Under the pieces are notes generated by a model, which saw only the letters and a list, made by a program, of their open reading frames with translations, ran no database searches and was not told the DNA's origin. Shown here piece after piece: positions 1 through 64,000 of a stretch of 64,000 nt of DNA; the stretch's first letter is position 1, and every line of letters begins with the position of its first letter. The position numbers and the translations under genes were made by a program. Source of the DNA: Mangrovibacterium diazotrophicum (lineage in GTDB: Bacteria; Bacteroidota; Bacteroidia; Bacteroidales; Prolixibacteraceae); assembly GCF_003610535.1 (NCBI RefSeq), contig NZ_RAPN01000001.1, forward strand, positions 62,001 to 126,000. Direction: 5' to 3'.

Positions 1-849
1 AATTTACCTTACTTGATCAAGAAGCATTCGATTAGCTATACTTACTCGACGACGTTGCTGTTTGAATATTTTGAGCAGAAGAAAAAAGCAGATCATGGTC
101 TTTTAGCCTTCGCTCCGAGTTATGTGAATGATAATCGGGATTACACGGAAGTCGCTGAATTTCGGGCGGGTTTGTTGCCGTTGCAGGCTGTTGATAAAGA
201 AGTCGAGTATGTCAGTGAATTTATGAGTGGTGATATTTTTAAGGACTCGTTGGCACAAGAGACTCGTTTTAAACAATTGGCTAAAGATTACGATGTCTTG
301 CACCTGGCTATGCATACGATCATGAATGACACTTTGCCAATGTATTCGAAACTGGCCTTTGCGAAGCCCACGGCGGACGAAAAAGAAGACGATGGTTGGT
401 TGAATACCAGCGAAATTTATAATATGCAGCTAAACGCCCGAATGGCCGTGCTTAGTGCGTGTAACACAGGTAGCGGAAAGATGCAAAAAGGGGAAGGTGT
501 AATGAGCTTGGCTCGCGGATTCTTGTATGCCGGTTGTCCCTCTATAATAATGACGCTTTGGGAAGTTGAAGATGAGTCGGGAGCTGAAATTATGCGGAGT
601 TTTTACCGATTCCTTTCCAATGGTAAAAATAAAGCTGATGCACTGCGATTGGCGAAACTGGAGCATATCGAAAATGCAGATCCTTTGAAGGCGCATCCTC
701 ACTTTTGGTTGGCCTATGTTGCCGTAGGTAATACATCTCCTCTGTTTATGGGAAAAGACCTTTATTTTATCGGAATCGTCGTTGTAATCATCCTTGCATT
801 GGTGGTAGATCAGCTGAGACGCAGAAAAAAGAAGATACGTAATGGATAG
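1..849 (+). CDS. CHAT-domain protein, C-terminal part (5' end outside window)
   Basis: The frame is open to the left edge, so only the C-terminal part is present. It carries a CHAT (caspase/separase-like) fold: the predicted catalytic His is in HLAMHT (codon 313-315) and the Cys in SACNTG (codon 460-462), followed by the family-typical GEGVMSLARGFLYAG and HFWLAYVAVG segments. After the domain comes one membrane helix (LYFIGIVVVIILALVV) and a basic tail, so the protease-like domain is probably tethered to the membrane. CHAT proteins in Bacteroidota often have N-terminal TPR repeats; that part would lie upstream and cannot be seen. It faces a sigma factor gene across a shared terminator. The substrate is unknown. 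Confidence 0.85.
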   Translation, partial: NLPYLIKKHSISYTYSTTLLFEYFEQKKKADHGLLAFAPSYVNDNRDYTEVAEFRAGLLPLQAVDKEVEYVSEFMSGDIFKDSLAQETRFKQLAKDYDVLHLAMHTIMNDTLPMYSKLAFAKPTADEKEDDGWLNTSEIYNMQLNARMAVLSACNTGSGKMQKGEGVMSLARGFLYAGCPSIIMTLWEVEDESGAEIMRSFYRFLSNGKNKADALRLAKLEHIENADPLKAHPHFWLAYVAVGNTSPLFMGKDLYFIGIVVVIILALVVDQLRRRKKKIRNG

Positions 850-857
850 CCCAATAA

Positions 858-896
858 TAAAAAAGTCTTCATGGATTCCATGAAGACTTTTTTATT
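858..896. terminator. bidirectional Rho-independent terminator
   Basis: Arms AAAAAAGTCTTCATGGA and TCCATGAAGACTTTTTT form a long hairpin with A/T runs on both sides. It sits between the convergent CHAT and sigma factor genes and can serve both. Confidence 0.85.
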
Positions 897-915
897 GGTA
901 CCGAGTAAAACGATT

Positions 916-1500
916 TTACAGGTTATTCTCCAATATCTTTTTGTATTCAATGTCTTGTTTAATACTTTTTACCAAGTATTCTTTGCACTTGTATTTGCGT
1001 TTCTTTGCGTACTTTTCGCTTTGGAATCCCATGACTTGAGCGATTTGTTTTAGCGGAACTTTATCGAAGAACATCTGAAGTACTTTTTGGCAGTCAGTTC
1101 CCAGGTTCTTAAAATGCTTTTGATACAAACGATATTTTTCGTTCATATCTGCTGTGGCTTCAAAAGCATTGTCGTAAATATCCGCGTGAAATTCGTGGTT
1201 GTCTTGAATCTTTTCACGTTCGTTTTTGCGCTTTTCAAGCTGTTTTAGCCAAAGAAAGCGACAAACAGAGTACAGGTATGTCTCGAATGAACAATCCAGC
1301 ACCAAATCGTTCGATTTCAGTTTACGATAAATAATAATGATCGCTTCCTGAAAAATATCATTCGAGTCGTCATCATCTCCACTATTCTTTTTGATAAAGA
1401 AATTGATTTTATAAAAGAAGTTTTTATAAATGTATTGGAGAATTAAGTTATCATTCCTAAGAATCCCGTGCAGGAGTTCTTCATTCGTATAGTTTACCAT
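916..1500 (-). CDS. RNA polymerase sigma-70 family (ECF-like) factor
   Basis: This 194-residue protein has the two-domain layout of an ECF sigma factor. Region 2 includes DIFQEAIIIIYRKL and a following FETYLYSVCRFLWLKQL helix (about residues 48-90). Region 4 is the helix-turn-helix around LGTDCQKVLQMFFDKVPLKQIAQVMGF (about 133-160), with a basic KKRKYKCKEYL recognition stretch. The ATG start has no nearby alternative. No anti-sigma gene lies beside it. Sigma factors of this type are frequently found next to TPR/CHAT protein genes in Bacteroidota, so the convergent CHAT gene is a plausible functional partner; that link is inferred. Confidence 0.85.
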   Translation of the reverse strand: MVNYTNEELLHGILRNDNLILQYIYKNFFYKINFFIKKNSGDDDDSNDIFQEAIIIIYRKLKSNDLVLDCSFETYLYSVCRFLWLKQLEKRKNEREKIQDNHEFHADIYDNAFEATADMNEKYRLYQKHFKNLGTDCQKVLQMFFDKVPLKQIAQVMGFQSEKYAKKRKYKCKEYLVKSIKQDIEYKKILENNL

Positions 1501-2022
1501 ATCATTCTCTTTCTGAATTTAAAAAAATTAAAGCCCCAGATTCAACTAATACAATAGAGGAAATCAAGCAATCCAAATTCTTTTGAAATTCCTGGTTAAA
1601 TATGTCTATAAATTGTTTAAAAAACAAGTAGATAGAGGCAAAATTTTTGTTGAGAAGTGCTGGTGATTTAGGATTCATTAACAAACTGAAGTAGATTAAT
1701 GAGTTGATTGCTATAGATTTCAGCCATTTACTATAACACTATTTATTTTGTTAATTCTTTCTCTGAATTTCTTAATGTTTACCTAGAAAGCTTTATTCGA
1801 TAGGGATTTTTATACCGAGCGGGGCAATCGGGGTGGTGGGATAGGGAGATAAAAAATAAAAGGTAGACCCTCTGGCCTACCTTTTCTCACTAAACTAACT
1901 AACCTAACTAAACCTAAACTTATGAAAAAAAACGTATCACAAAGATATGCTCTAAAACAGTAAAAGAGTTGAAAAATTTGTTAATTGATGTTAAAAGAGT
2001 GTTCTTTTTACACAAAGGCTGA
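1501..2022. other. intergenic region with an orphan leader-like segment
   Basis: This AT-rich stretch of about 520 bp has no convincing gene. A minus-strand frame at 1502-1684 lacks any recognisable feature. At 1888-1923 the sequence becomes a run of ACTAA/CTAAC units followed by ATGAAAAAAAAC, the look of a Bacteroidota gene leader and start, but the frame stops after 13 codons. A hairpin at 1857-1887 is listed separately. Confidence 0.6.
1857..1887 (-). terminator. Rho-independent terminator for the TonB-like gene
   Basis: Arms AAAAGGTAG and CTACCTTTT enclose a 10-nt loop. Read on the minus strand the hairpin is followed by TTTTATTTTTTAT. It lies about 135 bp beyond the stop of the minus-strand TonB-like gene. 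Confidence 0.65.
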
Positions 2023-2757
2023 TTATTGGGCCACAAATGTGTAAGAAATAAAGCCTTTTTGGAGTGACGGCGCGTCGTTTTTCGCGTTAAAGATGGTTCG
2101 AAGTGCTGCTTGCAATGCATATTCCGGAAGCATTGGGTCCGAAATACCCGAATAGGGGCGTAGTTGCGCTTTGATGACTTTACCCGATGGAGCAACCCAA
2201 ATGTCTACTGTTATTTTTCCTCCTCCGCGTGCCAAGTAAACCGGGATAGGAAGCTTGACGTGATAGCGATCCTCGAGGTTGTAATGGATGTTACTTTCTC
2301 CGGAGTAGATCGTATTGGAAATTTTATCGGGATCCATGCCTTCTGTCGTTTCTTCGGGCATTTGAATCTGCTTCATTTCCGGTATTTCCTTCGATAATTG
2401 CTTGTTCACATCAGCGACTAGCTTTTGAGCTTCAGCAATCTCCCGTTGATAGTCCTCGTCAAAAAAAGGATCCTTCTTCGCTGCGTCATTGACTGCGCGG
2501 TTACTTCTGCTGGTTTGGGACGCGGAGCTCTGATCGTTTGCAGGGGTATTCTCGTCTTCGTGTTGCTCCTTCGCCTCCTCTTTGGTCTCGGGTTGAATTT
2601 CGGGTTGACTGAAATCGATGACAATCTCCTCCTCCTTTACTTCTCCTTCAATTTTAACATTGGCCAGTAGGATTGCACCCAAAAGCAAAATGTGAAATGC
2701 GAGAGTGCCTATTATGCCGTAGATATTATCGTGATATAATTTTCTTAATCGCTGCAT
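2023..2757 (-). CDS. TonB-like energy transducer (periplasmic, one membrane anchor)
   Basis: The protein has 244 residues counting from the ATG; a TTG three codons upstream is less likely. One membrane helix near the N terminus (GIIGTLAFHILLLGAILLA) is followed by an acidic, proline-bearing linker and a predicted coiled region. The C-terminal domain (GGGKITVDIWVAPSGKVIKAQL ... ALQAALRTIFNA) resembles the TonB C-terminal fold. Such proteins couple inner-membrane energy to outer-membrane receptors, but neither ExbB/ExbD nor a receptor gene lies nearby, so the partner is unknown. A -7 box (TAACTTTG) ends only about 7 nt before the ATG, so the transcript is probably almost leaderless. Confidence 0.7.
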   Translation of the reverse strand: MQRLRKLYHDNIYGIIGTLAFHILLLGAILLANVKIEGEVKEEEIVIDFSQPEIQPETKEEAKEQHEDENTPANDQSSASQTSRSNRAVNDAAKKDPFFDEDYQREIAEAQKLVADVNKQLSKEIPEMKQIQMPEETTEGMDPDKISNTIYSGESNIHYNLEDRYHVKLPIPVYLARGGGKITVDIWVAPSGKVIKAQLRPYSGISDPMLPEYALQAALRTIFNAKNDAPSLQKGFISYTFVAQ

Positions 2758-2763
2758 GGAGGG

Positions 2764-2771
2764 CAAAGTTA
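2764..2771 (-). promoter_or_regulatory. Bacteroidota -7 promoter box for the TonB-like gene
   Basis: TAACTTTG on the minus strand matches TAnnTTTG. The expected transcript start lies about 2 nt before the ATG at 2757. Confidence 0.5.
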
Positions 2772-2903
2772 TAATATGGAAATCAATTTTATTATTAAAA
2801 AGTACAAGCTACAACTTAATTTTAGCTACTTTGAAAATAATTTAAGCAGGCAAACTTTAGTTTTTTTAGGAGGTCTTCCTAATTTTAGTATTTGGTAAGT
2901 CGA

Positions 2904-4733
2904 ATGGGCGCAAAATCGTACATATTATTTATTTTCCTTTTGGCCTTGGTGATTCAAGCGCAGGGTGAACATTTTCTACCTGATACAACAGCTACCACTT
3001 CTTCTCAAAATGCGATGTTCCCGGATAGTGTTACCGACAAAATCAAGCAAAATAGTTTCACACGTTTTGTTTATGAACGGATCGTTAGTGAGAAAAGCCA
3101 TTCGAACGAACTCTTCGACCAATATGAACGTCTGGAGAGCCTGGAAGGGAAGAAAATCGCATCAATTACGATAAAACAGCTGGATATTTTCGGACCAACG
3201 TTCGAGGATACTGCGAAGGTAACCGATGTTGGGATTGAAAAGTTTGCGAACAAAGTACACACGCGGACGAGCGAACGGATTATTCAAAAGAATATCCTTT
3301 TTCATGTGGGCGACGAGTTGGATCCGGAGCGCATCCTGGAAAATGAGCGTATTATCCGTTTGCTGCCTTTTATAAAGGATGTTCGTATTCGCGCGAAGGT
3401 GAGCGCTATGGACACCTCATATGTGGAAATGACGGTAATTACGAAAGACGTGTTTGCCTTTGGGATGCGGGCCCGGTTTCGGTCGGTTGACTCCGGTGAA
3501 ATTGAAATGTACAACCAGAATATTTGGGGGGCTGGTCACCAGATTGCAGCTGCCGCTGTTACCAGTGTTGATGAAGAGCCAAATGTAGGATTCGAATCGT
3601 CCTATTCCATCAACAACATCCGCGGGCATTTTGTGAACCTCTCCTTGGCGTACGCAAATACTTACAGGCGCGAAGGCGTTTTGCTGGATGCCGAAAAGCA
3701 ATTTCTTCGAACTAGTACGAAATGGGGTGGTGGTTTGGTTTCTTACAGGCTTTTCAGATCAGATCGTTTTTACGAGAACGATGCGCTGCGTTTTGAAGAA
3801 CCTTTGGATTACAGATCGTTCGATGCCTGGGCAGGGTATGCTTTTCAGGTTGGCGGAAATACCTCGCAGGATAATTTGCAGCTTGTTTTGGCTGGGAGGT
3901 ACCGGAATTTGAACTTTTACGAACGTCCGGATCCGGGGGAAGATAACAACCAACTCTTTTCGAATTCGAACTTCTACATGGCAAGTATCGCTTTGTCGCG
4001 TCGCTATTACATTCGCGACCACCACATTTTGGGATACGGAATCACGGAAGATATTCCGAAAGGTTTTCTCCACGAATTTGTGCTCGGATTCGACGATAAT
4101 GAGGCCACCGATCGCTGGTATTCTCATTTGTATTTTTCATCCGGAAACCTCATTAATTACAAACCTTCGTATATGTTTTTATCGGTGGGATTGGGCAGTT
4201 TTTTTAATGCAAATCGGATGGAGCAAGGGCAGTTTGAATTGAACTGGAACTACATTAGCCGGCAGTTTCGGATGGGGGCACAGTTGGGGCGCCAGTTTTT
4301 GAAGCTTCGCTATGTATACGGAATCAATCGTTTTGACCAGGAGAACCTGACATTGAAAAATAACTACGGGATTCGCGGATTTTATTCTGACGAAGCGCTT
4401 GGACAGCAGCGTTTGGTGTTGAGTACCGAAACGGTCATTTTCCAACGAAAGAGCATCTTGAATTTCAATTTTGCTTTTTTTGGCTTTGCAGACCTCGGGA
4501 TAATTGGATCTGCTGATGAGAATATTTTTACGCAGAATTATTATACAGGAATTGGCGGTGGTGTTCGCTTGCGAAACGAAAGTTTAATCTTCCGCACCAT
4601 TCAGCTTCGACTTTCATTTTATCCGGGGCACCCGCCTGATGCCAGTGGCTTTGGCTTTAGTTTGCGCGAGTTGAGTGGAACCAGTTTTTACAGCTTTCAA
4701 CCTCGCAAACCAGAACCCCTTCAGTATAAATAA
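2904..4733 (+). CDS. BamA/D15-type outer-membrane protein with one POTRA-like domain
   Basis: The protein has 609 residues from the ATG; the frame runs back to a TTG at 2892. A signal peptide (ILFIFLLALVIQAQG) is followed by a POTRA-like unit (ASITIKQLDIFGPTF ... RIIQKNILFHVGDELDPERI ... IRLLPFIKDVRI, about residues 65-165). The rest is rich in alternating aromatic strands, ending in a C-terminal barrel with GIGGGVRLRNESL. This is the layout of the surface-antigen D15/BamA superfamily. With one POTRA unit it is more likely a specialised relative than the essential BamA itself. It is transcribed alone, divergent from the TonB-like gene and convergent with the peptidase gene. Substrate unknown. 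Confidence 0.75.
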   Translation: MGAKSYILFIFLLALVIQAQGEHFLPDTTATTSSQNAMFPDSVTDKIKQNSFTRFVYERIVSEKSHSNELFDQYERLESLEGKKIASITIKQLDIFGPTFEDTAKVTDVGIEKFANKVHTRTSERIIQKNILFHVGDELDPERILENERIIRLLPFIKDVRIRAKVSAMDTSYVEMTVITKDVFAFGMRARFRSVDSGEIEMYNQNIWGAGHQIAAAAVTSVDEEPNVGFESSYSINNIRGHFVNLSLAYANTYRREGVLLDAEKQFLRTSTKWGGGLVSYRLFRSDRFYENDALRFEEPLDYRSFDAWAGYAFQVGGNTSQDNLQLVLAGRYRNLNFYERPDPGEDNNQLFSNSNFYMASIALSRRYYIRDHHILGYGITEDIPKGFLHEFVLGFDDNEATDRWYSHLYFSSGNLINYKPSYMFLSVGLGSFFNANRMEQGQFELNWNYISRQFRMGAQLGRQFLKLRYVYGINRFDQENLTLKNNYGIRGFYSDEALGQQRLVLSTETVIFQRKSILNFNFAFFGFADLGIIGSADENIFTQNYYTGIGGGVRLRNESLIFRTIQLRLSFYPGHPPDASGFGFSLRELSGTSFYSFQPRKPEPLQYK

Positions 4734-4760
4734 TATTGGGTAACCGAACTTGTGAGAAAC

Positions 4761-4815
4761 AAAAAATCTACCTGCTTGGAGTGAAACGAAAGTTCCAGAC
4801 AGGTAGATTTTTTTG
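4761..4815. terminator. bidirectional Rho-independent terminator
   Basis: Arms AAAAAATCTACCTG and CAGGTAGATTTTTT (with a secondary TTGGA/TTCCA pairing inside) sit between the convergent barrel and peptidase genes. Confidence 0.85.
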
Positions 4816-4829
4816 AAAGTAGAGGAATT

Positions 4830-6998
4830 TTAGAACGCCTGGCTAATATTTTGCTTTTGTGGCGACTCCTTCAAATAATCGAAAAAGTACTGGCTGATTT
4901 TTTGCATCAGGTGTACCCGGTCTTTACCGCGAACATTGTGTTCGTGCGTTGGGTAAGCGAAGAAATCAACCTGCTTGTCTTGCTCAATACATTCACGTAA
5001 AAACTTCATGCTGTGTTGCATGACAACCGTTTCGTCCTGAACGCCGTGAATCAGCATGAGTTTGCCCTGCAAGTCGGCGACATGGTTCAGCATGTTCGAT
5101 TCGTTGTAGCCTTCAGGGTTTTCCTGCGGGGTGTCCATGTAGCGTTCGCCGTACATCACTTCGTACATGTCCCAATCCACAACCGGGCCACCGGCCACGC
5201 CAACTTTGAAGGTCTCCGGTTGGCGAGTCATCAGGTTCAGTGTCATAAAACCACCAAAACTCCAACCATGCACGCCAATTCTGTTTTGATCGACATAAGG
5301 CAGACTTTTCAGGTATTCAATGCCCTTCATTTGGTCTTTCGTTTCCTCAATCCCAAGCTGGCGGTGAATAACTTCTTCGAAGGCCTGGCCACGGTTGGCT
5401 GATCCACGACTATCGACGGTGAACAGAATATAGCCTTGCGAAGCCATATAGTAAAACCACCAATCGGCAGCGTTGTGCCAGGTGTTTCTCACCAGCTGAA
5501 CATGAGGACCTCCGTACACATAAACAATGGTCGGGTATTTTTTATTCGGGTTGAAATTCGTTGGCAGAATCATTCGTGCATACAAATCGGTTGTACCGTC
5601 GGCGGCCGTCAGTTTAACGATTTTATTTTCTCCCAGTTGATAGTCCGCTAAGGTATTTTCAGCTTTCGAAATATTATAGACGAGCTTTCCGCTACTTGTC
5701 AACAAATCGGTTTGACCTGGATTCTCATCGGCCGACCACTTGTCGGTAAAATAGGTGAAAGAAGGAGAGAAGTCGGCATCGTGCGTTCCTGCTTCGGAAT
5801 CCAGTTTCTCAATAGCGCCGTTTTTGATGTTGACGCGGTAGATGTGACGGTCCAGCGGGCTTTCTTTAGTTGCTTGAATGTACGCGTAATTTTCCTTGGC
5901 ATCGGTGCCGTAGAACTCGGTTACTTCCCAGTCTCCTTTGGTCAGTTGCTTGATAAGCTTCCCGTCGGTATTGTACAGATAAACGTGGAACCAGCCGTCG
6001 TTTCTGGTCCAGTAGTAAAATTGGTTGTCGTTGGTTTTCGAAAACAGAATTGGGTGCTGCGGTTCAACGTAAGTCGAGCGGCTTTCTTCCAATATCGTTT
6101 TAACTTTCTCGCCACCGGCAACGCGGTATTGATTAAGCTGCATGTGGTTTTGCTCACGGTTCAACTCGGCCATATAAATGAATTCTTCATTTGGTCCCCA
6201 GCTGATGTTGGTCAGGTAATGGTCGTCTGGTCCCCCTGATTTCAGGTAGGTTGTTTCGCCGGTTTCGGTGTTGTAAATTCCCAAAGTAACCTGGTGGCTG
6301 GTCATGCCGGCCATTGGGTATTTAACAGGTGTTTCTTCTGCCTCGCAAGTCATAAAATCCACCAGAGGATAGTCTTTTACCATACTTTCGTCCTTGCGGT
6401 AAAAAGCCAGGTATTTGCCCGACGGGGACCAGAAAGTGCCTTTTTCAATACCAAATTCGCGGCGGTGAACATAGCGCCCGCAAACGATTCCTTCTTGTGT
6501 TTCGTTTGTTACCTGCATCTCTTTTCCACCTTTCAAAATGAACAGGTTTTGACCTTTTACGTAGGCTACTGATTGCCCTTCAGCACTAAAATCGGGCACT
6601 TCTGCGCCTTCGGGGATTTCCAGTGCGCATTCGAATTGACTGTTTTTGAGATTGAAAACAGAAATTGTATTTCCTGAATTAAATACCAGCTCATTCGCAT
6701 TTTGAGTAGTGAATGCAGGGATTCTCGCGAAATCAATTTCTTTTTTGGATGCAGCGTCTTTCAATGCAGTGCCGCTAATCAGTAATTTTTTGTCATTTTT
6801 CTTTACACCTGTTTCCCAGATCGTGTCATTAGCGACGTAAATCAGTTTGTCATCGCTTAGCCATTGTAACCGGCTAAGTTGACGCGGGTACAAATACGAA
6901 TAACGGCCTAAAACAGCATCCTCAATGCTCATTTGCTTTTGCGAGAAAGCAGTCAGGGTAAAAAGGAATGCACTTAAAATGAGGTAGATTCTCTTCAT
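4830..6998 (-). CDS. S9 family serine peptidase (DPP IV / prolyl tripeptidyl peptidase-like)
   Basis: The 722-residue protein has an N-terminal signal peptide (MKRIYLILSAFLFTLTAFSQ), a DPPIV-type beta-propeller and a C-terminal alpha/beta hydrolase domain. The catalytic triad is visible: Ser580 in GWSFGG, Asp655 in GVQDETVV and His687 in THEHN. DPP IV anchors the peptide N terminus with a Glu-Glu pair; here the matching segment is VHRREFGIEKG, with a single Glu, as in prolyl tripeptidyl peptidases. It therefore probably removes Pro-containing di- or tripeptides from the N terminus of periplasmic or exported peptides. It is monocistronic, with a -7 box at 7056-7063. Confidence 0.92.
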   Translation of the reverse strand: MKRIYLILSAFLFTLTAFSQKQMSIEDAVLGRYSYLYPRQLSRLQWLSDDKLIYVANDTIWETGVKKNDKKLLISGTALKDAASKKEIDFARIPAFTTQNANELVFNSGNTISVFNLKNSQFECALEIPEGAEVPDFSAEGQSVAYVKGQNLFILKGGKEMQVTNETQEGIVCGRYVHRREFGIEKGTFWSPSGKYLAFYRKDESMVKDYPLVDFMTCEAEETPVKYPMAGMTSHQVTLGIYNTETGETTYLKSGGPDDHYLTNISWGPNEEFIYMAELNREQNHMQLNQYRVAGGEKVKTILEESRSTYVEPQHPILFSKTNDNQFYYWTRNDGWFHVYLYNTDGKLIKQLTKGDWEVTEFYGTDAKENYAYIQATKESPLDRHIYRVNIKNGAIEKLDSEAGTHDADFSPSFTYFTDKWSADENPGQTDLLTSSGKLVYNISKAENTLADYQLGENKIVKLTAADGTTDLYARMILPTNFNPNKKYPTIVYVYGGPHVQLVRNTWHNAADWWFYYMASQGYILFTVDSRGSANRGQAFEEVIHRQLGIEETKDQMKGIEYLKSLPYVDQNRIGVHGWSFGGFMTLNLMTRQPETFKVGVAGGPVVDWDMYEVMYGERYMDTPQENPEGYNESNMLNHVADLQGKLMLIHGVQDETVVMQHSMKFLRECIEQDKQVDFFAYPTHEHNVRGKDRVHLMQKISQYFFDYLKESPQKQNISQAF

Positions 6999-7055
6999 AT
7001 TATTTAAAAAATTTCAACAGTCTTTAATGTTGTGATTTGCTTCAGAACGGGCGCA

Positions 7056-7063
7056 CAAAAATA
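7056..7063 (-). promoter_or_regulatory. -7 promoter box for the S9 peptidase
   Basis: TATTTTTG on the minus strand matches TAnnTTTG, giving a leader of about 53 nt to the ATG at 6998. Confidence 0.45.
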
Positions 7064-7188
7064 CCCTTTTAACATTGATGATCAATGAGATTTGACAGGC
7101 ACGCACATTGGCAATTCCGGCTAATGAGTAACAGGTATGGCCGAAAATTACAGTTTTGGGGAGAGGAACACAGTACTTTGATTAATCT

Positions 7189-10143
7189 CTAACTAAATAA
7201 ATTCAGGATTTCGTCCTTGGTAATAGCTTTGAACGGATTATTGGAATTGATGAATTTCTCAGCCAGCGACGACTTGCGGTCCTGGAGTTGAAGGATTTTT
7301 TCTTCAATACTGCCTTCGGTAATAAACCGGTAAACCATTACTTTTTTGTTCTGTCCAATACGGTGGGCACGGGCAATGGCCTGCATTTCGGCGGCCGGGT
7401 TCCACCAGGGGTCGATGATGAAAACGTAGTCGGCCGAAGTGAGATTGAGGCCAACGCCACCTGCTTTTAGTGAAATCAGGAATACCCGGTTGTTCGGATC
7501 ATCCTGGAAACTTTTAATCACATCTTCCCGATTCGCCGTTTGGCCGGTAAGGAGTGAATATTTCCATTTTCGTTCCTCGAGCTGTGCTTTCACCAATTCG
7601 AGATGTTTTACGAACGATGAAAAGATCAATACTTTGTGCTTCTCGGCAATTAAGCTTTCAAGTGTATCCAAAATTTCATCAAACTTGCCCGACTCGGTCT
7701 CGTCGGTTCCCTGCAACATCGACGGGTGGTTGGCCAACTGGCGTAGTTTAGTTAATCCTTGTAGCACCACAAAGGCTGATTTTTCGACACCTTCCTGCTC
7801 AATGTTTTCCAAGATGCTGTTGCGAATAGCTGATTTTTCCTCTTCGTAAATGCGCTTCTGCTCGCGAGCCATGCCGCAATAGCGGATTTGCTCTGTTACC
7901 GGCGGAAGGTCGTCGACCACCTGTTCCTTGGTACGGCGTAATACAAACGGACGAATCAACGTTTGCAGCTTCTGCTGCTTTTCCGGATCGTTTTTCTTTT
8001 CAATCGGTGTGATGAATTCACGTTTAAAATAGGCGAGGTTGCCCAGCAGCCCTTTGTTTACAAAATTGATTTGCGCCCAAAGATCCGACAGTGAATTCTC
8101 GATTGGCGTGCCGGTCAACACCAGCCGGTGTTTCGCTTTTACCTGCGAAATGGTCTGGTAGGTTTTCGATCCGGGGTTTTTGATGTATTGACTCTCGTCC
8201 AGAATGACATAAAAGAACTCAATATCCTTCATCATTTCAAAATCATTTCGAATTGTGCCATAGCTGGTAATGATGATGTCGTAATAATTGGCCAGACTCC
8301 TGAAACTACCCGTCTTTTTGCGTTGCAACCCAAAGTGCTTGTACACCTTCAGCGACGGCGTAAATTTCTGGATTTCGTTATTCCAGTTGTGGAGCAGGGA
8401 AGTGGGCATCACAATCAGGCTCGCAGACTGCTGTTTCTCTTTCTCTTCGGGCTGTTCGCTATCGTTCGACTGTTCCGTTGCAAACAAATTTCCTTGTGAC
8501 GAATCCGAGTCGAAATCGGGAATTTCGATTGTTCGTTTCAAACGTTTCAGCTTGAGCAATAGCGTGAGTGTCTGAAGGGTTTTCCCCAGTCCCATGTCGT
8601 CGGCGAGGCAACCGCCAAACTGATTTTCATAAAGGTTATACATCCACGAAAATCCCTCGTGCTGGTACGAACGCAGTTTCGCTTGCAGGTTGGTTGGTAC
8701 CACCACCTTTTGTCCGGCTTTGTTTCCAATTTCCTGCAGCCGGTTGAAAAAGCTCTTGTCGATTCCTTTCAGCCGTTTTTGCAACAACTGGTAGTGGTGC
8801 TTTTTCAGTCGCAGGCTATGACCCTCGGTCTTTGCAAAAGGGATAATATCGCTGTATTCGGCAAACCATTCTTTGGGCAGAATGGCAATTTCGCCGTTGG
8901 GTAGCTCAAATTCGCGGATGCCGCCCAAAATATTTCTTTTCAACTTAATAAACGGAATGAGGAATTCGCCGAATTGCACATTGCCGTAGATGTCAAACCA
9001 GTCTTCTCCCTCTTTGATCTCGATTTCCAAATTCTGATGGTCGGTTGAATAGACCCGGTCGAGGCGGTTTTGCGTGAATTCAAATCCGGCTTCTTCCAGT
9101 TTCTGTTTGTTCCGGTTCAGCCAGTTGATCATCTCATACAGCCGGTCTTTTTCATTCAGCAGGTCCATTCCTTTGGGTGAAAAGCTCCCGTTCTCTTCTT
9201 TTAATTGCAGATCGGTTAGGAACTGAATTTTAGCTTGCTCCCAAAGCTGATCCCGCTTAATTTTTTGAAAATGATACTGCCCGTTTTTTACTTCAAAATC
9301 GACCAAAATAGTACTTCGGCTGTTAGCCAAATATTCATTCGCCCCGTAACGAAAACGTGGCATCAATACCGCTTCCATGCGCAGGTTGGGTTCCAGCGAA
9401 AGTAGAGCCTGTTTGTCGGCGTTTCCCTCGCTGATGCTAAAACCGCTGGCCTTCACAGGGAAGTCGCGTAGCGTATTCAGCACGAAAGTCTTGTAATATT
9501 TTTCTTCGACTTGAGATGGAATGAAAATCGATTCTTTCTCCAGGAAAGGGAGTAGCTTTTTGGCGCTCAGTTTTTCAAAGACATAAAGTTTGCTTTGGTG
9601 CAGAAAAGCTCCCGGCTCGTTGGTTACCACAGTAATTTGCTTGTGCAGCAGCGGCAAGGTTTTGTTCTTAAACGAAAGCTCAAGGTTGTAGTGTGTGCCT
9701 TCTGATGTCCGATTGAAGCAGAAGTGAGCCTCCGTGAAAACATCCGTCACTTCAATCAGGTCTTCCTCATACAAATTGGAATACTTGGCCTGCTTGTAAA
9801 ATAGGCGGGTGTTGCCATTCATTAACAAGTGGATAATTCGCCCCAAATATTTATCGATGTATGGGCTGATGTGGTTTTCGAACAAATCGGGATCCAGTTG
9901 CTGGAAAAACTTGCTGTTTTCTTTCTTCTTCGAAAATTTCTGAACCAGTTTTTCATCGCTGTATTGTTCCACCAGTTTTACCAATTCAGCCTGTTCTGCA
10001 TCAAGTTGAAGGCTGCTAATATCGCGCTGTTTCACCATCTTAACGATGGTGTAAAACGAAACTTTTTTTTCGATTAAAAAAGCCTGAAATAAAAGCCCGA
10101 ATGTTCGGTGTTCGGTTAACCCGATGATCAATTCCTGAGACAT
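7189..10143 (-). CDS. SNF2/RapA-family DEAD/DEAH-box helicase
   Basis: The 984-residue protein has an unusual N-terminal half followed by a complete Swi2/Snf2 ATPase. Visible motifs are Walker A (ADDMGLGKTLQT, about residue 515), motif II DESQ (about 648), motif III LTGTPIENSL and, in the second RecA-like lobe, SLKAGGVGLNLTSADYVF and RAHRIGQ. These enzymes move along double-stranded DNA or displace bound protein and polymerase. The first half resembles bacterial SNF2 helicase-associated regions and probably sets specificity. There is no methyltransferase, nuclease or other defence gene next to it, so a general transcription or repair role is more likely than phage defence; this is inference. 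Confidence 0.92.
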   Translation of the reverse strand: MSQELIIGLTEHRTFGLLFQAFLIEKKVSFYTIVKMVKQRDISSLQLDAEQAELVKLVEQYSDEKLVQKFSKKKENSKFFQQLDPDLFENHISPYIDKYLGRIIHLLMNGNTRLFYKQAKYSNLYEEDLIEVTDVFTEAHFCFNRTSEGTHYNLELSFKNKTLPLLHKQITVVTNEPGAFLHQSKLYVFEKLSAKKLLPFLEKESIFIPSQVEEKYYKTFVLNTLRDFPVKASGFSISEGNADKQALLSLEPNLRMEAVLMPRFRYGANEYLANSRSTILVDFEVKNGQYHFQKIKRDQLWEQAKIQFLTDLQLKEENGSFSPKGMDLLNEKDRLYEMINWLNRNKQKLEEAGFEFTQNRLDRVYSTDHQNLEIEIKEGEDWFDIYGNVQFGEFLIPFIKLKRNILGGIREFELPNGEIAILPKEWFAEYSDIIPFAKTEGHSLRLKKHHYQLLQKRLKGIDKSFFNRLQEIGNKAGQKVVVPTNLQAKLRSYQHEGFSWMYNLYENQFGGCLADDMGLGKTLQTLTLLLKLKRLKRTIEIPDFDSDSSQGNLFATEQSNDSEQPEEKEKQQSASLIVMPTSLLHNWNNEIQKFTPSLKVYKHFGLQRKKTGSFRSLANYYDIIITSYGTIRNDFEMMKDIEFFYVILDESQYIKNPGSKTYQTISQVKAKHRLVLTGTPIENSLSDLWAQINFVNKGLLGNLAYFKREFITPIEKKNDPEKQQKLQTLIRPFVLRRTKEQVVDDLPPVTEQIRYCGMAREQKRIYEEEKSAIRNSILENIEQEGVEKSAFVVLQGLTKLRQLANHPSMLQGTDETESGKFDEILDTLESLIAEKHKVLIFSSFVKHLELVKAQLEERKWKYSLLTGQTANREDVIKSFQDDPNNRVFLISLKAGGVGLNLTSADYVFIIDPWWNPAAEMQAIARAHRIGQNKKVMVYRFITEGSIEEKILQLQDRKSSLAEKFINSNNPFKAITKDEILNLFS

Positions 10144-10217
10144 GGTCGCGCAACTTGTTAAAACTCAATGCAGATTTTTCGCTCCCGCTTTTTCGATGCT
10201 TGACAGAAACAAAACTT

Positions 10218-10225
10218 CAAATATA
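10218..10225 (-). promoter_or_regulatory. -7 promoter box for the SNF2 helicase
   Basis: TATATTTG on the minus strand matches TAnnTTTG and gives a leader of about 70 nt. Confidence 0.4.
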
Positions 10226-10383
10226 ATCAAAAGGCCTTTTGCGAGGACATCTTTAGGAATTTTTAAGATTTGCTTTAATCGTATGGTTTCGGCCCTAAGG
10301 AGTTATTGGTCGTCGGCTCTGCGGAATCGTTAAGAATGTGCTGAAAAAAATGACAAATAGAAGGTTTCTTAATGGCACTGTGT

Positions 10384-10391
10384 TATTTTTG
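10384..10391 (+). promoter_or_regulatory. -7 promoter box for the nfnAB operon
   Basis: TATTTTTG matches TAnnTTTG; transcription would begin near 10396, about 31 nt before the ATG of nfnA. Confidence 0.5.
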
Positions 10392-10426
10392 CAGCTCAAA
10401 CTAAGATCGCTAACAGACATTATTGA

Positions 10427-11257
10427 ATGAACGAAATTATCAACGTTGAATCGTTTTCGGAAAACGTGGTGAAATTGGTGGTGAAAGCCCCGCGAATCGC
10501 GCGTTCCCGGAAACCGGGTCATTTTATTATACTGCGTATCGACGAGAAAGGCGAACGCATTCCTCTGACCATTGCAGCTGCCGACGAAAAAGCGGGAACC
10601 ATTACTTTGGTGGCTCAAAAAGTTGGTGTAACCTCCAAACGCCTGTGCGAAATGAAGCCGGGCGATAGCATCCTCGACCTTGTTGGTCCGTTGGGTAAGG
10701 CAACACACATTGAAAAAGTAGGTACGGTGTTGGCTTGCGGCGGTGGCGTTGGTGTGGCTCCGCTATTGCCGATTGTGGAAGGTTTTAAGAAAGCCGGTAA
10801 CCGCGTAGTAACCATTTTGGCTGCTCGTAGCAAGGATCTGATTATTCTGGAAGACGAAATCCGTAAATGGTCGGACGAGGTGATTGTGATGACCGATGAT
10901 GGATCGCACGGACGAAAAGGTTTGGTTACTGCAGGCGCTGAAGAGGTGATTAAACGCGAAAAAGTGGACGAGTGCGTGGCCATTGGTCCGGCAGTGATGA
11001 TGAAATTTACATCGCTGTTGACACAAAAATATAACATCCCGACTCAGGCAAGTTTGAATGCCATTATGGTCGATGGCACCGGTATGTGCGGCGCTTGTCG
11101 CGTAAGCGTTGGCGGACAGACGAAGTTCACCTGCGTGGATGGTCCGGAATTCGACGCCGAAAAAATTGATTTTGATGAATTGATTCTTCGCCTTGGTGGC
11201 TACAAAGCCGAGGAAAAAGAAGCTTTTGAACGTTTTATGCAAACTGTAACAATTTAA
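10427..11257 (+). CDS. nfnA: NfnA-type FAD/NAD-binding subunit (ferredoxin-NADP+ oxidoreductase, small subunit)
   Basis: The 276-residue protein has a ferredoxin-reductase-type FAD domain (IPLTIAAAD), an NAD(H)-binding domain (LACGGGVGVAPLLPI, about 102-116) and a C-terminal [2Fe-2S] site. The site reads DGTGMCGACR...FTC: Asp216, Cys221, Cys224 and Cys236, the three-Cys-one-Asp pattern known from NfnA. With the next gene it would form the electron-bifurcating complex that reduces NADP+ with reduced ferredoxin and NADH. The partner starts 2 nt after the stop, so the two are clearly one operon. The related PyrK subunit of dihydroorotate dehydrogenase has a similar sequence, but the gltA-like partner favours NfnA. 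Confidence 0.88.
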   Translation: MNEIINVESFSENVVKLVVKAPRIARSRKPGHFIILRIDEKGERIPLTIAAADEKAGTITLVAQKVGVTSKRLCEMKPGDSILDLVGPLGKATHIEKVGTVLACGGGVGVAPLLPIVEGFKKAGNRVVTILAARSKDLIILEDEIRKWSDEVIVMTDDGSHGRKGLVTAGAEEVIKREKVDECVAIGPAVMMKFTSLLTQKYNIPTQASLNAIMVDGTGMCGACRVSVGGQTKFTCVDGPEFDAEKIDFDELILRLGGYKAEEKEAFERFMQTVTI

Positions 11258-11259
11258 GC

Positions 11260-12780
11260 ATGCAGGAAAACCTGAAAGAAGAGCGTGAGCAAGCGTGGCG
11301 GGTAGAGCTGCGTGGCAAGATTAAAAATAAAGACCGTGGCCTGATTGAGCGGGTAAAAATGCCCGAGATGAATGCCATGAAACGGGTTTGTTACCAGGAT
11401 CGAGAAGTTAACCTGGGTTTGGATGTGCAAAGTGCGGTTCGTGAAGCACAACGATGCATGGACTGTGTCAATCCTACCTGTATGGAAGGTTGCCCGGTGA
11501 GTATCAATATTCCCAAATTCATTAAAAATATTGAACGCGGCGAGTTTTTGGAAGCCGCTAAAACCCTGAAGGAAACGTCGGCATTGCCGGCTGTTTGCGG
11601 TCGTGTTTGTCCGCAGGAGAAACAGTGTGAAGCCAATTGTTTCTACACCCTCAAATTGAAGAAAACACCGGTTGCAATCGGTTATCTGGAGCGCTTTGCT
11701 GCCGACTACGAACGCGAGAGTGGGCAGGCAAGCATCCCGGAAACAGCGCCGAAAAATGGCATTAAAGTAGCCGCTATCGGTTCTGGCCCGGCGTCCTTGG
11801 CATTTGCCGGCGATATGATCAAGCTTGGCTATGATGTGACCGTTTTTGAAGCGCTACACGAAATTGGTGGCGTGTTGAAATACGGTATTCCCGAGTTTCG
11901 CCTGCCAAATAAAATTGTGGATGTTGAGCTGGACAACCTCGAGAAGATGGGTGTTCGTTTCGAGCGCAACTTCATTGTTGGGCGCACCGCTTCCTTCGAC
12001 GATTTAAAGGCTGAAGGCTACCAGGCCTTCTTTGTGGCGAGCGGGGCTGGTTTGCCTCGTTTTATGAATATTCCCGGAGAGAATTACAACGGAATTCTTT
12101 CTTCCAACGAATACCTGACCCGTGTTAACCTGATGAATGCAGCTGACGACAGTTTCGATACGCCTGTGTTGAAAGGAAAGAATGTTGCCGTGGTTGGTGG
12201 TGGAAATACCGCGATGGACTCGGTTCGTACAGCCAAGCGATTGGGAGCCGACCGCGCCATGATAATTTACCGCCGGTCGCGCGAAGAGATGCCGGCGCGG
12301 GTTGAAGAAATTCACCATGCGGAGGAAGAAGGCATCGAGTTCATCAACCTGACCAACCCAATCGAGTATTTCTCGGATGAGAACGGCCGGGTAAAAAGCA
12401 TGAAAGTTCAGCGAATGGAACTGGCGGAAGCCGATGCTTCGGGGCGCCGCCGTCCCGTGGTGATCGAAGGATCGGAATACGAGATCCCGGTGGATGTGGT
12501 CGTGGTAGCCATTGGTGTATCGCCCAATCCGCTCGTACCATCTGAGTTGCCGCAGTTGAAAGTGAGCCGTTGGGGAACCATTGACGTGGATTCGGAAACC
12601 ATGCAAAGCTCGATGCCGGAATTGTTTGCCGGTGGCGACATTGTGCGTGGCGGAGCAACGGTGATCTTGGCCATGGGTGATGGTCGTCGTGCTGCGGCTG
12701 GTATGCACCAATACCTTTCGGAACAAAACGCTGCCCTGGCCAACGCTGGTCAGGCGAATACAAGTCAAGCTAAGAACTGA
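11260..12780 (+). CDS. nfnB: NfnB-type large subunit (NADPH-dependent, GltA/glutamate synthase small-chain-like)
   Basis: The 506-residue protein opens with Cys clusters for two [4Fe-4S] centres (CMDCVNPTCMEGCP and CGRVCPQEKQCEANC). These are followed by an FAD Rossmann motif (AAIGSGPASLAFAGDMI), an NADPH Rossmann motif (VAVVGGGNTAMDSVRTAKRLGA) and the terminal FAD motif PELFAGGDIVRGGATVI. This is the glutamate synthase small-subunit fold, annotated as gltA in many genomes. Because it is fused in an operon to nfnA and no glutamate synthase large subunit is present, the bifurcating transhydrogenase role is preferred. It feeds the cytosolic NADPH pool from ferredoxin and NADH. Confidence 0.88.
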   Translation: MQENLKEEREQAWRVELRGKIKNKDRGLIERVKMPEMNAMKRVCYQDREVNLGLDVQSAVREAQRCMDCVNPTCMEGCPVSINIPKFIKNIERGEFLEAAKTLKETSALPAVCGRVCPQEKQCEANCFYTLKLKKTPVAIGYLERFAADYERESGQASIPETAPKNGIKVAAIGSGPASLAFAGDMIKLGYDVTVFEALHEIGGVLKYGIPEFRLPNKIVDVELDNLEKMGVRFERNFIVGRTASFDDLKAEGYQAFFVASGAGLPRFMNIPGENYNGILSSNEYLTRVNLMNAADDSFDTPVLKGKNVAVVGGGNTAMDSVRTAKRLGADRAMIIYRRSREEMPARVEEIHHAEEEGIEFINLTNPIEYFSDENGRVKSMKVQRMELAEADASGRRRPVVIEGSEYEIPVDVVVVAIGVSPNPLVPSELPQLKVSRWGTIDVDSETMQSSMPELFAGGDIVRGGATVILAMGDGRRAAAGMHQYLSEQNAALANAGQANTSQAKN

Positions 12781-12799
12781 TTTAAACCTGATAGAATTT

Positions 12800-13786
12800 A
12801 TGGCGAACTTATCAACCCGTTTTTTTGGCCTGGATTTAAAAAGCCCGATCATTGCAGGAAGCAGCAGTTTGACTGCCAAAGTTGATCAAATTGAGAAAAT
12901 CGCAAATGCCGGTGCAGGTGCTGTGGTCTTAAAATCGCTTTTTGAAGAAGAGATTCATTTGCAATTTCAGGCTGAAATGGGTGCTCGCAGAGAGCTTGCT
13001 GCCGATCCGGAATACCTGGATTATTTTGACTATGTAATTAAAGAGGAAAGCCTCAAACGATATATTCAGCTCATTACTGATGCGAAGAAGAAGGTTAACA
13101 TCCCTGTGATTGCCAGCATCAGTTGCTCCTCTTCGTCGGAGTGGATTCAATTTGCCCGCAAAATAGAAGAAGCCGGAGCCGATGCTTTGGAATTAAATTT
13201 GTTTATCATCCCCTCGAACGAGAGCAGGAGCCATGCGGCAAATGAAAATTTCTACTTCGATACGGTAAAAAAGGTGATGGAAGTTGTGAATATTCCGGTT
13301 ACGGTGAAGATCAGCCATTATTTTTCGAACCTGGCGAAAGTGGTTTGCGAATTGTCGCAGATTGGCGTTGCCGGAATCACGCTGTTTAACCGATTCTATT
13401 CTCCTGACATCGACATTAAAACGGAAGAAGTCGTAACAGCGGAAATTTTGAGCAACGGAACGGAATATGTCATGCCGTTGCGCTGGACCGGAATTCTGAG
13501 CTCGAAAGCGGCTTGTCCGTTGGCTGGCACAAGTGGTATCCTGAAGGCTGAAACAGCAATTAAGTTTTTGCTGGCTGGCGCGAATGCCGTTCAAATTGCA
13601 ACCGCAATTTATTCGGAAGGACCGGAAGTAATCGAAAAGTTCAATGGTGAAATCTCCCGTTGGATGGATGAGAAAGGCTATCAGACAATTGACGAATTCA
13701 AGGGCAAACTTTGTTTAAAAACCAAGCAAATTGATGCATGGGAAAGAGCACAGTTTATGAACTATTTTGGTGGATTTAGTTATTAA
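12800..13786 (+). CDS. dihydroorotate dehydrogenase-like flavoprotein
   Basis: Counting from the ATG the protein has 328 residues; the frame extends upstream into nfnB without a good start. It has a DHOD-type TIM barrel: the SPIIAGSSSLT N terminus, VVLKSLFEEEI, PVTVKISHYFSN and the C-terminal phosphate-binding loop AIKFLLAGANAVQIATAIY. The loop that normally reads ELNxSCPN, with the catalytic Cys, reads ELNLFIIPSN (131-140) and contains no Cys. It is therefore unlikely to oxidise dihydroorotate by the standard mechanism. It starts 19 nt after nfnB, so it may take or give electrons in the same redox circuit. Substrate unknown. Confidence 0.85.
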   Translation: MANLSTRFFGLDLKSPIIAGSSSLTAKVDQIEKIANAGAGAVVLKSLFEEEIHLQFQAEMGARRELAADPEYLDYFDYVIKEESLKRYIQLITDAKKKVNIPVIASISCSSSSEWIQFARKIEEAGADALELNLFIIPSNESRSHAANENFYFDTVKKVMEVVNIPVTVKISHYFSNLAKVVCELSQIGVAGITLFNRFYSPDIDIKTEEVVTAEILSNGTEYVMPLRWTGILSSKAACPLAGTSGILKAETAIKFLLAGANAVQIATAIYSEGPEVIEKFNGEISRWMDEKGYQTIDEFKGKLCLKTKQIDAWERAQFMNYFGGFSY

Positions 13787-13872
13787 GTTTTAAATTAGCC
13801 TTCTGTGTCCGAATTTCGAAAGATTGGCTTCCAATCCAATAAAAGAAAGATAAGAAATTGAATAAAAATAGA

Positions 13873-16239
13873 ATGAAATATCACGCGTTTGTATTGGCGT
13901 TTACGCTGAGTTGTTTTGTTGCAGTTGCACAGCCAAACAGCGATAACAGCCAATATGTGAGCTATAAAGTGCAGCAAGGAGAAACGGTTTTCTCGATCAG
14001 CAAGGCTTTTAATGTAAGTCAGGATGAGCTGATCGCCGCAAATCCGTCTTTGAAAGCAGGTTTGCGTACCGGGCAGATGTTGCAAATACCGGCCGGAGCA
14101 AATTCGCAACAGGAGGAACAGCCTTCCTTTTTAACTTACAAAGTGAAACGCGGAAATACTCTGCATTACATTGCAATGCGCTTTGGTGTAACCGTGGAAG
14201 ATATTTTGAAATACAATCCGGATGCGAAGAAAGGGATTTCGAAGGGCGATGTCCTGCGAATTCCGGATAAAGATGATTTGGCCCGGATAAAGGCTCAGAC
14301 AAAAGTGGTAGCGCCGACGGTTGTTGAGCCCACCACCACCAAGCACATCGTTAAACCGGGGGAGACGCTTTATGGTATTTCACGGCAATACGAAGTTGCT
14401 ATTTCCGATATTTTAAGCTTGAATCCTGAGGCGGGAAAAGGTTTGGGAGTAGGGATGGTGTTGCAAATTCCGGCGCTGCAAACACAAGCTCAGCAGCCGG
14501 TACAACCAGTTGTTGATCCGAACCAGGCTTTCGACCCGGGTTCATTCTTCGTTCATTTGGTTGAAAGCGGGGAGACTTTCTGGAGTCTCGAACGCAAATA
14601 CAACACCACTCGTCAGGAGCTGGAAGCTTACAATCCGGTTCTCGTAGAAGGATTGAAAACAGGATTGCGTATTCGGATTCCTTACAAGAGTGTTCCTAAT
14701 TTTGAAGTTGTTCCTGATAATGACAGTGCATTCGATAAGCACACGGTTGTTCGTGGCGAAACGGTTTATGGACTGGCCAAACGTTACAATGTCAGTATTG
14801 CCGAGTTGAAAAAAGTAAACCCGGTTTTGGATTATCGAGGTTTGGTTGAAGGTGAAACTGTTTTGATTCCGAAAGAGGATCAGAAATTTGTAAGCAGCAC
14901 GCCGGAGAATCCAAGCACAGAATCGTATGATGACAATTCAGAAGAAGACAATTTCCGCTATTCGCTGGAATTTAGTTCGGAAGATATGCCTGCAGTTTGC
15001 CAGCCGAATCCGGCGGCTCGTTTCGAGGAATACAACGTTGCTTTGTTGCTTCCTTTGTACCTGCCGGCCAACGATACCATTAACCGTGTAAAAGTTTTAC
15101 CCGATCCGCAGAGTCCGGATTACGAGCAGCAAAAACAAATGATGGCTGATTCGTTTGCCATCCGCGAGGATCGTATGATTTACGCTCGTTCGGAAAGTTT
15201 TCTTCAGTTTTATGAAGGAGTTTTGGTTGCCGTTGACAGCTTGAAAAAAGCGGGAATGAACGTCAAATTGCACGTGTTCGATACCAACCAAAGCGCGGCT
15301 CAGGTTCAGACAATTTTGTACAAACCTGAGTTTCGAAATATTGATTTGATTATCGGGCCGGTTTTCCCGGAGCTGCAGGGACCGGTTGCTGAATATGCCC
15401 GAATGAAAGGCATTCCGATGGTTTCACCATTGTCATCATCGGGTAATTTGGAAGAAACAAATCCTTATTACTTCAAAATAAACCCGTCGAAAGAATACTT
15501 GATTCAAAAAACAGCCGCCTATATTGCTGACGAATATTTTGACAAGAATCTGATTGTATTGTCGATGGGAAATTACCAGAACCTGCCCGAGGCACAATTG
15601 GTGAATTTAACGCGTGAGAAGTTTTTCTTTTCACCCTATCGCGAACAAAGCAAACAGGTGCTATTTCACGAATATAACCTGCAGCAGGAAGGCGCGTTGG
15701 GACTGACACGCATTTTGAGCAAGGATCAGGAAAATGTTTTCATCATCCCTTCGGAAACCGAGGCGCAGGTGAGCGTGGCGGTTACTAACCTGAATGCCGC
15801 CGCTGAAAATTATCCGGTGACCTTAATCGGCCTTTCAAGCTTTCAGCGTTTCAAAAGTATTCAGACAGAATATTACCATCATGTGCACATGAACACGCTT
15901 AGCCCGTACTACGTGGATTACAAGGCGCCGGCAGTGAATGATTTTATCCGTAAATTCCGTCGGAATTTTGCCGACGAACCCAATCAATTCAGCTTCCAGG
16001 GCTATGATGTCGGTTTTTACTTTATGTCGGCCTTGTTTAACTACGGAAAAGACTTTATCGGCTGTTTGCCTTATCACCGGGTAAAACTCACCCAAGGGGA
16101 GTTCTACTTCGAGAAGGTGAATCGTACGGGTGGTTACATGAATGAAGGTTTGTTTATTCTGAATTACGAGCCGGATTACACAATCCGATTGAAGGGGACG
16201 ACAGGAAAGTCACTTTATCAGTACAGTGAAACCAATTAA
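13873..16239 (+). CDS. LysM-repeat protein with periplasmic-binding-protein-like receptor domain
   Basis: The ATG at 13873 (788 residues) is chosen over a TTG five codons upstream. A signal peptide is followed by five LysM repeats, each of the form GETxxxIxxxYxVxxxxLxxxNP...GxxLxIP (about residues 28-335). LysM binds glycan strands of peptidoglycan. After an acidic linker, the second half (about 380-780) has the layout of a type 1 periplasmic-binding or receptor ligand-binding fold: AVDSLKKAGMNVKLHVFDT, IDLIIGPVFPELQGPVAEYA, IPMVSPLSSSGNL and FSFQGYDVGFYFM. The protein is probably held on the cell wall in the periplasm and binds an unknown ligand. It ends in a strong terminator. Confidence 0.85.
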   Translation: MKYHAFVLAFTLSCFVAVAQPNSDNSQYVSYKVQQGETVFSISKAFNVSQDELIAANPSLKAGLRTGQMLQIPAGANSQQEEQPSFLTYKVKRGNTLHYIAMRFGVTVEDILKYNPDAKKGISKGDVLRIPDKDDLARIKAQTKVVAPTVVEPTTTKHIVKPGETLYGISRQYEVAISDILSLNPEAGKGLGVGMVLQIPALQTQAQQPVQPVVDPNQAFDPGSFFVHLVESGETFWSLERKYNTTRQELEAYNPVLVEGLKTGLRIRIPYKSVPNFEVVPDNDSAFDKHTVVRGETVYGLAKRYNVSIAELKKVNPVLDYRGLVEGETVLIPKEDQKFVSSTPENPSTESYDDNSEEDNFRYSLEFSSEDMPAVCQPNPAARFEEYNVALLLPLYLPANDTINRVKVLPDPQSPDYEQQKQMMADSFAIREDRMIYARSESFLQFYEGVLVAVDSLKKAGMNVKLHVFDTNQSAAQVQTILYKPEFRNIDLIIGPVFPELQGPVAEYARMKGIPMVSPLSSSGNLEETNPYYFKINPSKEYLIQKTAAYIADEYFDKNLIVLSMGNYQNLPEAQLVNLTREKFFFSPYREQSKQVLFHEYNLQQEGALGLTRILSKDQENVFIIPSETEAQVSVAVTNLNAAAENYPVTLIGLSSFQRFKSIQTEYYHHVHMNTLSPYYVDYKAPAVNDFIRKFRRNFADEPNQFSFQGYDVGFYFMSALFNYGKDFIGCLPYHRVKLTQGEFYFEKVNRTGGYMNEGLFILNYEPDYTIRLKGTTGKSLYQYSETN

Positions 16240-16248
16240 AAGACATAG

Positions 16249-16280
16249 AAAAGGGAAGACGAAAATCTTCCCTTTTTCAT
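16249..16280 (+). terminator. Rho-independent terminator
   Basis: Arms AAAAGGGAAGA and TCTTCCCTTTT with a 6-nt loop and a following T run lie directly after the LysM gene and can also serve the convergent rocD gene. Confidence 0.85.
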
Positions 16281-16296
16281 TTTTATAATTTTGAGA

Positions 16297-17517
16297 CTAA
16301 GACAATTCTTCGAATGTTTTTTTGATTCGTCCAAGCGCATCAAGCATTTGCTCTTCAGTGATGATTAAAGGAGGTGTGAAGCGAATGATGTGTTCGTGGG
16401 TTGGTTTCGCCAAAATCCCATTTTCCTTAAGAGCCAGGCAAACGTCCCAGGCTGTTTTGCCGTTTGTCGGTTTGATGACAATCGCATTCAACAATCCTTT
16501 GCCCCGAACAAGCTGGATAAACTCTGATTTTACCGCTTGCATTTCGCTACGGAATAGTTCGCCCATGCGGGTGGCATTTTCAGCCAGCTTTTCTTCCTGC
16601 AAAACTTCCAGTGCGGTAACAGCTACTTTGGCAGCAATCGGGTTTCCACCATAGGTTGAACCGTGTTCACCCGGCTTGATGGTTAGCATGATTTCGTCGT
16701 CGGCTAGCACACAGGAAACCGGGTACAAGCCGCCGGAAATTGCCTTCCCAAGAACCAGTATGTCTGGACGCACACCTTCGTGATCGCAAGCCAGCATTTT
16801 TCCTGTTCGTGCCAAACCTGTTTGAACTTCGTCGGCAATAAACAGCACGTTGTATTTTTTGCACAAATCGGCTGCTTTTTTCAGGTAGCCATCTTCCGGT
16901 AGATAAACGCCGGCTTCGGCCTGGATTGGCTCAACCAGGAACCCGGCGACATTCGGATCTTTCAGCGCGTTTTCCAGCGCTTCAATATCGTTGTAAGCAA
17001 TGTTGACAAAACCGGGCGTGTAAGGGCCGTAATCGTTGTAAGCATCCGGATCAGATGACATGGAAATGATGGTTATGGTTCGCCCATGAAAGTTCCCGTT
17101 GCAGACAACGATTTTCGCTTCATTTTTCGGAATTCCTTTCACTTTATAAGCCCACTTTCGGGTCAACTTCAGGGCGGTTTCGTCTGCTTCGGCCCCCGAA
17201 TTCATGGGCAGCATCTTGTCGTAGCCAAACAGTTTGGTGCAGTATTCTTCCCATTCACCCAAAACATTGTTGTAGTAGGCTCTCGAGGTCAGGGCTAATT
17301 TGCCCGCCTGCTCAACCAAGGCGTTGACAATTTTAGGGTGACAGTGCCCTTGGTTAACGGCCGAGTATGCGGCCAGAAAATCGTAGTATTTTTTACCTTC
17401 CACGTCCCACACAAAAACTCCTTCGCCACGTTCAAGTACAACAGGTAGCGGGTGATAATTGTGAGCGCCAAAGCGGTCTTCGCGGTCCATGTAGTATTTT
17501 GCGTCTTTTGTTTCCAT
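16297..17517 (-). CDS. rocD: ornithine--oxo-acid transaminase
   Basis: The 406-residue class III PLP aminotransferase matches ornithine aminotransferase in length and motifs. It has the N-terminal [24 protein letters not shown] and [19 protein letters not shown] segments, the [10 protein letters not shown] and [14 protein letters not shown] segments before the lysine, and the PLP lysine in VLGKAISGG. It moves the delta-amino group of ornithine to 2-oxoglutarate, giving glutamate semialdehyde on the way to proline or glutamate. No arginase or proline gene lies beside it, and it appears to be transcribed alone. Confidence 0.93.
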
Positions 17518-17653
17518 AAAATCGTTTTAAGTGATTTTAATGCAGATTTATGGAATATCTGTGGTTCTGCAAAATTCGTTGGTCTGTTGGATAATACTTT
17601 CAGCCCTGAGCAATGTTATTGTTTCCGACCGAAAAATTGCTTATTCATTTAAG

Positions 17654-19702
17654 CTATTTCCAAAACCGAATAACCAGGAGTTCCGCCAGCAGAAACAAAA
17701 TGGCCAGGATGATAAAATATTTCCAAAGTTCAATCACATTTAACGAATCCAGATCGTATTGGCCAATGGCATTTGTTTCGGGCTGAGCTAGCTGGAAATT
17801 GCTTTTTGAGGCAATTGCTTTCAGCTCATCAAGGCTATAGAAATTCATGTCCGATTCCCGACTGCTGTAGTTGAAGGCCAGCGCACCAAATACTGTGTCG
17901 TTGCCAATCAAATCGTAAAAACCTGCTTCGTTGACAAAGTCGGAAGTTGAAAAACGGATGCTTTCTGTTGTTCCTGCAGCAAGCGGAATTTGTATACTGA
18001 AATTGCCTTCGTGCTGTTTCATTGTAATGCTCTCAGGCACGGCAAAAGTTGCATCGGTTTTTAGGTTGATGACTGTGTTCGGTTGTAATTCGTATTGAAT
18101 CGTTTGTGGGAAATAGGAGTGTAGCGCCACGTTGAAAATAACCGGCACGAATAGCGCATTTCGGAAGAAATCGGTGGATTCGCTTGTGAGGGGAAATGAG
18201 AATTGATAGACCCGTCCGAGTTTATAGGGGAATTCGTAAAGTGCGGTACTGCCGTCGTTGTTGGTTAAAACCTTGCTGCCAAGGCTCTGGAAAGGCAGCT
18301 GCATGGGGTACGATTTATAAAGCGACGGAAGGTTAACCCGTTCGTAGTCGCGAGTGAATACATCGCGGAAAAGATGATTCTGAAGATTCAGCCCATCTAT
18401 CTTTAACGGCGAATCCTGAATACTTCCATATGTCGCAACATTCAGTCGTCGCAATAACACGTTGTAGTTGTCAATGTCGGCCGTTTCGCCCGGGAACATA
18501 ATGATGCTGCCACCAGCTTCTGCAAATTTTACAAGTGCATTCTGTAAACCTTCCGACAGTTCCTTCAAATCGATCAGATAAATGCATTGGAAAGCGGAAA
18601 AACGCCCGAGTTGGAGTTTGTTGGAAGTCATTGTGCTTAGTTTGACCTGCTCGTCGTCCGAAAAAAGTTTCTCGATCCATTTTACTGCTTCTGAATTTTC
18701 GTCTGAAATCTCCAGTGCGCGAACTTCACTCTCAACTTTATAGCTGAAATAGAATGCATTGTCGTAGGTAATGGGGTAGTCGTCCAGTTCCAGTCGGCAA
18801 TAATGAATGCCTTGTTTCAGATTTTGATAGCTGACCTCCGTTTCAATCGTCTCCTGTGCTTTCAGGCTGACGGCCTGAAGAGCTTTGAGCGAATCGTTCA
18901 GGTAAAATTTCAGCGGGATGTTATTGTAGGCTTTTGCCGACTGGTTGGTGATCCGCACTTTCAGAAGTTCCGTTTGTTCCTGCAAACGTCCCGGAGTTTC
19001 GAGCCAGCACGTATCGATCAGCAGATTGTCGGTGCTTTGTTGTGCAAATGGAATGACAAAAACTTGTGAAGTGCTATCTGGTTTTATCTCACCGAAATCG
19101 GAGAAGTTTTTTTGAAAATCGGAGAGTAAGTAGATGTTGCTTGTTGTTTTGGCGTTGCTCGACTCGATTTGGGTTTTTAGAGTTGCCACAGCCCGGCTTA
19201 TTTCCATGTTTGACGCGCTGCTTTTCACTTTTCCTATTTCGCTTATCAGCTGGTCTTTCGTTAGGCTTAAACGTGAAACCGGATCCGGGTCGTTGGTCAG
19301 AATCACAAATTTGGTTCCCGGTGAAAATGAATTCGCCAGCTCAATGGCTTCCAGTTTTGCTTTGTCCAGCAACGTCCCTTTGTCCGACAAGCCGTTCATT
19401 GAGAATGAATTGTCGAGATAAATTCCAACGACAACTTCATCTTGCAATCGGGCTTGTTGGTTTAGTGGAATATATGGACGTGCAAAAGCCAAAACGATAA
19501 ATGTTACGGCGCTAATTCGGCAAAGCAGGATGATCAATTGTTTCAGGTTATTCCTTTTTTTCGACTCGTTCATTAGCGTTTTCAGAAAGGCTACCTGGCT
19601 GAAATAAACCGTCTTGTATCTTTTAAATTGAATGAAGTGAATCAGAATTGGCACAATTACCAAAAGCAGCGCAAGCAGAAACAGGGGATCGGCAAATTTC
19701 AT
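17654..19702 (-). CDS. BatA-domain (vWA-like) membrane protein
   Basis: The 682-residue protein starts with the BatA signature: MKFADPLFLLALLLVIVPILIHF, then FKRYKTVYFSQVAFLK and a second hydrophobic helix (IILLCRISAVTFIVLAFARPYI). A von Willebrand A-like region follows with a MIDAS-type DNSFSMNG. The long remainder is probably periplasmic, with a GATase-like stretch (GGSIIMFPGETAD), and a last helix ends in KYFIILAILFLLAELLVIRF. This is the aerotolerance-related BatA family found across Bacteroidota, often alone rather than in the bat operon. The role is uncertain; membrane-stress or protein-quality functions have been proposed for the family. Confidence 0.85.
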   Translation of the reverse strand: MKFADPLFLLALLLVIVPILIHFIQFKRYKTVYFSQVAFLKTLMNESKKRNNLKQLIILLCRISAVTFIVLAFARPYIPLNQQARLQDEVVVGIYLDNSFSMNGLSDKGTLLDKAKLEAIELANSFSPGTKFVILTNDPDPVSRLSLTKDQLISEIGKVKSSASNMEISRAVATLKTQIESSNAKTTSNIYLLSDFQKNFSDFGEIKPDSTSQVFVIPFAQQSTDNLLIDTCWLETPGRLQEQTELLKVRITNQSAKAYNNIPLKFYLNDSLKALQAVSLKAQETIETEVSYQNLKQGIHYCRLELDDYPITYDNAFYFSYKVESEVRALEISDENSEAVKWIEKLFSDDEQVKLSTMTSNKLQLGRFSAFQCIYLIDLKELSEGLQNALVKFAEAGGSIIMFPGETADIDNYNVLLRRLNVATYGSIQDSPLKIDGLNLQNHLFRDVFTRDYERVNLPSLYKSYPMQLPFQSLGSKVLTNNDGSTALYEFPYKLGRVYQFSFPLTSESTDFFRNALFVPVIFNVALHSYFPQTIQYELQPNTVINLKTDATFAVPESITMKQHEGNFSIQIPLAAGTTESIRFSTSDFVNEAGFYDLIGNDTVFGALAFNYSSRESDMNFYSLDELKAIASKSNFQLAQPETNAIGQYDLDSLNVIELWKYFIILAILFLLAELLVIRFWK

Positions 19703-19824
19703 TTCTTCTTGATTGAATAACAGGTTAAATCAGATTTTCGCAGGCTTGTCTCTTTTTGAACTTTCTCAACCATCAGATATTTTCACTGCGAAAACCTTCG
19801 TCTTTTGAAAATACAATATGTATC

Positions 19825-19832
19825 CAAATATA
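19825..19832 (-). promoter_or_regulatory. -7 promoter box for the BatA-domain gene
   Basis: TATATTTG on the minus strand matches TAnnTTTG, with a long leader of about 118 nt. Confidence 0.4.
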
Positions 19833-19962
19833 GATTAAAAGTGCTGTTCCTGAAATAGAAGTCCCATTTATGGAATTCCAATCTTCCATAGTTACCTAAC
19901 TATTTTGTTTATTATTACTCGCAAAATTTAAAACAAAACTGCCGACACTTCTGTTTCTTGTA

Positions 19963-19970
19963 TAAATTTG
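19963..19970 (+). promoter_or_regulatory. -7 promoter box for the MerR/B12 regulator
   Basis: TAAATTTG matches TAnnTTTG; transcription would begin near 19975, about 73 nt before the ATG. Confidence 0.45.
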
Positions 19971-20047
19971 TTTAATCATTTTTATAGAATGATAAACTGG
20001 TTGTTGATTAGATTGAAGTGTAAAAGGTTGAACTGCAAGGTCGAATT

Positions 20048-20932
20048 ATGAATTACTACACAATAAAAGATCTCGAATCGTTGTCGGGAATTAAAGCCCA
20101 CACCATCCGAATTTGGGAAAAACGCTATGGCTTGCTTGTCCCGGATAGAACGAGTACAAATATTCGGTTTTATACTGATGATGAACTGAAACATTTGCTG
20201 AATGTGGCTGCTTTGGTGAAACGGGGTCACAAAATATCGAAGGTTTCGGTTTATACTGCACAAAGAATTCGCGAAGAGGTATTGAAGTTGAATCGCGAAG
20301 CGAGTTCGATGGATGATTTCATAGATCAGCTGGTGATTCATATTCTCAATTTCGATACGGAAAAATTAGAGGATTTGCTGGATACACTTCAAAGCCGGTT
20401 TGGTTTCGAGAAGATGATCACAGATGTGATATTTCCACTGTTCCAGAAAGTTGGAGTTTACTGGCAGATTGGTAGCATGTTTCCGGCGCAGGAGCACATG
20501 GTTTCGAATTTGGTTCGACAGCGTATTATCGTTGAATCGTCCAAGATGAATCATGCGCGTAATGGCAAAACTGTTTTGTTGTTTCTTCCCGAGAATGAGC
20601 AGCACGAATTAGGTCTTCTTTTTAGCCGGTATCTCGCTCAAAAGGATACCTTCGATACCATCTATTTGGGACAAAATGTTCCCTTCGCAGATATTCATGC
20701 TTTGGCCGGAACGAAAGCGGTCGATCTTATTGTGACCGTTTTTGTGAATGCAATGGAAAAAGAGGACATCGAAAAATACCTGCGTGATCTTCGTTCTTTG
20801 TTCGGAAATGTCCCGGTTTCGGTTAGCGGGTTGCAGGTTAAAGCCAAGGAACCCGCGTTGCCCGCAAACGTCTATTTTATTAATAATATTGAAGCTTACC
20901 GCGACTTGTTGGCAAAAGTGAACCGAGGCTAA
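20048..20932 (+). CDS. MerR-family regulator with B12-binding domain (CarH-like)
   Basis: The 294-residue protein has a MerR helix-turn-helix at the N terminus (YTIKDLESLSGIKAHTIRIWEKRYGLL) and a cobalamin-binding pair of domains behind it. Both hallmarks of CarH photoreceptors are present: W139-x9-E149-H150 (the cap over the 5'-deoxyadenosyl group) and E184-x-H186-x-x-G189 (the lower axial His ligand). By family knowledge, dark AdoB12-bound CarH forms tetramers that repress DNA, and light breaks the Co-C bond and releases it. No carotenoid gene lies in the window; its targets are unknown. A light-sensing role is inference; a light-independent B12 sensor is also possible. Confidence 0.88.
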   Translation: MNYYTIKDLESLSGIKAHTIRIWEKRYGLLVPDRTSTNIRFYTDDELKHLLNVAALVKRGHKISKVSVYTAQRIREEVLKLNREASSMDDFIDQLVIHILNFDTEKLEDLLDTLQSRFGFEKMITDVIFPLFQKVGVYWQIGSMFPAQEHMVSNLVRQRIIVESSKMNHARNGKTVLLFLPENEQHELGLLFSRYLAQKDTFDTIYLGQNVPFADIHALAGTKAVDLIVTVFVNAMEKEDIEKYLRDLRSLFGNVPVSVSGLQVKAKEPALPANVYFINNIEAYRDLLAKVNRG

Positions 20933-21042
20933 CTGTGTTAACAACAATTTAATAAAATTTTTCTCCGAGTTCCCCCATGTTTCAGTAGTTTCACGTTTTT
21001 ATTCGAGGGTGTTAAACCTGTCATTTTAATTTGTCTTATTCC

Positions 21043-22284
21043 GTGAAATACTGTATAGTTCCCATTTTACTTATTTCTTCGTGGTTCGCGATTTCGTGTA
21101 CACGCTCATCTGCATCAACAGAAGATGAACCCCGGAGGCCTTATTTGGTTGTGCTTTCTTTGGACGGTTTCCGGTGGGATTATCCGGAAATGTACAATAC
21201 TCCAAACTTGGATATGTTAGCCCGTAAGGGGGTGAAAGCCCAGTCGATGGAGCCTTGTTTCCCAAGTAAAACATTCCCGAATCATTATTCAATTGCAACG
21301 GGTTTGTATCCGGAGCATCATGGTATTGTTTTAAACACGTTTTCTGATCCTGAAGTCGGAGATTTTAAACTGAGCGATCGCGCAGCGGTACAAGATCCGG
21401 ACTTCTATTTGGGTGAGCCGATTTGGGTAACTGCCGAGAAGCAAAATGTGCGAACGGCCTGTTTTTACTGGCCTGGATCGGAAGCGCCAATCGAAGGAAT
21501 TTATCCCAGTATCTGGAAGAAATACGATCAATCAGTTTCATATGAAAGTCGGATTGATTCGGTTGTGTCGTGGTTGAAGAAGCCGGAAGGTACACGGCCT
21601 CATTTGATTATGACTTATTTTGACGAACCGGATCATGCCGGACATGCCAACGGACCTTTTGCAACGGAAACGAAGGCGGTTATTGAACGCGTTGATAGTC
21701 TTGTTGGGGTTTTGGGCGCTAAGCTGGAAAATCTGGATATTGCAGATTCAATCAACTTTGTTGTGGTTAGCGATCACGGAATGGGGCAAATAACTTCGCA
21801 TAAAAGCATTGCTTTGGCGAATTTCATTAACGAGGAATGGGTGGAGAAAATTCGCGGTGGTAACCCGGTTGTCATGCTAAAACCGTTCGACAATTACGTG
21901 GACACCGTATGGCGCGTTTTATCAAGCATTCCGCACGTGAAAGTGTATTCGAGAATGAACATGCCCGAAGAGTATCATTATACCGAGAGTAATCGAATTT
22001 TAGATTACGTCTGTGTAGCTGATAGCGGCTATGCGCTGTATTGGAAATGTTCGAATTTTACAGATGGCGGTACACATGGTTACGATCCGGCGAACAGTGA
22101 TATGCATGCCATTTTTTACGGCGAAGGGCCCGCATTCAAAAAGAACTACGAGTCGACATCCAGCATCCGGAATATTGATTTGTACTCGATGTTCTCCGAA
22201 ATTTTGGGAATCGAACCGGCAAAAAATGACGGAAGTATTGATGGAGTCGCACAATTCCTGATCGATCCGAAAAGAGCAAATTAA
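21043..22284 (+). CDS. ectonucleotide pyrophosphatase/phosphodiesterase family lipoprotein
   Basis: The start is either GTG at 21043 (chosen; it gives a compact lipoprotein signal, KYCIVPILLISSWFAISC) or TTG at 21031. The mature lipid anchor would be the Cys in AISCTRS. The alkaline-phosphatase-superfamily core shows VVLSLDGFRWDY (first metal Asp), the nucleophile Thr in PSKTFPNHYSIATG, FDEPDHAGHANGP (metal Asp and His) and VVSDHGMG (metal Asp and His), plus GGTHGYD near the end. It matches the NPP family, which hydrolyses nucleotide or phospholipid phosphodiesters outside the cell. Its stop overlaps the stop of the convergent YciI-like gene by 3 nt. Confidence 0.9.
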   Translation: MKYCIVPILLISSWFAISCTRSSASTEDEPRRPYLVVLSLDGFRWDYPEMYNTPNLDMLARKGVKAQSMEPCFPSKTFPNHYSIATGLYPEHHGIVLNTFSDPEVGDFKLSDRAAVQDPDFYLGEPIWVTAEKQNVRTACFYWPGSEAPIEGIYPSIWKKYDQSVSYESRIDSVVSWLKKPEGTRPHLIMTYFDEPDHAGHANGPFATETKAVIERVDSLVGVLGAKLENLDIADSINFVVVSDHGMGQITSHKSIALANFINEEWVEKIRGGNPVVMLKPFDNYVDTVWRVLSSIPHVKVYSRMNMPEEYHYTESNRILDYVCVADSGYALYWKCSNFTDGGTHGYDPANSDMHAIFYGEGPAFKKNYESTSSIRNIDLYSMFSEILGIEPAKNDGSIDGVAQFLIDPKRAN

Positions 22285-22679
22285 GGCAACTTAGTTCCTT
22301 TTGCTCCCCACCAGTAAAAGGCCTGCATTTTCAGACGTTTTGCTTTCACTGCGGGATCTTCGCCTTCGAGTGCCAATGCTTCTTCAATCGTTTCTACATC
22401 AAAAATCAGAAGTCCCCGGTATTCGCCTCCGTTTTCAAAAGGGCCGGCAACGACGAGTTTGCCGGAGTCTGCCATCTTATTGAGATGAGCGAGGTGTTGT
22501 TCCTGAATTTTCGCCGCTTCAAGTGAATCCTGGCTTCGTTCGGTGCCCGAAAGCAAATGCATAAAAACATAGCGTTTCATTACATAGGTCGTATCACCCT
22601 CGGTCATACTAAATTCCCGCTGCGCGAAAGCTGATACGGAAATCAGGAAAGCGGAGATGACAAAAAGTAGTTTTTTCAT
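22281..22679 (-). CDS. secreted YciI-like protein
   Basis: The 132-residue protein has a signal peptide (MKKLLFVISAFLISVSAFAQ). It is followed by a ferredoxin-like alpha/beta fold of the YciI/DGPF type: HLAHLNKMADSGKLVVAGPF, GGEYRGLLIFDV and EALALEGEDPAVKAKRL. Most YciI proteins are cytosolic; this one is exported, so it probably acts in the periplasm. No enzymatic role can be assigned. It lies upstream of no obvious partner and 25 nt beyond the stop of msrA on the same strand, so both may share a transcript. Confidence 0.8.
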   Translation of the reverse strand: MKKLLFVISAFLISVSAFAQREFSMTEGDTTYVMKRYVFMHLLSGTERSQDSLEAAKIQEQHLAHLNKMADSGKLVVAGPFENGGEYRGLLIFDVETIEEALALEGEDPAVKAKRLKMQAFYWWGAKGTKLP

Positions 22680-22704
22680 CGGAATTAGATTAGACGGTTT
22701 CAGT

Positions 22705-23265
22705 TTATTTGACGGAGCTTTTCAGCCGATCTTTGAAGATTTTTCTGAATTTCTCCAGTTTCGGAATTACGACAAACTGGCAATAGCCCTGGCCCGGATT
22801 ATTGGCCACGTAGTTTTGATGGTAGTCTTCAGCCTTGAAAAAATTTGTCCATTCCGTGACTTCTGTAACAACTTTAGCTCCGAAGATATTTTCATCGTTC
22901 AACTGTTTGATGATGGTCTCGGCAATTGCTTTTTGTTCCGGATTGTGATAGAAAACAGCCGACCGATATTGCGTTCCAACATCAGCTCCTTGTCTATTCA
23001 AGGTTGTTGGATCATGCGTTGCAAAGAAGACCTCCAGGATCTCCGGAAAACTAACAACCGTTGGGTCAAACTCAATTTCGACGACTTCTGCGTGCCCGGT
23101 TTGACCGGTGCATACTTCGCGGTAAGATGGATTAATGATTTCGCCACCCGAGTAGCCGGATGCAACGTAAATCACTCCTTTAAGTTCTCGGTAAATCGCC
23201 TCGGTGCACCAAAAACAACCGCCTCCGAGTGTCGCTATTTGGGTTTCTTTTTTTGATTCTGCCAT
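22705..23265 (-). CDS. msrA: peptide-methionine (S)-S-oxide reductase MsrA
   Basis: The 186-residue protein has the MsrA active site GGGCFWCTEAIYRELKGV at the N terminus, with the nucleophilic Cys after GGG. It continues with VASGYSGGEIINPSYREVCTGQTGHAEVV, FFATHDPTTLNRQGADVGTQYRSAVF and the terminal GYCQFVV segment. It reduces methionine-S-sulfoxide in proteins with thioredoxin. There is no signal peptide, so it is cytosolic. No msrB is adjacent. Confidence 0.95.
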   Translation of the reverse strand: MAESKKETQIATLGGGCFWCTEAIYRELKGVIYVASGYSGGEIINPSYREVCTGQTGHAEVVEIEFDPTVVSFPEILEVFFATHDPTTLNRQGADVGTQYRSAVFYHNPEQKAIAETIIKQLNDENIFGAKVVTEVTEWTNFFKAEDYHQNYVANNPGQGYCQFVVIPKLEKFRKIFKDRLKSSVK

Positions 23266-23328
23266 AAGTTGAATTGAAATGAGATTGTAAAATAAATTTA
23301 CCCGGGTCTTCGCTGCTCGAACAGTTTT

Positions 23329-23625
23329 TTATTTGATTCTGATTCCGAATCTACGGAGCATTTTCTTTTCGAATCGCCAGAAAAAGACGAATTGTCCTAA
23401 CAGTGTTCCTAGTGTCAACAAGCTCAGTTGATAAATGGGGACGATGGTGACCACATAAACTAATACTTTGAATAGGAATGGCCAGCTTGGATCGAAATGG
23501 ATTAGGTGAAAAACAAACTTGCGAATAAATAGCGTTAGGCTTCCACTGACAGAAAACACGAAGAAGATGACGAAAAGCTGCAAGTTTGAATCGACCTGCC
23601 AGCGGTCTTTTAATTTGTTTAGCAT
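23329..23625 (-). CDS. small membrane protein, DUF6787-like
   Basis: The 98-residue protein opens with MLNKLKDRWQVDSNLQL and has two hydrophobic helices (FVIFFVFSVSGSLTLFI and VLVYVVTIVPIYQLSLLTLG), then a basic C terminus (FWRFEKKMLRRFGIRIK). The KDRWxV start and the glycine-serine pair in the first helix resemble the DUF6787 family of Bacteroidota; the match is from memory of the family. Function unknown. It is transcribed in the direction of msrA with a 63-bp gap. Confidence 0.7.
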   Translation of the reverse strand: MLNKLKDRWQVDSNLQLFVIFFVFSVSGSLTLFIRKFVFHLIHFDPSWPFLFKVLVYVVTIVPIYQLSLLTLGTLLGQFVFFWRFEKKMLRRFGIRIK

Positions 23626-23753
23626 TCAAATCGTTTTTTCAAGGTCACTGACCTTTGATCGTTGATTAGTTGTTTGCCGAGCAATCTGATAAACCTTTTG
23701 AAAGTCGAAACCTGATCACTCTGTTGGAAATAACAGCGATCAACAAATATGGT

Positions 23754-24329
23754 TTAAAACTGGTGGGTTTGGAAAATAATGAAGCCGTAGATGGAAAAGC
23801 GAAGGATACGAAACAAGGCGAAATATAAGTATCTTTTTAAGGGGTACTCTGTGGTTCCAACCAACATGCTAATGAGTGCCCACGGCAGGGGAGTGAGTGC
23901 TGCAGCAATAATCAGAACGGAGCCAAACTTGCGAAATAGTGGCCAGTATTTCATGAAAAATTTTCGACTCATAAATCGGAAAAAGACGGTTCGCTGGAGG
24001 TACCTTCCAATAAGAAAGGATAGATAGCCGGCTCCATAAGACACCCCCGCAAAGAATATCAGGTTGAGTGTATAATGTAGCACGTCGCCGCCATGGTAAG
24101 CCCATAACATGAAAAACTCAGGTGGAAACAGTCCGAATAAAACTTCCGACCCGATGTAGATGAGATAAATAAGTGTTGGATTACTGTAGAATTTCTTCAA
24201 CCAAACTTCCTGGTTTTCTGCAATGATATATTCCTTGAACAGGTAATACGCAACTCCAATCACCAAGGCATAAATCAGGGCTCGTCCCAGATTTTTAAGC
24301 AGAAAACCGGTTTTACTTTGGTTGATCAT
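23754..24329 (-). CDS. VTT-domain (DedA/YqaA-like) membrane protein
   Basis: The 191-residue membrane protein starts at the ATG, with a TTG one codon upstream rejected. It has an N-terminal helix, then a DedA/VTT-type core: YIGSEVLFGLFPPEFFMLWA, FFAGVSYGAGYLSFLIGRYL and the amphipathic FGSVLIIAAALTPLPWALISMLVG. The proline-bearing TPLPW segment is typical for the family, whose members flip or transport lipids or support membrane homeostasis. It is the short YqaA-like form. Its substrate cannot be seen. Confidence 0.82.
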   Translation of the reverse strand: MINQSKTGFLLKNLGRALIYALVIGVAYYLFKEYIIAENQEVWLKKFYSNPTLIYLIYIGSEVLFGLFPPEFFMLWAYHGGDVLHYTLNLIFFAGVSYGAGYLSFLIGRYLQRTVFFRFMSRKFFMKYWPLFRKFGSVLIIAAALTPLPWALISMLVGTTEYPLKRYLYFALFRILRFSIYGFIIFQTHQF

Positions 24330-24399
24330 CAATTGTCTTTCTTATTCCGAACTAAAAGTTACTAATTAAGTCTCAATGGATGGTAAAAATGATTGGATA

Positions 24400-24975
24400 T
24401 TAGTCCTTCAATTTACTCAGCAACCAAGCCATGTTTTCGCCCAGCGTCGCAATTATTTCCATCCCTTCAGTGTCGTTAACCACGTCGCCTTCGGCTTTGC
24501 CAAAAGCGAAATTCCAATAGGATGAACCAGGAATAATCATTTGGTTGATCAGGAAGAAATTATTGATGGTGTCGAAGGTGTGCAGTTGACCACCTCTTCG
24601 CACTGAAATAACAGCTGCACCTACTTTTCTTTTTAAAAGATGGCCGTTTCCCCGTGTTACGTATCCCGCCACGTCTATCAAGGCTTTCATTTCGGTAGTA
24701 ACATCGGCAAAATAGACCGGCGACCCTAAAATAACAGCGTCGGCCTCAAGCATTTTGGCAATGCATTCATTCAAGGTGTCGTTTTTTATATGGCAGCGTT
24801 TGTCCTTTATTTTCCGACACTTGCCGCACGCGGTACACCCGTGAACAGGTTTCCCACCCAGTTGAAATATTTCAGTTTGAAATCCAGCTTCTTCTAAAGG
24901 TTTAAATGCCGTCTCCAGCAATATTTTTGTGTTGCCGTTTCGTCGCGGACTACCGTTGATGCCAAGTATTTTCAT
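24400..24975 (-). CDS. flavodoxin-family iron-sulfur flavoprotein / NAD(P)H-dependent oxidoreductase
   Basis: The 191-residue protein starts with the FMN-phosphate loop ILGINGSPRRNGNT. It has a four-Cys stretch (HGCTACGKCRKIKDKRC) typical of archaeal-type iron-sulfur flavoproteins and then the flavin loop AVILGSPVYFADVTTEMKALID. It probably binds FMN and perhaps a [4Fe-4S] cluster and transfers electrons in the cytosol. The partner is unknown. The DUF4159 gene ends 18 nt upstream on the same strand, so the two are probably co-transcribed. Confidence 0.87.
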   Translation of the reverse strand: MKILGINGSPRRNGNTKILLETAFKPLEEAGFQTEIFQLGGKPVHGCTACGKCRKIKDKRCHIKNDTLNECIAKMLEADAVILGSPVYFADVTTEMKALIDVAGYVTRGNGHLLKRKVGAAVISVRRGGQLHTFDTINNFFLINQMIIPGSSYWNFAFGKAEGDVVNDTEGMEIIATLGENMAWLLSKLKD

Positions 24976-24993
24976 AAGAATGGTTGCTGATTT

Positions 24994-25650
24994 TTAGTTG
25001 CTGAATACATAGGAAACGATGTTTGCACCCATTTCGAGTGCTTTTTTGCGCACTTCGGGACTATCTCCATGCACAGCCGGATCTTCCCAGCCATCGCTGA
25101 TATCTGATTCGTACGTGTAAAGACACACCAGTTTATTGTCAATGAAAAGCCCGAATGCTTGCGCCCGTTTGCCGTCGTGCTCATGTATTTTGGGAAGACC
25201 TTCAGGGAAGTCAAATTTTTGATGGAAAATAGGGTGGCTGGCAGGAAGCTCAACAAATTCCTGTTCCGGAAAAATCTTTTTCATTTCGCGCCGAATATAG
25301 GTATCCAGCCCGTAATTATCGTCGATATGCAGAAACCCGCCTGATTCGAAATAAAGTTTTAGATTCCGGCATTCGTCGGGCGTGAAAATCACATTGCCGT
25401 GACCAGTGAGATGCAGCATGGGGTAATTGAATATTTCGGGGCTGCCTGGCTCAACGGTTCCCGGATCGCTGGCAAAGTTGGTATTCAATTCGCGGTTGCA
25501 AAAGCTCATGAGATTGGGAAGAGCAGTTGGGTCGCCATACCAGTCTCCGCCACCATTGTATTTCAATAGGCCGATCTTCAGGGTCGATTCCTGCGCCCAA
25601 CCCAAGTTAATCGACAAAAAAAAGGCGGTAAAAAAAAGCAATTGTTTCAT
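24994..25650 (-). CDS. exported DUF4159-domain protein
   Basis: The 218-residue protein has a signal peptide (MKQLLFFTAFFLSINLGWAQ) and a full DUF4159 domain. It has the GDWYGDPTALPNLMSFCNREL start, PMLHLTGHGNVIFTPDE, ESGGFLHIDDNYG and the GWEDPAVHGDSPEVRKKALEMGANIVSYVF end. The fold resembles a glutamine-amidotransferase-like alpha/beta domain. In Bacteroidota and Planctomycetes it is found with MoxR/BatA-type genes; here a BatA-domain gene lies 5 kb away. Function unknown. A -7 box is present at 25669-25676. Confidence 0.85.
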   Translation of the reverse strand: MKQLLFFTAFFLSINLGWAQESTLKIGLLKYNGGGDWYGDPTALPNLMSFCNRELNTNFASDPGTVEPGSPEIFNYPMLHLTGHGNVIFTPDECRNLKLYFESGGFLHIDDNYGLDTYIRREMKKIFPEQEFVELPASHPIFHQKFDFPEGLPKIHEHDGKRAQAFGLFIDNKLVCLYTYESDISDGWEDPAVHGDSPEVRKKALEMGANIVSYVFSN

Positions 25651-25668
25651 TGTTTATCGGCTGAAACT

Positions 25669-25676
25669 CAAAGATA
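25669..25676 (-). promoter_or_regulatory. -7 promoter box for the DUF4159 gene
   Basis: TATCTTTG on the minus strand matches TAnnTTTG, with a leader of about 14 nt. Confidence 0.45.
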
Positions 25677-25757
25677 GCAAGAAAAGGCTTGTTTCAAATA
25701 ATGTTAAAGGATAAGCCGGAACATTAATTTGAAAAAACTAATTCGGGCGAAAGCTGT

Positions 25758-25833
25758 TATTTTTGCGGGCGCTTTTAGTGCGGATCGAAATCCGACGGCG
25801 CTAAATATTAGACCGATTGTTAAAAAAATACTG
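25758..25833 (+). promoter_or_regulatory. promoter and structured 5' leader of the Cys/Met-metabolism gene
   Basis: A -7 box TATTTTTG lies at 25758-25765, so transcription would begin near 25770. Directly after it, TTTAGTG/CGCTAAA and CGGAT/ATCCG form a two-part hairpin (25774-25805) capped by a CGAA tetraloop with an ACGG bulge on the 3' side. The leader then runs AT-rich to the ATG at 25834. It does not match the SAM-I or SAM-II consensus by eye. Confidence 0.45.
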
Positions 25834-27069
25834 ATGGAAAAAAGTTTTACTACCCGTTCGCTTAATATTCCTTTCCCGAAAGAAGATCCTCATCGGGCTT
25901 TGGATATGCCTGTTTACGAATCAATTGCTTTTGATTTTGCCTCGTCTGAGGATATTGCAGCCAATTTTAGAGGCGAATTGCCTGCTCACGTATATTCGAG
26001 AACTAGCAACCCGACGGTTGAATATTTCGAGCGAAAAATGAAAACATTGACCGGTGCTTATCAGTCGTTGGCGTTGGCGTCGGGAATGGCAGCTATTTCA
26101 AATACGATTTTGGCGCTGTGCAAAGCGGGTGATAACATTATTTCCAGTAATCATTTGTTTGGGCACAGTTTTGCCTTGCTTGATCAAAGTTTTGCCAGTT
26201 ACGGCTTAGAGACTCGGTTTGTTGATACCAATAATCTGGCTGAGATTGAGTCGAATATTGATGAGAATACGCGTTTGATTTATTTTGAAACGGTAACCAA
26301 TCCACAGCTGGAAATCGCAGATATTGAAGCAATCGTAGCGATTGCCAATAAGCATCAAATTGTGTTGGTTGTTGATAGTACCGTTACGCCGCCGGTAAGT
26401 TTTAGTTCAAAGTCGCTTGGTGTCCATGTTGAAGTGATGTCTACAACAAAGTTTATTTCAGGCGGAGCGACTTCTTTTGGAGGTGTAATTCTAGACAACG
26501 GTCTGTATGATTGGTCGAAGAACCCGAATACAAAAGATTTCCGGGAAAAGTTTGGAAAAGATGCATTTATCGCTCGTTTGCGGAAAAACTATTATCGCAA
26601 CACCGGTGGTGCAATGACCGCACACACGGCTCACTACCAGATTTTAGGTTTGGATATTCTGGAATTGCGGTTTGAACGAAGCTATCAGAATTGCATGGCT
26701 TTGGGCGAATTCCTGTCGCAACATCCAAAGGTTAAAAAAGTAACCTACCCCGGACTGAAAAGTGACGTTGGTTATGAACTAGCGATGAAACAATTTAATG
26801 GTAAACCCGGAACAGTTATGACTTTTGATTTGGAATCTCAAGCAGCCTGTTTTGCCTTTATGAACGAATTGGAGATTATTCGTCGTGCGACCAATTTGAA
26901 CGATAACAAATCACTGATTATACATCCATTCTCAACAATCTATGTTGAATTTCCGGAAGAAGAACGGAAAGCAATGGGAATTCAGCCTACAATGATGCGT
27001 CTCTCGGTTGGGATTGAAGCTGCCCCTGATTTGATCGCTGATATTGAACAGGCGTTGAGTCGAATTTAA
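25834..27069 (+). CDS. Cys/Met-metabolism PLP-dependent enzyme (O-acetylhomoserine sulfhydrylase / methionine gamma-lyase type)
   Basis: Counting from the ATG the enzyme has 411 residues; the open frame reaches back to a TTG at 25729, but that part overlaps the predicted leader. It shows the family marks: VYSRTSNPTVEYFERKM, the LASGMAAISNTI loop that binds PLP phosphate, YFETVTNPQLEIADI, and the PLP Lys in STTKFISGGATSFGG (about residue 206). The C terminus carries MMRLSVGIEAAPDLIADIEQAL. It uses an activated homoserine or a sulfur amino acid; the exact reaction cannot be told from the sequence. Its stop overlaps that of the convergent rsmE by 4 nt. Confidence 0.88.
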   Translation: MEKSFTTRSLNIPFPKEDPHRALDMPVYESIAFDFASSEDIAANFRGELPAHVYSRTSNPTVEYFERKMKTLTGAYQSLALASGMAAISNTILALCKAGDNIISSNHLFGHSFALLDQSFASYGLETRFVDTNNLAEIESNIDENTRLIYFETVTNPQLEIADIEAIVAIANKHQIVLVVDSTVTPPVSFSSKSLGVHVEVMSTTKFISGGATSFGGVILDNGLYDWSKNPNTKDFREKFGKDAFIARLRKNYYRNTGGAMTAHTAHYQILGLDILELRFERSYQNCMALGEFLSQHPKVKKVTYPGLKSDVGYELAMKQFNGKPGTVMTFDLESQAACFAFMNELEIIRRATNLNDNKSLIIHPFSTIYVEFPEEERKAMGIQPTMMRLSVGIEAAPDLIADIEQALSRI

Positions 27070-27770
27070 TCTTCTAAAATGAGGTTACAAGTGTGACAGG
27101 CGACTATGGCAGCTGTTTCAGTCCGTAGTCGGCTGTTACCCAAAGTGACTGGGGTGCAGCCGCTTTGCAAGGCTTCTTCTACCTCTCGTTCTGAAAAATC
27201 GCCCTCGGGACCAATCAAAATAAGGTTGGACGGACTCTGAATTATTTCGTTTTTTAATTGCCGTTTATCCAATTCGTAGCAGTGCGCGATAAATTTCTTT
27301 CCGTCAAATGGAGTTGCTATTAATTCGTTGAATGGCGTTAGTGGGTTCAATTTAGGCAAGTAAGCTTTGATCGATTGTTTCATGGCTGAAACAATCACTT
27401 TTTCCAGTCGGTCATCTTTAATCACTTTTCGCTCCGAATGTTCACACAGGATTGGTGTGATTTCATCGATCCCGATTTCGGTTGCTTTCTCCAGGAACCA
27501 TTCGAGCCGGTCGATATTTTTGGTGGGAGCTACTGCAATGTGCAGGTATGATTTCCGTTTCCCAAATTCAGCTTCTTTCGTGATAACTTTGATCTGGCAC
27601 CGCTTGGGATTGGCGTCTGTAATTTCAGCCGTGTAGAAATTGCCAATACCATCGATCAGTTTTAACTCGTCGCCATTATTTAATCGAAGAACCCGAACTG
27701 CGTGTTTGGATTCCGTTTCATCTAAGGTATAAATCTCAGTTTGTAGATCGGGAGTAAAAAAAAGCTGCAT
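27066..27770 (-). CDS. rsmE: 16S rRNA (uracil-1498-N3)-methyltransferase
   Basis: The 234-residue SPOUT-class methyltransferase has the N-terminal PUA-like part (ESKHAVRVLRLNNGDELKLIDGIG). The SPOUT core has LEWFLEKATEIGIDEITPILCEHSERK, LILIGPEGDFSEREVEEAL and VTLGNSRLRTETAAIVA, which forms the knot that binds SAM. It methylates U1498 of the small ribosomal subunit. The histidine phosphatase gene lies 16 nt upstream on the same strand, so they probably share a transcript. Confidence 0.94.
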   Translation of the reverse strand: MQLFFTPDLQTEIYTLDETESKHAVRVLRLNNGDELKLIDGIGNFYTAEITDANPKRCQIKVITKEAEFGKRKSYLHIAVAPTKNIDRLEWFLEKATEIGIDEITPILCEHSERKVIKDDRLEKVIVSAMKQSIKAYLPKLNPLTPFNELIATPFDGKKFIAHCYELDKRQLKNEIIQSPSNLILIGPEGDFSEREVEEALQSGCTPVTLGNSRLRTETAAIVACHTCNLILED

Positions 27771-27786
27771 GATCTGTTTTTAATGG

Positions 27787-28281
27787 TTAGCGGAAAGATC
27801 TTGGTTTCAGGTGGGCGACCAAATCTCCTTCCCGTGAAGCAATATTTTTCCAGTTTTCAACCTTGAACTCAATGACTGCAGTTGAGCAGGTTGGTGTGTC
27901 GCTGTTGAAGAAGCGAACCAAGTTGTTGATCAAATAATGAATCGTCGGGTTATGTCCAAATACAAATACGGAGCTAATATCTTCAGGGAGGTCGTGTAAT
28001 AGTTCAATAAAATCCTGGGTTGTCAGGCCGTCGTATAAATCCTCTTCCTTTCGGATCTTCTTTTTGTCGTAGCCGTAGGTCTTCGCATAAACTTTCGCCG
28101 TTGAATAAGCTCGTTTGGCCGGACTGGAAATAATTAAATCGGGAGCAATACCGGATTCTTTTAGTTCTGCGCTTAAGATTTCTGCGTCCTCTTTGCCGCT
28201 TGGTCTCAGTTTGCGGTTAAAGTCATCTTCGTAACCATAAGGAACCGCTTTGGCGTGCCGGACAATTATTACACGTTTCAT
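27787..28281 (-). CDS. sixA: SixA-like histidine phosphatase
   Basis: The 164-residue protein opens with VIIVRHAKAVPYG, the RHA/RHG phosphohistidine motif of the histidine phosphatase superfamily. It continues with DLIISSPAKRAYSTAKVYAKTYG (second Arg) and SVFVFGHNPTIHYLINNL (second His). Length and motifs fit the SixA branch, which removes phosphate from phosphohistidine domains in signalling relays. The target is unknown. It probably forms a two-gene unit with rsmE. Confidence 0.85.
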   Translation of the reverse strand: MKRVIIVRHAKAVPYGYEDDFNRKLRPSGKEDAEILSAELKESGIAPDLIISSPAKRAYSTAKVYAKTYGYDKKKIRKEEDLYDGLTTQDFIELLHDLPEDISSVFVFGHNPTIHYLINNLVRFFNSDTPTCSTAVIEFKVENWKNIASREGDLVAHLKPRSFR

Positions 28282-28344
28282 CCTTTCAATTTTTTGAGCT
28301 AAAATAAGCTATTTTTACGCGATAGAAACACTGAAATTACAAAA

Positions 28345-28851
28345 ATGAAGCGGATAGGTTTACTATCGGATACACATGGCGCGATTAGCGATCGGGTGCT
28401 GAAATTCTTTGAAAATGTTGATGAGATCTGGCATGCAGGTGATATTGGAACAGTAGAAGCAGCTGATCAATTGGAGGCTTTTAAGCCTTTTAAGGCTGTT
28501 TATGGAAATATTGATAATCATGTTTTAAGGAGGATGTACCCTGAAAATCAACGATTTTTTTGCGAGGAAGTTGACGTATTGATGACGCACATTGGGGGAT
28601 ACCCGGGAAAGTACGAATCTAGAATAAGAAACGAGCTCTATACGAAACCGCCGAAACTTTTTATTTGCGGTCATTCACACATCCTGAAAGTCATCTTCGA
28701 CCAAAAACTCAATTGTCTCCACATAAATCCGGGCGCTGCTGGTTATAAGGGCTTTCATAACGTTTGTACTGCCGTTCGATTTGTAATCGACAAACAAGAC
28801 GTCAAGGATCTTGAAGTGCTAGAATTTGAACGGAGTAAATTCGATGAATAA
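28345..28851 (+). CDS. YfcE/MJ0936-type metallophosphoesterase
   Basis: The 168-residue protein has all metal-binding motifs of the calcineurin-like phosphoesterase fold: GLLSDTHG, HAGDIGT, VYGNIDNH, LMTHIGG and FICGHSHI. The next segment, HINPGAAGYKGFH, closes the family core. Small single-domain members of this type hydrolyse simple phosphodiesters or phosphomonoesters in the cytosol; the natural substrate is unknown. It is divergent from the histidine phosphatase gene. Confidence 0.9.
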   Translation: MKRIGLLSDTHGAISDRVLKFFENVDEIWHAGDIGTVEAADQLEAFKPFKAVYGNIDNHVLRRMYPENQRFFCEEVDVLMTHIGGYPGKYESRIRNELYTKPPKLFICGHSHILKVIFDQKLNCLHINPGAAGYKGFHNVCTAVRFVIDKQDVKDLEVLEFERSKFDE

Positions 28852-28853
28852 AG

Positions 28854-28935
28854 TATAGTTTATATAGACTATAAAAATAAAATATAGATTAAATGGTCTA
28901 ATATGTTTCAATATAGATAAAATGACGTATATTTG
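28854..28935 (+). promoter_or_regulatory. repeat-containing control region of the satD-DUF3307 operon
   Basis: The AT-rich stretch before the operon contains an inverted repeat TATAGT/ACTATA (28854-28859 and 28868-28873). It also contains two direct repeats ATATAGATwAAATG at 28882-28895 and 28911-28924, 29 bp apart. A TATATTTG box (28928-28935) overlaps the TTG start candidate. Repeats with this phasing could be operators for the HTH-bearing first gene product. Confidence 0.4.
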
Positions 28936-29589
28936 AGTGTGGAAAAAATAGCAGTCATATCAGTTGATGTTATCGACTCTTCGAAATTTGAAGAGTCCAG
29001 TTATTTACCGTCCTTGACACAGTTGGAAGATCCCGCTCAAACCTATTTGAGAAAAGCCGGAGATATGCTGTTAACGAGTAGAGGAGATAGCTTTCAGGTT
29101 ATGCTGAATGACTGGCAAACTTCATTTTTAAAGGCTATTTACCTAAAAGCCTTTTTCAAGAAGCAAGTCGCTACGTTAAAATCAAGCAATAGAAAAAAGA
29201 ATCTGGATGTCAGGCTATCGCTAACTGTTGGTTGGGTGAAGCAATTACCCGAGGATATTGGAAAAACAATGGAAGAACCGTTTATTATCTCGGGAAGAGC
29301 GCTGGATAAGATGAAAAGTAAGGGGCAAAATTTCATTGTAACAACCAACAATGACAATATAAATCACGAGCTTGAGCTTGAGTGTGCTTTTTTAGATGAC
29401 ATTTTAAACGGATGGACAGCAGCCCAAGCTGAAGTTATTTATTATCTTGTACAAGGTCTGAAGCAAGTTGAAATCGCATCGGATTTAGGTTTAACCCAAC
29501 CGTCGGTCAGTAACCGGATTCAGCTTGCTAAATGGGGCCTCATTGAACGGATGAATAAACGTTTTGTTGAATTAATGCAGAGTATATGA
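28933..29589 (+). CDS. SatD-like protein with C-terminal helix-turn-helix
   Basis: The protein has 218 residues from TTG 28933, or 216 from GTG 28939; no ATG is available. The first part (IAVISVDVIDSSKFEE, then the cyclase-like RGDSFQVML) has the layout of the SatD family. The C-terminal 45 residues contain a helix-turn-helix (LKQVEIASDLGLTQPSVSNRIQLAKWGLI), so it can probably bind DNA. The next gene overlaps the stop (ATGA-type, 4 nt) and is a DUF3307 protein; SatD and DUF3307 genes are a recurring pair in several phyla. Function of the pair is not known to me. Confidence 0.75.
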   Translation: MSVEKIAVISVDVIDSSKFEESSYLPSLTQLEDPAQTYLRKAGDMLLTSRGDSFQVMLNDWQTSFLKAIYLKAFFKKQVATLKSSNRKKNLDVRLSLTVGWVKQLPEDIGKTMEEPFIISGRALDKMKSKGQNFIVTTNNDNINHELELECAFLDDILNGWTAAQAEVIYYLVQGLKQVEIASDLGLTQPSVSNRIQLAKWGLIERMNKRFVELMQSI

Positions 29590-30314
29590 TTCTATTTCTT
29601 CGCTTGCTATTTGCGCATCTTTTGGCAGATTTTCTGTTTCAGCCTACAGCTTGGGTTATTGATAAGAATGAGCGAAAAATAAGGTCGGTAAAATTGTTTT
29701 ATCATATTGTTGTCGTAACAGTACTGTCCACTCTCTTTACGCTGGATTATTTTAGCTGGCGGATTCCTGTGTTCATCTTCGTATTTCATTACCTGATTGA
29801 TTTGATAAAAATCTATTTCAAACCATCCATTTCAACCAATTTAAGCTGGTTCCTTTTCGATCAATTTTTGCATCTGCTCCTCATTTTCTGGATTTCTGCT
29901 TTATTGGACGAATCGGTGCAAGCTGTTAGTTGCGAAATTTGGGGAAAGCTCAGCAATCCGGATGTTTTTATCTACGTGATAGCCTATTTCCTGATTGTTT
30001 GGCCGTCGATGGTTGTGGTAAACCTGGCAACTAAAGAATGGCAGAAGCAAATTGCCGAAAGCGGGGAAACAAATCTCTCGAACGGAGGCAAATGGATCGG
30101 CGTACTCGAAAGGCTGCTGGTATTGACTTTTGTACTGGGTGGACAATTTCAGGCCATTGGATTTTTGATTGCAGCCAAATCTATTCTTCGCATTTCGGTG
30201 AAGAGCGAAGAGAATGCCCGAATCATGTCAGAGTACGTGTTGGTGGGAACTTTAATCAGTTTCACAATTGCAGTGTTCGTTGGCATTGGAACCAGGGCGA
30301 TTCTGCAATTGTGA
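29586..30314 (+). CDS. DUF3307-domain membrane protein
   Basis: The 242-residue polytopic membrane protein begins with LRLLFAHLLADFLFQPTAW, the DUF3307 signature (HxxxDxxFQ), then VFHYLIDLIKI. It has about six hydrophobic helices. A Gly-rich loop (NLSNGGKWIGVLERLLVL) is well conserved in the family, which resembles small polytopic membrane enzymes. It is translationally coupled to the SatD-like gene. Substrate and role unknown. It runs close to the convergent prmA gene. Confidence 0.85.
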   Translation: MILFLRLLFAHLLADFLFQPTAWVIDKNERKIRSVKLFYHIVVVTVLSTLFTLDYFSWRIPVFIFVFHYLIDLIKIYFKPSISTNLSWFLFDQFLHLLLIFWISALLDESVQAVSCEIWGKLSNPDVFIYVIAYFLIVWPSMVVVNLATKEWQKQIAESGETNLSNGGKWIGVLERLLVLTFVLGGQFQAIGFLIAAKSILRISVKSEENARIMSEYVLVGTLISFTIAVFVGIGTRAILQL

Positions 30315-30328
30315 AAAAGATTATCGGG

Positions 30329-31159
30329 TTACTTTTCGAAAGAACAAGCCACCCAATTATTTTTTACTTTCAGTGTTAGTTTTCGTAAAAACAATTCGGA
30401 AGCCCTTCCTACAATATCTTCCAAATCATCTTTGTAGAACCCGCTAACAATCAGAATTCCATCCTCATTCAGTACACTGACGTATTTTTCAATATCCTGA
30501 AGAATAATGTTTTTCTGAATATTTGCTAAGATCAAATCGTATTTTTTGTTGCCCAAAAGAGAGGCGTCTCCAATGAAGGCTTCCATATTGTTAACATTAT
30601 TCAAACGGCAGTTCTCCACAACACTCTCGAACGCCCAGCTGTCTATGTCGATAGCAGTAACTGATTCGCAGCCTTTCATCGATGCAAAGATACCCAGGAT
30701 ACCGGTTCCGCATCCCATATCCAGTACCGTTTGCCCTTCGACATTCAATTCGTCGATGTGCTCGATCATTAGCGATGTGGTTTCGTGATTTCCGGTACCG
30801 AAAGCCATATTGGGCTCAATCACGATTTCGTATTTTGCTTCCGGATATTGTGTATGGAAAGGGGCTCGAATCAAGCAATCGGGGCCAATAAGTAATGGTT
30901 GGAAGTAGTTTTTTTCCCACTCTTCATTCCAATTAATATCGGGCATTTCCTCTGTTGCAAAGGACACGTCGAAAGGAATATCGCTGAGGATACGCGCGAT
31001 CTCAGTCTCTTCAACTTTTCCCGTCGGGAAGAAGGCGTTTAACTCGTCCTCCGTTTCATCAAAACTTTCGAATTCCAATTCGGATAAATACGCGGTCAAA
31101 ATCTCCCGGTTAACTTCGTTGTCGGGAGAAAGTTTAAATGCAGTTTTTATGTATTGCAT
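30329..31159 (-). CDS. prmA: ribosomal protein L11 methyltransferase
   Basis: The 276-residue protein has an N-terminal substrate-recognition domain followed by a Rossmann methyltransferase. It has NMAFGTGNHETTSLMIEHI, the SAM-binding VLDMGCGTGILGIFASMKG, VTAIDID and YDLILANIQKNIIL. It trimethylates lysines of ribosomal protein L11. The next minus-strand gene upstream (TerB/DnaJ) ends 15 nt before its start, so prmA is the last gene of a run that includes coaE and ybbR. Confidence 0.94.
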   Translation of the reverse strand: MQYIKTAFKLSPDNEVNREILTAYLSELEFESFDETEDELNAFFPTGKVEETEIARILSDIPFDVSFATEEMPDINWNEEWEKNYFQPLLIGPDCLIRAPFHTQYPEAKYEIVIEPNMAFGTGNHETTSLMIEHIDELNVEGQTVLDMGCGTGILGIFASMKGCESVTAIDIDSWAFESVVENCRLNNVNNMEAFIGDASLLGNKKYDLILANIQKNIILQDIEKYVSVLNEDGILIVSGFYKDDLEDIVGRASELFLRKLTLKVKNNWVACSFEK

Positions 31160-31174
31160 AAATTAAAGTGACAA

Positions 31175-31915
31175 TTACACTAAGTTTCTTTCTTTTTTTA
31201 GTTGTTCGTAGGCTTCATTCACCTTTTGAAACTTCTCATTCGCAGCTTTCTGGAAGTCCTCTCCTAAATAGCTGACTTTGTCGGGATGGTATTTCATCGC
31301 CATTTTGCGGTAAGCTTTTTTGATTTCTTCGTCGGTAGCCGAAGGTTCGATTTCCAGAATTTTGTAAGCAGCTTCGGTATTGGCAACAAACATCGATTTG
31401 ATGGACTCGAAATCTTTCCCGGTGATGCCCATGTTTTGGGCGATATGGTCGATTAAGTTTGCTTCAGAAACGTCAACCTTGCCATCAGCTTGGGCAATAC
31501 CAAACAAGAAGTGCAGCAACTGCAGACGAGAAGAATAATCCATGTTCTTCTGAATCTGTTGGCAGACTTCAGTTACCGGAATGTTCTGATTCAACAAATC
31601 GCGCAGAAGTTTCAGTGCTTCCTGTGCAGATTCGGTACCAAAAGTTCGTACAAAGAAATCCTTGACGTAGTTCAATTCCGACTTTAGCACTTTGCCGTCC
31701 GATTTCATAACAGCCGCAACCAAAACCAAGAGACTCATTACATAGCCACCGGTTGTTGTTGTCGAGGAGCTGTATCCGTTTGTTCTGTTCGTTGTTGTTA
31801 GCGGGTTGTTTTCGTTTTCAAACATTGAGCCGACCACAAATCCGATAATCCCTCCAATCGGGCCTAAAAAGGCCCAGCCCAATCCGCCGGCAATCCATTT
31901 TCCAAATTTACCCAT
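31175..31915 (-). CDS. DjlA-like protein: TerB domain plus J domain
   Basis: The 246-residue protein has a glycine-rich N-terminal hydrophobic segment ([26 protein letters not shown]), a TerB-type helical domain (about 60-170, with [21 protein letters not shown] and [19 protein letters not shown]) and a C-terminal J domain with the HPD triad in MKYHPDKV. This is the DjlA layout: a membrane-linked co-chaperone that stimulates a DnaK ATPase. The start overlaps the end of coaE by 8 nt, so the genes are co-transcribed. Confidence 0.87.
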
Positions 31916-32495
31916 GACTTCTAAATCGTTTATCTAGTTCTATTAATTTCGGAACAATGAGTTCCTTGTTATCATTTTTTACAATGAAACTGGCAAGTTC
32001 CATTTTCTGTTCATCCGTCCACTGCTTTTCTATCCGGGCTTTGACGCTTTCTTCCGTTGAATTTTCGCGTTTCATAACCCGCGCAATTCGTTCGGCTTCG
32101 GGTGCCGTTACCAAAATCGTGTAATCCATCATTTGGTAAAAGCCACTCTCGAACATGATGGCAGCTTCGTGAATAATGTAGGGTGACTTCTGCAGTTCGA
32201 CCCATTTGTTGAAGTAAATTCGTACCTCGGGGTGAATGATTCGGTTTACTTTTTCGAGTAAAGTTGGCGAATTAAAAATCAGGCCCGCTAATTTTTTTCG
32301 GTCAATGAGCTGATTTGGCAGGTAAATGTCGCTACCAAATTCGGCGATCAATTGATTTTTGATGGCTTCGGACGAGTTGATCAGTTTCTTTGCTTCTGTA
32401 TCAGCTTCGAAAACTGGTATTCCGAGCGTTCTGAAAAAGTGGCAAATGGTTGATTTTCCACTGCCAATTCCACCGGTTATTCCAACTTTAATCAT
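31908..32495 (-). CDS. coaE: dephospho-CoA kinase
   Basis: ATG at 32495 is chosen because it places [16 protein letters not shown] at the usual N terminus; a TTG five codons upstream is rejected. The P-loop GGIGSGKST is followed by the [15 protein letters not shown] segment, [13 protein letters not shown] and [20 protein letters not shown]. It adds the 3'-phosphate in the last step of coenzyme A synthesis. It overlaps the ybbR stop by 8 nt on one side and the DjlA-like gene on the other. Confidence 0.93.
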
Positions 32496-33495
32496 TTGAT
32501 TTTTCTTCAATTAGATATTCCACCTGATCCGGAGCAACCGAAACATTCAGAATATTCAGAGGTTTTGAATCCAGGTTGACTTTAAGTATCTCTTTCTTTT
32601 CTTCGATATCAGAGTAGGGGACAGTTAGTTCGAAATTGGCATCGGTAATTTCCGAAAAATGGCTCAGGCCGACCAAAAAGCTCACTTTCACTTTCTCGGG
32701 GAAAAGCTTGATAATAACGTTATCCGGAACGCCGGTAACGAGAACAGGAACAGACAAGTTTTTCTCGGTATATTCCTCCAGCGGAATCTTCAGAATTACG
32801 CGCTTCGGATCGATCGTCAGGTTGTCGTAGCTTTCGAGTAATACGTTGCGCTGAATATTTTTTTCAAGCTCTTTGTAGTGTTGCTTTTTCGTCTGAATAT
32901 ATTTCAAAGTATCCAGCGTTGATTGTGCGCCGGCAACTGTTACAGAATCGGGTTCGGTTGAAATTTCGCCGCTGACGTAATACTGTTGTTTGAGTGAATA
33001 AGTAATGTTCGGTTGTACTTTTACTTTGCGACGAACGATCTTGTCGAACTCGAAATACAATGAATCCGGTTGGATCTCTATAATTTGAAGTTCGTTGCTT
33101 ACCTGCCCCGAGATTCGGTTGATGAATTGGCGTGTTCCGATGCGGAATTTCGAGTTTTCGGAAGACTCCATGCGATGCCCGGTAAAATCATTCACATTGA
33201 ACACCAACGGTGAAAAAGCCATGCTCAACTTATGGCGCAAAATCGTGAAACCGTACGAATTTACTTTCAATGTAAAATGGTCGGGCGGCGAATTGGCCAG
33301 GATTTTATTGTTGGGCAAATTGGTGTACTTTACCGGGAATGATAAATCCACTGTGTACTCTTTATTCAATGCATTTAAAAACCAGAATAAAGTGGCAATT
33401 ACGAGGCAGACCAGGAAGACCATAAGTCTTCGGTCGTCTTTCATCCGCAACGTTTTGTAGAGCGCGTGAATCTTATTGAACCAAATTTTTTCCAC
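32488..33495 (-). CDS. YbbR-domain protein (CdaR-like)
   Basis: The 335-residue protein has one N-terminal membrane helix (RLMVFLVCLVIATLFWFLNAL) and several YbbR-type beta repeats with PVKYTNLPNNK..., PVLVTGVPDNVIIKLFPEKVKVSFLVGL and FELTVPYSDI. YbbR domains in Firmicutes (CdaR) regulate diadenylate cyclase CdaA; here there is no cdaA gene nearby, so only the domain can be asserted. It starts the coaE-DjlA-prmA run, just beyond the yajC terminator. Confidence 0.85.
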   Translation of the reverse strand: MEKIWFNKIHALYKTLRMKDDRRLMVFLVCLVIATLFWFLNALNKEYTVDLSFPVKYTNLPNNKILANSPPDHFTLKVNSYGFTILRHKLSMAFSPLVFNVNDFTGHRMESSENSKFRIGTRQFINRISGQVSNELQIIEIQPDSLYFEFDKIVRRKVKVQPNITYSLKQQYYVSGEISTEPDSVTVAGAQSTLDTLKYIQTKKQHYKELEKNIQRNVLLESYDNLTIDPKRVILKIPLEEYTEKNLSVPVLVTGVPDNVIIKLFPEKVKVSFLVGLSHFSEITDANFELTVPYSDIEEKKEILKVNLDSKPLNILNVSVAPDQVEYLIEEKSND

Positions 33496-33507
33496 GAAAC
33501 CAAAGAT

Positions 33508-33545
33508 AAAAAAAAGGGCAGACTAACAAGCCGGCCCTTTCGTAT
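33508..33545 (-). terminator. Rho-independent terminator after yajC
   Basis: On the minus strand AAAGGGC and GCCCTTT enclose a 14-nt loop, followed by TTTTTT. It lies between yajC and ybbR, so the downstream run likely has its own promoter. Confidence 0.75.
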
Positions 33546-33561
33546 TTCTGATAATGTCAAT

Positions 33562-33879
33562 TTATTTTTGTTGCGGAACGTCAGACATGTCTTTCACGAC
33601 AGCTGATTTGTCAACACGAAGTTTTACATTGTCATCAACTTGTAACAGAACGTAATTTTCTTTAATCTCTGCTACTTTTCCGTAAATACCTCCGGTTGTA
33701 ACAACTTTATCGCCTTTTGCCAGGCTTTCGCGGAACTTGCGCAGTTCCTTTTGTCTTTTCATTTGTGGTCTGATCATGAAGAAGTAGAACACCACGATAA
33801 TCAAAATCATGGGTAAGAATGTCATGATCGGATTTGCTTCGGTTCCCGCTTGTTGGGGTGCCATCAATAAGTAATTCAT
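33562..33879 (-). CDS. yajC: preprotein translocase subunit YajC
   Basis: The 105-residue protein has one membrane helix ([22 protein letters not shown]) with the family-typical [13 protein letters not shown] right behind it. The cytosolic domain follows: [42 protein letters not shown]. It accompanies SecDF in the Sec export machinery. It lies 10 nt after the DUF1573 gene and ends at a strong terminator, so it closes the nusB-DUF1573-yajC operon, a conserved order in Bacteroidia. Confidence 0.95.
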
Positions 33880-33889
33880 TGGTCGTTAT

Positions 33890-34315
33890 TTAATTGTATA
33901 AATTTATCAATTCGTTTTCAACTCTCGCTGTAATCATCAGCTTTTGAGGTTCATTGCCGTCGTTGGCGAATACCTGAATTTGCTTGACAACATTTCCAAC
34001 TTCACCCGACGAATTGAAGACCACCTCAATAAAATTGTAATCTCCGGCTTTTACAGCTTCCGGCGGATAGCTAATTTCCAAACATCCGCAGTCTACTTTT
34101 GTGCTGTCGATTACCAGGTTACCGGTGCCTTCGTTTGTAAATCGGAAACTGTATGAAAGAACCTCTCCGGCGTGAACGGTTCCAAAATTATGGATTTCTT
34201 CCTGAATCGCAAATTTTGGATCCCCTTTTGGCTCTTTTGAATAATCGTTTGATTTTGTGGAACTTTTACAAGCCTGAAAACCAAGTAGGATTAATATGAA
34301 AATGAATAATTTCAT
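33890..34315 (-). CDS. DUF1573 lipoprotein
   Basis: The 141-residue protein has a lipoprotein signal (FILILLGFQACKSS, lipid-carrying Cys16). A single DUF1573 immunoglobulin-like domain follows, with EEIHNFGTVHAGEVLSYSFRFTNEGTGNLVI, DCGCLEISYPPEAVKAGD and KQIQVFANDGN. Such domains sit at the periplasmic side of the inner or outer membrane. Function unknown. Its ATG overlaps the nusB stop (ATGA), so it is translationally coupled. Confidence 0.88.
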   Translation of the reverse strand: MKLFIFILILLGFQACKSSTKSNDYSKEPKGDPKFAIQEEIHNFGTVHAGEVLSYSFRFTNEGTGNLVIDSTKVDCGCLEISYPPEAVKAGDYNFIEVVFNSSGEVGNVVKQIQVFANDGNEPQKLMITARVENELINLYN

Positions 34316-35274
34316 TCTTCTGCAGCTTCCTCTCCAATTAGCCCGCGACCTGCTTTCTGAATCTGATTTTCTTTCTTCAATGCCTTGAGCGCCTTGTCCA
34401 AAATACCGTTGATGAAGTTGCGGCTTTTTTGCGTGCTATAATATTTCGAAAGCTCAATGTATTCGTTCAAACTCACTTTAGTCGGAATGGACGGGAAGTA
34501 CAAAAATTCGGCAATTGCCATTTCCATAATCAGGTTATCGAGGAAAGCAATTCGCTCAACATCCCAGTTTACGGTGTGTTGTTCAACGATTTTTTTCAAC
34601 TCATCGTGATTCAGCACACATTTGCGGAACAGGTTCTTCACAAAGTCGCTGTCTTCGTCATCCTTGAACATGGGCATCAAAGCCGAGTTCTCGTTGGCAA
34701 ATTCTTTGAATTTCTTCACAGTCTTGATGTTCATGCTAACCACAAAATCAAGATCGTCGTTCCAATAGATGCTTTCTTCTTCCAAAATAGAAGACAATTC
34801 TTCCGATTGCAGGATGATTTCAGCAAACAGCAATTCGAGCACTTTTTTGTCGTCCTGATAGTTTCTTTCCGGTTTCGACATGTATTCGGTGTAGAAATCA
34901 GAATTAACAAGTGCTGTATAAAGTTTCTTGATGAGCTCTGGTTCGTTCGTCCAACTCAGTTTCGACTGTTCCAACTGCTTGATCAGCGCTGCGTTGTTCC
35001 GGATCTGGTAGATCAGGTGGTTGGTGATGAACCGTGTGTTTGGATTCAGGTCTTCTTCGGTTGGGAAGTGTTTTTTCTTGCGGAGTTCGATGATTGAATT
35101 AGCGTGATCCGCAATTTCTACTACTAACTGAAATAAATAATGGTAAAGGTCGTAGGTTTTCTGGACACTGAAAAAGAGTTCTTTTTCGGTTTGGTTAATC
35201 GATTTTTCCGGAGATGTATAGAAGGCGTATAAAACCTGTAATACTTTGGTGCGGATAATTCTTCTGCTAATCAT
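34312..35274 (-). CDS. nusB: transcription antitermination factor NusB (long form)
   Basis: The 320-residue protein is about twice the length of E. coli NusB, as is usual in Bacteroidota. The NusB fold is in the C-terminal half: DELKKIVEQHTVNWDVERIAFLDNLIMEMAIAEFLYFPSIPTKVSLNEYIELSKYYSTQKSRNFINGILDKAL is family-typical in its arrangement. The N-terminal half starts with RRIIRTKVLQVLYAFYTS. NusB pairs with NusE/S10 on boxA RNA during rRNA transcription. A -7 box (TAACTTTG) gives a 28-nt leader. Confidence 0.93.
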   Translation of the reverse strand: MISRRIIRTKVLQVLYAFYTSPEKSINQTEKELFFSVQKTYDLYHYLFQLVVEIADHANSIIELRKKKHFPTEEDLNPNTRFITNHLIYQIRNNAALIKQLEQSKLSWTNEPELIKKLYTALVNSDFYTEYMSKPERNYQDDKKVLELLFAEIILQSEELSSILEEESIYWNDDLDFVVSMNIKTVKKFKEFANENSALMPMFKDDEDSDFVKNLFRKCVLNHDELKKIVEQHTVNWDVERIAFLDNLIMEMAIAEFLYFPSIPTKVSLNEYIELSKYYSTQKSRNFINGILDKALKALKKENQIQKAGRGLIGEEAAEE

Positions 35275-35306
35275 GTTTATAGAACTGTTATCTTTTTAAG
35301 AGGGCA

Positions 35307-35314
35307 CAAAGTTA
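35307..35314 (-). promoter_or_regulatory. -7 promoter box for the nusB operon
   Basis: TAACTTTG on the minus strand matches TAnnTTTG; transcription would begin near 35302. Confidence 0.5.
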
Positions 35315-35344
35315 AAAAATTTATTTAGCCCCGTTCAAAAGCGA

Positions 35345-36085
35345 TCAGCTTTTTTTGTTTTCTTCTTCGTCACCGCTTATGTCCAGATAGTGAGTTTGTT
35401 CCCCTTCTTCCCGGTCTGTGGGCTGATCCGAATCTTCTTCGCTTTCGTCATCATCCTCATCTTCCCAATCAAAACGGCTGCGTTGTGGCCCGTGTTTACG
35501 GTAAAAAATACTCAAAACGAATCCGCTAATCGCTCCCCAAAGGTGGCTTTCCCACGAAACACCCGGTTCGATGGGGAACATTCCCCAGAACATGCCGCCG
35601 TAAAGGAAAACAACGATGATGGAAATCGTCAGCAACTTGACGTCGTTGCGCAGTATGCCGCTAAAAAAAAGGAAAGACCCCAGCCCGTAAATCAGTCCGC
35701 TGGCTCCGATGTGCCAGGCTTCGCGGGCGCCCACCCAAACGCAGATCCCCGAGAAGAGGTAAATGAGCCAGAAAATTCGCCAGGCCAGGTTGCGATAAAA
35801 ATAGAACAAGGCGACCGAAAGCACGAAGAAAGGCACCGAGTTGGCAAAAATGTGTTCGAGGCTGCCGTGAATAAAGGGTGAAAAGATAATTCCTCTTAGT
35901 CCCTCGAGGGTGCGTGGGAAGATGCCGTACTGCGCAAACTGATTGTCGAGAATATTCTCAATGAGGAATACCAACCAAAATCCCAATACAAACAGGGCGG
36001 GGAAGACCATGCTGTATCGGAAGATCTTCTTCTCGATCTCCCGATCCCGGTGGCTTTTGTTGGGATAATAGTTGAATAACGGCAT
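35345..36085 (-). CDS. rhomboid-family intramembrane serine protease
   Basis: The 246-residue protein has about six membrane helices. The catalytic dyad is visible: Ser129 in WHIGASGLIYG and His181 in WESHLWGAISG; the upstream HGSLEHIFANSVPFFVLS loop carries the family-typical HxxxxHxxxN. The C-terminal 45 residues are very acidic (WEDEDDDESEEDSD...) and hydrophilic, a cytosolic tail of unknown purpose. It cleaves membrane-spanning substrates within the bilayer. Its start codon abuts the stop of the threonine aldolase gene, so the two are one transcript. Confidence 0.93.
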   Translation of the reverse strand: MPLFNYYPNKSHRDREIEKKIFRYSMVFPALFVLGFWLVFLIENILDNQFAQYGIFPRTLEGLRGIIFSPFIHGSLEHIFANSVPFFVLSVALFYFYRNLAWRIFWLIYLFSGICVWVGAREAWHIGASGLIYGLGSFLFFSGILRNDVKLLTISIIVVFLYGGMFWGMFPIEPGVSWESHLWGAISGFVLSIFYRKHGPQRSRFDWEDEDDDESEEDSDQPTDREEGEQTHYLDISGDEEENKKS

Positions 36086-37111
36086 TTACAATAATTCTTT
36101 CAGCGCCTTGGCAAAACCGAAAACATCTTCTTCGGTGGTGTCGAACGAGGTCATCCAACGAACCTCGGAGCGCGATTCATCCCAAATATAAAAGAAATAT
36201 TGCTCTTGCAGCTTCGGGATAATTTCGGCCGGAATAATGGCGAAGACCCCGTTGGCCTGCGTTTTTTGAGTCAATCTAACGCCCGAAATTTTGGCTACTT
36301 CGCTCTCTAAAAGCAGTGCCATTTTATTAGCGTGAAGTGCATTGGTTTTCCACAAATCATTTTCAAAATAGGCCAGAAACTGAGCACTGATGAAACGCAT
36401 TTTCGAGTACAGTTGCATGCTTTGTTTGCGGATGTATTTGGTAAAACGCGATTGTTGCGGGTTGAAGAAAATTACAGCTTCACCCATCATCATTCCGTTC
36501 TTAGTTCCACCGAATGAAAGGACGTCGATTCCGGCATCGCGGGTAAACGCTTTGAAAGGTAAACCCAATGCTGCCGCGGCATTCGCAATGCGGGCTCCGT
36601 CCATGTGAACGAACAAATCGTATTCATGCGCCAGTTTGGTAATGGCTTTAATTTCTTCGACTGTATATAATGTACCAAGTTCGGTTACCTGCGAAATGGA
36701 AATGACGCCCGGCTGAGCGTGGTGCTCAAACCCGAAGCCATGCAGGTGTTTTTTGATTTCCTCCGGGTAGATTTTGCCTTCCCGTGTTTTAATCGGAATT
36801 AGCTTGCAGCCGGTTAGTTTTTCGGGCGCCCCGCATTCATCGACCTGGATGTGTGCTGTTTCGGCGCAAAGAACCGAATTGAAGCTTTGGCTCAGGCTAG
36901 CCAGCGAAATGACATTGGCGCCAGTGCCGTTGAAGGCGAAGTAAACGTCGATGTCGTCACCAAATTCCTGCTTAAAACGTTCAACAGCTTTTGCGGTTAT
37001 CGGGTCGCCGCCGTAACCAACCATGTGGCCGTTGTTAACTTCGCTCATGGCCTGCATAATGGCCGAGTGAACTCCGGCGTTATTGTCGCTTGCAAAACCT
37101 CTTTGATTCAT
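36086..37111 (-). CDS. ltaE: low-specificity L-threonine aldolase-like PLP enzyme
   Basis: The 341-residue fold-type-I PLP enzyme has SDNNAGVHSAIMQAMSE near the N terminus, FNGTGANVISLASL, the Asp of HMDGARIANAAAALG and the PLP lysine in SFGGTKNGMMMGEAV. This combination fits the threonine aldolase/beta-eliminating lyase group, which splits threonine to glycine and acetaldehyde. The reading frame downstream joins the rhomboid gene with no gap. A -7 box (TAAGTTTG) lies at 37156-37163. Confidence 0.9.
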   Translation of the reverse strand: MNQRGFASDNNAGVHSAIMQAMSEVNNGHMVGYGGDPITAKAVERFKQEFGDDIDVYFAFNGTGANVISLASLSQSFNSVLCAETAHIQVDECGAPEKLTGCKLIPIKTREGKIYPEEIKKHLHGFGFEHHAQPGVISISQVTELGTLYTVEEIKAITKLAHEYDLFVHMDGARIANAAAALGLPFKAFTRDAGIDVLSFGGTKNGMMMGEAVIFFNPQQSRFTKYIRKQSMQLYSKMRFISAQFLAYFENDLWKTNALHANKMALLLESEVAKISGVRLTQKTQANGVFAIIPAEIIPKLQEQYFFYIWDESRSEVRWMTSFDTTEEDVFGFAKALKELL

Positions 37112-37155
37112 TTAGGGTGAAATTTCGGATTAATTGAATTGTTGTATCAAAAGAC

Positions 37156-37163
37156 CAAACTTA
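37156..37163 (-). promoter_or_regulatory. -7 promoter box for ltaE-rhomboid
   Basis: TAAGTTTG on the minus strand matches TAnnTTTG, with a leader of about 40 nt. Confidence 0.45.
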
Positions 37164-37334
37164 AAAATTTGCTCCCAATTTAACGAACCCAAGTCAGGTC
37201 ATTTTCGAAAGTCGGTAATTTATTGGCGAAGTTGATTTGTTTGGGGGTATGATGCTGTCCGTCGCAGGATGTTTTCAACTTTTAGCCCAAACGCGTGTTA
37301 TGACATTACGCTAACCAACAATCAACAACAGCTA

Positions 37335-38642
37335 ATGAACAAGCAAGAAGTAGCAATTTTCTGGTTCCGGCGCGATTTGCGGGCTGACGACAATCATGGT
37401 TTTTACCAAGCTTTAACTTCCGGCCGTCCGGTACTTCCCATTTTCATTTTTGACACGGAGATTTTAAACGATCTGGAGCAGACCGATTCGCGGGTAACTT
37501 TTATTCTGCACGAAGTACAAAAGTTGCAGGATTTGTTTGAGCAAAACGGCAGTACCTTTTGGATTTACCAGGGAAAGCCGCTGGATGCTTTCAAGCGTTT
37601 GTTGACAGAGTATGCGGTGGCAGAAGTGTTCACCAACCTGGATTACGAGCCTTATGCCCGTGAGCGCGACAAATTGGTTTACGAGTACTTGGGAACACAG
37701 AACATTCGCCTTCGAGCTTTTAAAGACCAGGTGATTTTTCACAAAAACGAGGTGGTCAAAGCGGACGGTAAACCATACACGGTGTTTACGCCCTACAGTA
37801 AAACATGGCTTTCCAAATTAACTTCGCGTGACTACGAAGCTTTCCCTTCGGAAAAACATTTGGGGAATTTGGTGCAGACCGATCCACTGCCAAAATACCA
37901 TCACCCGGATCTTGGATTTAAACACGGGCCATACAATGTTCCTCCGTTGGAACTGAATGTTTCGCTGATGGAATCGTATGCCGAGAACCGAGATTTTCCA
38001 GCAGTGGCGGGCACTTCGCGGTTAGGAGTCCATCTTCGTTTTGGTACGGTTAGTATCCGGAAGGTGACGGCAGAAGCAGTCAAACATTCGTCAACTTTTT
38101 TGAATGAATTGATTTGGCGAAATTTCTACATGGACATTTTGTGGCATTTTCCGCATGTAGCCCAATCGTCATTCAAACCGGCTTACGATTTTATAGCCTG
38201 GGATAACTCTGAAAAACTTTTTGCCCGCTGGTGCGAAGGAACAACCGGTTACCCGCTGGTGGATGCCGGCATGCGCGAACTTAGCGCTACCGGGTACATG
38301 CACAACCGGGTGCGCATGGTAACCGCCAGTTTCCTCTGCAAGCACTTGCTGATTGACTGGCATTGGGGAGAAGCCTGGTTTGCCGAAAAGCTGCTCGATT
38401 TTGAACTGGCCTCAAATAACGGGGGCTGGCAGTGGGCTGCCGGATCGGGTTGCGATGCGGCGCCGTATTTCCGGGTGTTCAACCCCGAATTGCAGCAGCA
38501 GAAGTTCGATGCCGACTTTCGATACATTAAAAAATGGGTGCCCGAATACGGCACGTCGGCTTATCCGTCGCCGATTGTTGAGCACAAAACGGCACGGGAA
38601 CGGGCTATTCGCGTTTACAAGGAAGCATTGAATGAACGATAG
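37335..38642 (+). CDS. phrB: cryptochrome/deoxyribodipyrimidine photolyase (class I type)
   Basis: Counting from the ATG the protein has 435 residues; the frame extends upstream to TTG-like starts without homology. The N-terminal antenna-binding domain starts with VAIFWFRRDLRADDNHG. The FAD domain shows GTSRLGVHLRFGTVSIRKV, LIWRNFYMDILWHFPHV, WCEGTTGYPLVDAGMRELSATGYMHNR and NNGGWQWAAGSGCDAAPYFRVFNP, all strongly conserved in CPD photolyases. It repairs UV-made pyrimidine dimers with blue light. It is monocistronic. Confidence 0.93.
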   Translation: MNKQEVAIFWFRRDLRADDNHGFYQALTSGRPVLPIFIFDTEILNDLEQTDSRVTFILHEVQKLQDLFEQNGSTFWIYQGKPLDAFKRLLTEYAVAEVFTNLDYEPYARERDKLVYEYLGTQNIRLRAFKDQVIFHKNEVVKADGKPYTVFTPYSKTWLSKLTSRDYEAFPSEKHLGNLVQTDPLPKYHHPDLGFKHGPYNVPPLELNVSLMESYAENRDFPAVAGTSRLGVHLRFGTVSIRKVTAEAVKHSSTFLNELIWRNFYMDILWHFPHVAQSSFKPAYDFIAWDNSEKLFARWCEGTTGYPLVDAGMRELSATGYMHNRVRMVTASFLCKHLLIDWHWGEAWFAEKLLDFELASNNGGWQWAAGSGCDAAPYFRVFNPELQQQKFDADFRYIKKWVPEYGTSAYPSPIVEHKTARERAIRVYKEALNER

Positions 38643-38656
38643 TCGGAGAGCAGGGG

Positions 38657-38698
38657 TTTAAAGGATGACATCTCTTCGAAAAGATGTCATCCTTTAAA
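38657..38698. terminator. long perfect hairpin after phrB (probable terminator)
   Basis: Two perfect 17-bp arms (TTTAAAGGATGACATCT and its complement at 38682-38698) enclose an 8-nt loop. No strong T run follows on either strand, so it may be a transcript-end stabiliser as well as a terminator. Confidence 0.6.
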
Positions 38699-38715
38699 TT
38701 CAGATAACTTAAAAA

Positions 38716-38755
38716 CGAAAAAGGATGCTACCCGTTAGAGCAACACCCTTCATTC
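38716..38755 (-). terminator. weak terminator-like hairpin after ygiQ
   Basis: On the minus strand AAGGGTGTTGCT and AGCATCCTT form an imperfect stem followed by TTTTTCGTTTTT. It lies about 30-70 bp beyond the ygiQ stop. Confidence 0.4.
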
Positions 38756-38783
38756 TAAATATAATCTTTAACCTATAAACGTT

Positions 38784-40625
38784 TTAATTCAGGATCTTTT
38801 TCAACAGATCCGGTCGGTTTAAACGAGTCAACTCTTCGCGGATTTCGCGTTGGTATTCACGTTTGTACCAGAAGAAGAACTTGCGCTGGCTCAGCTTTTC
38901 CTTTTTGCTTTTGGCGGTAAACACTTCCTCCATGGTGTACGGGTGGAACCCGGTGTAGAAGATCACCGTTGCCAATGTCATTGGCGTAGGGGTGAAGTCC
39001 TGTACCTGTTCCAGTTTGAAGTCAAGCTGTTTGGTCTCGGCTGCCAGGTTGGCCATGTCGGTACTTTTACAACCCGGGTGACTGGAGATGAAATAAGGAA
39101 CCAGCTGTTGGTTCAGCCCTTCCTGCTTATTAATCTCGTTAAACACCTTGTTCAATTTATAGAACAATCCAAACGAAGGTTTCCGCATAATGCGAAGCAC
39201 GTCGTCTGACGTGTGTTCCGGAGCCACTTTCAACCGGCCCGATACGTGGTGTTTCACCACTTCACGCAGGTATTCCATATTATTTTTGTTGACCTGCTTG
39301 TCTTTGGTTTCGTGCAGAATCATATCGTAGCGAATACCGCTCCCAATGAAGGCTTTCTTCACTTTTGGGTGCTTGCGAACCTCTTTGTACAGGTCGAGCA
39401 TTGGTTTGTGATCGATGTTCAGGTTTTTGCAGACATCGGGCCAAATACACGACGGACGCTTGCACTTGTTGCAAATTTCCTGGTGAATACCTTTCATCTG
39501 GTACATGTTGGCCGAAGGGCCCCCCAAGTCCGAAATGTAGCCTTTGAAGTCGGGCATTTCGGTCACCTTGTCCAGTTCGCGCATCACGGAAGCCTGCGAA
39601 CGGCTGGCAATAAATTTGCCCTGGTGGGCCGAAATGGTGCAGAAAGTACATCCGCCAAAACATCCCCGGTGAATGTTGATTGAGTGACGAATCATATCGT
39701 AGGCAGGGATCGGCTCTTTGCTCTTGTATTTCGGGTGTGGCAAGCGCGTATAAGGCAACTCGTACACACGGTCAATTTCTTTTTCCTCCATCGGCGGCCA
39801 CGGCGGGTTTACAACCACCTGCTTGTCACCGGTACGCTGGATCAGCTTGTTGGCTTCAACTTTATTCGACTCTTCTTCGATGTGCATAAAGTTGTGCGCA
39901 AACTTTTTCTTATCCTGCAGGCACTCCTCAAAGGAATACAAGTCGAAGGTATTCCATTTCTTCTGTGTTGCGTAATGCTCGTCCTCGTCAACCAGGAATG
40001 CCGTTTGCGGCAGGTTGGTCAAACTCTGAGGATTCACGCCTTTTTGTACCAATCGGGCGTAATCAACAATTGATTTTTCACCCATTCCGTAGAACAGCAA
40101 ATCAGCTTTCGAATCGATCAGAATCGAAGGTTTCAGTTTGTTTTGCCAGTAATCGAAGTGTGTAACACGGCGCAGCGACGCTTCAATACCACCAATTACC
40201 AACGGAATTTCCGGGTAAAGTTTCTTCAGAATATTGCTGTATACAATGGTGGCATAATCCGGCCGCTTGTCGGCTTGTCCGCCGGGAGTGTACGCATCGT
40301 TGTGGCGTTTGCGCTTGTTCGCCGTGTAGTGGTTCACCATCGAGTCCATGTTGCCCGAGGTAACGGCAAAGAAAAGTCGGGGAGTTCCCAGCTTTTTAAA
40401 GTCGCGCAGGTCGTCCTGCCAGTTTGGTTGCGGCACAATGGCCACACGCAGACCTTCTGCTTCCAAAACACGGCCAATTACGGCAGCGCCAAACGATGGG
40501 TGGTCAACATAGGCATCACCCGTAAACAAAATGACATCCAGTTGGTCCCAACCTCGCTCTTCAACTTCTTTCTTGGTTGTTGGTAACCAATCGGTTGTTT
40601 TGTATTTCTGATAAAGTAAATTCAC
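38784..40625 (-). CDS. YgiQ-family radical SAM protein
   Basis: The GTG at 40625 (613 residues) is preferred over the ATG at 40676: a -7 box TACCTTTG at 40653-40660 lies between them, so transcription should start near 40648, and family members begin a few residues before DWLPTTKKEVEERGWDQLDVIL. The protein has a B12-binding-like N-terminal domain (DAYVDHPSFGAAVIG), the radical SAM cluster RGCFGGCTFCTI (nt 39640-39670) and a long C-terminal part with VAPEHTSDDVLRIMRKP and FISSHPGCK. It probably performs a SAM-radical reaction in the cytosol; the substrate is unknown. It is monocistronic. Confidence 0.87.
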   Translation of the reverse strand: MNLLYQKYKTTDWLPTTKKEVEERGWDQLDVILFTGDAYVDHPSFGAAVIGRVLEAEGLRVAIVPQPNWQDDLRDFKKLGTPRLFFAVTSGNMDSMVNHYTANKRKRHNDAYTPGGQADKRPDYATIVYSNILKKLYPEIPLVIGGIEASLRRVTHFDYWQNKLKPSILIDSKADLLFYGMGEKSIVDYARLVQKGVNPQSLTNLPQTAFLVDEDEHYATQKKWNTFDLYSFEECLQDKKKFAHNFMHIEEESNKVEANKLIQRTGDKQVVVNPPWPPMEEKEIDRVYELPYTRLPHPKYKSKEPIPAYDMIRHSINIHRGCFGGCTFCTISAHQGKFIASRSQASVMRELDKVTEMPDFKGYISDLGGPSANMYQMKGIHQEICNKCKRPSCIWPDVCKNLNIDHKPMLDLYKEVRKHPKVKKAFIGSGIRYDMILHETKDKQVNKNNMEYLREVVKHHVSGRLKVAPEHTSDDVLRIMRKPSFGLFYKLNKVFNEINKQEGLNQQLVPYFISSHPGCKSTDMANLAAETKQLDFKLEQVQDFTPTPMTLATVIFYTGFHPYTMEEVFTAKSKKEKLSQRKFFFWYKREYQREIREELTRLNRPDLLKKILN

Positions 40626-40652
40626 TCGTCTTGTCCAATTATAATTGTGGTG

Positions 40653-40660
40653 CAAAGGTA
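40653..40660 (-). promoter_or_regulatory. -7 promoter box that decides the ygiQ start
   Basis: TACCTTTG on the minus strand matches TAnnTTTG but lies downstream of the ATG at 40676, which favours the GTG start at 40625. Confidence 0.45.
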
Positions 40661-40806
40661 ATTGGCTTTTAGTCATTTTAAAAGACTTTTGGGTCTTATT
40701 TTTAATGAACTCAGGTAGACAAAGTGGATTTTATAAAAAATTAGTGGGCAATTGTGACGAAATAGAAATTAGATTTTTACATTTAGCATCCTATTTTAAC
40801 GACTGA

Positions 40807-42597
40807 ATGGAATTAGTAAATCCGAAGGATATCCTGAAAGCCAGTCCGTATCTGGCTTATCTTGGAGGAGAGAATTTGGCGAAGTTTATCATGTATGTTT
40901 TGCGCTTTAGTAAGCTGAATAAAATATACCAGCAGATTGCCGATAAACATGGAGTGGAATTTATAGATGCGCTGATCGACCTACTGGAAGTAAACTACGA
41001 GTTCGACGAGCGTGATCTGAAAAAAATCCCGAAAGAAGGTCCTTTCATAGTGGTTGCCAACCATCCGTTCGGCGGGCTGGACGGTATTCTGCTTATAAAA
41101 CTGATTAGCCAGGTTCGACCCGACGTGAAGGTACTGGCGAATTTCCTGTTGAAACGGATTGAGCCGATATCCGATTTCTTCATGGGCGTGAATCCGTTTG
41201 AATCGCACAAGGAAGCGGGCTCGAGCATAGGTGGTGTGAAGAACGCACTGGAGCATGTGAAGAAAGGTGGTGCGCTGTGTATTTTCCCGGCCGGTGAAGT
41301 TTCGAGCTATGATGCCGATAATAAAATTACTGACCGCCAATGGCAATACCCGGTGCTGAAATTTATTAAGAAAGCGAATGTGCCGGTTGTGCCGATTTAT
41401 TTCAATGGAAAAAACTCGCGGCTATTTCATTTAATCGGGAAAATTCACCCGAATCTTCGCACGGCCAAGCTGCCGTCAGAATTGCTCAATAAGAAAAACA
41501 AGCTTGTTAAAATCCGGATTGGGATGCCCATTTCGGTGAAAGAACAGGCGAATTTCCCGGAGATTTACCAATTTGGGCGCTACTTGCGAGCTAAAACTTA
41601 CAGTTTGTGCAGCAGTATCGAGGTGAAACGCTTTTTTAATTATTCGCTGAAGCGTCACACGAAAGCTGAGCCAATTGTTCCGCCTACTCCGCCTGATTTG
41701 ATTCGGGAAGAGATTGCTCAACTGAGCAGTGAACACTTTCTGTTCAAACTGAAAAACTTTTCAGTGTACTGTTGCCCGACACCAAAAATTCCGAACCTGC
41801 TGAACGAGATTGGCCGTTTGCGCGAGATCACTTTCCGCGAAGTGGGCGAAGGCACCAATCAGAGCATCGACCTGGACGAATTTGATTTGTACTATAACCA
41901 GTTGTTTATTTGGGACGATGACGCCCAAAAACTGGTCGGCGCATACCGGATTGGTAAAGGTGCGGATATTTTGCACGACTACGGAACGGCCGGTTTCTAC
42001 CTGCAAAGTCTCTTTAAAATGAAGGAAAGCTTTGAACCGGTTCTGCAGCAATCGCTCGAGTTGGGCCGCTCGTTTGTGGTCAAAGAATACCAACGCCAGC
42101 CCATGTCGCTGTTCCTGCTTTGGAAAGGAATTTTGTACTTCCTGTTAAAGAACCCGGAGTACCGTTACCTGATCGGGCCGGTGAGCATCAGCAACAATTA
42201 TTCGAAGATTTCGAAAGAGCTGATCATCAAATTTATCATGACCCATCATTTCGATTGGAACATGGCACGGTTCATAAAGCCTCGGAAGGCTTTCAAATTT
42301 AAAAGCGAAGATCCCAACATCAATGTCATTATGGAAAATTTGGGTGATATCAATATGCTTGACAAGTTTATCGGCGACGTAGATGAACTGAATACTGGGC
42401 TCCCTGTATTGCTGAAGAAATACATCAAGCTGAATGCGAAAATTGTCGGTTTCAATGTCGACCCAAAATTCAACAATTGCCTCGATGGGCTGATCTTGCT
42501 GGATGTGATGGACGTCCCGAAGAGCACCATCGAATCGCTGTCGAAAGAGGTAAATGACGGTTCCATTTTAAATCGCTTTTATTCCCATCGTGAATAG
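40807..42597 (+). CDS. fused PlsC-type / OlsB-type acyltransferase (aminolipid synthesis candidate)
   Basis: The 596-residue protein has two enzymes in one chain. The first (about 60-290) is a lysophospholipid O-acyltransferase: NHPFGGLDG holds His86 and Asp92, followed by FMGVNPFESHKEAGSSIGGVK and CIFPAGEVSSY. The second (about 310-590) resembles the N-acyltransferase OlsB: LVGAYRIGKG, ELGRSFVVKEYQRQPMSLFLLWKGI and the end FNVDPKFNNCLDGLILLDV. Such a pair can N-acylate and then O-acylate an amino acid, making ornithine or glycine lipids; which one is inference. It precedes the cytochrome cluster on the same strand by 91 bp, but nothing shows a shared transcript. Confidence 0.85.
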   Translation: MELVNPKDILKASPYLAYLGGENLAKFIMYVLRFSKLNKIYQQIADKHGVEFIDALIDLLEVNYEFDERDLKKIPKEGPFIVVANHPFGGLDGILLIKLISQVRPDVKVLANFLLKRIEPISDFFMGVNPFESHKEAGSSIGGVKNALEHVKKGGALCIFPAGEVSSYDADNKITDRQWQYPVLKFIKKANVPVVPIYFNGKNSRLFHLIGKIHPNLRTAKLPSELLNKKNKLVKIRIGMPISVKEQANFPEIYQFGRYLRAKTYSLCSSIEVKRFFNYSLKRHTKAEPIVPPTPPDLIREEIAQLSSEHFLFKLKNFSVYCCPTPKIPNLLNEIGRLREITFREVGEGTNQSIDLDEFDLYYNQLFIWDDDAQKLVGAYRIGKGADILHDYGTAGFYLQSLFKMKESFEPVLQQSLELGRSFVVKEYQRQPMSLFLLWKGILYFLLKNPEYRYLIGPVSISNNYSKISKELIIKFIMTHHFDWNMARFIKPRKAFKFKSEDPNINVIMENLGDINMLDKFIGDVDELNTGLPVLLKKYIKLNAKIVGFNVDPKFNNCLDGLILLDVMDVPKSTIESLSKEVNDGSILNRFYSHRE

Positions 42598-42688
42598 TCA
42601 ACAGGCGTCAGATTATAGCTGATGCTAAACCTGTTATAGAACTATTGGTAGACTACCACGCCTTTTTCTTTCGTTTGAAAAGGAAAAG

Positions 42689-43558
42689 ATGAGGCAGACC
42701 TGGCGCTTGGTTTCTCGCACGACTATGGTTCTGATAGTCGTGTTTACTTTCTTCTTTTTGCTATTGGAAGGCTATTCCTATTATCGTTTGGGAATTGAAG
42801 ATCGTTTTTACCACGCTCAGCATCAATTGTTGAAGCCAAGCGGTTTACTGGGGCATGGCTTGGGAATCATCGGCTCGTCTCTGATCGTGATTGGAGTATG
42901 CATGTACATGATTCGTAAGCGCGTACGTCGGTTTTCGCGCATCGGTGTACTGAAATACTGGCTTGAATTTCATATTTTCCTTTGCTCGTTGGGACCTGTT
43001 CTGGTCCTGTTTCACACGGCTTTTAAATTCGGCGGAATTGTTTCTGTTAGTTTTTGGTGTATGGTTGCAGTGGTCGTCAGTGGTATTATTGGCCGGTACA
43101 TCTACCTGCAAATTCCGCATACCATCGAGGGGCGCGAAATGAGTCTGGCAGAGTTGGAAATGAAGAAGGCTCATTTTAAAGTGTTGTTGCAGGAAAAGTA
43201 CCAACTCAATTCGCCGCTTGCCGATGAGATTTTGCAAGCCGTAAAGGCTCGGCCGAGCCGGCCGGGCGGGGAAAGTATTAGCCGATTTGTCGAAAAACTT
43301 TTGTTTCAACACAAATTACTTCAACGAGTCAGAATGCTTCTGAGAACGAACCATTTCGAACCCCAAACGCGTAAAGAACTATTGCGTTTAATTCGGTATG
43401 AAATCAGCCTGAATCGTAAAATTGACCGCCTCGTTACCATGCAAAACTTGTTTCGTTATTGGCATGTAGCGCATTTGCCTTTTGCATTGGTGATGCTGTT
43501 GATCATGCTGATTCATATTGGTGTTGCACTGGCTTTTGGTTACCGATGGATCTTTTGA
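42689..43558 (+). CDS. membrane cytochrome b-like protein (di-heme candidate)
   Basis: The 289-residue protein has five hydrophobic helices (about 12-28, 53-76, 92-112, 115-140 and 258-284) and one long soluble loop (141-257). Two helices carry His pairs spaced by 14 residues: His95/His109 and His262/His276, the pattern by which helix pairs hold two b-type hemes across a bilayer. His56 and His259 are additional candidates. It therefore probably passes electrons across the inner membrane, like the anchor subunits of quinol dehydrogenases. The next gene, an Fe-S/FAD protein, starts 1 nt beyond its stop, so they likely form one complex. No close family name is recognised. Confidence 0.75.
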   Translation: MRQTWRLVSRTTMVLIVVFTFFFLLLEGYSYYRLGIEDRFYHAQHQLLKPSGLLGHGLGIIGSSLIVIGVCMYMIRKRVRRFSRIGVLKYWLEFHIFLCSLGPVLVLFHTAFKFGGIVSVSFWCMVAVVVSGIIGRYIYLQIPHTIEGREMSLAELEMKKAHFKVLLQEKYQLNSPLADEILQAVKARPSRPGGESISRFVEKLLFQHKLLQRVRMLLRTNHFEPQTRKELLRLIRYEISLNRKIDRLVTMQNLFRYWHVAHLPFALVMLLIMLIHIGVALAFGYRWIF

Positions 43559-43559
43559 T

Positions 43560-44900
43560 ATGAGTGAAACGTTGATTGAAAATATTGTCATCTATGGTGT
43601 TGTCGTTCTTGTTTTTGGGCTGACGATGTGGTTCTACCTTCGCAAACTTCGAAATCAAAATCGAATGATTACCGAAAAGATTGTGCAGGCTAAATCTGAA
43701 GGACTTTATGAGCCGGTTTCGCTGCACCCGGTTGTCGATCCAAAATCCTGCATTCAAAGCGGCGCCTGCATTGTTGCATGTCCCGAAAAAGATATTTTAG
43801 GAATAGTGAATGGTCGTGCTACAACGATTAATGCGTCGCGCTGTATCGGGCATGGCGCTTGTTTTCATGCTTGTCCGACCCAGGCAATCACTTTATATAT
43901 TGGAACCGAAAAGCGTGGCGTAGACTTACCGCATGTCGATGAGAATTTTGAGACCAACGTGCCCGGCCTGTTTATCGCAGGCGAGATTGGAGGTATGGGC
44001 TTGATCCGCAATGCCGTTGAGCAGGGGCGTCAGGCAGTTGAGAATTTGGCAAAAGGATTGGATCGAAAGGTTGCGGCTGACTACGATTTGGTCATCATAG
44101 GTGCCGGGCCTGCTGGTATTTCGGCTTCACTGGCAGCTAAAAAACTCGGACTAAGTACACTCACTCTGGAACAAGATTTTCTGGGAGGCACAGTCTTTAG
44201 TTTCCCGCGTTCTAAAATCGTCATGACTTCTCCGATGGATCTCCCGTTGCATGGCAAAGTGCGCCTGTTTGAAACCAGCAAACAGGAATTACTCGATCTC
44301 TGGCAACAGGTTATTGAAAAGCATGAGATCCGTATTCGTGAGAACGTAAAAGTCGAATCGATTAGCCGGTTAAACGGACATTTTGAAATTTCGGTTTTAT
44401 CCGATGAAATCTACACCTCCCGCAGAGTTTTGTTGGCCATTGGTCGTCGCGGAACGCCGCGAAAATTGAATGTTCCGGGAGAAGAAAGTCCGAAAGTTGC
44501 TTACCGTTTGCTCGATCCGGAACGAATACGGGAACAGCAGATTTTAGTTGTTGGTGGAGGAGACTCAGCTATTGAGGCAGCGCTGCTGTTGGCGGATCAA
44601 AATGAAGTGGTATTGTCATACCGGGGTGCTGCTTTTAACCGGTTGAAACCTGCAAATAAGCAACGAATTGATCAGGCAAAGCAAGAAGGGAAAGTGACGA
44701 TTTTGTATCAATCGAATGTTGTTCGGATTGAGCCTCAGTCTGTATCAATTTTGCTTGATGGGGAAGAAAAACAAAGAGAGATTGAAAATGATCTCGTATA
44801 CATTTTCGCAGGCGGAGAGTTACCAACTCAATTTTTAGAGAAAGCAGGAATAAAGATTACGCGGAAATTTGGTGAGTCTGTGCTGAAGCATAAAAAATAG
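43560..44900 (+). CDS. membrane-anchored Fe-S/FAD oxidoreductase with permuted FAD motifs
   Basis: The ATG at 43560 gives 446 residues. An N-terminal helix (VVVLVFGLTMWFYL) is followed by two ferredoxin-type motifs: C64-x5-C70-x3-C74-P and C95-x5-C101-x3-C105-P. The middle Cys of each usual CxxCxxC is replaced, by Ser67 and by His98. Next comes TNVPGLFIAGEIGGMGLIR (about 132-150), the motif that normally ends thioredoxin-reductase-type proteins, and only then the FAD motif VIIGAGPAGISAS and the NAD(P) motif ILVVGGGDSAIEAAL. No redox CxxC is present. It probably links NAD(P)H to the cytochrome b next door; direction unknown. Confidence 0.82.
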   Translation: MSETLIENIVIYGVVVLVFGLTMWFYLRKLRNQNRMITEKIVQAKSEGLYEPVSLHPVVDPKSCIQSGACIVACPEKDILGIVNGRATTINASRCIGHGACFHACPTQAITLYIGTEKRGVDLPHVDENFETNVPGLFIAGEIGGMGLIRNAVEQGRQAVENLAKGLDRKVAADYDLVIIGAGPAGISASLAAKKLGLSTLTLEQDFLGGTVFSFPRSKIVMTSPMDLPLHGKVRLFETSKQELLDLWQQVIEKHEIRIRENVKVESISRLNGHFEISVLSDEIYTSRRVLLAIGRRGTPRKLNVPGEESPKVAYRLLDPERIREQQILVVGGGDSAIEAALLLADQNEVVLSYRGAAFNRLKPANKQRIDQAKQEGKVTILYQSNVVRIEPQSVSILLDGEEKQREIENDLVYIFAGGELPTQFLEKAGIKITRKFGESVLKHKK

Positions 44901-44946
44901 GAACTGTCGGTTCGCCAGTCGATTCATATAGTCGGAAATAAAACAA

Positions 44947-46530
44947 TTGAAAAAGCTAATCTACATACTGTTGTTGCTGATAACGCCTTTCGCGGTGTTT
45001 GCCCAAATCTCTCCGGGCGATTTATCGCAGGCTCACGAAAAGCTTGAAGGCTTAAGTAATTGCACGCAATGTCATGTGTTGGGCGAAAAGGTCACTAACC
45101 AGAAGTGTCTGGCTTGTCACGACGAAATTCAAAGCCTGCTTGCCAGTAGTGAAGGTTATCATGCTTCGGTTGAAGTGAAGGGAAAAGATTGCTTTGCCTG
45201 CCACAGCGAGCACCATGGTCGCAGTTTTCAGTTAATCCGCCTGGATCAAGATTCGTTTAATCATGACTTAACCGGTTACAAATTAGAGGGAAAACACGAG
45301 GCAGCAAAATGTGCAGATTGTCACCAAATGAAGAATATCAAAGCCCCCGCTCTGAAGAAAAAAGAGCGTACTTTCCTGGGCTTAGAGCAGCGTTGTTTTT
45401 CCTGCCACGAGGACTATCACCAAAAAACACTTTCGGCTGACTGTGCTTCCTGTCATGGATTCGATTCGTTTAAACCGACGGTGAAGTTTGATCATCAAAA
45501 GACAGCTTTCGCATTAAAAGGAAAACATGAGCAGGTTGCCTGCGAAAAGTGCCATGAGAGAACGGCGCAGAATGGCAAGCCTTTTCAACATTTTTCGGGT
45601 CTAAAGTTTGAGAGTTGCGCGAACTGCCATAAGGATGTGCATGAGAATAAATTCGGGCCGAATTGCAGCTCTTGCCATAACGAAAATTCGTTCCATCAAG
45701 TGGCGGGAATGACCAATTTCAATCATCAGAAAACCAATTTCCCGTTGGAAGGTAAACACCGGCAGGTTAGTTGCCGATCCTGTCATCAACAGTCATTAAC
45801 GGCTCCGGTGGCGCATGCGAAGTGCGCAGATTGTCATCGCGATTACCACCGCGGACAGTTTACCAACGAAACGAGTAAGCCGGATTGTTCGGTCTGCCAT
45901 GATGTAACCGGCTTCACCACTTCATCGTTCACCATAGAACAGCACAATCAACTGAAATTTAAACTGGAAGGGGCACATTTGGCCACACCTTGTTTCGCCT
46001 GTCATCAAAAAGGAATTCGGTGGGAGTTCCCACAAATTGGAGAGCGATGTGTGGACTGTCACGAGAATATTCATCGCCGCAAAATTGCTGAAGAATATAT
46101 GCCGCAAGAAAATTGTCAGCTGTGTCACAATGTAATAGAATGGAGAGATGTAACTTTTGATCATCAGAAAACGGGTTTTACATTGACCGGTAAACACACG
46201 ATAATCAATTGCCGTTCGTGTCATTTTAAGGAAGAAGGAGACATCGTTGAGCAGCATTTTTCGGGTTTGGGCAAGGACTGTGAAAACTGTCACCAAGATC
46301 CGCACAGAGAGCAATTTAAGGTAGATGGGAAAACGAATTGTGCCAAATGTCACCAGTCTTATGCCTGGAAACCGAGCCGTTTCGATCACGACCAAAGCCG
46401 CTTTCAGCTGGAAGGTCAGCACGCTCAAACAGCCTGTGTTAGATGTCATCCTTCGCTTGAAGATGAGGAGGGAACATTCACGAAATACAAACTAAAAGCA
46501 GATATTAAATGCGCAGATTGTCATTACTGA
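44947..46530 (+). CDS. 20-heme c-type cytochrome, exported
   Basis: TTG start; 527 residues with a signal peptide (KKLIYILLLLITPFAVFAQ) and no lipobox. I count 20 CXXCH heme-binding motifs, from CTQCH and CLACH near the N terminus to CADCH at the very end. Six copies of a module of the form FDHxxTxFxLxGxHxxxxCxxCH divide the protein into triheme-like units. The rest of each unit holds CxxCH-x-D-x-H. The protein should lie in the periplasm, possibly spanning it. The following cytochrome gene begins inside the last codons, so they are made together. No catalytic domain is seen, so electron storage or wiring is the likely role. Confidence 0.9.
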   Translation: MKKLIYILLLLITPFAVFAQISPGDLSQAHEKLEGLSNCTQCHVLGEKVTNQKCLACHDEIQSLLASSEGYHASVEVKGKDCFACHSEHHGRSFQLIRLDQDSFNHDLTGYKLEGKHEAAKCADCHQMKNIKAPALKKKERTFLGLEQRCFSCHEDYHQKTLSADCASCHGFDSFKPTVKFDHQKTAFALKGKHEQVACEKCHERTAQNGKPFQHFSGLKFESCANCHKDVHENKFGPNCSSCHNENSFHQVAGMTNFNHQKTNFPLEGKHRQVSCRSCHQQSLTAPVAHAKCADCHRDYHRGQFTNETSKPDCSVCHDVTGFTTSSFTIEQHNQLKFKLEGAHLATPCFACHQKGIRWEFPQIGERCVDCHENIHRRKIAEEYMPQENCQLCHNVIEWRDVTFDHQKTGFTLTGKHTIINCRSCHFKEEGDIVEQHFSGLGKDCENCHQDPHREQFKVDGKTNCAKCHQSYAWKPSRFDHDQSRFQLEGQHAQTACVRCHPSLEDEEGTFTKYKLKADIKCADCHY

Positions 46531-47747
46531 TTTTATTAGTGGGGATATTTCAGCTTTGCTTCTCTCAATCGCCTCATGGCAAGAACTTCCATGTAGATTG
46601 TGCAGCTTGTCATTCACCTGAAAGCTGGGAGCTGTTGCAGCTGAGTAAAACCTTCGACCACAATCAAACTTCGTTTAAGTTGGACGGAGCGCATCAAGCA
46701 GTTGATTGTAAGGCTTGCCACAAGAGTTTGGTTTTTACTGAAGCTGAGCGCGAATGTGTGGCCTGCCATTTGGATATGCACAACACTACCTTGGGAACGG
46801 ATTGCAAAAGGTGCCACAAGCCGCAAAACTGGATTGTGACCAATACGACTCAACTGCATCGCGAAGGTCGCTTTCCCTTGATGGGAGCACATCGGACGGC
46901 TGATTGTTTCCAATGTCACCAGTCGGCCAGCAATTTGCGGTTTGAACCGCTGAACATAGAGTGCGTGAGTTGTCACCGGTCGGATTATTTGGCGACGACA
47001 AGTCCGAATCATCAGGAAGCCGGTTATTCAACCAGTTGTGAGGATTGCCACGGTGCTCAAGCGGTTTCGTGGAATGCGGCAAACTTCGAGCACGACTTTT
47101 TCCCTTTGCGTGGCGGACATGCGATTAGCTGTTTTGAATGCCATACCAGCGGTACCTTCGGAAAATTGCCAACAGATTGTATCGCTTGTCACCAGGCGGA
47201 TTACAACTCAACAGCTGAACCGAATCACCTGCAAGTTGGATTTTCGACAAATTGTACCGAATGTCACCAACCGACTGACGGAAGTTGGGGATCTGCTAAT
47301 TTCAATCATGATTTCTTTCCATTAACCGGCGGACATGCCATCAGTTGCTCGGAATGCCACACCGGAGGCACAGGTACCAAGCCGTCGACCGACTGTTTGA
47401 CCTGTCACCAAAATGATTACAATTCGACTACTGATCCCAACCATCAGCAGGCCGGTTTTTCAACCGACTGCAGTTTGTGTCACTCGCCGGATTCGGACTG
47501 GGATGCGGCCGATTTCAAATCGCACGACAGCCAGTATTTCCCGATTTACTCGGGGCGGCATAATGGGGAATGGAGTTCTTGTTTGGATTGTCATTCAAAC
47601 ACATCGAGTTATGCGGATTTTACCTGCTTTACTTGTCATGTTCACAATCAAACTGAAACTGACGGTCATCACCAGGAAGTGGCAAACTACTCGTATCAAA
47701 GCTCGGCATGTTATTCTTGCCATCCGACCGGCAGAGCTGAAGATTAA
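46509..47747 (+). CDS. 16-heme c-type cytochrome, exported
   Basis: The 412-residue protein starts with a signal peptide (MRRLSLLILLVGIFQLCFS) and has 16 CXXCH motifs (first CAACH, last CYSCH). Five modules related to those of the preceding gene are visible, but here they have changed to forms such as FEHDFFPLRGGHAISCFECH, with two nearly identical copies in the middle. Between them lies the repeated CHQxDYNSTxxPNHxQxGFST unit. The ATG lies 22 nt before the end of the 20-heme gene, so translation is coupled. It might be the partner that reaches the outer membrane barrel encoded next. Confidence 0.9.
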   Translation: MRRLSLLILLVGIFQLCFSQSPHGKNFHVDCAACHSPESWELLQLSKTFDHNQTSFKLDGAHQAVDCKACHKSLVFTEAERECVACHLDMHNTTLGTDCKRCHKPQNWIVTNTTQLHREGRFPLMGAHRTADCFQCHQSASNLRFEPLNIECVSCHRSDYLATTSPNHQEAGYSTSCEDCHGAQAVSWNAANFEHDFFPLRGGHAISCFECHTSGTFGKLPTDCIACHQADYNSTAEPNHLQVGFSTNCTECHQPTDGSWGSANFNHDFFPLTGGHAISCSECHTGGTGTKPSTDCLTCHQNDYNSTTDPNHQQAGFSTDCSLCHSPDSDWDAADFKSHDSQYFPIYSGRHNGEWSSCLDCHSNTSSYADFTCFTCHVHNQTETDGHHQEVANYSYQSSACYSCHPTGRAED

Positions 47748-47769
47748 TTCATTCAATCGACAATAGAAA

Positions 47770-49410
47770 ATGACACCAGACATGCATAAACATCGGCAAT
47801 ATCGAAGCTATCAGATTCACGGCATTCTATTGGTGTTATTTCTTTGCATGTCGGTTTCCGGTCGGGCGCAAAAGGATTTCACAGGAAAGGTGACTTATGT
47901 GACCAGCCAGCATGTTTATGCGCGTTTCGACGGTGCGAATGATTTACAGGTGGGTGACACCATCTTTATTCAAACGGACGGCCAGATGAAACCTTTGATG
48001 GTGATTGAGTCAAAATCGAGTTATTCGGCCGTGGGTAAGCCATTCCCCGGAAATGTAGTGTCACTTGGTCAGGAAGTTGTTGGGCGTTCGGCGATAACAA
48101 TAAAGGCGGAGGAAAAAGTAGAATCCGAGAAGTCTGTTTCTCCGGATGAAGAGTTAGTCGCTGCCTCAGACAGTGTCGTTCAAACAAAAAAAGGAGGTGA
48201 GTTTAAGCAGAATATTCGTGGCCGAATTTCGCTTTCCTCTTATTCCTCGCTGTCAAATGCAACTTCATCTGATTCTCATCGGATGAGATTCAGTCTTTCC
48301 TTACAAGCGAATCATATCAATAACAGTCGTTTTTCTGCTGAAACGTACACCAACTTTAGCTTTTTAAGCTCTGATTGGGCGGCTGTTCAGGATAACCTTT
48401 TTAATGCACTGAAAATTTACAGTTTGGCGGTTCGTTATCAGGCAGGGGAACAGTCAGAAATTTGTTTGGGGCGGAAAACCAATCCCAATCTTTCGAATGT
48501 TGGCGCTATCGACGGACTTCAGTTCGAAACCGGTTCCGAACATTTCCGCGCGGGAGCTATTGCCGGTTTTCGCCCCGACTATTCAGACTATGGTTTCAAC
48601 GCAGATTTGTTGGAATACGGAGCTTACATCGCCCATCAATCCGAAAATGAAGAAGGAGCAGTGCGTAGCTCGCTTGCTTTTTTCAACCAAACCAACAATG
48701 GCAAAACCGACCGGCGCTTTCTGTACTTGCAGCACAGTAATTCGTTGGCAAGAAACCTGTTTTTGTTTCTGTCGAGCGAAGTTGATTTGTACCAGAATCA
48801 CGACAACATTTCTACCAATACGTTTCGGTTGACGAGTTTCTACATTTCGGCGCGCTACCGGTTTAATCAGCAGCTTTGGTTAGATGCTTCTTACGATAAC
48901 CGTAAAAATGTGATTTACTACGAGACATTTAAGAGCCTCGTTGATCAGCTAATGGAAGAAGCGACCCGGCAGGGTGTTCAGTTTCGCGTAAATTACCGTC
49001 CATTCCAGCTCATAACCATCGGATTCAATGCGAACTATCGGAAACGGGATTCCGATCCCAAATCATCCACTTCATTTTACAGCTTTTTATCCTTTAACCA
49101 AGTTCCGGGGATTGACGCAACTTTCACACTGTCAGCCAACGTATTGAAGACGGTTTATGTTGACGGTTCAGTTTTTGGACTACGGGTTTATAAAGATTTT
49201 CTGGATGATAAACTTTCATCTGCGGTGGGGTATCGTTATGTTGACTACCGGTTTCCTGGATCCGAAAGCAGCCTTCTTCAGCATGAAGCAGAAATCGATT
49301 TGACTTGGCAAATTACCCGCAAACTCGCGCTTTCCCTGAATTATGAGGCTACTTTCGAGAAAAGGGATCATTACAACCGGATATATATCAATTTGACAAA
49401 ACGGTTTTGA
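47770..49410 (+). CDS. predicted outer-membrane beta-barrel with periplasmic N-terminal domain
   Basis: The 546-residue protein has a signal segment (GILLVLFLCMSVSGRAQ). A small SH3-like domain (KDFTGKVTYVTSQHVYARFDG...LQVGDTIFI, about 35-110) and a Lys/Glu-rich linker follow. From about 150 on, the sequence alternates aromatic and polar strands (RISLSSYSSLS, FSLSLQANHI, AETYTNFSFLS ...) and ends in YNRIYINLTKRF, a terminal strand closing with Phe as in barrel proteins. The barrel would have about 20 or more strands. It follows the cytochromes by 22 nt. A cytochrome-hosting porin is a plausible role, but no sequence similarity to MtrB is evident to me. Confidence 0.75.
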   Translation: MTPDMHKHRQYRSYQIHGILLVLFLCMSVSGRAQKDFTGKVTYVTSQHVYARFDGANDLQVGDTIFIQTDGQMKPLMVIESKSSYSAVGKPFPGNVVSLGQEVVGRSAITIKAEEKVESEKSVSPDEELVAASDSVVQTKKGGEFKQNIRGRISLSSYSSLSNATSSDSHRMRFSLSLQANHINNSRFSAETYTNFSFLSSDWAAVQDNLFNALKIYSLAVRYQAGEQSEICLGRKTNPNLSNVGAIDGLQFETGSEHFRAGAIAGFRPDYSDYGFNADLLEYGAYIAHQSENEEGAVRSSLAFFNQTNNGKTDRRFLYLQHSNSLARNLFLFLSSEVDLYQNHDNISTNTFRLTSFYISARYRFNQQLWLDASYDNRKNVIYYETFKSLVDQLMEEATRQGVQFRVNYRPFQLITIGFNANYRKRDSDPKSSTSFYSFLSFNQVPGIDATFTLSANVLKTVYVDGSVFGLRVYKDFLDDKLSSAVGYRYVDYRFPGSESSLLQHEAEIDLTWQITRKLALSLNYEATFEKRDHYNRIYINLTKRF

Positions 49411-49501
49411 ATTCAGAATTCTCAAATCTTTGATTAACTTTCCATGGTTATTTTGTTAGTTAACTGATGAAATCTAAATCAAGAATAAAAACTTTAAAGT
49501 A

Positions 49502-50224
49502 ATGAACATGAGATTTTTTGCCGTGATGATGATGGGAGTTGTGCTGATGACTTCCTGTGTGAAAAAGAAAAAAGAAGCTGTTCAACCCTTGGATACCAGT
49601 GCCGGTAGTGAGATGGTGCACGCGGTTGCGGTTAAAAAGGCGTTGCAGGCCAATGCTTATACTTACCTGTTGGTTAGCGAAGGCGACCAGGATTACTGGA
49701 TTGCTGTGGACAAGATGGAGCCTGAAGTTGGCGGAACTTATTTCTTCGCCGATGCGATGGAAATGAAAGAATTTAAAAGTAACGACCTCGATACCATTTT
49801 TGCCAGCGTATTTTTCGTTCAGAAGTTGAGTACCACAAAGGATGCCAGCACGATGAGTATGAAAAATCCGCACGGAACTGCGCCTGGACGCCAGTCTGTT
49901 GATCAGGATGAATCGATTTCGGTTGCGCCGGCAGAAGGAGGAATCACCATTGCTTCGTTATTCGAAAACAAGGCCGATTATTCGGGAAAAGACGTGATTG
50001 TCAGCGGTAAAGTGGTGAAAGTGAACAACGGTATCATGGGCCGCAACTGGGTGCACATCCAGGATGGTACCAACGCAGATGGATCTTATGATCTGACGTT
50101 GACTACCGACGCCGAAGTGGCTGTTGGCGACGTGGTGACCATGCAGGGAACGGTTGCACTGGATAAAGATTTTGGTGCTGGTTATTTCTACGATGTGATT
50201 GTGGAAAGTGCCACCGTGAAATAG
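49502..50224 (+). CDS. OB-fold lipoprotein, NrfJ-like
   Basis: The 240-residue protein has a lipoprotein signal (MRFFAVMMMGVVLMTSCVKK). The first domain, AYTYLLVSEGDQDYWIAVD and DAMEMKEFKSNDLDTIFASVFFVQ, is an OB-like unit, followed by a linker MSMKNPHG. The second OB unit is DVIVSGKVVKVNNGIMGRNWVHIQDGT...GDVVTMQGTV. This two-part pattern recalls NrfJ-type lipoproteins found with multiheme cytochrome genes; the comparison is from motif memory. OB folds here may bind a small ligand or another protein rather than nucleic acid. It closes the cytochrome cluster 91 bp after the barrel gene and ends in a terminator. Confidence 0.75.
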   Translation: MNMRFFAVMMMGVVLMTSCVKKKKEAVQPLDTSAGSEMVHAVAVKKALQANAYTYLLVSEGDQDYWIAVDKMEPEVGGTYFFADAMEMKEFKSNDLDTIFASVFFVQKLSTTKDASTMSMKNPHGTAPGRQSVDQDESISVAPAEGGITIASLFENKADYSGKDVIVSGKVVKVNNGIMGRNWVHIQDGTNADGSYDLTLTTDAEVAVGDVVTMQGTVALDKDFGAGYFYDVIVESATVK

Positions 50225-50244
50225 CGAACAATAAAATCAAGATA

Positions 50245-50272
50245 TTGAAGGAGCAGCGATGCTCCTTTTTTT
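50245..50272 (+). terminator. Rho-independent terminator of the cytochrome cluster
   Basis: Arms AAGGAGCA and TGCTCCTT with a GCGA tetraloop and a T run. It abuts the convergent queA stop codon. Confidence 0.85.
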
Positions 50273-51509
50273 ATGCTTTCAAGTAGAGGTTGCTGTCGCC
50301 GTAGCTCAGGAAACGATAATCGTTGGCCAGCGCATGGTCGTACACACGCAGCCAGTCGTTGCCGATAAAAGCAGAGATAAGCAGCAATAATGTACTTTGT
50401 GGCTGGTGAAAATTGGTAATCATTCCCTCCACAATCCGGAATTGGTAGCCCGGCACAATGATGATTTTGGTATGCGCGCCAATAACCGGCAATCCGTTCT
50501 TCAACATGTAGGCAAGAATGGCTTCGAGCGATTCCTGCTTCGAGTAGCTCTTTTCAGTTTCGTAGGGCAGCCACTGCTCAATATCCAGCTCGTTGAGGGC
50601 GCTATCGGGCTTTTGCAGTAGTTTCACCCCGAGCCAGTACAAACTTTCCAGTGTGCGGATCGAGGTGGTTCCAACGGCAAGCAATTTGCCTTGGTGATCC
50701 AGCAGTTTTTCAATCAGATCGCGGCGAACAATAATCTGCTCGGCGTGCATTTCGTGTTCGCCAATGGTGTCGGCTTTCACCTGTTTAAAGGTTCCGGCGC
50801 CCACATGCAGGGTTACTTCTTCGCACTCAACCTGTTTATTCTTCAAACTTGAAAAAACAGCGTCGGTAAAGTGTAGTCCCGCTGTTGGTGCGGCCACCGA
50901 TCCTTTTATTTTAGAGTAAATCGTTTGGTAACGTTCAATATCGCTTTCCTCGGTATCGCGGTGCAGGTAGGGAGGAATGGGTAAAATGCCGGCGGCCTCA
51001 ATCAGGCTGGCAAAATCGGCTTCGGGGCAATCCCAGCTAAATCTCACCTGCACCGAACCGTCAATTTGATTCAGCTTTTCAGCTTTAAAAGCAACCGTCT
51101 TTCCGTTCAGTTGAAGGTCTTTTTCAAGTACTTCGTTTTTCCATTTCTTCAGGTTGCCCACCATGCAATTCCAACTACAGCTTTCGGTTTGTTGAAAAGC
51201 GATTTGGTAATCGGCCGGCTGCAGCGGGTCGAGGCAAAAAATCTCGATGTTGGCACCGGTCGCCTTTTGGAACAACAAGCGCGCCCGGATCACCTTCGTG
51301 TTGTTGAATACCAACAGGCTTCCCTCGGGCAAAAAATCGGGTAGGGAAGTAAACCGCGAGTCGGTGATGTTGCCATCTTGCCAAACCAACAATTTGGACT
51401 GGTCGCGCTGCGGCAACGGGTATTTGGCAATGCGCTCGTCGGGCAATTCGTAGTTCAGCGCCTGTGCACTGAGGTTGAAAACGCTTGTGTTGGTATTCAT
51501 ATTATCCAT
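50271..51509 (-). CDS. queA: tRNA preQ1(34) S-adenosylmethionine ribosyltransferase-isomerase
   Basis: The long open frame extends far upstream of the gene; ATG 51509 (412 residues) or ATG 51500 is the likely start, and a -7 box (TAATTTTG, 51516-51523) makes longer versions impossible. The family marks are YELPDERIAKYPLPQRDQSKLLV, NNTKVIRARL, AAPTAGLHFTDAVF, EVTLHVGAGTFKQVKADTIGEHEMHAE and the C-terminal TNFHQPQSTLLLLISAFIG. It attaches the ribosyl part of SAM to preQ1 at the tRNA wobble position to make epoxyqueuosine. Monocistronic. Confidence 0.94.
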   Translation of the reverse strand: MDNMNTNTSVFNLSAQALNYELPDERIAKYPLPQRDQSKLLVWQDGNITDSRFTSLPDFLPEGSLLVFNNTKVIRARLLFQKATGANIEIFCLDPLQPADYQIAFQQTESCSWNCMVGNLKKWKNEVLEKDLQLNGKTVAFKAEKLNQIDGSVQVRFSWDCPEADFASLIEAAGILPIPPYLHRDTEESDIERYQTIYSKIKGSVAAPTAGLHFTDAVFSSLKNKQVECEEVTLHVGAGTFKQVKADTIGEHEMHAEQIIVRRDLIEKLLDHQGKLLAVGTTSIRTLESLYWLGVKLLQKPDSALNELDIEQWLPYETEKSYSKQESLEAILAYMLKNGLPVIGAHTKIIIVPGYQFRIVEGMITNFHQPQSTLLLLISAFIGNDWLRVYDHALANDYRFLSYGDSNLYLKA

Positions 51510-51515
51510 CGGCGG

Positions 51516-51523
51516 CAAAATTA
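51516..51523 (-). promoter_or_regulatory. -7 promoter box for queA
   Basis: TAATTTTG on the minus strand matches TAnnTTTG; the transcript would begin about 2 nt before the ATG at 51509. Confidence 0.5.
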
Positions 51524-51582
51524 CAAAAAAAGGTCTAATGGCGAAGGGCAGAGAGCAGAGGGCAGGGAGTAAAGAGACTTGG

Positions 51583-51596
51583 AACTCGAAACTCGA
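51583..51596. repeat. heptamer repeat, two units
   Basis: AACTCGA occurs twice in tandem here. It shares the unit of the longer array at 51717 and lies beside a purine-rich stretch (GGCAGAGAGCAGAGGGCAGG). Confidence 0.7.
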
Positions 51597-51716
51597 AACA
51601 TTGGTGGCCAAGTCTTGTTTGAGGTTGCTTCGAGGTGCTCGCAATGAGAATTTACTGGTCGTCATACAGTGGGAGTGAAGTAATCAATTATTAGTTTCCG
51701 AAAACAGTTAACCTGC

Positions 51717-51758
51717 AACTCGAAACTCGAAACTCATAACTCGCAACTCACAACTTAG
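51717..51758. repeat. heptamer tandem repeat array, six units
   Basis: AACTCGA, AACTCGA, AACTCAT, AACTCGC, AACTCAC, AACTTAG follow one another with an exact 7-bp period. The array ends 8 bp before the promoter box of the DUF2027-Smr gene. Confidence 0.9.
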
Positions 51759-51765
51759 TTTTTGT

Positions 51766-51773
51766 TACTTTTG
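51766..51773 (+). promoter_or_regulatory. -7 promoter box for the DUF2027-Smr gene
   Basis: TACTTTTG matches TAnnTTTG, with a leader of about 13 nt to the ATG at 51791. Confidence 0.5.
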
Positions 51774-51790
51774 TGTCAAAATAGAAAGCT

Positions 51791-52852
51791 ATGTATCAAA
51801 TAGGAGATCGGGTTAAGTTTATGAATGCCGTAGGTGGTGGCATTATCACCAAGATTGTAGGCAAAAATATGGTTCATGTTGAAAACGAAGATGGGTTTGA
51901 AATACCGGTGATGACTTCGGAAATTATCATGGATGAAATCGATCAGGAAGCCGTGACCAACAGCGATAAGAAACCGGACGTGAGCGATTTTATTCGCCAG
52001 GGCATGAAAAAGCCAAAGACCGAAGACCGAAAAGTGAAGGTTGAAGAACCGATTACCATTATTCGCGGTAACGACGAGCCGAAGTTTTACCTGGCTTTTC
52101 TGCCCGAGAATGCACGGAATCCGCTGGACGGGCAAACAAAGATTTACCTGGTTAACGACAGTAATTTCTTCATCCTCTATCATTATAGCCATTTTGCGAA
52201 CGAGCAGTATGTAACCCAGGAAGCGGGCAAACTGGAGCCAAATACCAAGTTGCTGCTGGGCACCCTGTCGCAGGCCGACATTGCAGGCCTTCCGGCTTTT
52301 GCGTTCCAAATGATGTTCTACCGCGATAAATCGCCGAAGCTGGAAAAGCCGCTTCGCAAGCGCATCACCATTAACCCCGTGAAGTTTTACAAGTCAGGCA
52401 GTTTCAAACAGTCCGACTTCTTCTCCGGAAAAGTCATGCTTTACAAGCTGAACGAGTCGGAAATGGAAAAGGCGTTGAAAGAGTTAACCGATAAGGATGT
52501 GAAACAAGCAGCCCGTGAAAAGGAGCCCGCTCGCGCACCGCAACCGGTAAAAGTTGAATTGCCCGAGTTGTTGGAGGTGGATTTACACATGCACGAGTTG
52601 ATTGACGACACCGCAGGTCTTTCGAATAAAGATATGCTGGATATTCAAATGAAGACGTTCCGCGAAAAGATGGAGGAAGCTATTTCGTCGAACGCGGTGA
52701 AGAAAGTTGTTTTCATCCACGGTTTGGGCAACGGCGTTCTGAAAACAGAACTGCGCCGCGAGCTTTCAACCAAATACAAAAAATACGCGCACCAGGATGC
52801 CAGTTTCCAGGAATACGGCTACGGAGCAACCATGGTGATCATTCGCCGGTAA
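51791..52852 (+). CDS. DUF2027 and Smr-domain protein
   Basis: The 353-residue protein opens with the DUF2027 part (YQIGDRVKFMNAVGGGIITKIVGKNMVHVENEDGFEIPVMTSEI), continues with a middle beta-rich region, and ends with a C-terminal Smr domain: LEVDLHMHELIDD, then VVFIHGLGNGVLKTELRREL and YGATMVIIRR. Smr domains of MutS2-type proteins are nucleases, with the VDLH and HGxGxGxL segments forming the site; both are here. It may nick branched DNA or cleave RNA. No mutS2 partner gene is adjacent. A strong terminator follows. Confidence 0.88.
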   Translation: MYQIGDRVKFMNAVGGGIITKIVGKNMVHVENEDGFEIPVMTSEIIMDEIDQEAVTNSDKKPDVSDFIRQGMKKPKTEDRKVKVEEPITIIRGNDEPKFYLAFLPENARNPLDGQTKIYLVNDSNFFILYHYSHFANEQYVTQEAGKLEPNTKLLLGTLSQADIAGLPAFAFQMMFYRDKSPKLEKPLRKRITINPVKFYKSGSFKQSDFFSGKVMLYKLNESEMEKALKELTDKDVKQAAREKEPARAPQPVKVELPELLEVDLHMHELIDDTAGLSNKDMLDIQMKTFREKMEEAISSNAVKKVVFIHGLGNGVLKTELRRELSTKYKKYAHQDASFQEYGYGATMVIIRR

Positions 52853-52860
52853 AACCAATC

Positions 52861-52900
52861 AAAAAGCGGAGTTGATGATTTTTCAACTCCGCTTTTTCTT
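52861..52900. terminator. bidirectional Rho-independent terminator
   Basis: Arms AAAAAGCGGAGTTGA and TCAACTCCGCTTTTT enclose a short loop and are flanked by A and T runs, between the convergent Smr and GH5 genes. Confidence 0.9.
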
Positions 52901-52910
52901 TCAATCCGAT

Positions 52911-53885
52911 CTATTCATTCAGATCATTCAATATTTTACGCAAATACAATCCGTTTGGGGTTAGTTCGTCCTCTGTCCAGTTGCCATTAATGTTGGCTCC
53001 CGGCTTTAAAAAAGCGGTTGTTTCTTCTTTATCAGTGATGTTCCAGCAAGCCCAGCTTAGTTGGTGGTCTTCCATCCATTTTAGCCAGATGCGGTTGCGT
53101 TCCATATCAAATTTGCCATCGCCATTTGCTTCGCCAACACCCCATTCGGTAACAAACAGGGGCAATCCTTTAGACAAGGCATAGTCGGCCTTTTGGCGAA
53201 GTTGTTCCTGGTGGTTATTGTCCGACGCGTAAAAATGGAAGGAATAGCAAATGTTTTGGTAGCCGGTAATCGGATCATCGGCAGCCTCATCAACATTCTG
53301 ATCCCAGCGCGGGCTTCCCACAACAATCAGGTTTTCTGCGTCGTACTCACGAATCACAGAAATAACCTGTAAGGCATAATCTTTGACCACTTCCCAACTT
53401 TGGTAATCAGGTTCGTTGAAAATTTCGTAGATCACTTGCGGGTTTCCTGCATACTTCTGTGCCATTTCAGCAAAAAAGGCTTTCGATGCTTCGACATGCT
53501 TTTCTGCATGGTGGTCATGCCAGTCGATCAGGACATAAACCCCGTTTTCGAGGGCGCGATCAAAGACCGTAGTAACTAATTCTTTTTGAAAATCCGGATT
53601 GTCCAGAAAGCCACCTTCCGGCTCAATACCCATGGAGACCCGGATCAGGCTGACTTTAAAATCGGAGCAAATCCAGTCGACAACATTGGTGTTGTAATAC
53701 TTTTGGCCGTTCCAAATACTCCACGAAAAGCTAAGCCCACGGAGTTGCGGTGCTTGGCCGTGCGCATCAACTATTTGTCCGTCGGCAATCGTGAGCGCTC
53801 CGTGTTTTTCAATCGGAGTTTGCGCGTTTGCGGCTTGAATCCCGCAGAGGAGGATCATAAGTAATACGAGATGAAAAGTTTTCAT
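52911..53885 (-). CDS. secreted GH5 glycoside hydrolase (endoglucanase type)
   Basis: The 324-residue enzyme has a signal peptide (MKTFHLVLLMILLCGIQAANAQ) and a single (beta/alpha)8 catalytic domain with no binding module. The acid/base Glu is in VIYEIFNEP (Glu158) and the nucleophile in FVTEWG (Glu247); IRVSMGIEPEGG, LIDWHDHHAE and SFHFYA complete the GH5 site. It fits the GH5_2 endo-beta-1,4-glucanase group. It stands alone, without susCD genes or other carbohydrate enzymes, so it is not a full polysaccharide-use locus. Confidence 0.9.
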   Translation of the reverse strand: MKTFHLVLLMILLCGIQAANAQTPIEKHGALTIADGQIVDAHGQAPQLRGLSFSWSIWNGQKYYNTNVVDWICSDFKVSLIRVSMGIEPEGGFLDNPDFQKELVTTVFDRALENGVYVLIDWHDHHAEKHVEASKAFFAEMAQKYAGNPQVIYEIFNEPDYQSWEVVKDYALQVISVIREYDAENLIVVGSPRWDQNVDEAADDPITGYQNICYSFHFYASDNNHQEQLRQKADYALSKGLPLFVTEWGVGEANGDGKFDMERNRIWLKWMEDHQLSWACWNITDKEETTAFLKPGANINGNWTEDELTPNGLYLRKILNDLNE

Positions 53886-54331
53886 TGTGTGTTGGGTTTT
53901 AGTAAAAGTTATCGTGTGTTGTTCGAATTTAAGATGGGACGTGGAAAATTCCTTTTTGTGAGTTCAGTAAAAGCAGCAAGCGAGACGATCTGTTCGGGAT
54001 TGATTTCATAGGTTGTTCGGTTTGCAAGTCGTTTATAACTTGGTAAATTAGGTCGATCGCCAAAATACTAAAATATCCGCAGAAAAGCATCGAGTTGCAA
54101 GTTTAGATTGTCATTGAAGGATGAGCTGAAAGCTGCTTGTCTATGTTTTTGATAGATAAAGGAATTGCGTTGATTAAGAGTGGGTTGAGTAGATGTTGAC
54201 TATTTCTTTTCTACACATTGAAAATAATTTATGCTTCCGAAGATTGATGTTTTGATTATTTTTTTAGTTTTGCACTCACATTTGAAAAGGGGCTTATTGC
54301 TACAATGGTTCTTTTTCGTTTTGGTTTTCTT
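53886..54331. other. intergenic region with no gene
   Basis: I see no coding frame. A TAnnTTTG-like box (TAGTTTTG) on the plus strand at 54265-54272 could drive the tRNA fragment and the tRNA-Leu downstream. Confidence 0.5.
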
Positions 54332-54372
54332 GCCCAGGTGGTGAAATTGGTAGACACGCCAGCTTGAGGGGC
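54332..54372 (+). pseudogene. 5' fragment of a tRNA-Leu gene
   Basis: GCCCAGG opens the acceptor stem, followed by a normal D arm (GTGAAATTGGTAGACAC), the 5' side of the anticodon stem (CCAGC) and the loop TTGAGGG. Only GC of the 3' stem side follows; then the sequence becomes unrelated AT-rich DNA. It was a tRNA-Leu with anticodon GAG, broken just after the anticodon loop. Confidence 0.85.
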
Positions 54373-54447
54373 ATTTACGAAAATTTAGTGTTAAAGAGCT
54401 GCAATAGCTGATTAATACTAGGTTTTAAAAGAACTTGAAACAAAAAT

Positions 54448-54484
54448 ACAGAATTTATTCGGAAACAATTCGGAAACATTCTGT
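54448..54484. repeat. inverted repeat enclosing two direct repeats, between the tRNA-Leu copies
   Basis: ACAGAAT (54448-54454) and ATTCTGT (54478-54484) flank two copies of ATTCGGAAACA. The layout resembles a recombinase or regulator site, but no owner is identified. Confidence 0.5.
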
Positions 54485-54508
54485 AAAAAGATAATTTTAC
54501 TGTCACCA

Positions 54509-54591
54509 GCCCAGGTGCTGAAATTGGTAGACAGGCGCGGTTGAGGGCCGCGTGTACTACGTACGTGCGGGTTCGAGTCCCGCCCTGGGCA
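54509..54591 (+). tRNA. tRNA-Leu (GAG)
   Basis: Acceptor stem GCCCAGG/CCTGGGC, anticodon stem CGCGG/CCGCG with loop TTGAGGG (anticodon GAG), a long variable arm as expected for leucine, and T arm GCGGG-TTCGAGT-CCCGC. The CCA end is not encoded. Confidence 0.96.
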
Positions 54592-54594
54592 CAC

Positions 54595-54640
54595 AAAAAC
54601 TCCCGACTGATATTTCAATCGGGAGTTTTATTTTTTATAC
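54595..54640. terminator. Rho-independent terminator after tRNA-Leu
   Basis: Arms AAAACTCCCGA and TCGGGAGTTTT with a following TATTTTTTAT; it lies between tRNA-Leu and the convergent norB. Confidence 0.85.
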
Positions 54641-54647
54641 AGATAGA

Positions 54648-56891
54648 TTACTTCTTAAGTGACCATCCACCCTTTAAACCAAAGATGAAATATCCAAGAT
54701 ATAAAGCTCCAACGGCAAAGATTGTGTCTCCAATGGCACGTAACCAGCGCAATGTTTCCATTGTTGGAGTTCCTAAAAATTCAGCAGAACGAGCATACCA
54801 CAAACCGTGCTTAACACTTGCTACAGTCTGTGCAAGTCCAACAGGAAGAACACTAATTAACACCATTAGTAATAGTCCAATATTCATTGACCAGAATGCA
54901 ATTTTAATCGGTTTCTCTTTCCAATCTACCTTTAAATTCATATCACGTAATACAAACAACATTAGACCAATCCCAAGCATGCCATAAACTCCAAATAAAG
55001 CGGTATGTCCATGAACAGGTGTAGTATTAAGTCCTTGCATGTAATATAATGCTATTGGAGGGTTGATTAAGAATCCAAATATCCCTGCACCCAACAGGTT
55101 CCAAAATGCTACTGCAATAAAAAAGTATATAGGCCATTTGTAAGCATTTACCCAGTTTGTAACACGACTAAGTTTTAAATTGTGATATGCTTCAAATCCC
55201 ATAAACACCAGAGGGGCGACTTCCAATGCACTAAAAGTTGCCCCAAGTGCCAGAACCGCCGTTGGTGTTCCTGTAAAATACAAATGGTGGAATGTACCGA
55301 TAATTCCGCCTGATAAGAATATTATGGTCGAGAAAAGTACACTTGATGTAGCAACCTTTGCATTAATTAGCTGCATTCTAACAAATAGAAATGCAATAGC
55401 AACAGTAGCGAAGACCTCAAAGAATCCTTCTACCCAAAGATGAACAACCCACCATCTCCAATACTCAGCAACCGCCAGGTGTGTTTGTTGTCCCCACATT
55501 AAGCCAGCCCCATAAAATGCAGCAATGGCAATAGATGAAATTAAAAACATAAGTAGCAAGTGACGGTTCTCGTTGCGTTCTTTCAGAGCTGGTAGTAATG
55601 CTCTACCCATTAAAAACAACCAGATAAACAGCCCTGCAAAAAGAAAAATTTGCCAGAACCGTCCTAAATCGACATATTCATAACCCTGATGACCAAACCA
55701 GAAGTTTTGTGCTAATCCTAATTTTTGCATAATCCCCATCCATTGTCCTGCTAAAGAACCAACCACGATTACAAGTAATGCACCAAACAATACATCAACT
55801 CCAAGTTTCTGAAATTTTGGTTCTTTCCCGGATACTGCCGGAGCAATAAAAAGACCTGTTGCCAGCCATGATGTGGCAATCCAAAAGATAGCCAATTGTA
55901 TATGCCATGTTCTTGAAACAGAATAAGGTAAAAAATCAGCTAATGGAATCCCATAGAATCCATTTCCTTCTACCCCGTAGTGTGCTGTTATTACACCCAT
56001 AATAATTTGTACTATTATTAAAGCAGTAACCACCCAAAAATATTTAAGTGTAGCTTTCATTGAAGGTGTTTGCTGAATACCAGAGAGAGGATTGACTTCC
56101 GGCACATTGCCATGTTCGTCTTCTTCTTTTCTGTTTGCAGCGTAATACCAAGCTAACAATCCTATACCTACTAAAAGGATAATAACACTAAAACCTGTCC
56201 AAAGGTGTAATGCTCCTGTAGGTTCATTGGCAACTAGCTTTTCAGGAGGCCAGTTATTTGTATAGCTTATTTCCTGCCCTGGACGTTCTGTTACTGTTGA
56301 CCATGTTGCCCAAAAGAAGAAATTATTCATTTTGGACATTCTTTCTTTATCTTTTATAGTATTCGCTGGAATAGCGTATGCCTCTCGTAGCTCTGCTAAA
56401 TTTTCATCATCCATAAAAAGAGAGGAATAATGACTACCAACAACATTAATAGCCTCTGCTCGAATATTTGAAATATGTAAAGTTTTTGTTTGTGTATTAT
56501 AAGTATTGGTTCTCATTTCCTTTTGAACCCTTTTTTCGAGCATTGCCTTTTTTTCTTCATCAAGCTCATTGTAGTTTTTGCCAAACTCGGTTTGTGCAAA
56601 ATGGTTTAAGATATATAAAGCTTCACGGTGCAGCCAATCCGCAGTCCAATCAGGAGCTTGATACGCACCATGCCCCCAAACTGTTCCTACTTCCTGTCCT
56701 CCAATTGATTGCCAAATATTCTGACCATCCTTAATGTTTTGTCCTGTGAAAAGTAAATTTCCATTACCATCAACTACTTTTTCAGGTATTGGTGGGGCTT
56801 CTCTATATATTTCCCTTCCGTAATAACCTAAAATTCCAAAGGAGATAACCATAACCAGGATAAATCCAATCCAAAGTTTTTTTGTATTCAT
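54648..56891 (-). CDS. norB: quinol-dependent nitric oxide reductase (single-subunit qNor)
   Basis: The 747-residue protein has the qNor layout: an N-terminal extension with one helix and a cytochrome-c-like soluble region (about 30-230, lacking heme-c motifs), then about 13 membrane helices of the heme-copper family. The metal-binding His occur in ALHLWTGFSVIILL, YSVSRTWHIQLAIFWIATSWLATG, WWVVHLWVEGFFEVFATV and GTFHHLYFTGTP; the usual NO-reductase Glu pattern accompanies VEGFFEV. It reduces 2 NO to N2O with electrons from quinol in the inner membrane, a detoxifying or denitrifying step. It is divergent from ric across a palindromic control region. Confidence 0.95.
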   Translation of the reverse strand: MNTKKLWIGFILVMVISFGILGYYGREIYREAPPIPEKVVDGNGNLLFTGQNIKDGQNIWQSIGGQEVGTVWGHGAYQAPDWTADWLHREALYILNHFAQTEFGKNYNELDEEKKAMLEKRVQKEMRTNTYNTQTKTLHISNIRAEAINVVGSHYSSLFMDDENLAELREAYAIPANTIKDKERMSKMNNFFFWATWSTVTERPGQEISYTNNWPPEKLVANEPTGALHLWTGFSVIILLVGIGLLAWYYAANRKEEDEHGNVPEVNPLSGIQQTPSMKATLKYFWVVTALIIVQIIMGVITAHYGVEGNGFYGIPLADFLPYSVSRTWHIQLAIFWIATSWLATGLFIAPAVSGKEPKFQKLGVDVLFGALLVIVVGSLAGQWMGIMQKLGLAQNFWFGHQGYEYVDLGRFWQIFLFAGLFIWLFLMGRALLPALKERNENRHLLLMFLISSIAIAAFYGAGLMWGQQTHLAVAEYWRWWVVHLWVEGFFEVFATVAIAFLFVRMQLINAKVATSSVLFSTIIFLSGGIIGTFHHLYFTGTPTAVLALGATFSALEVAPLVFMGFEAYHNLKLSRVTNWVNAYKWPIYFFIAVAFWNLLGAGIFGFLINPPIALYYMQGLNTTPVHGHTALFGVYGMLGIGLMLFVLRDMNLKVDWKEKPIKIAFWSMNIGLLLMVLISVLPVGLAQTVASVKHGLWYARSAEFLGTPTMETLRWLRAIGDTIFAVGALYLGYFIFGLKGGWSLKK

Positions 56892-56918
56892 AATTCATCT
56901 GATTTTAAAATGTATTGA

Positions 56919-56926
56919 CAAATGTA
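56919..56926 (-). promoter_or_regulatory. norB: -7 promoter box for norB
   Basis: TACATTTG on the minus strand matches TAnnTTTG, directly beside the palindrome; the leader is about 23 nt. Confidence 0.6.
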
Positions 56927-56974
56927 TAGAATTTTTATAAAAGGACATTGATGTCCTTTTATAAAAATTCTATA
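56925..56974. promoter_or_regulatory. 50-bp perfect palindrome between norB and ric (probable operator)
   Basis: Two exactly complementary 24-bp arms meet at a 2-bp centre (TG at 56949-56950). The core is AAAAGGACAT-TG-ATGTCCTTTT. It is framed by the -7 boxes of norB and ric on either side, so one dimer or pair of dimers bound here could block both promoters. The Rrf2 regulator encoded two genes away is the natural candidate. Confidence 0.7.
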
Positions 56975-56980
56975 TCTTTG
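56973..56980 (+). promoter_or_regulatory. -7 promoter box for the ric operon
   Basis: TATCTTTG matches TAnnTTTG and overlaps the right edge of the palindrome by 2 bp; the leader is about 18 nt. Confidence 0.6.
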
Positions 56981-57002
56981 CAGAAACAAAAAATAAAACG
57001 AT

Positions 57003-57725
57003 ATGAATATTGATACAAGAACCAGTGTGGGAGACATCGTAAAAGCTAATTTTAAAACAGCTCAAATTTTTGAAAAGAATAATATTGATTTTTGCTGTGG
57101 TGGGGGAATTAGTCTTGATGAAGCCTGTGAAAAGAGTGGAATAAATATTGAACAATTAATACCGGAATTGACTGCTACAATCCAGCTAAATGACCCTGAT
57201 TCAAAGTACATCGACGAGCTGGAACTCAATGAACTTTGCGACTACATTGAAAAAAGACATCATACTTATGTAAGTGAGACCATTCCATTTCTTCAACAAA
57301 AATTACAAAAACTTTGTGATGTGCATGGAGAAAATCATTCTGAGTTACACGAAGTAAAAGCATTGTTTGATGGTGCAGCAGAGAATCTTAGTGTACACAT
57401 GAAGAAAGAAGAATTAATTTTATTTCCTTATATAAGAAAAATGGTAAAGTCAAAAAAGGAGGGTAAAACAGCAAAAGATGAATATGGTGATGCAGTCGAA
57501 ACTATTGATACCATGCATGAAGAACATCAAACAGAAGGTGAGCGTTTTGAGAAAATATCAAAATTGACTTCTTCATATACATGCCCCCCTGATGGATGTG
57601 GTACATACCAAGTTACTTATCAGACACTAAAGGAATTTGAAAACGACTTACATCGTCATATTCATTTAGAAAACAATATTCTGTTTAAGAAAGCTTTACT
57701 TTTGGAAAGTGAATTACTAAAATAA
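57003..57725 (+). CDS. ric: iron-sulfur cluster repair di-iron protein (Ric/ScdA/YtfE family)
   Basis: The 240-residue protein has the N-terminal ScdA domain with NNIDFCCGGG (Cys31, Cys32). A hemerythrin-like di-iron domain follows, with His in KRHHTYV, HGENHSELHEV, LSVHMKKEELILFPYI, MHEEHQTEGE and DLHRHIHLENNILF. The family repairs Fe-S clusters damaged by nitric oxide or oxidants, and can help remove NO. It begins a + strand operon with an Rrf2 regulator 6 nt downstream and a hemerythrin gene next, divergent from norB. Confidence 0.94.
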   Translation: MNIDTRTSVGDIVKANFKTAQIFEKNNIDFCCGGGISLDEACEKSGINIEQLIPELTATIQLNDPDSKYIDELELNELCDYIEKRHHTYVSETIPFLQQKLQKLCDVHGENHSELHEVKALFDGAAENLSVHMKKEELILFPYIRKMVKSKKEGKTAKDEYGDAVETIDTMHEEHQTEGERFEKISKLTSSYTCPPDGCGTYQVTYQTLKEFENDLHRHIHLENNILFKKALLLESELLK

Positions 57726-57731
57726 ATAAAC

Positions 57732-58172
57732 ATGCTATCTAAAAGTACAGAATATGCTATAAGAGCGTTAGTTTTTGTTCAGTTAAAAAATTGGGAACAA
57801 AAGAGACCTGGTGTTGGTGAAATTGCAAAAGAAATTGAAGCTCCGGAAGCTTATACAGCAAAAATTCTCCAAACTCTTACGAAGAATAAACTGATGGATT
57901 CGATGAAAGGGCGTGGTGGAGGTTTCTTTTTCAATGACAATCAATCGAACTTAACGCTTTATGATGTAATTCATGTAGTTGAAGGAGATGCTTGTTTTCA
58001 CAAATGTGGCTTTGGACTTAAGCAATGCAATAATGATAATCCTTGTCCTTTGCATGAGCAATACAAAATTGTTCGAGATGGATTTTTTGAAATAGTGAAA
58101 ACAGAAACAATACAATCCTTATCAGAAAAGATTAAGCAGGGAGAAGCGGTTTTAAATAGATTAAAAAAATAG
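57732..58172 (+). CDS. Rrf2-family transcriptional regulator (NsrR-like candidate)
   Basis: The 146-residue protein has an N-terminal winged helix: SKSTEYAIRALVFV, GEIAKEIEAPEAYTAKILQTLTKNKLM and the wing SMKGRGGGFFF. The cluster-binding loop holds Cys88, Cys92, Cys99 and Cys105, close to the spacing of the Fe-S-binding NsrR/IscR group. By family knowledge such proteins sense NO when the cluster is nitrosylated. It sits between ric and the hemerythrin gene and opposite norB, so the palindrome at 56925-56974 is its likely operator; this pairing is inference. Confidence 0.9.
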   Translation: MLSKSTEYAIRALVFVQLKNWEQKRPGVGEIAKEIEAPEAYTAKILQTLTKNKLMDSMKGRGGGFFFNDNQSNLTLYDVIHVVEGDACFHKCGFGLKQCNNDNPCPLHEQYKIVRDGFFEIVKTETIQSLSEKIKQGEAVLNRLKK

Positions 58173-58175
58173 AAA

Positions 58176-58685
58176 ATGAAAAATATAACTCAAATATTAT
58201 CAGACGAACACCAAATAATTTTAAAAGTTATTGATGCTGTAAATTCAGAATGTGACGAACTAGAAAAAGGTAAAACTTTAGACATTAGCTTTTTTCAGAA
58301 AACAATCAACTTTATAAAAAACTATGCCGACAAGTTCCATCATGCAAAAGAAGAAGACATTCTTTTTAAAGCCATGTTGGAAAATGTTGAACATCTACAT
58401 TGTAATCCTATTCCGGTGATGTTACATGAGCATGATGAAGGTCGAACATTTGTGTACGGTATGGAACAAGGTGTTTCTGAAAATAATACCGATAAAATAA
58501 TTCAAAATGCACGAGGATACGGAATGCTTTTGCGAGACCATATTTATAAAGAAGATAATGTTCTTTATCCTATGGCAGAGGAAGCGTTATCTGATGAGCA
58601 GAAAGAGTTGGTGAATAAAAAATACACCGAAGTAGAATTACTTCTCAACAAAGAAATGAATGTGAATGAATTAATTTTTGTGTAA
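58176..58685 (+). CDS. hemerythrin-domain protein
   Basis: The 169-residue protein is a four-helix hemerythrin-like domain with the iron ligands visible as EHQIILKVIDAV, KFHHAKEEDILF, HEHDEGRTFVYGM and LRDHIYKEDNVLYPMAE. A di-iron site of this kind can bind O2 or NO. It starts 3 nt after the Rrf2 gene and therefore belongs to the same operon, as a probable NO-binding or NO-buffering partner of Ric. Confidence 0.88.
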   Translation: MKNITQILSDEHQIILKVIDAVNSECDELEKGKTLDISFFQKTINFIKNYADKFHHAKEEDILFKAMLENVEHLHCNPIPVMLHEHDEGRTFVYGMEQGVSENNTDKIIQNARGYGMLLRDHIYKEDNVLYPMAEEALSDEQKELVNKKYTEVELLLNKEMNVNELIFV

Positions 58686-58704
58686 TTTTTTGAGATATTA
58701 TTGA

Positions 58705-59169
58705 ATGAGTTGGTATTTAAAGTTCAAAGCTTTCTTATTTCCATTTTGGGCTGGACTAATAAGTGCTATAAGTTTTCTTGAAGCTTGGATAAAGTTCAGG
58801 GCAGATGGAGTTACTAGAGAAATAGGATTAAGCATAGGTAGCCTTGTGTTTACTGTTTTAAATAGGATAGAATTAACCATTTTATTAATAATATGGTTAC
58901 TATTATTTCTACAAAACAAAAGACATGTATTTAAAATTGTTTCTGAAAATATTCTAATTTGCTTAATTAGTTTGGTTCTGTTATTACAAACTATTTGGTT
59001 ATTACCTAACCTAGTTCATAGAGCGGAAGAAATTATTGCAGGGAATCAGCCTTCGAGTTCCTCTGTCCATATGGTTTTTATAATTTTTGAGGCTATAAAG
59101 CTTATTTTGCTTGTTATACTATCTTTTAAAGCTAATCGAAATAATGAAGAATTTACACCGAAGATATAG
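58705..59169 (+). CDS. four-helix membrane protein of unknown function
   Basis: The 154-residue protein has four predicted membrane helices: AFLFPFWAGLISAISFLEAW, LTILLIIWLLLFLQ, NILICLISLVLLLQTIWLL and MVFIIFEAIKLILLVILSF. A short polar loop with ADGVTREIGLSIG lies after the first helix. I do not recognise the family. It follows the hemerythrin gene by 19 nt and overlaps the HPP gene, so it is part of the same transcript; no metal or heme ligands stand out apart from two loop histidines. Confidence 0.7.
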   Translation: MSWYLKFKAFLFPFWAGLISAISFLEAWIKFRADGVTREIGLSIGSLVFTVLNRIELTILLIIWLLLFLQNKRHVFKIVSENILICLISLVLLLQTIWLLPNLVHRAEEIIAGNQPSSSSVHMVFIIFEAIKLILLVILSFKANRNNEEFTPKI

Positions 59170-59812
59170 AGTTGTCAAGTATATAATATATCGTCAAACC
59201 TTAGTGAATCCACAAGATCATCTATGGACGTTTATTGGTGCTTTCTTAGGTATTGGAATAATTGGTTTTACGCATGAAGTATTTTCATCATTTAGTGTAA
59301 GTGATAAAGTCTTTTTAATAGGGTCGTTTGGAGCGTCTGCAGTATTAATTTATGGAGCAACAAATAGTCCATTGGCTCAACCCCGAAATTTAATTGGTGG
59401 ACATTTAATAAGTGCCTTTATTGGAGTAAGTGTATATAAACTTTTATCCAGCTTTGATATTTTGTGGCTAAATGCTGCCTTAGCTGTTTCCATTTCAATA
59501 ATTGCAATGCAATGTACAAAAACCTTGCATCCGCCTGGAGGAGCAACTGCATTAATCGCAAATCTGGGAACCCCTAAGGTCTTAAGTTTGGGGTATTTTT
59601 ATATTCTTTATCCTGTAAGTACTGGTGTTGGTATTTTACTTTTGATTGCACTTATAACAAATAATTTACCGAGGGACCGGTCATATCCAAACAAGCAATT
59701 ATTCAGAATTAATATTAAAACTTTAGCTAATGAAAACAATTGGAATATTAGGCGGATTAGGACCAGAAGCAACCGTGGATTATTACAAAGAAATAATAAA
59801 AGGCTTCGATAA
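59144..59812 (+). CDS. HPP-family membrane protein
   Basis: The ATG at 59144 gives 222 residues; the frame extends 11 codons upstream. The protein has HPP-family marks: PQDHLWTFIGAFLGIGIIGF, FGASAVLIYGATNSPLAQPRNLIGGHLISAFIGV and CTKTLHPPGGATALIA, with the HPP tripeptide that names the family. Five or so helices span the membrane. HPP proteins have been linked to nitrite transport in plants and cyanobacteria. The last 28 codons run through the start of the racemase gene in another frame and look unrelated to the family, so the natural stop may have been lost. Confidence 0.85.
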   Translation: MKNLHRRYRVVKYIIYRQTLVNPQDHLWTFIGAFLGIGIIGFTHEVFSSFSVSDKVFLIGSFGASAVLIYGATNSPLAQPRNLIGGHLISAFIGVSVYKLLSSFDILWLNAALAVSISIIAMQCTKTLHPPGGATALIANLGTPKVLSLGYFYILYPVSTGVGILLLIALITNNLPRDRSYPNKQLFRINIKTLANENNWNIRRIRTRSNRGLLQRNNKRLR

Positions 59813-60437
59813 AATTAACGGAGATGGTAGTTTGAATTATCCTGAGATTGTAATTTTTAGCGTTAATATGGCAAAGTTTATTGGATTACTTGAAGAAGGG
59901 AAATATACTAATGCCGCTTCGTATATCGCTTCATGTGTGGATAATATTAGAAATGCCGGGGCTGACTTTGCTGTAATAAGTGCCAATACTCCACATTTAC
60001 TGTTTAATGAAATTCAAGCGCAAGTTAACATACCATTAATTAGCATTGTTGATGTATGTGCTAAACAAGCCAGGAAGATTGAAGTGAAAAAATGTGCATT
60101 ATTAGGTACAAAATTCACAATGCAAAACGACTTTTATCATAAAGTATTCAATCTGCACAATATTGAAATAGTAGTTCCTGATGAAAAGCAAATAGAGATT
60201 ATAAACCAAAGACTCTTTAACGAACTAGAATTAGGAATATTTAAAGAAGAAACAAGGCAGGAAATACTTGAAATAGTCAACAAATTGAAGGAACAACATG
60301 AAGTTGATTCAGTAATTCTAGGCTGTACCGAATTTCCATTAATGTTTACCGAAGACAATTATCTGGAATTACCCTTTTTAAATACAACCAAGATACATGT
60401 AGATGCAATAATCAAAACCTGTTCAAATGGCAATTGA
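59730..60437 (+). CDS. aspartate/glutamate racemase-family protein
   Basis: The 235-residue protein begins with KTIGILGGLGPEATVDYYKEIIKG, the start of the aspartate racemase family. The two catalytic positions are in ISANTPHLLFNEI and VILGCTEFPLMF: the second is the usual Cys, but the first, commonly Cys or Thr, is Ala (SANTPH). It may thus be a one-base epimerase or a non-racemising relative. It overlaps HPP by 83 nt at its start and the ferredoxin gene by 11 nt at its end. Its link with nitrogen-oxide genes is unexplained. Confidence 0.85.
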   Translation: MKTIGILGGLGPEATVDYYKEIIKGFDKINGDGSLNYPEIVIFSVNMAKFIGLLEEGKYTNAASYIASCVDNIRNAGADFAVISANTPHLLFNEIQAQVNIPLISIVDVCAKQARKIEVKKCALLGTKFTMQNDFYHKVFNLHNIEIVVPDEKQIEIINQRLFNELELGIFKEETRQEILEIVNKLKEQHEVDSVILGCTEFPLMFTEDNYLELPFLNTTKIHVDAIIKTCSNGN

Positions 60438-60630
60438 TAAGATATGGCGTGACGATGATATCAACACATGTGTAGCGTGTAAAATATGTCAATCTTTTGC
60501 TCCACGAGTCTTTAAAGTATTCGATAAGATGATTGTGATGCCTGGTGTTGATTACGATAAATATGAAAATGAAATACGTGAGGCTGTTGAAAGTTGCCCC
60601 ACAGGAATAATTAAAATTGAATATAAATGA
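60427..60630 (+). CDS. single-cluster [4Fe-4S] ferredoxin
   Basis: The 67-residue protein has CVACKIC (C-x2-C-x2-C) near residue 15-21 and CPTG at about 57, enough to bind one [4Fe-4S] cluster as in Fer4-type small ferredoxins. It could give electrons to an as yet unknown enzyme. It starts within the racemase gene and its stop overlaps the next start by 4 nt, so it is firmly in the operon. Confidence 0.85.
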   Translation: MAIDKIWRDDDINTCVACKICQSFAPRVFKVFDKMIVMPGVDYDKYENEIREAVESCPTGIIKIEYK

Positions 60631-60890
60631 AAGTAGCTGTTTGGGATACATATGTGCAACGTACCGATGGGAAAAAAATGCACTTTGATATTATTGTACC
60701 GGAGAATGTAAAGGATTCTAATGTGATATTTCACTATGGACATGAATACCTTAAATACAAAGATGTTAAATCGAAAAAACTTACCACAAAAGAATGTGAG
60801 TTTTGCCATATTGAGTATGCCACGCAAGAAGTTATCTCAGATATAGAATCTAAGGGGTATCATATTGTTGAAATGGAAAATTGTATTTGA
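60627..60890 (+). CDS. DUF2024-family small protein
   Basis: The 87-residue protein matches DUF2024: MKVAVWDTYVQRTDGKKMHFDIIVPE at the start, then KECEFCHIEYA and GYHIVEMENC near the end. A small metal site formed by CEFCH and nearby residues is possible. The family is of unknown function. It overlaps the ferredoxin gene by 4 nt and closes the + strand operon, convergent with ccsA. Confidence 0.85.
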   Translation: MKVAVWDTYVQRTDGKKMHFDIIVPENVKDSNVIFHYGHEYLKYKDVKSKKLTTKECEFCHIEYATQEVISDIESKGYHIVEMENCI

Positions 60891-60905
60891 AATAAAGGCA
60901 TCTGC

Positions 60906-61691
60906 TTAACTAGAATAAACATGCACACTATTTTGTGCTGCCGGAAGGTAGTTAATACCAAACCAACAAATAAGCAGAACAACAAAAGCAAACATTAAAA
61001 TCAGAAAAACGCTTTTGTGGCTTAAATTACTTTTTATCCTGAAATGGATATGAATAAGATAAACAGCCCATGTGAGAAATGCCCATGTTTCTTTGGGATC
61101 CCATGTCCAATAATGCCCCCATGCTTCTTTTGCCCATAAAGCTCCGAATATTAGTCCTAACGTAAGAAAGCCAAAGCCTATATAAACGATGTTATCTGTT
61201 TTAAGTACAAAATCCTCTTTCAGATTATCTTTTCTAATTGCATATAATCCAAGCAATCCGTAAAGTGCAGATAAACCTAATAAGGCGTAAGCAATCATAT
61301 ACACAATTACATGAGGTACAAACCAAATGCTTTGCAATGCTGGCATGAGTGTTTTACTGTGAATTTCAGGATTTAGGTAGTTCAATAATAAAAATAGAAT
61401 AGCCATACCAAGTGAATACATAAGCATTAACTTGATTTTCCATCGCTTAAATATTACATAGCCTGAAATTGCCAGGAAGAATGAATACCAAAGTCTTGTC
61501 TCTCCAAGAGTTCTTAATGGTGGGCGTTGGAGATTTGTCCAAAGTAAAACGATAAATACAGCCAAGCTTAAAGTACCAAGGATTGCAGTCAAATTGGCGA
61601 TTTTGCCCAACTTGTCTGAAAGAGAAGTGCCAATGGCCAGAATCCATGTTGCCAACGAAATAATTGCGAATATTTCAAAATTATGCCACAT
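60906..61691 (-). CDS. ccsA: cytochrome c assembly protein CcsA
   Basis: The 261-residue membrane protein carries the heme-handling WWD-type motif WAKEAWGHYWTWDPKETWAFLTW and about eight helices, as in CcsA/ResC. Conserved His occur in the flanking helices (PHVIVYMIAYALLG and HIHFRI). With CcsB it forms the system II heme lyase that attaches heme to CXXCH apocytochromes outside the inner membrane. Its start overlaps the stop of ccsB. The nearby nrfA and the multiheme cytochromes upstream would all need such a system. Confidence 0.93.
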   Translation of the reverse strand: MWHNFEIFAIISLATWILAIGTSLSDKLGKIANLTAILGTLSLAVFIVLLWTNLQRPPLRTLGETRLWYSFFLAISGYVIFKRWKIKLMLMYSLGMAILFLLLNYLNPEIHSKTLMPALQSIWFVPHVIVYMIAYALLGLSALYGLLGLYAIRKDNLKEDFVLKTDNIVYIGFGFLTLGLIFGALWAKEAWGHYWTWDPKETWAFLTWAVYLIHIHFRIKSNLSHKSVFLILMFAFVVLLICWFGINYLPAAQNSVHVYSS

Positions 61692-62911
61692 TACACATCC
61701 TCCTTCCTTTTACCAGTCCATATCAAATAGAAAGTTCCTGCAATGAGTAAGAAGAATCCCAAATATACCGATGGCAGCCAAGGGTCTTTAACCAGTTCCA
61801 AAATGCTTTTCGTTGACCAACGTCCCATTGTTTCATCATAACTTGTCTGATAAATCTTCCATCCGGCAATCTTGATTGGTTTATTTACCTCAATGATGGT
61901 ATCATACACAGCTCCGGCTTTTTCATAAACCGTAATTTCAGACAGGAAACGTTTTGCTTCGGGTTTGGTCATAAGCATTATTGTGCTTGAATCAATCTGA
62001 TACATTTCCTGACGATACAAAATGCTTGGACTTGAAATCCAAATAGTATCAATCGCTTCATTATTGGATTTTAGAATCTTTAAGGATTGAGTTGCCCCCA
62101 TACCCAGAACAGGCTCAAACCTATTCATAACAGGAGCTGAACTCATTAAAAGTTTGTCAATCTTTAAATCAAAATCCTTATAGTTGAATTGTAAGCCCTC
62201 GTGTGGGTCTATCATTAAAGGTTTGTTGTTTTGGTTGATTATCTCTCCGGTACTGTTTTCCACAAAAGCAATTTTTGCAGGGTATTCTTCAATGGAGAAG
62301 TCTCGTAGCTTTATAGCAAAATTTAATTCTTCTGTTCTGTTTCCATTTTCAATTCCATACCAAGTAGTTTTGCCTTCTTCAAGATACATATTCAGTTTTT
62401 GTATGTCTCCTGCACCTAAATGAGCCGATGCAATACACAGCCATAAACCGAAATGGTTTAGAAAGAAACCGATATTCCTCTTGGAAAGCTTTGTGATGCG
62501 TTTAATGGTCACTGTTCCAAGTATGATTAAAAAGAAAACTACTCCAATTGTATAAGTCCAGCTCGATGTAACATCATACAGAAAGAATAAGGAATCTGAT
62601 GGTTTTTGCGGAATTAAGGCTAGCAATAACGAAGGTACTACGAATGAAGTAATCCCGGCAATTGATGCCGGAACACTATAAAACCATTTGAAAACCGCTC
62701 TTTTTTTAGATAACAGATATAGCAATAACGATAAATTTGCTAATAGTGCTATTGAAACAAAGTTGGCTGGCCAAGATATTTTAGGCGCAGTAGTACCTGT
62801 TATAAATTCAATTCCTAATGATGCCAAAAATAAGGCAAAAGCTATTAAGAAGCTTTCGGGATACTTCCAGGGAAGCACCCATAAGCTCTTTTTTTCTTTA
62901 GTATTTTGCAA
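61691..62911 (-). CDS. ccsB: cytochrome c assembly protein CcsB/ResB
   Basis: A TTG start is the only option because the frame is closed by a stop just upstream; the protein has 406 residues. Four hydrophobic helices and a large periplasmic domain (about 190-370) match ResB/CcsB. Family-typical segments include IGFFLNHFGLWLCIASAHLGAGD and VNKPIKIAGWKIYQTSYDETMG. It works with CcsA in system II cytochrome c maturation. It lies 11 nt beyond the nrfA stop, so nrfA-ccsB-ccsA are co-transcribed. Confidence 0.92.
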   Translation of the reverse strand: MQNTKEKKSLWVLPWKYPESFLIAFALFLASLGIEFITGTTAPKISWPANFVSIALLANLSLLLYLLSKKRAVFKWFYSVPASIAGITSFVVPSLLLALIPQKPSDSLFFLYDVTSSWTYTIGVVFFLIILGTVTIKRITKLSKRNIGFFLNHFGLWLCIASAHLGAGDIQKLNMYLEEGKTTWYGIENGNRTEELNFAIKLRDFSIEEYPAKIAFVENSTGEIINQNNKPLMIDPHEGLQFNYKDFDLKIDKLLMSSAPVMNRFEPVLGMGATQSLKILKSNNEAIDTIWISSPSILYRQEMYQIDSSTIMLMTKPEAKRFLSEITVYEKAGAVYDTIIEVNKPIKIAGWKIYQTSYDETMGRWSTKSILELVKDPWLPSVYLGFFLLIAGTFYLIWTGKRKEDV

Positions 62912-62922
62912 GGTAATTTATT

Positions 62923-64000
62923 CTAATATTTCGATTCTCTTTGACTGGCTTCTTCAAGCCATTGTGGAACTACAGTTCCTAAAAATTCTTCTTTGTCAGA
63001 ATTTAGTTTAGCCATATCTAAACCAATATATTTCTGGGCTTTCGCTTTGGTCGAAATATCAGGCATTTCAACTTCTTTATTGTGTCCAAGGTGTGCCAAT
63101 AACCGAGTAAGCTTAATTCTTGCTTCTTGTGCAATATTGATACCCGATGAAACAATACGACCTGTTTCAACAGGTGAGTGGAATGATGCGCCATGAGCGG
63201 CTACGGAATAATCCCAACGCCATTGAGCATGTCGAATATCCATAAGTATTGCTTGCATTTGTTCTTCATTCGCACCTTTATCCCATGCTGCTTTAGCTTC
63301 TACGTGTGCTTTAACCAATAAATCTTCTAGAATATTTACATTTTCTTTAATCTTATCCTGACGAGAATATACATCGGCAATGAGTTTATGAGCCTCTTCA
63401 CGGTGACAAACCTGACATGAATTGGCGACATTATTAAGAGGACTTTGAATGTGATGGTCTGTAAATTTCACACCACCTTGGCTTTTATATGGCATGTGAC
63501 AATCAGCACAAGATACACCACGTTCTGCATGCACTCCTGTTAAGTAAGTTTCATAACCTGGGTGTTGGGCTTTTAACATAGGGGCTTTACTCAGTTTATG
63601 TGTCCAATCAGCAAATTCCATATCATCGTAATAAACCTCCATTTGTTCTACAGACATTCCATTATCCCAGGGGAAGGTTAAATATGGAACACCTTCAATT
63701 TTCTTTTTATTGAAATAATATTCCACATGGCATTGAGCACAAACCAGGCTTCTCATTTCCTGATGTGTAGCTTTTGTAATATCCTTTCCTTGTCGCTCAA
63801 ACGCTTCAATTAATGCAGGGCGAGAAATGCGTAGTTGCATAGTATTTACATCGTGGCAATCGGCACAACCAATTGGATTCACAATTTCAGCTCCCCACTT
63901 TTCCCATGAACCTTTATAGAACTCTGCAATTCCAACTTCATTCATCATTCTTGGAACATCGGGGCTTTTACAAGTCCAACAAGTATTGGGCATAGGGCTT
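62923..64000 (-). CDS. nrfA: ammonia-forming cytochrome c nitrite reductase NrfA (N terminus outside window)
   Basis: The gene is cut by the right edge; about 358 codons are present. The active-site heme motif CWTCK (with lysine in place of His) is followed by four CXXCH motifs (CADCH, CAQCH, CADCH, CQVCH). The KAQHPGYE segment and the VHAERGVSCADCHMPY region are characteristic of NrfA. It reduces nitrite to ammonium with six electrons in the periplasm. It is first in an operon with ccsB and ccsA. An nrfH anchor gene, if present, would lie upstream, out of view. Confidence 0.95.
   Translation of the reverse strand, partial: SPMPNTCWTCKSPDVPRMMNEVGIAEFYKGSWEKWGAEIVNPIGCADCHDVNTMQLRISRPALIEAFERQGKDITKATHQEMRSLVCAQCHVEYYFNKKKIEGVPYLTFPWDNGMSVEQMEVYYDDMEFADWTHKLSKAPMLKAQHPGYETYLTGVHAERGVSCADCHMPYKSQGGVKFTDHHIQSPLNNVANSCQVCHREEAHKLIADVYSRQDKIKENVNILEDLLVKAHVEAKAAWDKGANEEQMQAILMDIRHAQWRWDYSVAAHGASFHSPVETGRIVSSGINIAQEARIKLTRLLAHLGHNKEVEMPDISTKAKAQKYIGLDMAKLNSDKEEFLGTVVPQWLEEASQRESKY

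Follow-up and report, generated by a model that had tools for sequence, protein, structure and literature searches.

The window analysed here is a stretch of 64,000 nucleotides from Mangrovibacterium diazotrophicum. Between positions 42689 and 50224, six open reading frames (A to F) were confirmed, all on the forward strand, as are the other features given below. The intergenic gaps are 1 bp between A and B, 46 bp between B and C, 22 bp between D and E, and 91 bp between E and F, while C and D overlap by 22 bp. A preliminary description of this DNA had listed six same-strand genes with their product types, gaps of −22 to 91 bp, and cytochromes with 20 and 16 hemes. The reading frames, the measured spacings and the motif counts all agree with it, as do the domain, motif and model results. 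A terminator-like hairpin (50247..50268) follows F at the end of the cluster, and such sites occur in the region at near the number expected by chance. Upstream of A a Bacteroidetes promoter pattern was not found, and the pattern is not above chance in the window. A is present as one copy in the genome, in which no further C-type protein was found beyond C and D.

A (42689..43558, 289 aa) is a predicted five-helix inner-membrane di-heme b cytochrome, based on an AF2 model and its motifs. Membrane helices were modelled at residues 3-32, 53-78, 86-111, 117-141, and 225-286. Two WX3HX13H heme-ligand motifs are found on TM3 (42959..43015; W91-x3-H95-x13-H109) and TM5 (43460..43516; W258-x3-H262-x13-H276), together with an S131GxxG135 motif. 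The four motif histidines are invariant in alignments of 34 and 58 homologues. No Pfam family was above threshold for A; some members weakly match Ni_hydr_CYTB and DUF4405, and none of 34 members matched Ferric_reduct (PF01794). A fold search returned STEAP1 (Z 7.2, rmsd 7.4, 162 aligned) and Dcytb (Z 6.8, rmsd 3.7, 132 aligned) among unrelated helical hits. Such unrelated proteins occupied the top ranks, and neither match was above background. Distant relatives of A in Alpha- and Gammaproteobacteria adjoin a FAD_binding_6/NAD_binding_1/Fer2 reductase unrelated to B, and on their other flank a 7-CXXCH cytochrome was present in the two cases counted. The place beside A is thus repeatedly taken by a pyridine-nucleotide flavo-Fe-S partner.

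B (43560..44900, 446 aa) has an N-terminal TM anchor, two 4Fe-4S-type sites, and a FAD/NAD(P) domain of the YpdA/thioredoxin-reductase/FNR type, as assigned by Pfam, NCBIfam, and PDB profile searches. The ORF list starts this gene at a TTG (43518); the ATG at 43560 fits better. The fold is of the pyridine-nucleotide-disulphide type (Pyr_redox_3, 5e-44), and the profile matched YpdA (7a7b, 1e-48) and ferredoxin-NADP reductase (3ab1) in the PDB. GGGDSAxE and the NADPH-type motif SYR..F.R.K are kept in 101 of 110 homologues. B thus shares the FAD/NAD(P) fold superfamily of thioredoxin reductase and YpdA, but the redox-active CxxC disulfide of thioredoxin reductase is absent from the B of the window, where the only cysteines are the six of the Fe-S sites. 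In the Fe-S region (43749..43877), the alignment shows that the second cysteine of cluster 1 is replaced by Ser/Thr (95/110 homologues) and that of cluster 2 by His (105/110).

C (44947..46530, 527 aa) and D (46509..47747, 412 aa) are c-type cytochromes with signal peptides. C contains exactly 20 CXXCH motifs (26.4 aa per heme; 45 His in all) and D exactly 16 (25.8 aa per heme; 35 His in all), and the histidines beyond these motifs are, by count, enough for bis-His ligation. Fewer than one chance CXXCH is expected in C, even with its Cys/His-rich composition, as estimated from residue counts. D is built of triheme units of about 72 aa with a CXXCH spacing of 16/25/31, one of which (hemes 8-10) spans 47130..47345 according to the spacing list. 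Among homologues of D, the heme number ranges from about 9 to 64 at a median of 25.9 aa per heme, and 97 of the 117 numbers leave a remainder of 1 when divided by 3. Lag-3 periodicity, together with conservation, ruled out C and D as chance CXXCH-rich reading frames.

The 97 homologues of C almost always have 20 or 23 hemes and rarely 26. D, on the other hand, can differ from 13 to 52 hemes between loci that are more than 90% identical elsewhere, and within one genus D has 13, 28, 40, 46, and 52 hemes with C fixed at 20. An assembly artefact was rejected as the source of this variation because the series comes from large contigs: 3.9 Mb for 28 hemes, 3.3 Mb for 40, and 1.7 Mb for 13. With C near-constant and D so variable, their locations probably differ: C would be the periplasm-spanning element that enters the barrel, and D an open-ended wire on the outer surface. 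The earlier placing of all 36 hemes in the periplasm was an assumption and is probably wrong, D being better placed outside. The 16-heme protein had also been proposed to thread the barrel, a role for which C is the likelier candidate. Counting against an outer D, neither a lipobox nor a known C-terminal secretion signal was seen by eye in the D sequences inspected.

E (47770..49410, with an alternative start at 47785) was modelled as an outer-membrane beta-barrel of 22 strands with a small N-terminal beta domain and no plug (AF2 pLDDT 81, pTM 0.65). The description had seen no MtrB-like sequence, and family and PDB profile searches came to the same result: MtrB_PioB matched none of 45 E members, and a profile search against PDB sequences likewise gave no MtrB. 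For the GSU2204-family porin (NF041027), E scored 17.8 bits against a cut-off of 350, so that by Pfam, NCBIfam, and PDB profile neither of these families was assigned to E. In the Foldseek results, MtrB (6r2q_B) was no more than one of many barrels. The last gene, F (49502..50224, 240 aa), encodes a predicted lipoprotein with GW-like and OB-like regions, identified through a GW match. Cys19 is near-invariant in its alignment. Of 99 loci, 26 carry F downstream of A and on its strand, which suggests an optional accessory.

These 99 loci are those with at least 8.5 kb of DNA downstream of A. B was found in 97 of them, C in 96, D in 96, and E in 92, and B occurs in two gene orders. The A-E cluster is widespread and conserved across Bacteroidota; gene order is thus kept far beyond this genome. 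Moreover, when pairwise distances are compared among A, B, C, and E, the correlations lie at r 0.88-0.94 and exceed those of all 500 permutations. These results bear on whether E is an ordinary solute porin, with the cytochromes forming an independent redox system in the periplasm that has only the operon in common with it. Among the barrels in the PDB that E matches in structure are substrate porins and those of TonB-dependent receptors, as a solute porin would predict. However, E has evolved in step with A, B, and C (r 0.91-0.94), its gene adjoins the cytochrome genes in nearly every locus, and an open plug-less 22-strand barrel would be expected to leak unless filled, which makes a separate porin very unlikely. 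The transmembrane conduit proposed in the preliminary description gains from the conserved order, the co-evolution, the large plug-less barrel and the lack of an MtrB-like sequence, but its placing of the cytochromes is probably wrong.

The cluster is not of a new kind: apart from B, its predicted features match the putative PCC3 of He et al. (2017; PMC5566968), a match that covers structural features. PCC3 has an inner-membrane protein of about 300 aa with five helices, WX3HX13H on TM3 and TM5, and SGXXG on TM4, as in A. Its periplasmic cytochrome has about 21 hemes, compared with 20 in C, which is predicted to have the same location. The very heme-rich, size-variable extracellular cytochrome of PCC3, with about 26 aa per heme, resembles D in its predicted place, and a large outer-membrane barrel corresponds to E, with all genes found together. 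PCC3 was, however, reported as a four-gene proteobacterial set without a flavoprotein, whereas the present clusters belong to Bacteroidota and contain B and often F. For the outer cytochrome of PCC3, the available text of that paper (PMC5566968) likewise describes no strict triheme steps. Since the same text gives PCC3 four genes but does not make the lack of a flavoprotein part of its definition, the cluster was classed as a PCC3 variant despite B. PCC3 has also been found in Gallionellaceae (PMC10734462). PCC4 has the same motifs in its inner-membrane protein, and its subgroup II has an adjoining Fe-S protein gene; it differs in having three periplasmic cytochromes and no extracellular one, and the available text reports no FAD/NAD(P) domain for it (He et al., 2017).

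Like E, C, and D, the MtrCAB, MtoAB, and PioAB systems combine a barrel with multiheme cytochromes that cross the outer membrane. MtrA is a decaheme cytochrome and MtrB a 26-strand barrel. E is without an MtrB_PioB sequence match, the hemes here number 20 and 16 and not ten, and the profile for decaheme MtrA/DmsE-type cytochromes (TIGR03508) gave 37 bits against a cut-off of 192. The Geobacter OmbB-OmaB-OmcB and ExtABCD conduits also join a porin to periplasmic and surface cytochromes, but no sequence match exceeded the curated cut-offs of the models searched, and E shows only sub-threshold similarity to the GSU2204 family. At the inner membrane, NOX and ferric reductases (FRD) resemble the predicted pair of A and B: a transmembrane cytochrome with two b-hemes and HX13H pairs receives electrons from a pyridine-nucleotide flavoprotein on the cytoplasmic side. 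This layout is shared by proteobacterial modules of an NAD/FAD/2Fe-2S protein, cytochrome b, and multiheme cytochrome. Unlike these, B is a separate polypeptide of thioredoxin-reductase type with 4Fe-4S clusters, and electrons would go on into a multiheme wire. In a PLSDB plasmid search, C matched Emticicia only, and A matched a different three-gene module, which ruled these matches out as proteobacterial PCC3. A seven-gene Bacteroidetes anode cluster (PMC8258643) differs in composition, with six multiheme cytochromes and a barrel.

Taken together, we favor, with moderate confidence, a PCC3-type two-membrane electron conduit with its own NAD(P)H entry in the cytoplasm, an external D wire, and outward flow. 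B would be held in the inner membrane by its anchor and expose its soluble part to the cytoplasm, where FAD would oxidize the presumed donor NAD(P)H and pass electrons via two predicted Fe-S clusters to A; ferredoxin could serve as the donor instead. Electrons would cross the membrane over two b-hemes of A, one near each face, as in NOX-type transmembrane reductases. C would accept them on the periplasmic side, bridge the periplasm, and enter the plug-less barrel, and a contact between C, E, and D would allow D to carry the path on beyond the cell as a wire made of one polypeptide, with a quickly changing number of triheme units. F may be an optional accessory lipoprotein. The path would thus run from NAD(P)H over FAD, Fe-S, and heme b to C and through E to D, and it is considered likely because distant A relatives lie beside an unrelated NAD/FAD/2Fe-2S reductase. 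Candidate final acceptors are a mineral, humic substances, an electrode, a partner cell, or oxygen.

Alternatively, A might trade electrons with menaquinone and leave B to a secondary task, for instance sensing redox state or balancing ferredoxin and NADPH. A quinone-active cytochrome b has been proposed for the PCC3 inner-membrane protein (PMC5566968), and the weak Ni_hydr_CYTB and DUF4405 matches of some A members fit this. The presence of B in 97/99 loci and in two gene orders, with the reductase beside distant A relatives, makes the cytoplasmic flavo-Fe-S donor look integral, however, and a quinone-linked conduit is regarded as unlikely. A quinone-independent, NAD(P)H-driven exporter across Bacteroidota, with a single-polypeptide wire of up to 64 hemes whose reach is tuned by triheme gain and loss within short evolutionary times, is put forward tentatively, as a serious possibility.

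The flow might also be inward, with Fe(II), Fe0, an electrode, or a partner cell as the donor and cytoplasmic NAD(P)+ as the acceptor. Iron oxidizers are found among PCC3 hosts (PMC5566968; PMC10734462), and iron-corroding Prolixibacter strains, which are Bacteroidetes, are reported (PMC8368055). However, transfer to the NAD(P)+ couple against the membrane potential would, on general bioenergetics, be uphill from most such donors, and Fe(II) induced neither PCC3 cluster of Sideroxydans ES-1 (PMC8788666). Uptake is accordingly held to be quite unlikely and outward flow the more likely direction, with the lower level of the ES-1 PCC3 genes on Fe(II) counted against our main reading (PMC8788666). 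In a further alternative, the hemes would mainly store charge or reduce nearby oxidants and metals outside respiration. Large PCC3 cytochromes have been suggested to act as capacitors (PMC10734462), and the wide range of D among close relatives suggests loose constraint on its length. A conserved cytoplasmic donor module and a barrel nevertheless point to continuous flow, since storage alone needs neither, and a buffer or detoxifying surface reductase seems rather improbable.

Sediments, groundwater, and wastewater are rich in Bacteroidota, yet the phylum is rarely counted as electroactive, and homology searches based on Mtr and Geobacter proteins would miss this cluster. If the favored conduit holds, extracellular electron transfer would gain a cytoplasmic NAD(P)H entry beside the quinone pool from which it is usually drawn. 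The D series within one genus, with C constant, offers a natural experiment on wire length versus electron transfer.

The six-gene cluster at 42689-50224 (+ strand) is real and conserved. An ORF check confirmed the positions of genes A (cytochrome b), B (Fe-S/FAD protein), C and D (multiheme cytochromes), E (outer-membrane barrel) and F (lipoprotein), with gaps between successive genes of 1, 46, -22, 22 and 91 bp. As claimed in the preliminary description, motif counts gave exactly 20 CXXCH motifs in C (527 aa) and exactly 16 in D (412 aa); both contain more non-CXXCH His residues than bis-His ligation needs. F, first called an OB-fold lipoprotein, kept its lipoprotein assignment, and the region found in it is GW-like. 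A terminator-like hairpin lies 3′ of F, such sites occurring in the region at about the number expected by chance. The host genome has one copy of the cluster. The 22-bp overlap of C and D (46509-46530) is also found in Emticicia (L153:15975-15996), and its retention in both suggests conserved translational coupling.

A search of 395 Bacteroidota genomes gave 40 strong matches to A (E < 1e-43), one of them A itself, and most lie in other classes of the phylum. Its distribution is patchy: 62 of the 140 genomes of its own family have it, representing 11 of the 23 genera. A search of public genome contigs gave 516 candidates that encode an A relative, and the titles of the best 80 name Prolixibacteraceae, Saprospiraceae, Bacteroidales, Marinilabiliales or other Bacteroidota, except for two that give no phylum. 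Where 8.5 kb or more of sequence follows A (99 loci), 97 loci have B, 96 have C, 96 have D, 92 have E and 26 have F. The gene-order survey across Bacteroidota proposed earlier revealed two main orders, A-B-C-D-E (76 loci) and A-C-D-E-B (14 loci), so B remains part of the set at either position. Moreover, pairwise distances of A, B, C and E were correlated (r 0.88-0.94; 500 permutations all ≤0.23). Emticicia oligotrophica plasmid pEMTOL02 (L153) encodes a ResB-CcsA-type maturation protein and A-B-C-D-E-F consecutively, which indicates that the genes can move together. This ResB-CcsA fusion is the plasmid cluster's own, and YceI, Rieske and two barrel genes are nearby. In several lineages (L035, L036, L040, L045, L046, L049, L051 and L053), a gene absent from the window lies between A and B; it encodes a membrane-anchored TPR-like protein of ~200 aa that may help to assemble the conduit.

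The AF2 model of A shows five TM helices, and a Pfam search returned no family over threshold. Helix 3 carries W91-x3-H95-x13-H109, helix 4 SGxxG at 131-135, and helix 5 W258-x3-H262-x13-H276. The four motif His are invariant in alignments of 34 and 58 homologues, and one pair would lie near each membrane face. By the positive-inside rule, the cytoplasm would hold the N-terminus and the ~110 residues that link helix 4 to helix 5.

The assignment of B as a membrane-anchored Fe-S/FAD protein held: it has an N-terminal TM helix, two 4Fe-4S-type sites (43749-43877) and a pyridine-nucleotide-disulphide-type FAD/NAD fold. The positive flank following the helix places the soluble part in the cytoplasm. 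In a PDB profile search the closest solved structures were YpdA and ferredoxin-NADP reductases; the window B has six Cys in all and no disulfide CxxC. GGGDSAxE and SYR..F.R.K are kept in 101 of 110 homologues, and the latter occupies the position of the thioredoxin-reductase NADPH motif. The second Cys is replaced by Ser/Thr in the first Fe-S motif (95/110) and by His in the second (105/110). These replacements are unusual for 2x[4Fe-4S] ferredoxin domains, and such ligation may tune potentials. Distant A relatives retaining both HX13H pairs and SGxxG were found on plasmids of Qipengyuania, Methylophaga, Glaciecola and Acetobacter (E 2e-8 to 5e-4). Upstream of each is an FAD_binding_6, NAD_binding_1 and Fer2 reductase gene, of different Pfam families from B, and downstream a further gene, encoding a 7-CXXCH cytochrome in both cases counted. 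Thus, beside an A-type cytochrome b and a multiheme cytochrome, two different cytoplasmic flavoproteins of unrelated families fill the same slot. This recurring NAD/FAD/Fe-S neighbour is independent support for the predicted NAD(P)H entry. A conserved proteobacterial module at L154-L157 (NAD/FAD/2Fe-2S reductase, A-like cytochrome b and c-type cytochrome, the last with 7 CXXCH in the two counted), neighboured by copper-resistance genes or NiFe hydrogenase, looks like an uncharacterised transmembrane electron-transfer unit.

An AF2 model of E built from 45 sequences (mean pLDDT 81, pTM 0.65) bears out the barrel. It has 22 strands, counted from the element list, plus a small beta domain at the N-terminus and a linker modelled with low confidence. 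Its structure matches are generic barrels, namely TonB-dependent receptor barrels (best match Z up to 18.9, 328 aligned, rmsd 5.0), Occ porins and ushers; MtrB ranked 22 in the Foldseek list. E had been described as lacking MtrB-like sequence, and neither the MtrB_PioB nor the GSU2204 model matched its sequence over cut-off.

CXXCH spacing in C and D has a period of three (lag-3 autocorrelation 0.70 and 0.86, respectively; lags 1 and 2 negative). D has a fixed N-cap, spaced 36,16,16,34,19,25 in most homologues, then repeated ~72-aa units (15-16, 25, 31-35) and a similar C-cap. Motif counts in complete D ORFs range from 9 to 64, and 97 of 117 equal 1 mod 3, the loci being related and the counts not independent. 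Complete C ORFs have 20 hemes in 76 cases and 23 in 21, lower counts in the homologue survey being fragments or start-site artefacts. The number of D hemes in near-complete genomes from a single genus is 13, 28, 40, 46 or 52, against a constant 20 in C. Nine locus pairs are at least 90% identical in A+B+C+E, and D differs in five, including L174 and L181 (90.9% identical; 13 vs 52 hemes); of the four pairs with equal D, one (L075/L182, 100% identical) probably comes from a single assembly. Repeat units of a single D gene can be up to 98.9% identical at the DNA level, consistent with recent tandem duplication. The length of a protein that bridges a set distance should be conserved, which is not required of one with a free end; C would thus occupy the periplasm and enter the barrel, and D would lie outside the cell. 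The earlier placement of all 36 hemes in the periplasm is then probably wrong for D.

The cluster was compared with PCC3, a putative porin-cytochrome conduit type. He et al. (2017) describe, in Proteobacteria, a barrel, extracellular (median 34 hemes, maximum 85) and periplasmic (median 21) cytochromes, noted repeats, and an inner-membrane protein of ~300 aa with exactly the motifs of A (PMC5566968). Gallionellaceae PCC3 have 21, 24 or 27 periplasmic and 10-35 extracellular hemes, with long linear models (PMC10734462). PCC3 was lower on Fe(II) in Sideroxydans ES-1 (PMC8788666), and its function is putative (PMC12442390). The papers examined contain no description of the six-gene Bacteroidota cluster, though members may be listed in the supplements of MHCscan (PMC11475568). 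Compared by features rather than direct homology, the window cluster has the PCC3 structural features examined and would work in a similar way; it differs in having B, F and strict triheme steps. It probably encodes a conduit for electrons across the envelope, of a type that is known but not yet characterised. Its most valuable aspects are the entry through an NAD(P)H-type module and the rapid evolution of D length in three-heme steps.

Electron flow from NAD(P)H to outside acceptors is downhill in redox potential and membrane potential, whereas uptake to NAD(P)+ is uphill; export is therefore favoured over uptake. Nitrite-ammonification genes (NrfA and the maturation proteins CcsA and ResB) lie ~11-13 kb downstream of the cluster, so the host probably also respires anaerobically by another route. 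They form part of a nitrite/NO cluster (57003-63993) with a ScdA-type hemerythrin, a second hemerythrin and a TM_HPP transporter. Beside it, just past the window end, is a NapC/NirT-type protein (G000:C1:126537-126992, on the same contig of the host genome). A second locus on another contig (G000:C2:361916-366847) encodes a protein of ResB/CcsA size and has one match of NapC/NirT type and one to cytochrome c554.
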